From: a virus
IMG/VR virus record: IMGVR_UViG_3300035698_017564
Span: 1-21,729 of that record
Direction: 5' to 3' (one strand)
Length of the DNA stretch: 21,729 nt
Part shown: piece by piece, positions 1 to 21,729 of the stretch
How positions within the stretch are numbered: the stretch's first letter is position 1
Layout of the letters: each line of letters starts with the position of its first letter
Notes under the pieces: model-generated
The model's input: only the letters and a program-made list of their open reading frames with translations
Databases searched by the model: none
Told to the model about the DNA's origin: nothing
Translations under genes and position numbers: made by a program

Positions 1-225
1 AATTTCATCTAATTGAGGAGTGAGAACCTTTATTCTATGATCTAAGGTAGTGACCACAGAGTACCCGTTTTCGAGAATAGTCTCCTGTACTGACTTTCTT
101 CCCGTTTCTGCATAATTCGTAATGGGGTGAGATTTATTTCTTACCCAAACATCATTATTGGATATATCCTGTTTAATAGGAACAAGCCCTTTCGTAGTAT
201 TAATAAGCGAGTCCCCGTCTAGGCA
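1..225 (-). other. Intein N-terminal splicing domain inside terminase (partial)
   Basis: Seventy-five residues that do not fit a terminase but match the start of an intein. Splicing block A is at the junction: Cys1 followed by LDGDSLINTTKGLVPI, the usual nucleophile, GDS/T, and G-L-V-P-I pattern. Block B is at residues 54-67, with the TxxH motif as Thr60-Leu-Asp-His63 at the usual distance from Cys1. The upstream flanking residue is Phe. The insertion point is after the LRGDTR stretch, immediately before the expected Walker B Asp-Glu of the ATPase, a critical site of the kind inteins favour. The window ends before the endonuclease region and the C-terminal His-Asn plus +1 residue, so I cannot say whether it carries a homing endonuclease or is a mini-intein. 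Confidence 0.9.
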
Positions 226-1230
226 GAAAAGCCTGGTGTCTCCTCTCAATGAGCTAGAGTTAGCTGCAAGCATCTGAACAGAGATTCGCTTACTAGTGAA
301 CATAATAAATGTCTGTTCTGATTGGTACAGCTGTATTCCTATTCTTTTTCCTTCAGCTATTAAGTAGTCTCTGAACGACCTAAACCAAGGAGAATCGTAG
401 TAAGCATGACGAAAAGATAGCCATAGATTCTTCTTGACCTGCTTTAACGTAGGAGCTACGAAAGCTGCATCAAACACTACATTATCAGCTTGTTCAAAAT
501 AATTACTTAACGATGGAATGGCTAAGTAACGGTGTAGAATATACGTCCAGCCGAATGTAGAGACCAAAAAAGATTTTCCACTCCGCTGTCCCCATACACC
601 AACAAACTCATTCGGAGGAACGGGACGAATTGAAGCCAGAGCTGCGTCTTCTAGGTGGGGGTTATACCGTGAAAATCGTGGATCTCTATGCCACTCTGTC
701 AAAATTTCCGTTCTATTCCGTTTACACTGAGGACATACTCCGTGTTCTAATAGAACAAACCTATCTAAAGTCTCTCCTACCGAAGCATTTACAGGAACGT
801 TATGAATATAGTCTACGTCGCTACAAAGATAACAAACGTCTTTAAAAAATTGAGCAAGGACTTGGATTTGTTTAGGGAATAGTTCTGTTCCAATATTCAA
901 AAATTTAGGATTACGACACCAGTCAATAACGTTCTTGGCGACAGTAAATTGCCTCTGAGTAAAACTAGCTGTGTCTAAATCAGAGGCAATAGCTCTTTGA
1001 ATCAACTCTACAGGATTCGGGAGTACATCAGGGTTAGCGGGGAGGGTTCCTGTTTGGAGAAGACTTAGTGCCTTGGATTCGTCATCATTTCCAGGAGGAG
1101 GTGCTTTTATAGTAACTGACGGAGGACGGACTCGCCTAATAGGCTTTACATCGGCCTCCTTAGTTTTGCTTAAACTTTTAGGTACTCGTCGCCGTTTAGA
1201 CAACCTATTTTTTTCTTTTTTCTTAGTCAA
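1..1230 (-). CDS. Terminase large subunit, intein-containing, 3' end beyond window
   Basis: DNA-packaging motor ATPase that pumps the phage genome into the prohead. The frame is open from 1230 to base 1, giving 335 terminase residues and then 75 intein residues. A basic N-terminal tail is followed by an FPKQIQVL segment like the adenine-binding Q motif. Two CxxC pairs (C133/C136 and C166/C169) could form a zinc ribbon. The ATPase motif is GQRSGKS (K219), the terminase-type deviant Walker A. The segment SLRGDTRLF (ending at residue 335) is the conserved stretch just before the Walker B acidic pair; the intein begins there. Residues after it, and the nuclease domain, lie outside the window. The start is inferred as TTG at 1230: no ATG occurs in frame near the 5' end, and AGGA lies 12 bases upstream. 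The preceding in-frame codon block is only UGA-UGU-UUA-UUU after the upstream gene. Confidence 0.88.
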   Translation of the reverse strand, partial: MTKKKEKNRLSKRRRVPKSLSKTKEADVKPIRRVRPPSVTIKAPPPGNDDESKALSLLQTGTLPANPDVLPNPVELIQRAIASDLDTASFTQRQFTVAKNVIDWCRNPKFLNIGTELFPKQIQVLAQFFKDVCYLCSDVDYIHNVPVNASVGETLDRFVLLEHGVCPQCKRNRTEILTEWHRDPRFSRYNPHLEDAALASIRPVPPNEFVGVWGQRSGKSFLVSTFGWTYILHRYLAIPSLSNYFEQADNVVFDAAFVAPTLKQVKKNLWLSFRHAYYDSPWFRSFRDYLIAEGKRIGIQLYQSEQTFIMFTSKRISVQMLAANSSSLRGDTRLFCLDGDSLINTTKGLVPIKQDISNNDVWVRNKSHPITNYAETGRKSVQETILENGYSVVTTLDHRIKVLTPQLDEI

Positions 1231-1239
1231 AAATAAACA

Positions 1240-1557
1240 TCATCCTGCTTCGGGAATCATAGCAACAACAGGTAAATTAGGCCTTGAATATGAAGTACCT
1301 TTTTCCTTATGTCGTTTTTTATGTATTTCCTGTAAGCGTGTTCGAAGTTTTCTACAGTCTTTGATCGCGTCATCCAGACTGAGCATCAATTCGGATACCC
1401 CTGTTTTGTCTGGACCTTCATTATGAGTTTCATTATAAACTCTAACAACAGAGGTAATGGTGCGTTCATAACCTTCATATGGTATTTTAGGTTTATTCTC
1501 AGATTGGTCTGACATGGCTTCTTGTATCCTTTTTAATTCAACCTTGGACTCTCCCAT
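1240..1557 (-). CDS. Small charged protein upstream of terminase, unknown function
   Basis: A 105-residue charged soluble protein that I do not recognise. The C-terminal half (about residues 58-90: SELMLSLDDAIKDCRKLRTR and onward) looks helical, with a basic stretch KKRHKEK; the tail is short and Pro/Gly-containing. The ATG at 1557 is preferred over the in-frame TTG one codon upstream because a strong purine box (GGGAGGGGGG, 1563-1572) sits five bases before it. Its UGA stop (1242-1240) is in the same frame as the terminase that follows, with only three sense codons between this stop and the terminase TTG. Its place next to the terminase and its small helical size would suit a small terminase subunit or packaging accessory factor. 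That is inference from position only. Confidence 0.7.
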   Translation of the reverse strand: MGESKVELKRIQEAMSDQSENKPKIPYEGYERTITSVVRVYNETHNEGPDKTGVSELMLSLDDAIKDCRKLRTRLQEIHKKRHKEKGTSYSRPNLPVVAMIPEAG

Positions 1558-1572
1558 CAAAACCCCCCTCCC

Positions 1573-2199
1573 TCACAGCTTGTCGATCATTTCTATTACG
1601 GTTCTGAGATCATCACGCAGGACTCTAATTGCATCGGTCATTAGACGAACATCCTGCTGATAGTTAGTCATCAAAACGTACCTATCGGCGGATTCATGCC
1701 TGAAATCTTCAAGCTTACCTATTTTCTTAGACAGGTCATTGACTCTATCTTTAAGGGAAGGCACTCCGCTGAGTTGATCGTGTTTACTAGAACAATGTTT
1801 TCGAAAGTCATTAAAATCGTTTTTCAGGTCCGATATTTCAGTATCCATACTGTATTTAAAGGACTGGACCGTGCTCGTCTCCACAGTACGTCGAAGCGAG
1901 GAGTCGATCAGTTTTACCCGTTCCTCTACTTTACCTAGTGTTCCAGAGAGCTTATTTATTTCTGCCATCAATTCGGTACGTAACGTAGAGTCTTTACCGT
2001 CTATCAGGAGTTCCAAACTTTTTTTAGAGTTATCTTCTCCCTCTTTTTCCCGCTTCCATTTTCTACTTAAATAAGCTACGTATAGTGTTATTAATAGTGC
2101 AAGAATAGAAGTTACTATTGAAAGTACTTTGAAGAGATCTACCCCTACTGCTGAGGAGGAAACAGCAAATACAACATATGGTAATAAAAGATCATTCAT
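1573..2199 (-). CDS. Membrane-anchored coiled-coil protein (possible lysis/envelope protein)
   Basis: A 208-residue protein. The N-terminal 20 residues are hydrophobic (NDLLLPYVVFAVSSSAVGV). A clear membrane segment follows (SIVTSILALLITLYVAYL, about 27-44) and ends in a basic stop-transfer stretch (SRKWKREKE). The remainder is a long charged, heptad-like region (about 55-205) that should form coiled coil, with one Cys near the middle. One membrane anchor plus extended coiled coil is the layout of inner-membrane spanins and of some envelope-spanning phage proteins, and the lytic transglycosylase is two genes upstream. I saw no specific family motif. The start is taken as ATG 2199: GGAGAGGAG lies just before it and it overlaps the upstream stop by 8 bases. 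An in-frame ATG at 2214 has no good ribosome site. Confidence 0.75.
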   Translation of the reverse strand: MNDLLLPYVVFAVSSSAVGVDLFKVLSIVTSILALLITLYVAYLSRKWKREKEGEDNSKKSLELLIDGKDSTLRTELMAEINKLSGTLGKVEERVKLIDSSLRRTVETSTVQSFKYSMDTEISDLKNDFNDFRKHCSSKHDQLSGVPSLKDRVNDLSKKIGKLEDFRHESADRYVLMTNYQQDVRLMTDAIRVLRDDLRTVIEMIDKL

Positions 2200-2962
2200 A
2201 ACTCTCCTCTCCATCGATTACTTCAAGAGATGCTTCTAGATCTCTATTTGTAGACAATTCGACGAAGTCCACTAGGTGTACTTTAGCATCTTCAGGTATA
2301 GTCTCAGACTCCAAATAATACTCTGCTATACCAATGAGGAGATCCTGTTCCACTTCTAGCTGGTCTTCCCTCCCCTTACTCGCCTCCAACTCTTTTAACT
2401 TTTCAATGCTCTTAGTAATCAGTCTACCAAACGCCATGGAAGGAGTCTCGTAACCTTTTTCAATAACCTCTCCGTTTTCAGTGATCCGGTACGATAATCC
2501 GTCATCCGTATCAATACCATATACGTCGTTACCAATGTACAAGCTGGCTGGATAGTCCCCGGCAGGTATCATGTCCTGTCCAAGTCTAATCACAGTTCCC
2601 GTCTTCTCTTTTTCAGCTGGTATAAGATGGACAGTAATCACACTTTGGAATTTGTGGCGTCCCTGCCTATCATGAGAGACTTCGAAAGTGAGATAATCTT
2701 TAGAACCCAGAACTCGCTCAGCAAGTTCATTTATGATAGGCTCTAAATCAAGAGGCTCCGCTTCAACGTCTTGCATATTTTCTGTATCGTACCAAACAAT
2801 GGTATGAGTAGCACTACGCTGGTCTGAAGCTTCCCTACTTCTCTCTTCTTTAATGTACGCAACCGGGACTTCTAGACGAAACCTACCCTGCAACTCATCT
2901 AGAGGACCTAGAAGAGATTGAAAGGATTCTACATCTTCATTTGCGAATCGTATTAACGTCAT
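2192..2962 (-). CDS. Acidic hypothetical phage protein, 256 aa
   Basis: Not recognised. An acidic, soluble-looking protein without signal peptide or membrane segments. The middle (about residues 85-175) looks beta-rich, with segments such as HKFQSVITVHLIP and GDYPASLYIGNDVYGIDTDD. The C-terminal third is helical and Glu-rich (KSIEKLKELEASKGREDQLE). It follows a structured non-coding gap and overlaps the next gene by 8 bases, so the two are probably translationally coupled. The ATG at 2962 has only a weak ribosome site (GGAATT about five bases upstream). Position between the transglycosylase and the membrane coiled-coil protein hints at virion or lysis work, but nothing in the sequence proves it. 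Confidence 0.75.
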   Translation of the reverse strand: MTLIRFANEDVESFQSLLGPLDELQGRFRLEVPVAYIKEERSREASDQRSATHTIVWYDTENMQDVEAEPLDLEPIINELAERVLGSKDYLTFEVSHDRQGRHKFQSVITVHLIPAEKEKTGTVIRLGQDMIPAGDYPASLYIGNDVYGIDTDDGLSYRITENGEVIEKGYETPSMAFGRLITKSIEKLKELEASKGREDQLEVEQDLLIGIAEYYLESETIPEDAKVHLVDFVELSTNRDLEASLEVIDGEESYE

Positions 2963-2998
2963 TGAATTCCATCAGTCGATTAGTTGTAAAAACAAAGT

Positions 2999-3090
2999 GG
3001 GTGTAGGTTCCCAATTAATGGGGACAACAAAGAAAGGTTTGGTTGATTAGAAACCTATAACAATCAGACCAACCTAGGGAACCTACACCC
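2999..3090. repeat. 14-bp perfect inverted repeat with structured 64-base loop
   Basis: The arms GGGTGTAGGTTCCC (2999-3012) and GGGAACCTACACCC (3077-3090) are exact reverse complements. Inside, on the transcribed minus strand, AGGTT...TGATT can pair with AATCA...AACCT around internal mismatches, so the RNA could form a long two-part hairpin. It lies in the 219-base non-coding gap between the transglycosylase stop and the next start, and no gene is evident there. After the 3' arm the minus strand reads ACTTTGTTTTTAC, a broken U-run, so it could act as a weak terminator. A structured leader, processing site or small RNA are alternatives. The 14-bp fully paired stem does not fit a tRNA. Confidence 0.75.
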
Positions 3091-3146
3091 ATCTAAATCG
3101 GTAACTTTCAAATACAACTCTCCTGTTAATAGAAGAGAGTGTCTCT

Positions 3147-3175
3147 ATTATAGAGTAACCAAAGTATTTAGAGAA
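3147..3175 (-). promoter_or_regulatory. Candidate sigma-70-type promoter
   Basis: The minus strand carries a perfect -10 hexamer TATAAT (3152-3147) inside the palindrome CTCTATAATAGAG. Seventeen bases upstream is TTCTCT, only a half match to a -35 box. Transcription would begin near 3140 and give the gene starting at 2962 a leader of about 180 bases containing the 14-bp inverted repeat. A purine-rich AGGAGAG (minus strand, near 3119-3125) lies in this leader and pairs with an upstream CTCTCT, but I see no convincing reading frame behind it. The weak -35 keeps confidence low. Confidence 0.4.
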
Positions 3176-3181
3176 TTGGAT

Positions 3182-4204
3182 TTACTTAGATGAGATAGGG
3201 GAAAGGACGGGCCGGATCGGTGCAGGCTTACGGTAGAATTTTGGGATTTTTGATACGCTGAAACACCTTCGACAACTCCACCTGGACTTGATTTGTCTAC
3301 GTGCTCCGTACTCGAAACAGGAGAGCTGCTTCCAGTAAGCTGCGCGAGAGACACACTTACGCCGAGACTTCTTACACAGATTGTACCGATTGGAGTAGTA
3401 ACTGGCGCTTTCTTTCGGGGACTTTCTGTAGGTGTGGCACGCGTAGCGACGTCGGCACTTATTACGAGTCAAATAGAAAGGTCCTTGATTATACCGATTC
3501 ATCACACACCTACGGAGTGGGTGATTCCACTTTCGATGCGACCATTTCTTACAGTACGTAACGTGTCTTGCCAGCTCCTGAGCCGACTTTAAGAAGGAGA
3601 GCTTGTAATCATTGGCTACTTTCCTACAGTACCGTTTCACATAGCTCCCAGGACCTCGAACGTGGTGCTGCGTGATACCACAATCCGCCCAACAAGTCCG
3701 GTGATTGTTCTTACAGCCTGAGTTGACCAGATAAAGTGGCCTGAAATCGCTCTCCATGCGTCCTACAGCGATAAGGAAGACAGCATCGACTCCAGTAGCC
3801 TTCTCAGCTGCAAAAGCCGCCTTGGCGATTCTGAGGCGCTTAGACTGAACACGAAGATTCTTTTTAAAACACCTATTCAATTTACGTGTACACCTCTTGA
3901 ATTTACCCACCTTAGGTAAATCTTTATACTTGTCACATTGAAACTTTGATTTGCATTCTGATCGAGATCCCCATAGACCACGGTCTTCAATGGCACGAAC
4001 CGACTTTACCAAGCTTTCAATTCTCTGAGCTTCAGTTAAAGCAGTCTTCGTTGCTACAAGGCCTTTGAAATGGTCCGTGACGGCTCGGGCTACCACTACT
4101 GAGGAAGAGACTCCTCCGGATGTTGGAACAGGGTTTTCTGCGAAAGCGTTAGGAATAAACAAAAATAAACTACAAACCGCTACAGAAATTAAAAAATACT
4201 TCAA
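3182..4204 (-). CDS. Secreted, cysteine-rich SLT-type lytic transglycosylase / endolysin
   Basis: Predicted peptidoglycan-cleaving enzyme of the lysozyme-like lytic transglycosylase fold. A Sec signal peptide covers residues 1-22 (basic MKY, hydrophobic core, cleavage after NAFA). The catalytic-domain motifs, in order, are: GVDAVFLIAVGRMESDF with probable catalytic Glu151; GITQ (176-179) in the place of the GLMQ motif; and RYNQGP (237-242) matching the YN-G motif that closes the active site. The mature protein is very basic and holds 17 cysteines (84, 90, 105, 112, 164, 171, 175, 193, 218, 233, 250, 256, 277, 284, 296, 311, 314), unusual for this fold, so it is probably disulfide-braced in the periplasm. 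The start is TTG at 4204 with GGAG eight bases upstream. It could serve lysis or, if virion-borne, cell-wall entry; a nearby membrane coiled-coil gene favours lysis. Confidence 0.8.
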   Translation of the reverse strand: MKYFLISVAVCSLFLFIPNAFAENPVPTSGGVSSSVVVARAVTDHFKGLVATKTALTEAQRIESLVKSVRAIEDRGLWGSRSECKSKFQCDKYKDLPKVGKFKRCTRKLNRCFKKNLRVQSKRLRIAKAAFAAEKATGVDAVFLIAVGRMESDFRPLYLVNSGCKNNHRTCWADCGITQHHVRGPGSYVKRYCRKVANDYKLSFLKSAQELARHVTYCKKWSHRKWNHPLRRCVMNRYNQGPFYLTRNKCRRRYACHTYRKSPKESASYYSNRYNLCKKSRRKCVSRAAYWKQLSCFEYGARRQIKSRWSCRRCFSVSKIPKFYRKPAPIRPVLSPISSK

Positions 4205-4312
4205 GAGTACTTCTCCTATACAGCATTACGCTGTGTGTGAAATTTAACTAATATGTGTGTTGTTGGGTTTTACAACAGGAGGGAGAGGGGAAAGTCCAAG
4301 TAGAAAACTACT

Positions 4313-4960
4313 CTAAGAACTTTTCTTTCCTGTTGTAGATGTCCGTCGATTCTTCGAGGACAACTCGGTATTGAGGATTTTTTTGAGGGTTGGTGTAATT
4401 TGGATAACCTCTTGATTAAGAAGTTCTCCGATTCTCAATAAAGCGTCTTTTGTAGAAGAGTCTATCTTATCATAGGCTCCTTCTCCAAGAGATGAAGTGA
4501 GTTCTTTTCTAAGTCTACGTAGTTCCTGCGTACAAATATCTGTGGTTTTGATAACCAGAGGTGTAGCAACCGTATTTAATATCTCAGACGCCAGCTGCTC
4601 GGAAGGTTTAATTCTATCTAACGACATGATATGCTCACGCTGCTCTTTTTTAATATCGAGCATACGTCGCATCGCGTAGCCTTTTTGAGCACCCGTTTCG
4701 TCATCGTAAGGATCTATTTCGTCATACTCTTCTTTTACTTCTACAGAGAGTTTATCGAGAGACTTCAAGTTCCGTTGCAACATTGCATAACCGGTTTGAG
4801 GTTCTCCACCCAAACATTTTTTCATGTGAAGACGGACACGTTTCGTTTTTAGGTCGTAACTCTGCGCTATCTCTAATAGAGATCTCTCTCCTTCATTTAT
4901 ATCTCTATCCAGACTACGAATAATCTTAATAGAGGTATTTGTGCAAAGTTTACAGGCCAC
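4313..4960 (-). CDS. Zinc/HTH DNA-binding protein, candidate terminase small subunit
   Basis: A 215-residue protein. The first 50 residues have the pattern CxxC (C3, C6), a helix-turn-helix-like stretch (LLEIAQSYDLKTKRVRLHMK) and H45xxxC49. This Cys-Cys-helix-turn-helix-His-Cys layout recurs in phage DNA-binding proteins, including some small terminase subunits, that recognise a specific site. The remainder is helical and charged, with an acidic patch (EEYDEIDPYDDE) and a basic, Ser/Thr-rich tail (NRRTSTTGKKSS), consistent with an oligomerising protein. The start is GTG at 4960 with AAAGGG eight bases upstream, two bases past the previous stop. A transcription regulator is the main alternative. 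The 108 bases between this stop and the transglycosylase start hold no further gene. Confidence 0.6.
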   Translation of the reverse strand: MACKLCTNTSIKIIRSLDRDINEGERSLLEIAQSYDLKTKRVRLHMKKCLGGEPQTGYAMLQRNLKSLDKLSVEVKEEYDEIDPYDDETGAQKGYAMRRMLDIKKEQREHIMSLDRIKPSEQLASEILNTVATPLVIKTTDICTQELRRLRKELTSSLGEGAYDKIDSSTKDALLRIGELLNQEVIQITPTLKKILNTELSSKNRRTSTTGKKSS

Positions 4961-4962
4961 TA

Positions 4963-5607
4963 CTAAAACCCTTTAAAGTTCGCCACATAGGCATTCTGAG
5001 GTTCGCTGCTACCGTCGTCATCGTCAATCCCTTGCTGCTCACTACCTAGAAGCTTAACTTCTACAGGAACGGGGAGATCTCGGTCGTCGAAATCTTCTTC
5101 GGTTGCGAGTCTTAAACCAAAGTCAATTACTTTGGAAAGATCGGCTTTGATTTTCTGAGGAGTAGACCCAGCTTCATCTAGCAGTTCTAACTCTAAGATG
5201 ATATGCTCTTCATCTACAAAATCCCCATCGTTCGTATCACCAGCAATCGTCTCAGTATATTTAGCACGAACTAAGACGAAAGGATAGGAATCTTCCATAT
5301 TTTCTGCAAAATACCACTTACCAGGTTCGATGTCTAAGTCGGAGTTCTCTGCTCGTTTTAGAACAGCCTCTACTTGGTGGACTTTTTCACCACGTACCGA
5401 CTCTACATAGCACCCTCTATCAGAAGCTTCAGACTTAATCATAAACAGCTCTCCGTGAGAAACATCATCTACACAGAGAACGTTTGCATTAGGCCTTCCC
5501 ACACCATACCCGGCGTGACGGAGTTCGATAGCAAACTCTGTTAGGTCATCTTTAGCACCATTTAACAAAACGGTCCCGTAGCGGACAACTTCTTCAATCC
5601 TACTCAT
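4963..5607 (-). CDS. Acidic hypothetical protein, 214 aa
   Basis: Not recognised. A soluble, acidic protein without signal peptide or membrane segment. Residues 30-110 look like mixed alpha/beta (for example ANVLCVDDVSHGELFMIKSE and GKWYFAENMEDSYPFVLVRA). A linker and an Asp-rich stretch (GIDDDDGSSE) precede the C-terminus. It overlaps the upstream nucleotidyltransferase-like gene by 8 bases (ATGAGTAG) and is followed after two bases by the zinc/HTH gene, so the three are probably co-translated. The start ATG 5607 has AGAGGAAG about nine bases upstream. A minor virion or assembly role would suit the context but is inference. Confidence 0.75.
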   Translation of the reverse strand: MSRIEEVVRYGTVLLNGAKDDLTEFAIELRHAGYGVGRPNANVLCVDDVSHGELFMIKSEASDRGCYVESVRGEKVHQVEAVLKRAENSDLDIEPGKWYFAENMEDSYPFVLVRAKYTETIAGDTNDGDFVDEEHIILELELLDEAGSTPQKIKADLSKVIDFGLRLATEEDFDDRDLPVPVEVKLLGSEQQGIDDDDGSSEPQNAYVANFKGF

Positions 5608-6685
5608 GATTTTTGCTTCCTCTGTAATACTTATCGTACAGGTCCGAGACTATGTCTCGACGCGTCTGCGCCGTCTTCATATAGGGACTATTAGTGAAAA
5701 GGTAAGCAATTAGACTTACCATTGTTTTGTCCGCATTGTCGAAACCGCCCCGAGCCTGAAAAACCGTAGTAGCTAAAGAATTTATTTGATTCCAATAGTT
5801 ATCGCGCTCCTCCGTATCTATCTTAGGAGCCTCTTTTTTAGGTTTTTCTTCTTTAGCGTTTTTTGCCATAACAGTAGAAGCCGTCCGCTCGTATCTGGTT
5901 GTCACTTCATTTACCTGGTCTAAAGTGTCTGCTAAATCATCGTATCGATACGTATGTAGAATAGAATAGAGTAAGGATTTGGGAAGATGAAGATATTCCG
6001 AGGACAGCTCTCTAACAAAACTACCCTCATACAATTCTTCTTCCAACTGCTCTACTAATTTCCAACTTTCTCTAGGCTCTCCACGGAGATGTTTGGAAAT
6101 TCCGTGTTCTAATCGAATAACCCGACCCTTTAATGCTTTTATGGTATGCTCACGGTCTTCTGGAGACAGTTCTCGAAAAGCATCTAAAAGCACTTTCCAA
6201 TCATAGGGATCCAATTCAAAGGAGTTTTTAACCTTAAAAAGACGCCAATTTATGTATGGAATTAAAGCACTACCGCGAGCTAATTCGTTAGTCGTCCAAT
6301 TCTTCTCTCCAACCCAGGTACCAGTAGAGATGTCGTAGAGAAGACCAAAGTGCTTAGATACGTTAGAAGCAGGAGTTTCGTCGGAAATTAGAAAAAAGTT
6401 AAACTTGTGGTCCGTATTAGTTAGTAAATGACCAGAAGCTACACGAGCTTCTTCTCGATATTCCGGGAGATCTTCGGGAAGGGCTCGAATGAGGAGATCT
6501 AAATCTGATTCGTTATCCCAATAATGTCCCGTCATATCTCCAATGATATACACAGCAGTAGAATCGGGAAAGCGGTCCTGGATTTGTTCTTTAATCTGAA
6601 CAGACGCACGGGAGCTTAAAGATTGCTCCGTAGCAGCCCATACGTCAGGACATAAAGTCCTTCTGTGAAAATCCAGGACCGCCAT
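5600..6685 (-). CDS. Nucleotidyltransferase-like protein (Pol beta superfamily)
   Basis: A 361-residue protein whose N-terminal 100 residues match the minimal nucleotidyltransferase core: a strand, then IGDMTGHYWDNESDLDLLI (48-66). This corresponds to the G-(G/S)-x(n)-DxD motif with metal-binding Asp61 and Asp63. The usual Gly-Ser is Gly-Asp here. The strand expected to carry the third acidic residue reads HKFNFFLIS (93-101), with Asn96 where Asp is typical. The middle (about 150-265) is helical, as in the substrate-binding helical regions of such enzymes, followed by a charged Lys/Glu linker (about 275-295) and a helical end. It may transfer nucleotides to RNA, protein or a small molecule, or be an inactive relative. 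It begins three bases after the repeat-protein stop. Confidence 0.65.
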   Translation of the reverse strand: MAVLDFHRRTLCPDVWAATEQSLSSRASVQIKEQIQDRFPDSTAVYIIGDMTGHYWDNESDLDLLIRALPEDLPEYREEARVASGHLLTNTDHKFNFFLISDETPASNVSKHFGLLYDISTGTWVGEKNWTTNELARGSALIPYINWRLFKVKNSFELDPYDWKVLLDAFRELSPEDREHTIKALKGRVIRLEHGISKHLRGEPRESWKLVEQLEEELYEGSFVRELSSEYLHLPKSLLYSILHTYRYDDLADTLDQVNEVTTRYERTASTVMAKNAKEEKPKKEAPKIDTEERDNYWNQINSLATTVFQARGGFDNADKTMVSLIAYLFTNSPYMKTAQTRRDIVSDLYDKYYRGSKNHE

Positions 6686-6688
6686 GGG

Positions 6689-8203
6689 TTACGCTGCCAC
6701 CCAAGCACCACCGACCTGCACGTAGAGATAGTCAGCACCGGCACCAGCCGTATCAATGACCATCGATCCGAGGGGAAATCCACCAGCAGCAGGGAAACCG
6801 GCTACGTTAACAAAAGCTGGGATAGCTGGAGCACCAATCGGCAACCAAGCAGCACCAACCTGTACGTACAGATACTGATTAATCGTACCACCATCGAGGG
6901 CGATAGCTAAAGTACCTTCAATTACACCAGCCGCAGCAGCGAAAGCAGCCAGATTAGCATACGTAACTGCGACTGCAGGAGTAGAAGCGACCCAAGCACC
7001 GCCAATCTGAGTGTATACGTACTGTAAAGAACCGCCACCAGAAAGGTCGACAATCATAGTTCCCTCAGCATAAGTCGCAGCAGCGGGGAAAGCAGCTACG
7101 TTGGCAAAAGTCGCAGCAGCTGCCGAACCCGTAGGTAACCAAGCACCACCAACTTGGATCCAGGTGTACTGACCATTACCATTACCGTCAATAGCAAGAA
7201 CGATAGTACCTTCAATTACACCAGCCGCAGCAGGGAAAGCAGCTACGTTAGCATACGCCATATTCGAGGTAAGCGAAAGTACCCAAGCAGCACCAATCTG
7301 TACGTAGAGATGCTGGTTCGTACCACCACCAGAGATATCTACAATGACAGTACCTACGGGGAAACCAGCCGCAGCGGGGAAACCAGCTACGTTAGCATAG
7401 GACAGCATCTGTCCAGTAGTACTCGCCTCGACCCACGCACCACCAACCTGAGTATACAGGTAACGATTAAAGCCGCCACCCGAGATATCTACGATCAAAG
7501 TACCTACGGGGAAACCAGCCGCAGCCGGGAAAACACCAACCGTAGCAAAAGTTGCGGCGACAGCCGAGTTAGTAGCTACCCACGCACCACCAATCTGAGC
7601 GTAGAGATACTGTAAATTACCGCCACCAGAAAGATCTACGATCAGAGCGCCTTCAGTTACACCACCGGCAGCAGGGAAAGCAGCTACATTGGCAAAAGTT
7701 TCCGAAACAGTAGCATCAGCCTCAACCCAAGCACCACCGACCTGAACGTACAAGTACGTTCCTACGTCTCCACCATCGAGGGCGACAGCCATCGTACCCA
7801 CCGGCACACCACCAGCAGCAGGAAAAGCGGCCAAGTTGGCGTAGGTAACGGTAGGAGAAGCAGGCGTAGTAGCAGTCCACGCACCACCAACCTGAGTATA
7901 CAGGTAATTCAGCGCACCACCACCAGAGAGGTCAACTGCGATGGAGCCCTCAGGAATAGTCGAAGCAGTAGGAAAGTCACCCAGAGTCGAATAGACATTG
8001 GCGGGACGGAACAATTTCTCGTCCGTAGGCACCGACATCGACAGGTAACCATTAGTCATTAACTCTTGAATATCATCGTCGTAACGAAGCTCATCAGAGT
8101 CAGTCCACTCGACGATAATAGACCCATGGGGATCAATCATCTTGTCTACGCGTGGTACGTTTAAGGAGTTAGCAGTAAGATTCGTGAAAGTAATGAGCGA
8201 CAT
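6689..8203 (-). CDS. Repeat-built virion protein, nine ~49-residue repeats
   Basis: A 504-residue protein. Residues 1-70 form a unique N-terminal domain that includes DPHGSIIVEWTDSDELRYDD and may attach to the particle. Residues 71-504 are nine tandem repeats of about 49 residues. The consensus is (Y/F)ANVAAFPAAAG, a G-T/S-(M/L)-I-V-D-L-S-GGG segment, then YLYVQVGGAWV and a 7-9 residue Ala/Thr/Ser linker. The last repeat stops right after GGAWVAA. The repeats are beta-rich, Gly/Ala-rich and almost without charge, as expected for a fibre shaft, head decoration or adhesin-like virion protein. The gene is visibly richer in G+C and in GCN/GGN codons than its neighbours, as often seen in abundant structural proteins. 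Start ATG 8203 has AAAGAGAGG about eight bases upstream. Fibre versus decoration protein is not resolved. Confidence 0.8.
   Translation of the reverse strand: MSLITFTNLTANSLNVPRVDKMIDPHGSIIVEWTDSDELRYDDDIQELMTNGYLSMSVPTDEKLFRPANVYSTLGDFPTASTIPEGSIAVDLSGGGALNYLYTQVGGAWTATTPASPTVTYANLAAFPAAGGVPVGTMAVALDGGDVGTYLYVQVGGAWVEADATVSETFANVAAFPAAGGVTEGALIVDLSGGGNLQYLYAQIGGAWVATNSAVAATFATVGVFPAAAGFPVGTLIVDISGGGFNRYLYTQVGGAWVEASTTGQMLSYANVAGFPAAAGFPVGTVIVDISGGGTNQHLYVQIGAAWVLSLTSNMAYANVAAFPAAAGVIEGTIVLAIDGNGNGQYTWIQVGGAWLPTGSAAAATFANVAAFPAAATYAEGTMIVDLSGGGSLQYVYTQIGGAWVASTPAVAVTYANLAAFAAAAGVIEGTLAIALDGGTINQYLYVQVGAAWLPIGAPAIPAFVNVAGFPAAGGFPLGSMVIDTAGAGADYLYVQVGGAWVAA
6692..7993 (-). repeat. Nine degenerate tandem repeats of ~147 bp (coding)
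   Basis: The DNA repeats with a unit of about 147 bases, 1302 bases in all, in frame within the virion repeat protein. Units share near-identical blocks such as the code for GGAWV and for AAFPAA but differ at synonymous and linker positions. Duplication is therefore not very recent, and length change by recombination remains possible. Confidence 0.85.
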
Positions 8204-8255
8204 TTGTGTAACCTCTCTTTAAAAAAATTGTGTTGTAGCTCTCAAAAATGGAGTT

Positions 8256-8648
8256 TTAGGTGACATTCCCATCAGGGTCACGCCAGTTAGTACCATCAGA
8301 AACGTTGGTGGTATCATCATCGGTATTCCAGATATCCCCACCAGAACCAGCATCACCTGCTGCCGGACGAGTAATATCTGTAAAAGAAGGAAGGATGCCT
8401 AGTGGAGCATCAAATTGTAGCAGCTGCCCAGAGGTTAGAGTTACTCCGTTGTACGTAACTCGAAGGAGACCAGCATCAATTAAGTTAGCTAGCTCCAAAG
8501 CCCGTTCGTAGACTCCAATAATCCGGTTTGCTGCCACAGTACCAGATTCCCCTATACTTAAAGTTCGGTACGCCGTTACAATAGTCTGTCGAGACGTATT
8601 GGTAAGACCTAGCGTGACTGATCCCGGATTAATGGTAACGTTTGCCAT
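8256..8648 (-). CDS. Small probable virion structural protein, 130 aa
   Basis: A 130-residue protein. The N-terminal two-thirds is an alpha/beta module (MANVTINPGSVTLGLTN, then SRQTIVTAYRTLSIG, then a helix and a GLLRVTYNGVTLTSG hairpin). The C-terminal 40 residues are Gly/Asp/Thr-rich (RPAAGDAGSGGDIWNTDDDT, then SDGTNWRDPDGNVT), resembling short beta tips seen at the ends of phage structural proteins. Its charge-poor composition, position beside the repeat protein, and strong coding bias support a structural role, perhaps head decoration or a neck/tail component. No exact family is recognised. A 52-base gap separates it from the repeat gene, and 22 bases from the gene upstream. Confidence 0.65.
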   Translation of the reverse strand: MANVTINPGSVTLGLTNTSRQTIVTAYRTLSIGESGTVAANRIIGVYERALELANLIDAGLLRVTYNGVTLTSGQLLQFDAPLGILPSFTDITRPAAGDAGSGGDIWNTDDDTTNVSDGTNWRDPDGNVT

Positions 8649-8670
8649 TTGTTAAACCTCTTGTTACTGC

Positions 8671-9555
8671 TTATGCAGCATCTCTAGCTTCTCGTAGCAT
8701 TTGAACTAAGTCCAAATACTCTTTTTGTTTTTTATATTCTGCTACTCTGCCGTTTAGGAGTGCTGGTAAATTGTAATCCCAGTTGAATTTAATCGAATTA
8801 ATCCCAGGTAGCCGAATCTTGTCTGAATTCTCAACCCTTTTACCGTCAACAAGGTTATCTAGTTCAACAGCACTAAGACGAGATTCACCCTCACCAGCGT
8901 CTGTTGCAGTTTTAACCTTTTGTACGACACGTTCCGCGTAAGAGGGAGCAGAAGCAGTAGGAACTATTAGGAATCCACCGTACTCCCTACCCCCTCCCAT
9001 ACCACCACGTTCACCCGGGATAGCCCAATTAAGGAAAATATCTCCAGGTTCCTGCTTTCGTATCCAGTTTACTAGAGAACGATGAGCAGAACCGCGTGGG
9101 TCTTTCGTAGTCCACCAAATACCAATTAAAGTTTTTCCCCTAAACCCCTTCCCTCGCACAATCCCACGCTCCCCAATCTCGGAACGTACTTTAATAAGCG
9201 TCTGCCTACCAAAAGTGTCACTTTCCCAACGATACCCAGCAGGTGGGTTATCTAATAGACGTAGTAGCTCTCTAACGAAATCTCCGGAAGGAACTCCAGT
9301 TTTCGATAAAAATCGAGCCACAACACCTATTAGTTCTTCCTCTTCTACGGGTTTTATATTCGGTAGAGCACCTTGACGCTTATTAGTAGAAGAAAAAGAT
9401 TTGGTAATCCAGTCTTGGACTTCTTCTTTAGATACACCGGAACGTGAGATCCAACTCCACATTTTATCCATTGCCCAATTAGCAACAGAACGAAGAGTTT
9501 TTCCGACATCGGCTCGGACGTAACAGGCGTTTCTATAGTTAACTATAAGCGACAT
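8671..9555 (-). CDS. Hypothetical protein in structural block, 294 aa
   Basis: Not recognised. A soluble protein with a helical N-terminal half (for example SVANWAMDKMWSWISRSG and DFVRELLRLLDNPP). A Gly/Arg-rich central region follows (about 125-195: GERGIVRGKGFRGKTLIG, GERGGMGGGREYGGFLIVP), which may be a nucleic-acid- or protein-contacting beta domain. The C-terminal end is helical (EYKKQKEYLDLVQMLREARD). It sits seven bases after the preceding gene, between two probable structural genes. A virion, scaffold or tail-completion role is possible from context only. The start ATG 9555 has a poor ribosome site, so it may depend on coupling to the gene upstream. Confidence 0.72.
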   Translation of the reverse strand: MSLIVNYRNACYVRADVGKTLRSVANWAMDKMWSWISRSGVSKEEVQDWITKSFSSTNKRQGALPNIKPVEEEELIGVVARFLSKTGVPSGDFVRELLRLLDNPPAGYRWESDTFGRQTLIKVRSEIGERGIVRGKGFRGKTLIGIWWTTKDPRGSAHRSLVNWIRKQEPGDIFLNWAIPGERGGMGGGREYGGFLIVPTASAPSYAERVVQKVKTATDAGEGESRLSAVELDNLVDGKRVENSDKIRLPGINSIKFNWDYNLPALLNGRVAEYKKQKEYLDLVQMLREARDAA

Positions 9556-9562
9556 AAATAGG

Positions 9563-10348
9563 CTATCTTACAAGCTTTTTAGCCAACGCTCGGTCACCAC
9601 TGAAGTAATACTCAGCGTAAAAATCTTCCTGCATCTTTTTACTTGCAGCAACAGACGCGGGAGATTCCTTAGTAACAGCGATAAGGTTCTGTCGATCCGT
9701 AGTGACAGACTCACTTCCAACGGATACGGACACGTTATCACTCGTAACCTTGGTCACTTTTCCGTACTTACGTACCCCAGATTGAGCATCCCAAAATTCA
9801 ACATGGTCGCCGACGTTGGGATCACTAATACCAGCCGTTACGAGATGGCGGATTTTTGGAGCGTGCTGTAGACTACCAACCTTCATTCGATTCAATCGCT
9901 CGGTCAGAATATCTTCTACGTTCTCCTGCGAAACACGAAGCAGGTACTTACCAGAATCGCCTTCACGTACTTCCCAGATGGACTCAGTGTTGTCCATATA
10001 CTCAGCAGCACCAACACGCATCATACGAGAGGTAAGGCGCTCTTCCAGGGGCATAGCCATGGCAGTAGCATGAATCTGAGCAGTTACAACATTAAGATCG
10101 GGGAAATGAAGAGTTGACTCGCCTACAGCTCGAAGCGAACCATTAAATTCAGCAGTAACCCACTCACCTACTTGGGACCGACGGGGAGTACCTACACCAC
10201 GATTATACTCTAACATAATTGTGGCTTCATTAGGACTCATCATTTCAAAGTCGGTCATCTGAAGGTCTATACGACCACAGCGAGTATCCGTAGCATACTT
10301 CGCCATACGCTTCTCATAGCGATCTAAAATTCTTTTACCAATGGACAT
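9563..10348 (-). CDS. Hypothetical protein with C-terminal SH3/KOW-like beta domain
   Basis: A 261-residue protein. The N-terminal part is alpha/beta (IGKRILDRYEKRMAKYA; RIDLQMTDFEMMSPNEATI), with a beta-rich stretch around EWVTAEFNGSLRAVG. Residues about 160-225 carry NVGDHVEFWDAQSGVRKYGK and VTKVTSDNVSVSVGSE, a small-barrel pattern like KOW/SH3 modules. The end is helical. The start is set at ATG 10348, because AAGGAG lies eight bases upstream (10362-10357). The longer frame to the TTG at 10402 has its ribosome box touching the codon and adds an unconserved-looking tail. It is the first gene after a 144-base AT-rich gap and opens the structural block, so it may be capsid- or portal-associated. 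That is inference. Confidence 0.72.
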   Translation of the reverse strand: MSIGKRILDRYEKRMAKYATDTRCGRIDLQMTDFEMMSPNEATIMLEYNRGVGTPRRSQVGEWVTAEFNGSLRAVGESTLHFPDLNVVTAQIHATAMAMPLEERLTSRMMRVGAAEYMDNTESIWEVREGDSGKYLLRVSQENVEDILTERLNRMKVGSLQHAPKIRHLVTAGISDPNVGDHVEFWDAQSGVRKYGKVTKVTSDNVSVSVGSESVTTDRQNLIAVTKESPASVAASKKMQEDFYAEYYFSGDRALAKKLVR

Positions 10349-10356
10349 ATCAAAAA

Positions 10357-10362
10357 CTCCTT
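10357..10362 (-). promoter_or_regulatory. Ribosome binding site that fixes start at 10348
   Basis: AAGGAG on the minus strand, eight bases before the ATG at 10348. It decides for the shorter protein over the upstream TTG at 10402, whose GGGGAG box has no spacer. Confidence 0.7.
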
Positions 10363-10455
10363 CGTTCGTATCTTTAAAATACAGAGAGCAAGGAATGTAC
10401 AACTCCCCTTTTTGGAAGTTATCCTCTTTGATATAATGTAATATATTTTCAGAAA

Positions 10456-10484
10456 AAATTAATCGAATTTTTAACCCACGTCAA
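10456..10484 (-). promoter_or_regulatory. Weak candidate promoter before the structural block
   Basis: On the minus strand TTGACG (10484-10479), five of six matches to a -35 box, is followed after 17 bases by TAATTT (10461-10456), a poor -10. Further downstream come very AT-rich stretches (ATATATTACATTATATC) that offer other -10 options. The 144-base gap (10349-10492) holds no gene and is the natural place for a promoter of the structural genes. The phage may use its own promoter type, so confidence is low. Confidence 0.3.
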
Positions 10485-10492
10485 GGAAAGCT

Positions 10493-11281
10493 TTAATCGG
10501 GAAGTGAAATTGAATACCGTTTACTAATGTGGTGTAGTTTAGACGGGGTGATGTCAAGTGCTTGGGATATAGCTTTTTTTGACCTGAAATTATTCACACA
10601 GACATTTAATAGACGATCAATGGAAAGACCGAATTCTTTTTCGAGATCTACCATAAAAGGAGGTTTAAAGATATAACAGCTATCCCCACAGTAAGTATAC
10701 TTAGTAGTACGGCGAGACGGTTTTTCAACAGGCTTCTCGCAAACAATACAAATATTAACAGGCTCGGATAAGGATAAGGGAATTTCTCCTTGTTGAACAA
10801 TAGTCTCTTTCAACGCAGCTTTCCGAATTTCCTTCATCGTTTTAGCTAGCGACTTTCGAATAGTAACGACAGATTTATTTAATAAAAAAGAAAGTTCGCT
10901 AACGGACAACGTACTTATTTCCTGTCTCACTCTATAATAGAGAAGACAATTACGAGTCCAGGAGTGATCGGTAAAAAAAGAACATGTTCGTATTTGACAG
11001 GGTTGGTAGATATCAATTCCAATTTCAGGACATGGAAAAGGATCTTCTGTCAAAAGGCTTTTATTAGAACGTATCGGAAGTTTGTCGGGAGATAATTCTT
11101 GGAGGAGTTCTAACACAGGGCGGGATTGATCTGGTGTGAGGGCGTAAAATATTTCTCTGGTATTAGTAATCAAGTTGGGACAAGGCCACTCACCGTTACA
11201 TTCAGTAAGTGGCCTACGTCCCAACTCAACCAGAGTATCCTGTACAAGTCTGCAAAGAATTTCGTCACAGGATTTACTCAT
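10493..11281 (-). CDS. Cys-rich HTH protein, candidate transcription factor
   Basis: A 262-residue protein with several metal-binding-like clusters. An N-terminal group (C28, C34, C84, C95, C100, C112) surrounds CSFFTDHSWTRNCLLYYR. A helix-turn-helix at about 123-155 (ISTLSVSELSFLLNKSVVTI, then RKSLAKTMKEIRKAA) resembles sigma-factor region 4 in its L-S-xx-E-L-S-x-LL-x-x-S-xx-T-I pattern. A treble-clef-like finger follows (CIVC 178-181 with YCGDSC 198-202). A second HTH-like end is at about 234-256 (SKKAISQALDITPSKLHHIS). Such an assembly suggests a DNA-binding regulator, possibly sigma-like or a late-gene activator. It lies directly upstream of the structural block. A non-regulatory DNA-processing protein cannot be excluded. 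The ATG at 11281 has a weak ribosome site; the upstream stop is 13 bases away. Confidence 0.6.
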   Translation of the reverse strand: MSKSCDEILCRLVQDTLVELGRRPLTECNGEWPCPNLITNTREIFYALTPDQSRPVLELLQELSPDKLPIRSNKSLLTEDPFPCPEIGIDIYQPCQIRTCSFFTDHSWTRNCLLYYRVRQEISTLSVSELSFLLNKSVVTIRKSLAKTMKEIRKAALKETIVQQGEIPLSLSEPVNICIVCEKPVEKPSRRTTKYTYCGDSCYIFKPPFMVDLEKEFGLSIDRLLNVCVNNFRSKKAISQALDITPSKLHHISKRYSISLPD

Positions 11282-11294
11282 AGTATATAAAAGC

Positions 11295-11903
11295 CTACTC
11301 TTCGTCTTCTGGATCTAGATTAAAAGAAGGCTTCTTGACACTCCCGAATTTACGACCCTTCTTCTTAGAAGAGCTTTTCCCATCAGAGATGGACTTCTTC
11401 TTAGCCGGACGACCACGCTTCTTAGGAGCATCACCCTCCTTCTCAACAACCTCGTCCTTAACCTTCTTCGGTCGCCCACGACGCTTCTTAGGTGCATCGT
11501 CGGATGCAGCTGCAGCAGCCTCCTTCTCAGTAACCACCTTCTTCGGTCGTCCACGCTTCTTACCTGTTGTGGTAGGAGCAGCAGCAGCAGCCTTCTTTAC
11601 TTTTGCTGGTGGGGTAGCAGCAACCGGCTCTGGAGCTTCTACAACACTAAGATCTACTACCTCTTCATGATAGAAGACTACCAACTCCTTCGCCATGTCA
11701 AAAATAATAGATCGGGAACTCTTGGCTCTACCTCGCTTAGGAATTTCGTACCGCAATGTGACAAACTTGGCAGTTTCCTTCACCACTGTTACAAGCACAC
11801 CTTCTTGCGTTTTCCCCTTAGGGCGTGCCTCAAAAGGCACAACTCCTGGGTTCACAAATAGGGCCTTACACTGTCGAAGTTCTTTCTTCTTTCCTCTAGG
11901 CAT
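11295..11903 (-). CDS. AT-hook DNA-binding protein
   Basis: A 202-residue, very basic protein. Residues 1-90 form a compact, beta-rich domain (EGVLVTVVKETAKFVTLRYE). The remainder is a low-complexity Lys/Ala/Pro tail with three AT-hooks: RGRP at 117-120, 142-145 and 163-166, each flanked by KK/KR. A degenerate KRGRA sits at 56-60. Acidic-Ala spacers separate the hooks. AT-hooks insert into the minor groove of AT-rich DNA, so the protein probably coats, bends or compacts phage or host DNA, comparable to nucleoid or H1-like tails. The end is acidic (DPEDEE). Start ATG 11903 has AAGGAG about seven bases upstream. It lies between DNA ligase and the HTH protein, consistent with a DNA-binding role. 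Confidence 0.8.
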   Translation of the reverse strand: MPRGKKKELRQCKALFVNPGVVPFEARPKGKTQEGVLVTVVKETAKFVTLRYEIPKRGRAKSSRSIIFDMAKELVVFYHEEVVDLSVVEAPEPVAATPPAKVKKAAAAAPTTTGKKRGRPKKVVTEKEAAAAASDDAPKKRRGRPKKVKDEVVEKEGDAPKKRGRPAKKKSISDGKSSSKKKGRKFGSVKKPSFNLDPEDEE

Positions 11904-11941
11904 ATAATTCTCCTTTTCCTTAGAGGTTTCTCAATCTCTTC

Positions 11942-13582
11942 TTATAGGTCTTCTCTAACTCTCAACTGTTTAAACTTATTGAATCGTCCTTTAGCTACTT
12001 GTTTGGGGTCTACTTGATATACAAAATCTACTACTGTTCCGACGAGTTCTTCTCGTCTTTGCCAGAAGTCCATACGTTGGTCCATTCCAGCTTTTTCTTT
12101 TAATCCGCTTCCGACTCGTAATTCCTTACCGTCATCTAGTTTTACAACAAAATACCCGACTCGTTCACTATATCGATACGAAACCGTATTTTTATCTAGA
12201 TGACGAGAAATACGACGGTCCATAGAATCATTTACCTCCGACTTTAATTGAGTAACTAATTCTACCGGGGCTTCTGTTTGAAGATGGAGATAATACCCAT
12301 CGTCCTCAACTTCTCCTCCTCGCTCATCCGACCACTGCCGAAATACACTTTTGACTTTCTTAATGTTTGAAGATGTCGCTTTGTCATTTTTATCTTTTCC
12401 AGAGACAACCTCCAAAATAATACCTGATTCTTCTTTTGTCGGTTTCAACTTTATAAAGTCTTTGGTCCTTTTACACTGCAAAAAGGATTTAGGGTTTTTA
12501 ATGACTACTCCTTCAAAGTCGGCGGATAGTTTTCTCTGGAGATCTTTCCACATCTCTTCTTCAGTGTGAATTACTCGGTGACCTACAATGTGTACTCCAG
12601 ATACAATCTTCGTGAATTTGTGAGTTCTCTTTTTTAAACCTGCAGCTTTCATAAGAACGTATTTACGCTCTTCAAGCTCCATCGCGAACTCACCGGCATT
12701 GAAGTACTCTAGAGGAGCCCAATCCCAAACTAGGACCAAGATGTTTTTTAAGAATTTAGATTCGTTAAAATTAACATGACTACGGATAATACTAGAGGTT
12801 TTATTCCAGCTTCCACTGCGATCCGTGAACTCCCCATCAATGAACAGATTTGTATTAGGACCAAACCCGGTATGAGGAATTAACTTCTTATGGAGTTCTA
12901 GCATTCGAGAAACAAAAAAATCACACGTCTCAATGTGCTTCCAACGTTTCCCTCCTCGTGTCAATACAGTGATTCTCTCTTCACGAGGGAATATAAAAAT
13001 AAGGGCTCTGTCGCCATCCAACTTAGCTTCTGAATACCACCCGTTTTCTCCAAAGTCAAGCAGAAAGGTTTTCCTTTTTACCAGATCTTTATAGCTTGTG
13101 GCGAGAGGGCATTTATTCTTATGGAAAATAATCTCTTCGTCATCCCCGAGTTGGGTTTCTTTTTGACCCCAAACGTTGCGAATAGTCTTCTCACCCACAC
13201 CAATTCTGAGATTGTGGTTAATTACGCGAGTGAACCATTTTTTCGGGACTGGATAGAGAGACTTTAAAAAGCCGTCTAATCGGGTGGAAGCCTTATTACC
13301 TGTAATCTGCCTGGTACTGAGCTGCTCAGTTATTTCCAGAAACTGACGATACGTCTTCGTGATTTGCTGTTTGGTCGTAATCTCTGCTATGGTAGCTTCC
13401 GAAGGTCTAACATAGTAGTTAGCTGTTCCAATAGCCATCATTACTAAAGTCTTAAAAACCTCGTTGGAGGCATTATCTCTCAGAAGCTTTTCTTTCTTCA
13501 ATCTACCTTCTGCGTTTTCGATTTCTTCCAGAGCGACAAAAGCCTCTCGGATAATATCTTTGGTAATCTCAGTATTTTCCAT
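11942..13582 (-). CDS. ATP-dependent DNA ligase
   Basis: Seals nicks in DNA with ATP through a lysine-AMP intermediate, during phage replication and repair. A 546-residue protein with the nucleotidyltransferase motifs in order: motif I K187-LDGDR, with Lys187 the expected nucleophile; motif III region FIDGEF (Glu251); motif IV EGVVIK (357-362); motif V FIKLKP (Lys378, Lys380). A helical N-terminal domain (1-170) precedes it, as in T4-type ligases. An OB-fold-like C-terminal domain follows, with an extra charged stretch (about 395-465) relative to the minimal layout; VGSGLKEKAG near 490 resembles the OB-fold segment of phage ligases. Only a weak ribosome site precedes ATG 13582, and a hairpin lies in the 93-base gap upstream. 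Confidence 0.92.
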   Translation of the reverse strand: MENTEITKDIIREAFVALEEIENAEGRLKKEKLLRDNASNEVFKTLVMMAIGTANYYVRPSEATIAEITTKQQITKTYRQFLEITEQLSTRQITGNKASTRLDGFLKSLYPVPKKWFTRVINHNLRIGVGEKTIRNVWGQKETQLGDDEEIIFHKNKCPLATSYKDLVKRKTFLLDFGENGWYSEAKLDGDRALIFIFPREERITVLTRGGKRWKHIETCDFFVSRMLELHKKLIPHTGFGPNTNLFIDGEFTDRSGSWNKTSSIIRSHVNFNESKFLKNILVLVWDWAPLEYFNAGEFAMELEERKYVLMKAAGLKKRTHKFTKIVSGVHIVGHRVIHTEEEMWKDLQRKLSADFEGVVIKNPKSFLQCKRTKDFIKLKPTKEESGIILEVVSGKDKNDKATSSNIKKVKSVFRQWSDERGGEVEDDGYYLHLQTEAPVELVTQLKSEVNDSMDRRISRHLDKNTVSYRYSERVGYFVVKLDDGKELRVGSGLKEKAGMDQRMDFWQRREELVGTVVDFVYQVDPKQVAKGRFNKFKQLRVREDL

Positions 13583-13621
13583 TTTAAAAATTTCTCATCT
13601 ATGTTGTTCCGTCCCTAAATC

Positions 13622-13660
13622 GGAGCGGCCTCCTCCTAGATAATTAAAGGAGGTCGCTCC
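13622..13660. repeat. Intergenic hairpin, 13-bp stem
   Basis: GGAGCGGCCTCCT (13622-13634) pairs with AGGAGGTCGCTCC (13648-13660) apart from one position, around a 13-base AT-rich loop. It lies between the acidic zinc protein and DNA ligase. In the minus-strand RNA, no U-run follows the second arm, so it is not a standard intrinsic terminator. It may slow transcription, protect the RNA or separate translation of the two genes. The arms contain GGAGG-like sequence, so it could also sequester a ribosome-binding box, although the ligase start is about 40 bases away. Confidence 0.7.
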
Positions 13661-13675
13661 TAGCTTAGAGAAAGA

Positions 13676-14656
13676 TCAAAGAGAGACAACTACCTCCTCT
13701 TTGGGGGCTTCTTTAACCACCACTGGAGAGCACTTCATCATAAAGTCTCTCAAAACATAAGTGTTAGGGACGCCAGCTTTCTCGTGATCGAGAGGATGAC
13801 TAATAATGACCCGGATCTGGCCTTTTCTAGTACCCGTCTTTCCAGGTTTACGGGCCACTACTCCCCGCATCAACACGCCCCGCTCCGTCCACTCAATAGT
13901 ATCATTATTTACGATACCGCGCAGCTTACCCGTGATCACAACCTGCTTTTTAATTTCCTTTTTATAGGAATCAAAGAACGCATAAGGGTAATCGATTTGG
14001 TCGTAGTAATCAAACTTCCGGCACAGGTTAAGAGCGTTCTCATACGCCTCTGCCGGGTCATCCATAATACCCTTCTTCTCCATCCAGTCCTCAATCCAGA
14101 CCAACAAGCTACCCCAACCTTCTCGCCCCATAGACTTTCCGAGAAGACGCCGAATACCTGCTCGCATCTCCGACATCAACAGAACTTCTGCGGGTTTCAT
14201 GTTGAGATACTCATCCAACAATTCTACGCTGTCCAAAGGCCAGAAATAAGCATGGCAACTAAACTTGTTAAGATGGCACGTATTGCTGTTGACTTCCATA
14301 CCCTCGTCGCAGTGGACTTTCTTACCCCACTTACGTTTCCAAAGAGCACAGTGCTTACACTTTACTACAATCGTACTGCCAGCTTTTCGCTTCTTACCGT
14401 CTCGGTCTACGAAGTCCTGCTGTACCATGTAGTACGACAAGTCCATACCATCGTCTTCGTAGTCGTCGCTTAGAGCCGTTTGATCGTGGCCCTCCCCGTC
14501 GTCTACAGAGCCATCGTCTTCGTCTACGTCTCCTTCAGCCAGCTCGTCATCCAGCTCGTCATCGCTATACTCATCTTCCTCCTCTTCCAAGTCATCGAAA
14601 TCCTCGTCACGAAATCCAGTGTCTTCCAATTCTTCCTGATCTTCTTTTTCTGACAT
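13676..14656 (-). CDS. Acidic-tail zinc-binding protein, unknown role
   Basis: A 326-residue protein. Residues 3-72 are extremely Asp/Glu-rich, probably disordered. A cysteine cluster follows with spacing C100-x2-C103-x12-C116-x10-C127-x6-C134 (KCKHCALWKRKW, CDEGM, NTCHLN, SCHAYFWP), likely zinc- or iron-binding. The rest is alpha/beta, with a helical segment (EDWMEKKGIMDDPAEAYENA) and a beta-rich C-terminal part (VVITGKLRGIVNNDTIEW; GQIRVIISHPLD). DNA-mimic-like acidic tails occur in proteins that interact with DNA-binding proteins, so a role in replication, repair or transcription control is possible. I recognise no family. Start ATG 14656 has AGGAG nine bases upstream and four bases separate it from the previous stop. 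Confidence 0.65.
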   Translation of the reverse strand: MSEKEDQEELEDTGFRDEDFDDLEEEEDEYSDDELDDELAEGDVDEDDGSVDDGEGHDQTALSDDYEDDGMDLSYYMVQQDFVDRDGKKRKAGSTIVVKCKHCALWKRKWGKKVHCDEGMEVNSNTCHLNKFSCHAYFWPLDSVELLDEYLNMKPAEVLLMSEMRAGIRRLLGKSMGREGWGSLLVWIEDWMEKKGIMDDPAEAYENALNLCRKFDYYDQIDYPYAFFDSYKKEIKKQVVITGKLRGIVNNDTIEWTERGVLMRGVVARKPGKTGTRKGQIRVIISHPLDHEKAGVPNTYVLRDFMMKCSPVVVKEAPKEEVVVSL

Positions 14657-14660
14657 TCGG

Positions 14661-15500
14661 CTACTCTCCTTCTTGTTCGGTTTCTGAGTTTTCTTCTTCT
14701 AAATCACTTTTATACATATTGTACAAAACAGAAATGTCATTCTTCTTAATATTGTAGTCCTGAGCTAAATTCTTTAAGTTTACGGCTATACCCTCCTCTA
14801 ATGCAGAAGCTACTGCTGTGCTAAAAGCGGACATTAAAGCGACACCTTCGTCATCCAATGCTAGCCATTTAAAATAGGCTCTGCACACATTTTTCTTTGC
14901 TCCGAACTTAACAAGCTTTTTACAATGATTTTGAAACCTCCGTTTCGTAATTTTTCCAAGGGCAAAAGATAGAAGGGGTTTCTCTAAGTCACCCCAAACA
15001 TCCCCATCGTCTAATTGATTTTCCAATAAGTCAAGGAAATCCGACAAGGAATCAGGTAAATCTAATTTTTTAGGTTCCTCTTTACTAATGACTGGTTTGT
15101 TCGGTGCCAACTTAGGATAAGGAGACAAATCGATTTCACCCGGAGTGTCTTCTAATTGAGAGTTCAAAGCCCCAATTGTAGAACGCGGCGAGGCGATATA
15201 TTTCCCGTGGTCGTCCACATCTACATCTACCATGGGAACTCCTAGAGGTGCAATCTCATCTGAGGTCCCGAATAGAATGATGCGGTGAATCTTCTTAGCA
15301 TACTTATCTAGTAGACGTACTTTGTCGGCACGCTTTACCAGCACTACGTTGGGTCGGTCCTTTTCCAACTTCAAGTCATTTTTGGACGGGAAGACGTGTA
15401 GACGGTAAGAACGTCCTTTAGCGTCTTTCCATCCTTTTCCAAAAATAACTACAGCGTCTGGTCTAGTAAATATGAAGGCGACAGTTTTTACTTTACTCAT
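14661..15500 (-). CDS. Hypothetical protein, 279 aa
   Basis: Not recognised. The N-terminal 100 residues look like an alpha/beta fold (VKTVAFIFTRPDAVVIFGKG; RPNVVLVKRADKVRLLDKYA; IHRIILFGTSDEIAPLG). Its short strands and IILFGTSDE loop are reminiscent of a nucleotide- or ligand-binding core, but no motif is decisive. A Pro-rich linker (about 123-147) and helical C-terminal domain (about 150-265) follow, ending in an acidic tail (EEENSETEQEGE). It overlaps the gene upstream by four bases (ATGA), so translation is probably coupled. Confidence 0.7.
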   Translation of the reverse strand: MSKVKTVAFIFTRPDAVVIFGKGWKDAKGRSYRLHVFPSKNDLKLEKDRPNVVLVKRADKVRLLDKYAKKIHRIILFGTSDEIAPLGVPMVDVDVDDHGKYIASPRSTIGALNSQLEDTPGEIDLSPYPKLAPNKPVISKEEPKKLDLPDSLSDFLDLLENQLDDGDVWGDLEKPLLSFALGKITKRRFQNHCKKLVKFGAKKNVCRAYFKWLALDDEGVALMSAFSTAVASALEEGIAVNLKNLAQDYNIKKNDISVLYNMYKSDLEEENSETEQEGE

Positions 15501-16051
15501 ATTAGTTCCCGAGAGAGTCTCTCTAAAAGAGTTTTAACAACTCCTTTGTGAGGTAAAATTACAATAGAGATGGTGTCTTTGTCAACATTTAATTTGATAT
15601 ATTTATGAGTCTCCGTAAATTTTTTATCGAGTTTCTTAAATCTTGAATAAAGTCGGTAGGTTTTCCACAGGTAAAAAGGAGTACGCTCCATTTTTAGACC
15701 GATGGTGGTTTTTACGTAGGCCCGTAGCGCTTCGCAGGTTTCATCGTCTGTATCGTAATATCTACAAAGTTTCCACAAAACGGGAACGGAATACTTAGAA
15801 GGTACTTCCTCTAATTTCTGGTAGATACGGCCCGACGTCCACTGAGCTTCTATAGGAGATGCTACAGGCTTTTTCTTTTTAGACCGGGTTTTTTTGATCG
15901 GAACAGCAAGTGGAGCAACACCTTCGAGGCGTATAGTATCCCCATCCCTCCATGCCCGGTTTAATTCTGATACTCCTATGGCGCGACACAAAAAGGGTGT
16001 GCAGACTTCAGGACTGTTGAAAAGAATGTCGTTAAATACGTGTGCTAGCAT
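15497..16051 (-). CDS. Hypothetical basic protein, 184 aa
   Basis: Not recognised. Soluble, helical-looking, with a basic linker (PIKKTRSKKKKPVASPIEA, about 52-70) that could touch nucleic acid. The second half is helical with aromatic residues (YLWKTYRLYSRFKKLDKKF), then a small beta part (YIKLNVDKDTISIVILP). It begins 15 bases after the methyltransferase C-terminal gene, and no recognisable ribosome site precedes ATG 16051, so it may be translated by re-initiation. The following gene overlaps its stop by four bases. Confidence 0.68.
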   Translation of the reverse strand: MLAHVFNDILFNSPEVCTPFLCRAIGVSELNRAWRDGDTIRLEGVAPLAVPIKKTRSKKKKPVASPIEAQWTSGRIYQKLEEVPSKYSVPVLWKLCRYYDTDDETCEALRAYVKTTIGLKMERTPFYLWKTYRLYSRFKKLDKKFTETHKYIKLNVDKDTISIVILPHKGVVKTLLERLSRELI

Positions 16052-16066
16052 GATAGGGTTTTACAA

Positions 16067-16852
16067 CTATTTCTTGAAAAGAGGTTTCATTAAACCCATT
16101 TTTCCATTTTCTTCTTCATCGTCCACCACTTCTAATGCGTACTTTAACCTTTGAGTAGCAATAGGCATGTACTCGTCTTCTTTTTCAAACCCTATAAATC
16201 TACGGTTGAGAGTTACTGCTGCAACACTAGTAGTACCAGAACCAAGATAAGGGTCAAGTACTATATCTCCGGGTCGAGAGCCTAGAGTAACTAGATAACT
16301 TAGAAGTTTGATAGGTTTTACCGATGGATGATGATTGGCACGGGGCACAGCACTGGACTTAGGTGTGGTCCGGCCCGGGTTGTCTTTGAACTCTCCCATC
16401 TGAGGCTTGGCTTTTTTAGGGAGGTCATCAAGTCCCACGTTCTTTTCCTTTTTAGCTGCTTTCGGGACGAGTAAGAAAGGAAATACTTTTTGTACTGAAG
16501 CAGGTAGATTTTGAATAGCCCAAGCATCGAGGTCGAAGTAGCGAGAGAAGGAACCGGAATCAACATATCCCAAATCAGGAGTACCGACATCAAGATTTCC
16601 TATATTACCAGACCCATAAACATCACCCTTTTGTGTACCTTTGGTTCTTCGCGCAATGCCACTGCCTGTTATTCCTGCTCCGCTCAATGCCCCGTCGTTC
16701 AATGGATCGGACACTTCCCTAATGTGCTTTCCCAATGCACCACTGGTCATAGACTTCAAATCTGATGTGTCTAAGCCAAGATACTGCAAGGCACCCCGCC
16801 CCTCTGGTGTAAGAACCACTTCCCCATTACTCGTTTTCTTGAAGTAACTCAT
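16067..16852 (-). CDS. DNA methyltransferase, C-terminal half (AdoMet-binding part)
   Basis: The downstream piece of a beta-class amino-methyltransferase. A 261-residue frame from ATG 16852, chosen because AGGAGAAAGG lies upstream. It contains SRYFDLDAWAIQNLP and SVQKVFPFLLVPKA, typical of the segment before the AdoMet site in phage enzymes. Then come NHHPSVKPIKLLSYLV (motif X) and DIVLDPYLGSGTTSVAA (motif I, the AdoMet-binding loop, at about 196-212), followed by NRRFIGFEKEDEYMPIATQR (motif II-III region). Motifs IV to VIII are absent here and are found in the gene at 17698-18798. Its first 26 bases lie inside the homing endonuclease frame. Alone it should bind AdoMet but lack the catalytic DPPY; it probably pairs with the N-terminal half. 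Its own start signal argues against a dead fragment. Confidence 0.85.
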   Translation of the reverse strand: MSYFKKTSNGEVVLTPEGRGALQYLGLDTSDLKSMTSGALGKHIREVSDPLNDGALSGAGITGSGIARRTKGTQKGDVYGSGNIGNLDVGTPDLGYVDSGSFSRYFDLDAWAIQNLPASVQKVFPFLLVPKAAKKEKNVGLDDLPKKAKPQMGEFKDNPGRTTPKSSAVPRANHHPSVKPIKLLSYLVTLGSRPGDIVLDPYLGSGTTSVAAVTLNRRFIGFEKEDEYMPIATQRLKYALEVVDDEEENGKMGLMKPLFKK

Positions 16853-17705
16853 TTGGCCTTTCTCCTGCATGTATCTCAGAACCCCATAGCCTAATCACTC
16901 GATACCCACGCTCTTCCAATTTTCTGTTTACCCATTTATCCTGAGCTGCTGTTCTAGGCTTCTTGTGCCAATAATCTCCATCTGCAAAAATGCAAATGTT
17001 TGGTTCTATGAAAAAATCAGGTCGACACACGTCTTTAATTACACGCTGCTTCTCATGCACTACCTCATTTTTGATCAGCCACGCCTCTAGGATAAGCTCA
17101 ATATCGGTATCGCATACTCTAACCATCGGTGGATCATTGATCATCGTGCGTGACCATGCACGCCCTCTGCACTTGCGAGAACAATACACAGGAGGTGGAT
17201 TCTTGCGCTTGCGCGTCGTCTCCTCTCCACATTCGGCACAATTAAATACAATTGGACCACCCTTCCAATTCGGGTTATCTGGCCCTGTTGGATATTCTCT
17301 GCCACGATTGATCGCCCGTGAAGCACATGATCTACTGCAAAACTTACCATTCCCGCGATTAGCAGTACTTCTATACACTTCAAACTTAGCACCACATTCA
17401 ACGCACACCATTCCGACACGCTTCTTTGGCTTATACGCAAATGCAGCCTTGATACCCTCGCTGATTTTTCGTTTTGTGTTTTCGCTTCGTGGTCGACCAT
17501 AAGACAGATCATCCCCTGCACTCTTGCTCATGCCCCTGTTCCATCCTCTTCCTTTTGCTAACTGCTTTTTTCCGTGCCCGTGTTTTTTGTACAACTCGCC
17601 TCGACACCCACGGCAACACACATGCTTTGACCTGGCTAAATCAGAAGGCCTTCTATACAAAGGCTTCTGACATACCTCACATTCAACATTCGGATTCCTA
17701 CTCAT
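16827..17705 (-). CDS. Vsr-like (EDxHD) homing endonuclease with zinc fingers and NUMOD3
   Basis: A site-specific DNA endonuclease of the mobile, free-standing type that copies its own gene into cognate empty sites. The 292 residues hold, in order: a zinc finger (CEVC, CCRGC, 9-34); a NUMOD3-like DNA-binding segment (YGRPRSENTKRKISEGIKAA, 69-88); two more zinc fingers (CVEC/CSRSC 101-127; CAEC/CSRKC 156-179); between them GPDNPNWKGG, common in homing endonucleases; and a C-terminal Vsr-type nuclease. Candidate catalytic residues are E203, D230 (CRPDFF), D242, H247 (DGDYWH) and D256 (QDKW), matching the EDxHD family. It overlaps the upstream methyltransferase half by 8 bases and the downstream half by 26, leaving no room for a group I intron core. 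It thus seems to be inserted into and splitting the methyltransferase. Confidence 0.88.
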   Translation of the reverse strand: MSRNPNVECEVCQKPLYRRPSDLARSKHVCCRGCRGELYKKHGHGKKQLAKGRGWNRGMSKSAGDDLSYGRPRSENTKRKISEGIKAAFAYKPKKRVGMVCVECGAKFEVYRSTANRGNGKFCSRSCASRAINRGREYPTGPDNPNWKGGPIVFNCAECGEETTRKRKNPPPVYCSRKCRGRAWSRTMINDPPMVRVCDTDIELILEAWLIKNEVVHEKQRVIKDVCRPDFFIEPNICIFADGDYWHKKPRTAAQDKWVNRKLEERGYRVIRLWGSEIHAGERPNELLQENE

Positions 17706-18798
17706 CCTTAAGTGCCTCTTGCAGTCTAAACAATTCTTCCATATTAACGATTGGTTGTGTTTCTACCAATAAATTAGCGGGGAACCTCCCCTTCGGGTCT
17801 CCACCACGGGGACCTGGGGTCTGTGCAAAATTGGTGCTACCTTTGTCTGTGTAACGACGGTCTTGCGACGGTTCGTTTTCTCGGGATTTTCCACCCGAAG
17901 ATGGAATTCTCCCGTCATCTAACCAGGTACAGCCTTTTCTGTTATCCAATGCCTGGTCCAGATACGTCTTCTCGCTCAGTGGGCGCATTACTACCAAAAC
18001 GTGTTCTAGGCTCGGCTTCGGCTGGAATCCTGCGTAAGCTCCATCGAGGTAGACAGCTTCCTCTGTGACTGGAGCTGTAGCGTCTGGCTGGTCCTGTACT
18101 ATCCCGAACTTTGTCTGTCGCTTCTCTTTGTACCTAGCTCCGTCGTAGCCACCATCTTTTTGATTCGGGTTAGAACTAGTACCTACCACGGGACGTTTCG
18201 CTCCGGCTCGTTTATCTGCTGCCTTTGATAAGTTGTGAGCCTTCGGCATACGAGCGGCTACTACCCAGTACAAACTGGTGAACCCTGTCACGAACCCAGC
18301 ATCATCCAGGGTCACTATCATACGAGCTAAGCAGTCCTGTCTGGGCGTACACAGTACGAACCCGAAAGCTCCGGGCTTCATCACTCTTAAGCACTCTTCC
18401 CACACCTCTACAGGAGGTACGGCCCGATCCCATTTTTTACCCATAAATCCCGACGATCCAGAACCCCCACCCGGTTTCTTAGGGTTTACAGAAGTAAGAC
18501 CGTAAGGCGGATCTGTCACCATCACGTCTATGTAGTTATCTGGTAACTCCTTCAATCTATCTAAGCAATCCCCCTGAACGACTGTGTTAACGTCTGGCGG
18601 GAGTTCTCCTTTACGAATAGCTACAGGACCATGTTCCTTTTTCAGCAACCTCAGGAGTCGTTTGGCTTCCTTCTTAGAAGTGCTAGCTCTGTAATACCCT
18701 AGCTTCTCCGGTATACCCAATACATTGCTCAGATCGTCAGGACAAGCCACAGCGATCTGGAATTTCCCTTTTTTCTTTTTGTACCAAAATTCAGTCAT
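17698..18798 (-). CDS. DNA methyltransferase, N-terminal half (catalytic DPPY part)
   Basis: The upstream piece of an N6-adenine or N4-cytosine DNA methyltransferase. A 366-residue protein. An N-terminal extension (1-70) is followed by the core strand VVQGDCLDRLKELP and catalytic motif IV TDPPYGL (DPPYG at 96-100). Next come GFMGKKWD, VWEECLRVMKPGAFGFVLCT (motif V-VI region) and the variable segment likely to read the target site, ending near KGRFPANLLVE. The chain stops at 17698, before motifs X and I, which lie in the gene at 16067-16852. The order IV...X-I places the enzyme in the beta class. The break lies after the target-recognition region, between catalytic and AdoMet-binding halves. 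Target sequence cannot be read from the protein; self-protection or anti-restriction are likely roles. Confidence 0.88.
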   Translation of the reverse strand: MTEFWYKKKKGKFQIAVACPDDLSNVLGIPEKLGYYRASTSKKEAKRLLRLLKKEHGPVAIRKGELPPDVNTVVQGDCLDRLKELPDNYIDVMVTDPPYGLTSVNPKKPGGGSGSSGFMGKKWDRAVPPVEVWEECLRVMKPGAFGFVLCTPRQDCLARMIVTLDDAGFVTGFTSLYWVVAARMPKAHNLSKAADKRAGAKRPVVGTSSNPNQKDGGYDGARYKEKRQTKFGIVQDQPDATAPVTEEAVYLDGAYAGFQPKPSLEHVLVVMRPLSEKTYLDQALDNRKGCTWLDDGRIPSSGGKSRENEPSQDRRYTDKGSTNFAQTPGPRGGDPKGRFPANLLVETQPIVNMEELFRLQEALKDE

Positions 18799-18800
18799 GA

Positions 18801-21245
18801 CTAGGACTTCAACTCGTCTTCGTATCGTCTAGACATCGTTACGTACCTAGACGGTGGGGTTTCTTGGTAGAGCTTAGATTCGTTGTTCTCTCTAATAGCC
18901 CACCATACCTGATCCCAAGCTTCATGTTCTACAACCTCGGTGAGATGGCTCACAACAAAAATGGAACTGAATTGACTTTTCAGAACCTGGAGAACCTTCA
19001 ACAAGGCTAACTTCCCCTGAGGGTCAAGATGACTAAAAGGCTCATCTAAGATCAAAATGTTCCCGGAACGTCCCGTGTAAATTTCTTTTAAGTCTCTCAA
19101 TCCAAACACAAAGGCTAACCCTGCTTTGTGACTCTCACCACCAGAGATCGCCCTGCTACTAGTCCCAGCATCTATCCCTTTTCGAGATAATTGAAATCGA
19201 ATAGCGTTATCAGTCGGCTCCAATTCCAAGTTAACCTGTTGATTCGGCCAAAGAATGTCCGAATACAGAGGAACAGTTTTCTCCGCTGCTTCCTGCATAA
19301 TAGCATGTAGCCGGTCGTGCTTCAAACCTTTTTGTCCAAAAGCAATTTTTAAAGCCTTGTAGCAGTCTTGCTTATCCAGGATGTCCTTGGTCTTCTTCAA
19401 TTCCGTCTCTAGCTTAACTTTTCTCTTCCTGGCCCCAGACACCTGGTTCATGTTGGTCCGAGCCGTGGTGGACTTCTCAGACAGGTCTGAGATAGAATTA
19501 GTCAACTGCGTCAACAGCTTCTCTAATTTACGCATTTCTCGAAGGACGGACTTCCTGGACACCTTCTTCAGTTTCTTCACTCTCGTAAGTCTGTCGTTAA
19601 TACTCTTAGCAGCTTCTAACTTATTTTCCAGCTTTTCTACGAGTAACTTCTGTTTCCCAATTGTCTGGCGTAATTCCTTAGCTCCAGCTTCCGGCATCGC
19701 CTTCAATTGTTTCCGTATAAGTCCTCTTCGCTGCTCACCCTCTAACGTCTCCGTCAAAACCCGCTCTCTCAGCGTCAAAGTAGAGATCTCGATTCGAATG
19801 TCTTTTACTCTTCGTTTCGTTTCGATTTTCTTGAGGCGTTCCTTCAAAGCAACTACCTTTTCGAGAAGAACAACATCCTTTTCTAATCGATGTACTGATA
19901 CGTTCACTTCCTTTAACTCTAAACGATTTTTCTCTAATTCCTCTTCCAACTCGGTAATCTCAGTTGTACCAAGACTAAACGACCTATGACAGGTAGGACA
20001 AACATCTTTATCAAGCTGAGTTTTTACTGCTCTAATAGACGCAGACAAATCAGATTTTAACTCTGTTAAACGATCTAATTCCTCCCTCGAAGCGGTATCT
20101 TCTAAATCGTCCGGGACATTCAATCTCTGAATGTCCTGAAGAATCTCAAGACGAGACTCTGCTTGAGGTAGTTCACCGTATTGAAGGTCACTCAATCGAC
20201 TCTTTGTTTCAACCAATTCGAGATTAACTTCCTCAACGTCTACCTCTTCCGTTCCCAATTTCTTTAGCTGCTTCTCTAAAATATCTTTTTGGTCTAGCAG
20301 GCGTAAAGAACTCTTAGCATCTACGTATTCGGTTTGAGCCGTCGTAAGCTCCTCCTTGATACGGGAAATATACTTCTTACTACAATATTTGGCTGATTTT
20401 AAATCTGTATGAAGAGGAGGCGTATTATTCCAGACCTCTTTTAATTCTTTAAGAAAAGCTGCTCTCTGCTGTGACTCTTGAAGGTCACCTTCCATCTCCC
20501 TTAATTCTCGGACGGTAGCATCCAGAGCAGTCTTTTCACCTTCAAGTTTTTCGTCACACTTTAAATACTCGCTTCTTAGCTCTTCTTCTGATGGATTATC
20601 ACTAAGAATACCTTTCAACTTTTCCATCTCAATCTCACTAGCTTCAATTTGCTGGAGATTTGTTTCGTTAAGCTTACTCCTAGTATCTACGTTCTTTGCA
20701 AGACGATCATATACATCCAGATCGAACATTTCAGTGATCTGGTGTTTCCGCTGGGCGTCTGTTCCGGATAAAAGGACATTCGTCATACGTTGTGCCATAT
20801 ACCTAAGATGGAAAAACGTATTAGTTGTTGTATTCAAAAACTCTTCGCCACGAATCCAGGTATGAGCGTGGGCACTATTTTTAGTGGGTAATATGTTCTG
20901 ACTAGTCTCCAAGTCTATTACCCTTGCGCCGTTTCCATACCTATGGTGATTCTGGTACAAGCTGATTCGGTAGTCCTTTCCATTCAAAGCAAACCAGACC
21001 GAGACCTCCAAATCTTTTCCTGCCTGATGATTAACCATATCAGAGAATTTGGTGTTCTTACCTCCCTTCCCCATTTGTGCAATAGCAAAAGCTTCAAATA
21101 GAGAAGACTTACCCGCACCCAAAAACCCACCGTCGTCTACGTTTAATCCTCGAACAAAGACCAAACCCTGATTATCTAGTTGGAAGTTGAATTCTCTATA
21201 AGAATATATATTCTTCCCAGAAATTCTTTTGTACTCAATATCCAT
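18801..21245 (-). CDS. Rad50/SbcC-family ATPase, phage recombination nuclease subunit
   Basis: ATPase subunit that clamps DNA and drives the partner nuclease (T4 gp46/Rad50/SbcC type) in end processing, recombination and replication start. An 814-residue protein. Residues 1-60 hold the N-terminal ATPase lobe with Walker A GFLGAGKSS (40-48). About 185-640 is long coiled coil interrupted by a zinc hook DVCPTCH (C416, C419) at the hairpin tip. The C-terminal lobe has the ABC signature ISGGESHKAG (700-709), Walker B ILILDEP (730-736, E735), D-loop SHLD and H-loop VVSH (H767). All motifs are intact. The nuclease partner (Mre11/SbcD/gp47) is not in the window; it may lie upstream beyond 21729. The stop is two bases before the methyltransferase start. 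Confidence 0.93.
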   Translation of the reverse strand: MDIEYKRISGKNIYSYREFNFQLDNQGLVFVRGLNVDDGGFLGAGKSSLFEAFAIAQMGKGGKNTKFSDMVNHQAGKDLEVSVWFALNGKDYRISLYQNHHRYGNGARVIDLETSQNILPTKNSAHAHTWIRGEEFLNTTTNTFFHLRYMAQRMTNVLLSGTDAQRKHQITEMFDLDVYDRLAKNVDTRSKLNETNLQQIEASEIEMEKLKGILSDNPSEEELRSEYLKCDEKLEGEKTALDATVRELREMEGDLQESQQRAAFLKELKEVWNNTPPLHTDLKSAKYCSKKYISRIKEELTTAQTEYVDAKSSLRLLDQKDILEKQLKKLGTEEVDVEEVNLELVETKSRLSDLQYGELPQAESRLEILQDIQRLNVPDDLEDTASREELDRLTELKSDLSASIRAVKTQLDKDVCPTCHRSFSLGTTEITELEEELEKNRLELKEVNVSVHRLEKDVVLLEKVVALKERLKKIETKRRVKDIRIEISTLTLRERVLTETLEGEQRRGLIRKQLKAMPEAGAKELRQTIGKQKLLVEKLENKLEAAKSINDRLTRVKKLKKVSRKSVLREMRKLEKLLTQLTNSISDLSEKSTTARTNMNQVSGARKRKVKLETELKKTKDILDKQDCYKALKIAFGQKGLKHDRLHAIMQEAAEKTVPLYSDILWPNQQVNLELEPTDNAIRFQLSRKGIDAGTSSRAISGGESHKAGLAFVFGLRDLKEIYTGRSGNILILDEPFSHLDPQGKLALLKVLQVLKSQFSSIFVVSHLTEVVEHEAWDQVWWAIRENNESKLYQETPPSRYVTMSRRYEDELKS

Positions 21246-21254
21246 ATACCCAAC

Positions 21255-21729
21255 CTACTTTTTAGCTTCGTTATCCCATTTCGCGGTAATACGAATAGCT
21301 GCCATTGTTGCCGATTGCATTACAGCCTTAGGATCTACCAAATAAGTCTTGATTCTCTCTTGAGCAATTAAATAGACTTCCAACAGTTTTTGAATTTGCC
21401 CAGTCCTTACGAGTTTTCTACCCTTCGTTGTGTTGACTAGATGGAGACCTTTGAGCAGATACGGTTTCTCTTTTGTAAGAATCTTTCCAGAGGGGTCTAA
21501 CCAATAGTAGATAGCTTCCTGGATAGTTTCAACAGTACGGCTGACCATGAATTCGTAGTGCTCTACGTGATTAATAGCATCAAAAGCCAAAGTGTAGTTT
21601 ACGTCAAAAATTCCTTCTACGTATTTCTGAATCACAAAAGGCGGGGAGAACTCTGTAACTTCCTGAACTGTTTTAGTGATAAGCTCAGGATCAACTTTTT
21701 TACTCCCAGAGGCCAGTAAACTGTTAAGC
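21255..21729 (-). CDS. C-terminal part of an unknown protein, 5' end beyond window
   Basis: The frame is open from the window edge to 21255 and shows 157 C-terminal residues, so the internal GTG at 21635 need not be the start. The visible part is helical and charged: SGSKKVDPELITKTVQEV, FMVSRTVETIQEAIYYWLD, IQKLLEVYLIAQERIKTYL, and a basic end KWDNEAKK. No family motif is recognised. Its stop is nine bases before the Rad50-like gene, so it is probably in the same operon and may act in DNA recombination or replication. That is inference. Confidence 0.65.
   Translation of the reverse strand, partial: LNSLLASGSKKVDPELITKTVQEVTEFSPPFVIQKYVEGIFDVNYTLAFDAINHVEHYEFMVSRTVETIQEAIYYWLDPSGKILTKEKPYLLKGLHLVNTTKGRKLVRTGQIQKLLEVYLIAQERIKTYLVDPKAVMQSATMAAIRITAKWDNEAKK

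Follow-up and report, generated by a model that had tools for sequence, protein, structure and literature searches.

Inteins in Phage Terminases

In mycobacteriophages, inteins occur most often in terminases, and one of the sites known there, TerL1-e, lies in Walker B (PMC5050341). The TerL1-e intein of Mycobacterium phage Gaia (gp2) splices by assay and is grouped with the class 3 inteins, and its host TerL is filed as terminase_1 (PMC5050341). Terminase inteins are mentioned for PaBG-like ("Lupandier") jumbo phages (PMC7412058), and two in one terminase are reported for cyanophage Mic1, where they occupy different domains, ATPase and nuclease (PMC7156551), and for crAss-like Delta phages, whose inteins are described as Hint-Hop (PMC7886860). 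Neighboring intein sites with mutual effects on homing are reported from haloarchaeal MCM (PMC10643990).

We analyzed a viral DNA of 21,729 nucleotides (IMG/VR record IMGVR_UViG_3300035698_017564, positions 1–21,729; "the window"). In it, the large terminase (TerL) of a large tailed phage is very probably interrupted by a cis-splicing intein of class 1, about 498 residues long and bearing an internal LAGLIDADG homing endonuclease; the flanking residues are Phe(−1) and Cys(+1), the latter standing three positions ahead of the Walker B Asp. What is new is the exact position of a class 1 intein in TerL; the kind of element, terminase inteins including those at Walker B, was already known. Class 3 inteins have no Cys or Ser at residue 1. 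The window resembles TerL1-e, as far as the available text of that report goes, in having an intein in Walker B of a terminase ATPase, but site and class differ, because the Gaia insert follows SFIILNE, i.e., comes after the acid pair, and starts with Ala, whereas that of the window is of class 1 and starts with Cys1, three residues before Asp. The host proteins also differ (terminase_1 vs. phrog_17415), and membership in TerL1-e or class 3 was therefore rejected.

The PaBG-like phages compared (Erwinia Alexandravirus, Yersinia fHe-Yen9-02, and Lu11) share the terminase lineage of the window by homology and tree but carry P-loop inteins (GQR/C...HN/SGKS; slashes mark junctions), 223–231 residues long in Yen9-02, SNUABM_2, and Lu11, which fall elsewhere on the intein tree. 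Haloarchaeal MCM is similar in having several close intein sites in one ATPase, although that ATPase is a cellular helicase.

The Window Ends Inside the Intein

The minus-strand frame at 1–1230 encodes TerL and runs off the record end at position 1. Its terminase part matches phrog_17415 (terminase large subunit) in a profile search, with the best stretch at residues 211–336 of the frame, stopping at profile position 525. The frame reads ...SSLRGDTRLF and then CLDGDSLINTTKGLVPI...VVTTLDHRIKV...DEI; Cys1 of the intein is residue 336, and the intein part, which starts Cys-LDGDSLINTTKGLVPI, comprises exactly 75 residues. The features are as follows, with identities to two contigs, L002 and L046, that are described below.

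226–1230, minus strand: N-extein, TerL ATPase domain as far as the Walker B strand (phrog_17415, E 5.6e-34; TerL profile match); start codon TTG at 1230, uncertain
571–591, minus strand: Walker A/P-loop, GQRSGKS, uninterrupted
226–249, minus strand: LRGDTRLF, the eight residues that close the N-extein and lead into the Walker B strand
1–225, minus strand: first 75 residues of the intein, from its splicing domain, truncated at the record end (91% identical to L002, 64% to L046 intein 1)
205–225, minus strand: block A, Cys1-LDGDSL
37–51, minus strand: block B, TTLDH (TxxH; His is intein residue 63)
18801–21245: SbcC-like ATPase (phrog_77)

A preliminary description, made from the letters of the window, had placed an intein N-terminus right after the LRGDTR stretch and a TxxH block B at residues 60–63. 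Both placements hold: Cys1 follows LRGDTRLF, so that the insert is 1–225 on the minus strand, and TLDH occupies intein residues 60–63. A permissive pattern for class 1 block A, composed with the window sequence in view, matched once in the six frames of the window and in none of 200 mononucleotide shuffles. The NCBIfam model intein_Nterm matched the partial sequence weakly (E 0.024; 15.6 bits, below the cut-off of 24.5), and because of this we regard the N-terminal part by itself as suggestive but inconclusive; the decisive support for an intein is the homologous continuation in L002 rather than the N-terminal match. That continuation and the shuffles together rule out a chance match to block A. 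A group I intron in place of an intein was also rejected, since Rfam finds no intron in the window (its sole two matches are subthreshold snoRNAs) and the reading frame stays open across L002.

The Continuation in a Second Contig

L002 (IMGVR_UViG_3300035698_006376; 6132 bases), the single contig retrieved from an IMG/VR scan with the window frame, begins inside the same intein and agrees with the window at 189 of 201 overlapping bases (94%); the 12 differences fall in 11 codons, 5 of them silent and 6 changing the residue. One frame of L002 passes through MTPELGYLLGYYVSEG and LAFLSGFIEGDG to NPVFDISVDSNEHAFVANGIVVHN, then CALDELGWF, and on to the terminase stop. It contains two LAGLIDADG motifs with an acidic residue (LLGYYVSEG and LSGFIEGDG), which lie outside the part visible in the window, followed by canonical blocks F/G (...VANGIVVHN), a +1 Cys, and the rest of the terminase. 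L002 matches two Pfam families above gathering, Intein_splicing (E 4.3e-14) and LAGLIDADG_3 (E 2.3e-20), and it also exceeds the cut-off of NCBIfam intein_Cterm. The C-terminal terminase part takes up phrog_17415 at 525/526 (E 9.2e-53), precisely where the window part leaves it; the two halves abut there, and with GQRSGKS and LDE present they belong to the phrog_17415 TerL family. We found no second intein in the L002 terminase. The terminase is followed by a 123-residue gene and a gene of portal size in L002 as well as in L003, a relative free of the intein; in L002 the latter gene is a portal by PHROGs.

The features of a class 1 intein are thus divided between molecules: the nucleophilic Cys1 and block B stand in the window itself, His-Asn followed by a +1 Cys (where Cys, Ser, or Thr is called for) is found in L002 and L046, beyond the truncated copy of the window, and the insert is in frame within a host protein that is continuous in relatives. 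The window itself shows intein residues 1–75, and the full length given for its copy is taken from L002, a different molecule that is 94% identical. The preliminary description had left the type of the intein open; the window copy is still truncated, but L002 points to class 1 with LAGLIDADG. That description had also foreseen, downstream, His-Asn followed by Cys, Ser, or Thr, a hydrophobic pair with the Asp-Glu of Walker B, and LAGLIDADG or HNH motifs in between. L002 has HN then CALDELGWF and two LAGLIDADG motifs between the splice blocks, and the Asp-Glu is there, but it is preceded by the +1 Cys-Ala-Leu and not by a hydrophobic pair. The C-terminal splicing motifs and the remaining terminase, on which the proposed intein had been made to depend, are both present in L002.

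Position 1 of the window and position 1 of L002 both fall within the first ~225 nucleotides of the same intein; strain-variable sequence at these contig breaks may have defeated assembly.

The Insertion Lies in the Walker B Strand

Intein-free relatives are continuous at the motif: LRGATRICASLDELGWF (L003), LRGGTRVFCSLDELGWF (L020), LRGATRIFATLDELGWF (L023), and LRGATRILGLIDELGLF (Achromobacter phage Motura). The joint of the window and L002, LRGDTRLF + CALDELGWF, has the same length as the motif of these relatives, which places the insert within the Walker B strand and puts the +1 residue three positions ahead of Asp. The LRGDTR stretch leads into this strand (phrog_17415 is matched to 525 by the window part and from 525/526 by the L002 part), and LRGDTRLF aligns with LRGATRIC, LRGGTRLF, and similar sequences in relatives. 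The continuation in L002 and the uninterrupted relatives thus bear out the earlier assignment of the insertion to Walker B of the ATPase site.

Among 58 profiled relatives, 54 have no insert in the terminase at Walker B, most of the closest ones among them, and 4 (L025, L029, L030, and L046) do; a P-loop insert occurs in 14 and a nuclease-domain insert in L030 and L031. These frequencies are no prevalences, the loci having come from pattern searches with nonrandom sampling; 13 phage records were hand-picked from the matched ones (182 matched for the C-terminal part), and repeat loci of contigs already in the set were skipped. The nuclease-domain inteins are the second one of L030 (1939–7098; IKVV/CFDRW) and that of L031 (3481–7146; IDAGYN/SNSF). 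In L038 (865–4248) a terminase intein lies between P-loop and Walker B (SPWF/C..HN/CDY), its middle interrupted by stops, which we read as a decayed or frame-split endonuclease. L035 (3209–5347) encodes what looks by eye like a replicative helicase, with a P-loop intein of ~265 residues (GGGK/C..HN/TSMA), adjoining an intein-free terminase.

Structure Prediction

AlphaFold2 with a seven-row alignment gave a model of L046 intein 1, which is 63% identical to L002, with pLDDT 80.7 and pTM 0.78; a single-sequence prediction for the L002 intein reached pLDDT 31.8. The best PDB matches of the L046 model are LAGLIDADG inteins: TliVMA (7qss; 4.8e-19), PI-PkoII (2cw7), PI-PfuI (1dq3), and PI-SceI (1vde). 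They share its fold, a splicing domain with a two-motif LAGLIDADG endonuclease, but are only 10–16% identical in structural alignments and sit in other host genes, and Foldseek whole-chain TM-scores against solved whole inteins are moderate (0.40–0.55 by query). In a viral library, the model also matches several phage terminases, a phage helicase that contains an intein, and further viral proteins with inteins.

Shifting Sites and a Tandem Pair

The other Walker B inteins lie close to the site of the window. That of L029 is at the same site (LRGRTRFL, then TGLDE), that of L025 one residue later (LRGRTRIIA, then SLDE), and that of L030 five residues earlier (LRGK, then TRIISALDE). L046 (4659–10037) has two inteins within a single open frame of 1793 residues, LRGGTRLF/C...HN/CAQDELGWFN/C...HN/CDDSGRKRAG, also recovered as two separate matches. 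Intein 1 occupies the site of the window, and intein 2 lies ten residues downstream; the two are only 50% identical, so the pair is no simple assembly duplicate. The catalytic DE sits in the 10-residue extein CAQDELGWFN between them. This tandem pair is the most unusual feature that we found for this terminase gene. Mic1 and the crAss-like phages likewise have more than one intein in a terminase, but the available text of those reports gives no two that are ten residues apart, and we found none in terminases in the literature on tandem, adjacent, back-to-back, or neighboring inteins, a search outside which many journals lay.

The intein tree, built from 20 inteins, places those at Walker B, six inteins at four microsites, on one side of a branch with support of 90/91, below the starred level, and L046 intein 2 beside L002 and L046 intein 1 (100/99); the nuclease inteins group with those of portals (99/99), and the P-loop ones lie elsewhere. 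On the terminase tree (49 rows, after 9 near-identical rows were dropped and L038, in two frames, and L073, short of Walker B, were omitted), the Walker B label needs 5 changes, at least 4 of them forced by well-supported branches, and clusters no more than shuffled labels do; the window/L002 row is nearest to L046 (56–57% identity). Among the matches listed in our intein scans of IMG/VR viral contigs, there is no further close member besides L002 and L046, and 45 pattern stretches in bacterial and archaeal genome contigs contained no relative.

The trees conflict in a way that agrees with lateral spread through homing and subsequent local shifts of target; a scattered distribution through many losses seems the weaker alternative. 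We consider it unlikely, in particular, that the insert splices with its endonuclease dead or unused for mobility and descends vertically, with patchiness due to losses. Most terminases of the close clade are indeed without an intein, but both LAGLIDADG motifs with their acidic residues (SEG; EGDG/DGDG) are kept in L002 and both L046 inteins, the trees disagree, and the sites differ by 1–15 residues, which losses alone leave unexplained.

Our tentative reading of the lateral spread, which we hold as a possibility rather than a probability, is that one LAGLIDADG lineage specializes on Walker B of this TerL family and reinvades it at shifting microsites (+1 residue −8, −3, −2, or +7 from Asp), having landed twice in L046, where intein 2 would be a duplicate of intein 1 retargeted by ten codons. 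If so, the middle extein of L046 would join the motor only when both inteins splice, and an occupied site would no longer protect the terminase gene there. The relatives form a compact natural series (empty, one intein, shifted, two in tandem) for questions of target change and of whether an intein hinders or favors the arrival of another.

Portal genes show related arrangements. In L199 (3862–9969; the contig of L062), a portal frame of 2036 residues has three inteins, ESFL/C..HN/SGDATYN/C..VVHN/C..QTHN/TMEIALSVF, of which 2 and 3 adjoin directly, without a single extein residue in between; Cys1 of intein 3 is therefore the +1 residue of intein 2, and on paper either order of splicing would yield the same product. 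Under the reinvasion reading this would be a further step. L042 (7476–10784) and L052 (7524–10736; L200, 827–5929) have portals with single inteins at two neighboring sites, ETFL/C..HN/SGEANYN and SGDATYS/C..SSN/TMETLLS. For annotation, this means that packaging genes of these phages may be broken by several inteins and overlooked.

Proposed Mechanism

The residues and trees point to canonical class 1 splicing with LAGLIDADG homing. Walker B has a known role in terminase ATPases, and since the insert parts the Walker B strand from the Asp-Glu pair, the unspliced precursor should be inactive and should not hydrolyze ATP. Cys1 would form a thioester, Cys+1 would take over the N-extein, and Asn498 would cyclize beside His497, the ligated terminase becoming the active packaging ATPase. 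During coinfection, the endonuclease would cut intein-free terL alleles, and repair would copy the intein into the cut allele. That packaging would depend on splicing, as the preliminary description proposed, is a sound inference from the sequence.

Conditional splicing at Walker B could in principle serve as a posttranslational switch that delays packaging until late infection, and regulated splicing would then gate genome packaging. The position should hold the unspliced motor inactive, and the available text of PMC7156551 and PMC5050341 discusses a regulatory role and inteins whose splicing depends on a stimulus. We nonetheless think such a switch quite improbable: the five terminase inteins reported as assayed in PMC5050341 spliced quickly, and the quick splicing of TerL1-e, which is among them, speaks against a slow one. 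It is highly improbable that the window copy is split or decayed, with the N-terminal half alone adjoining the terminase and the remainder elsewhere or broken (trans-splicing or none), for although the window ends within the intein, L002 breaks in the same first ~225 nucleotides, stops interrupt the L038 intein, and an endonuclease ORF seems to fracture a methyltransferase gene in the window itself, L002 (94% identical in nucleotides) and L046 (64% in amino acids to the window part) each run on in a single unbroken frame, and the coincident contig ends could come from strain-variable sequence affecting the assemblies. Canonical cis-splicing stays our preferred reading.

Genome Context

Of 12 records tested, 5 contain relatives of the SbcC-like ATPase of the window (27–37% identity); one of these records, 349,793 bases long, also carries the terminase relative L024. 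The window is likely to be of jumbo-phage origin. A DNA methyltransferase at 16067–18798 is divided between two ORFs, 17698–18798 and 16067–16870, which match phrog_67 at positions 122–255 and 274–346, and the ORF between them (16827–17705) resembles Vsr/HNH endonucleases. The methyltransferase gene looks fractured by a homing endonuclease; Rfam finds no intron at this place in the window. At 6689–8203, a protein of 504 residues contains, by eye in the translation, about ten imperfect repeats of ~45 residues (..VAAFPAAGG..GTMIVDLSGGG..YLYVQVGGAWV..).

Follow-up and report, generated by a model that had tools for sequence, protein, structure and literature searches.

A DNA methyltransferase gene in the 21,729-nucleotide stretch of viral DNA analyzed here (IMG/VR record IMGVR_UViG_3300035698_017564, positions 1 to 21,729; hereafter, the window) is divided into two separate genes with a homing endonuclease gene between them, and this arrangement probably arose when a free-standing EDxHD (Vsr-like) cassette, carrying its own tail and head modules, fractured the phage enzyme in the manner of genes-in-pieces. 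A first-pass annotation had described an N-half, a Vsr-like endonuclease, and a C-half as separate genes, with the endonuclease lying between the halves and overlapping both, and the window sequence confirmed all three open reading frames (ORFs) at their coordinates on the minus strand. More specifically, the methyltransferase N-half (17698..18798; 366 aa) carries motif IV (DPPYG) and the motifs that follow it, its conserved part ending at GRFPANLLV; the endonuclease gene (16827..17705; 292 aa) comes next; and the C-half (16067..16852; 261 aa) comprises the SRYFDLDAWA segment, motif X (HPSVKP), motif I (LDPYLGSGTT), and the following part. The stop of the N-half overlaps the start of the endonuclease gene by 8 nt, and the stop of the latter overlaps the start of the C-half by 26 nt. 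Although the C-half ORF is open up to 16870, we prefer the start at 16852, because an AGGAG ribosome-binding site (16862..16866, minus strand, inside the endonuclease gene at its 3' end) lies 14 nt upstream of it and because homologous C-pieces begin M-x-x-[YF] at this point. Each half thus has a full-length open frame, with a separate ribosome site for the C-half, as had been proposed.

Both halves bear additions that are absent from unsplit homologues, as expected of the element-derived tails of genes-in-pieces. After GRFPANLLV, the N-half continues with a 21-residue tail, ETQPIVNMEELFRLQEALKDE (17698..17763, minus strand), which has counterparts at loci L168 and L330, and the C-half begins with a 47-residue head, MSYFKKTSNGEVVLTPEGRGALQYLGLDTSDLKSMTSGALGKHIREV (16712..16852, minus strand), which is homologous to heads on the split C-pieces of the same two loci. 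With these 68 extra residues, the insert measures ~1.05 kb and exceeds the endonuclease ORF. Removal of the endonuclease ORF alone would thus not restore the join, as the 21 + 47 residues would remain. Compared with the other genes of the window, the endonuclease gene had no codon usage or GC content that would usefully mark it as foreign. At its N terminus (window 18600-18798), the N-half has ~70 additional residues (MTEFWYKKKKGKF...) not seen in unsplit homologues. Elsewhere, an ATP-dependent DNA ligase and an SMC/SbcC-like ATPase are encoded at 11942-13582 and 18801-21245, and a Pfam match is absent for most other ORFs of the window.

The host enzyme is probably a phage orphan beta-class DNA methyltransferase of the N6-adenine type. 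The C-half, with motif X 'HHPSVKPIKLLSYL' and motif I 'LDPYLGSGTT', matches Pfam N6_N4_Mtase (E = 1.2e-21), and the N-half, for which the Pfam score is weak, matches the phrog_67 DNA methyltransferase at 4e-19 and is 33-58% identical to unsplit phage homologues. The beta-class motif order (IV ... X-I) is present, with DPPYG in the N-half and HPSVKP plus LDPYLGSGTT in the C-half, and the best PDB matches of an AlphaFold (AF2) model of the unsplit L122 enzyme include CcrM, M.RsrI, and MboIIA. Motifs and modeled fold therefore both place the enzyme in the beta class, and methylation is its predicted activity. Among the IMG/VR loci fetched with either half, 137 hold both parts in one uninterrupted ORF; as the loci were sampled by conserved peptides, this number is not a census. 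Halves that were ancestrally separate in the absence of an endonuclease were not found among the relatives. When the halves were aligned to unsplit homologues, the N-half was complete to GRFPANLLV and the C-half resumed at SDpLNDG; unsplit enzymes read GRFPANLLVSDdvLNDG across the junction, and the split form reads GRFPANLLV^SDpLNDG, with no conserved core missing there. The alignment of the halves and the search for unsplit phage homologues, both suggested with the first-pass annotation, thus gave the outcomes that it had predicted. The division lies between a part with motifs IV-VIII and a part with motifs X and I-III, in agreement with the earlier reading that it separates the catalytic from the AdoMet-binding portion. 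In the L122 model, the position equivalent to the split site of the window (site A) falls in a stretch with pLDDT <50 between confident residues ~1-210 and 350-420. As the split is in a poorly ordered linker between the two parts, each part could form a folded unit, and the two could come together again as an active enzyme. A further locus with two overlapping ORFs (L100) seems to be a plain frameshift and was left out of the split count.

Single-protein searches of IMG/VR with the N-half returned no near relatives, so that the window has no known close relative. That its lineage is represented by a single sequence, and that unsplit relatives are the norm, would suit a reading in which the insertion inactivated the methyltransferase and the two ORFs are a young, undecayed pseudogene. 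We consider this rather unlikely, because both halves are open over their full length and retain all motifs, because the C-half comes with a ribosome site and with a head akin to those of other split enzymes, and because separate halves in relatives outlast the loss of the endonuclease with dN/dS values well below 1 (see below).

The endonuclease consists of an N-terminal recognition region (17412..17705, minus strand), with zinc-finger-like cysteines and a NUMOD3-like segment, and a catalytic domain (residues 199-292; 16830..17111, minus strand). Family searches identified a Vsr/REase-like C-terminal domain. By sequence, I-Bth0305I was the sole PDB match with E <0.01, the match to Vsr (1cw0) being far weaker. 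An AlphaFold model of the endonuclease, for which the alignment was built without mycobacteriophage rows, had a mean pLDDT of 82; its catalytic domain superimposed on I-Bth0305I (3r3p) with Z 12.5 and rmsd 2.7 over 92 residues and on Vsr (1cw0) with Z 11.8, and Foldseek also found 3r3p with the model (E = 6.5e-5). Consistently, E203, D230, D242, H247, and D256 are present and invariant across 36-38 aligned relatives. By fold and active-site residues, the protein is an EDxHD homing endonuclease. It resembles I-Bth0305I in both respects, but I-Bth0305I is intron-encoded, whereas the window endonuclease is free-standing and differs in its N-terminal recognition region. Group I introns are known to harbor EDxHD endonucleases, I-Bth0305I among them (PMC3943268), and the ORF could accordingly be imagined to span a self-splicing intron, with one methyltransferase being made after RNA splicing. 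We rejected this idea as very improbable: Rfam yielded no intron, even with the threshold raised to E 10, the overlap of the endonuclease ORF with both flanking ORFs leaves little room for a ribozyme core, and at the protein level the tails, starts, and heads are conserved in both L168 and L330.

Searching with a profile built on the recognition region of the endonuclease, we detected two more insertions at the same residue as in the window, namely, in L330 and L168. The layout of L330 is that of the window (tail, EDxHD endonuclease, and head). In L168 (3148-6255), as well as in L169, a separate contig that is 99.96% identical to it, the methyltransferase is in three pieces that jointly rebuild the whole enzyme. 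The first insertion, between KPL and KTfvDQAL, contains an EDxHD endonuclease, and the second, at site A, contains a nuclease with an HNH domain (Pfam HNH, 5e-9); the N-terminal region of this nuclease shares 52% identity with that of the window endonuclease. Across the three site-A endonucleases (window, L330, and L168), the recognition domains share 49-54% identity, and comparison of L168 with the window thus reveals a related recognition region at one site combined with two different nuclease domains. Such a same-site distribution in three lineages would fit putative site-specific cleavage of the uninvaded target and homing. Locus L096 (2933-4654) encodes an unsplit sister of the window enzyme with an in-frame insert of ~90 aa at the first split position of L168; this insert weakly resembles the head of L168 (p = 0.004, from one of four comparisons).

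Splits recur across the family. Endonuclease relatives were fetched independently of methyltransferases, and the endonuclease profile alone led to endonucleases between methyltransferase pieces at L168, L211, L233/L236, L274, and L281, and to a relative near a divided methyltransferase at L273. The methyltransferase family has at least three split positions, and the associated nuclease is a sense EDxHD enzyme, an antisense EDxHD enzyme (L211 and mycobacteriophages), an HNH enzyme (L046 and L168), or none (L024 and L113). In a tree of the C-terminal core, the split enzymes are scattered, and supported branches force at least four changes. Such scatter suggests that the site-A element has moved horizontally; a single clade of window, L330, and L168 was not rejected (AU p = 0.11), so that we do not regard a separate invasion of the window lineage as proven.

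The range of nucleases found at the splits also bears on the notion that the methyltransferase naturally has two subunits and that the endonuclease is its cognate partner in restriction or in Vsr-type repair. A Vsr fold beside a methyltransferase would fit such a partnership, and the two-chain cytosine-5 enzymes M.AquI and M.EcoHK31I provide precedents (PMC3404938). We nonetheless rejected it as highly improbable, since the endonuclease is on the opposite strand at another split site and is replaced by an HNH enzyme at the same one, since the 137 relatives are single-chain, and since the sequence match to Vsr is much weaker than that to I-Bth0305I.

Inteins had to be weighed as well. Vsr-like (EDxHD) endonucleases are reported to have been described by Dassa et al. 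in 2009 in fractured phage genes with split inteins. The likeness to the window is that the same endonuclease family breaks a phage enzyme gene, and an intein C-part does lie beside an EDxHD endonuclease in L024. If the window were a fractured gene of this kind, its halves would be rejoined by protein trans-splicing; however, the 21-aa tail and 47-aa head are far too short and without intein motifs, the head has no terminal HN|C/S/T junction, and no intein family match was obtained. We therefore discarded this explanation, to which we attach next to no probability, and take the halves of the window, which lacks a split intein, to stay separate chains.

Several other loci showed unusual arrangements. 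At L024 (2470-3991), an EDxHD-type endonuclease ORF is followed by the C-terminal part of an intein, which ends YSHN|S; this contig also holds a methyltransferase that is split without an endonuclease. L113 (2071-4447) has a tandem pair of C-pieces of the same split type, one of them beside its N-piece, with no endonuclease between the pieces. The C-pieces of L233 (4611-4961) and L281 (4557-4904) contain an in-frame TAG plus one residue (HPT-stop-A/T-VKP), where mycobacteriophage C-pieces have PPNAVKP. In L015 (1985-4102), a phage structural gene has an intein-like insertion that houses an antisense EDxHD endonuclease gene, and the frame of the structural gene is open across the insertion.

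The persistence of the split form was apparent in mycobacteriophages, in which 17 records have a full endonuclease relative, antisense, between the methyltransferase halves, and ~65 have only a C-terminal endonuclease remnant. All four remnant genomes inspected (Brusacoram, Jebeks, Shipwreck, and Renaud18) have separate N and C genes. Jebeks (L334, 2498-2499) corresponds to Malithi (L002) minus 705 bp in the endonuclease (2864-3568), with both halves kept; in Jebeks and Shipwreck alike, the 705-bp deletion took most of the endonuclease and left the halves. As Jebeks retains 45 bp of the endonuclease outside the N-half, the endonuclease was lost rather than never present, and separate halves that lack an endonuclease in mycobacteriophages bear the scar of its deletion. 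The N-half is the same protein in Malithi, Jebeks, and Shipwreck. For the separate C-half, dN/dS was 0.07-0.30 in most of the informative comparisons, which indicates purifying selection, and for N-halves it was 0.23-0.54. These comparative data support a functional two-chain form in mycobacteriophage relatives, at another split site than that of the window. They likewise favor the earlier proposal that division did not destroy the enzyme, the evidence being evolutionary and coming from relatives, in which both halves are retained and purifying selection acts. The annotated sense genes over the endonuclease (gp54 in Malithi and gp58 in Fishburne) are probably antisense to the real gene. In KilKor (L005, 3578-5758), the methyltransferase N-half also has an intein-like insertion, placing two kinds of mobile element in one gene.

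Pairwise shuffles indicated that the heads of the window, L330, and L168 (both sites) are related. Similarity was strongest (p <1/2000) for the window head versus the first-site head of L168 and for the L330 head versus both L168 heads; the two L168 heads matched each other at p = 0.0004, and the window head matched the L330 head (p = 0.012) and the same-site head of L168 (p = 0.064) weakly. A second head type is common to L024 (split at site A with no intervening endonuclease) and to L233, L274, and L281 (site B; split before HPTVKP), with p = 0.0002-0.009. Tail similarity was clear for L330 versus L168 and weak for the window (p = 0.02-0.37). A hidden Markov model (HMM) of the four heads gave no other significant match when run against the six reading frames of every fetched locus, those with unsplit methyltransferases among them; a search of the phage collection for head modules, at E up to 10, gave chance-level matches only, and an IMG/VR scan yielded no further copies beyond those of L168 itself. 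The occurrence of heads of one type at different split sites fits heads that are borne by the element. Given that the segments are short and the shuffles simple, we regard the modules as a supported hypothesis rather than a demonstrated family.

Taken as a fracture by a free-standing cassette, the locus would have arisen by insertion into the codons of the conserved GRFPANLLV|SD motif of a beta-class methyltransferase, turning one gene into a translationally coupled operon of three (N-half, endonuclease, and C-half). The 5' end of the cassette would give the upstream half a short C-terminal tail and a stop codon, and its 3' end would give the downstream half a ribosome site, a start codon, and a head of ~45 residues. 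The endonuclease would cut uninvaded alleles at the conserved site, and the cassette would be copied in by recombination; tail and head plausibly aid docking of the halves. A bolder version, which we put forward tentatively and hold to be possible rather than probable, is a modular "split-and-dock" cassette in which a recognition domain picks the site, the nuclease (EDxHD or HNH) is swappable, the tail and head terminate, restart, and re-dock the halves, and the modules move between split sites.

In its structure, the locus belongs with genes-in-pieces, with assembly into an active enzyme being putative. The closest parallel is nrdA-a/mobE/nrdA-b of phage Aeh1, in which a free-standing homing endonuclease splits an essential ribonucleotide reductase into two chains, the divided enzyme being reported as fully active (PMC2988022); the title of Crona 2011 (PMC3267527) ascribes assembly of this reductase to mobile-element-derived interaction domains. 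The window likewise has a phage enzyme parted into two chains by a free-standing homing endonuclease, but it differs from Aeh1 in that the host enzyme is a DNA methyltransferase, the nuclease is EDxHD instead of HNH, the family has three or more split positions, and activity of the two-chain form is a prediction. Two-chain methyltransferases have been described in the cytosine-5 class: M.AquI consists of two polypeptides split in the variable region, and fragments of M.SssI complement best if the break separates motif VIII from the target recognition domain (PMC3404938), a place similar to that of the split in the window. M.AquI and M.EcoHK31I resemble the window enzyme in having two chains, but are of the cytosine-5 class and involve no homing endonuclease. 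In related actinophage methylases (the PopTart_63 family; Gosselin et al. 2023, PMC9957025), conserved sites host in-frame inteins, a LAGLIDADG domain, and the ShiLan domain, so that these enzymes, too, are invaded by mobile elements at conserved sites. Our literature search covered open papers, and in the passages of PMC9957025 consulted we found no description of split halves or of a Vsr-like endonuclease. The recurrence of head modules at different split sites and the swapping of nuclease domains are the novel aspects of our findings.

Homing-endonuclease genes-in-pieces have been described in a few phage enzymes, namely, ribonucleotide reductase, topoisomerase, and DNA polymerase (PMC2988022), to which our analysis adds a family of DNA methyltransferases that have been broken at several sites, with two or more types of nuclease involved. 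Cultured mycobacteriophages provide natural before/after pairs, i.e., Malithi with the endonuclease and Jebeks and Shipwreck without it. The shared head modules make it possible to test by what means a selfish insertion preserves the enzyme it invades, and the same modules are natural starting points for split methyltransferase tools. If the split-and-dock proposal is true, such an element could divide its host enzyme yet leave it alive, and do so at two places within a single gene, as in L168.
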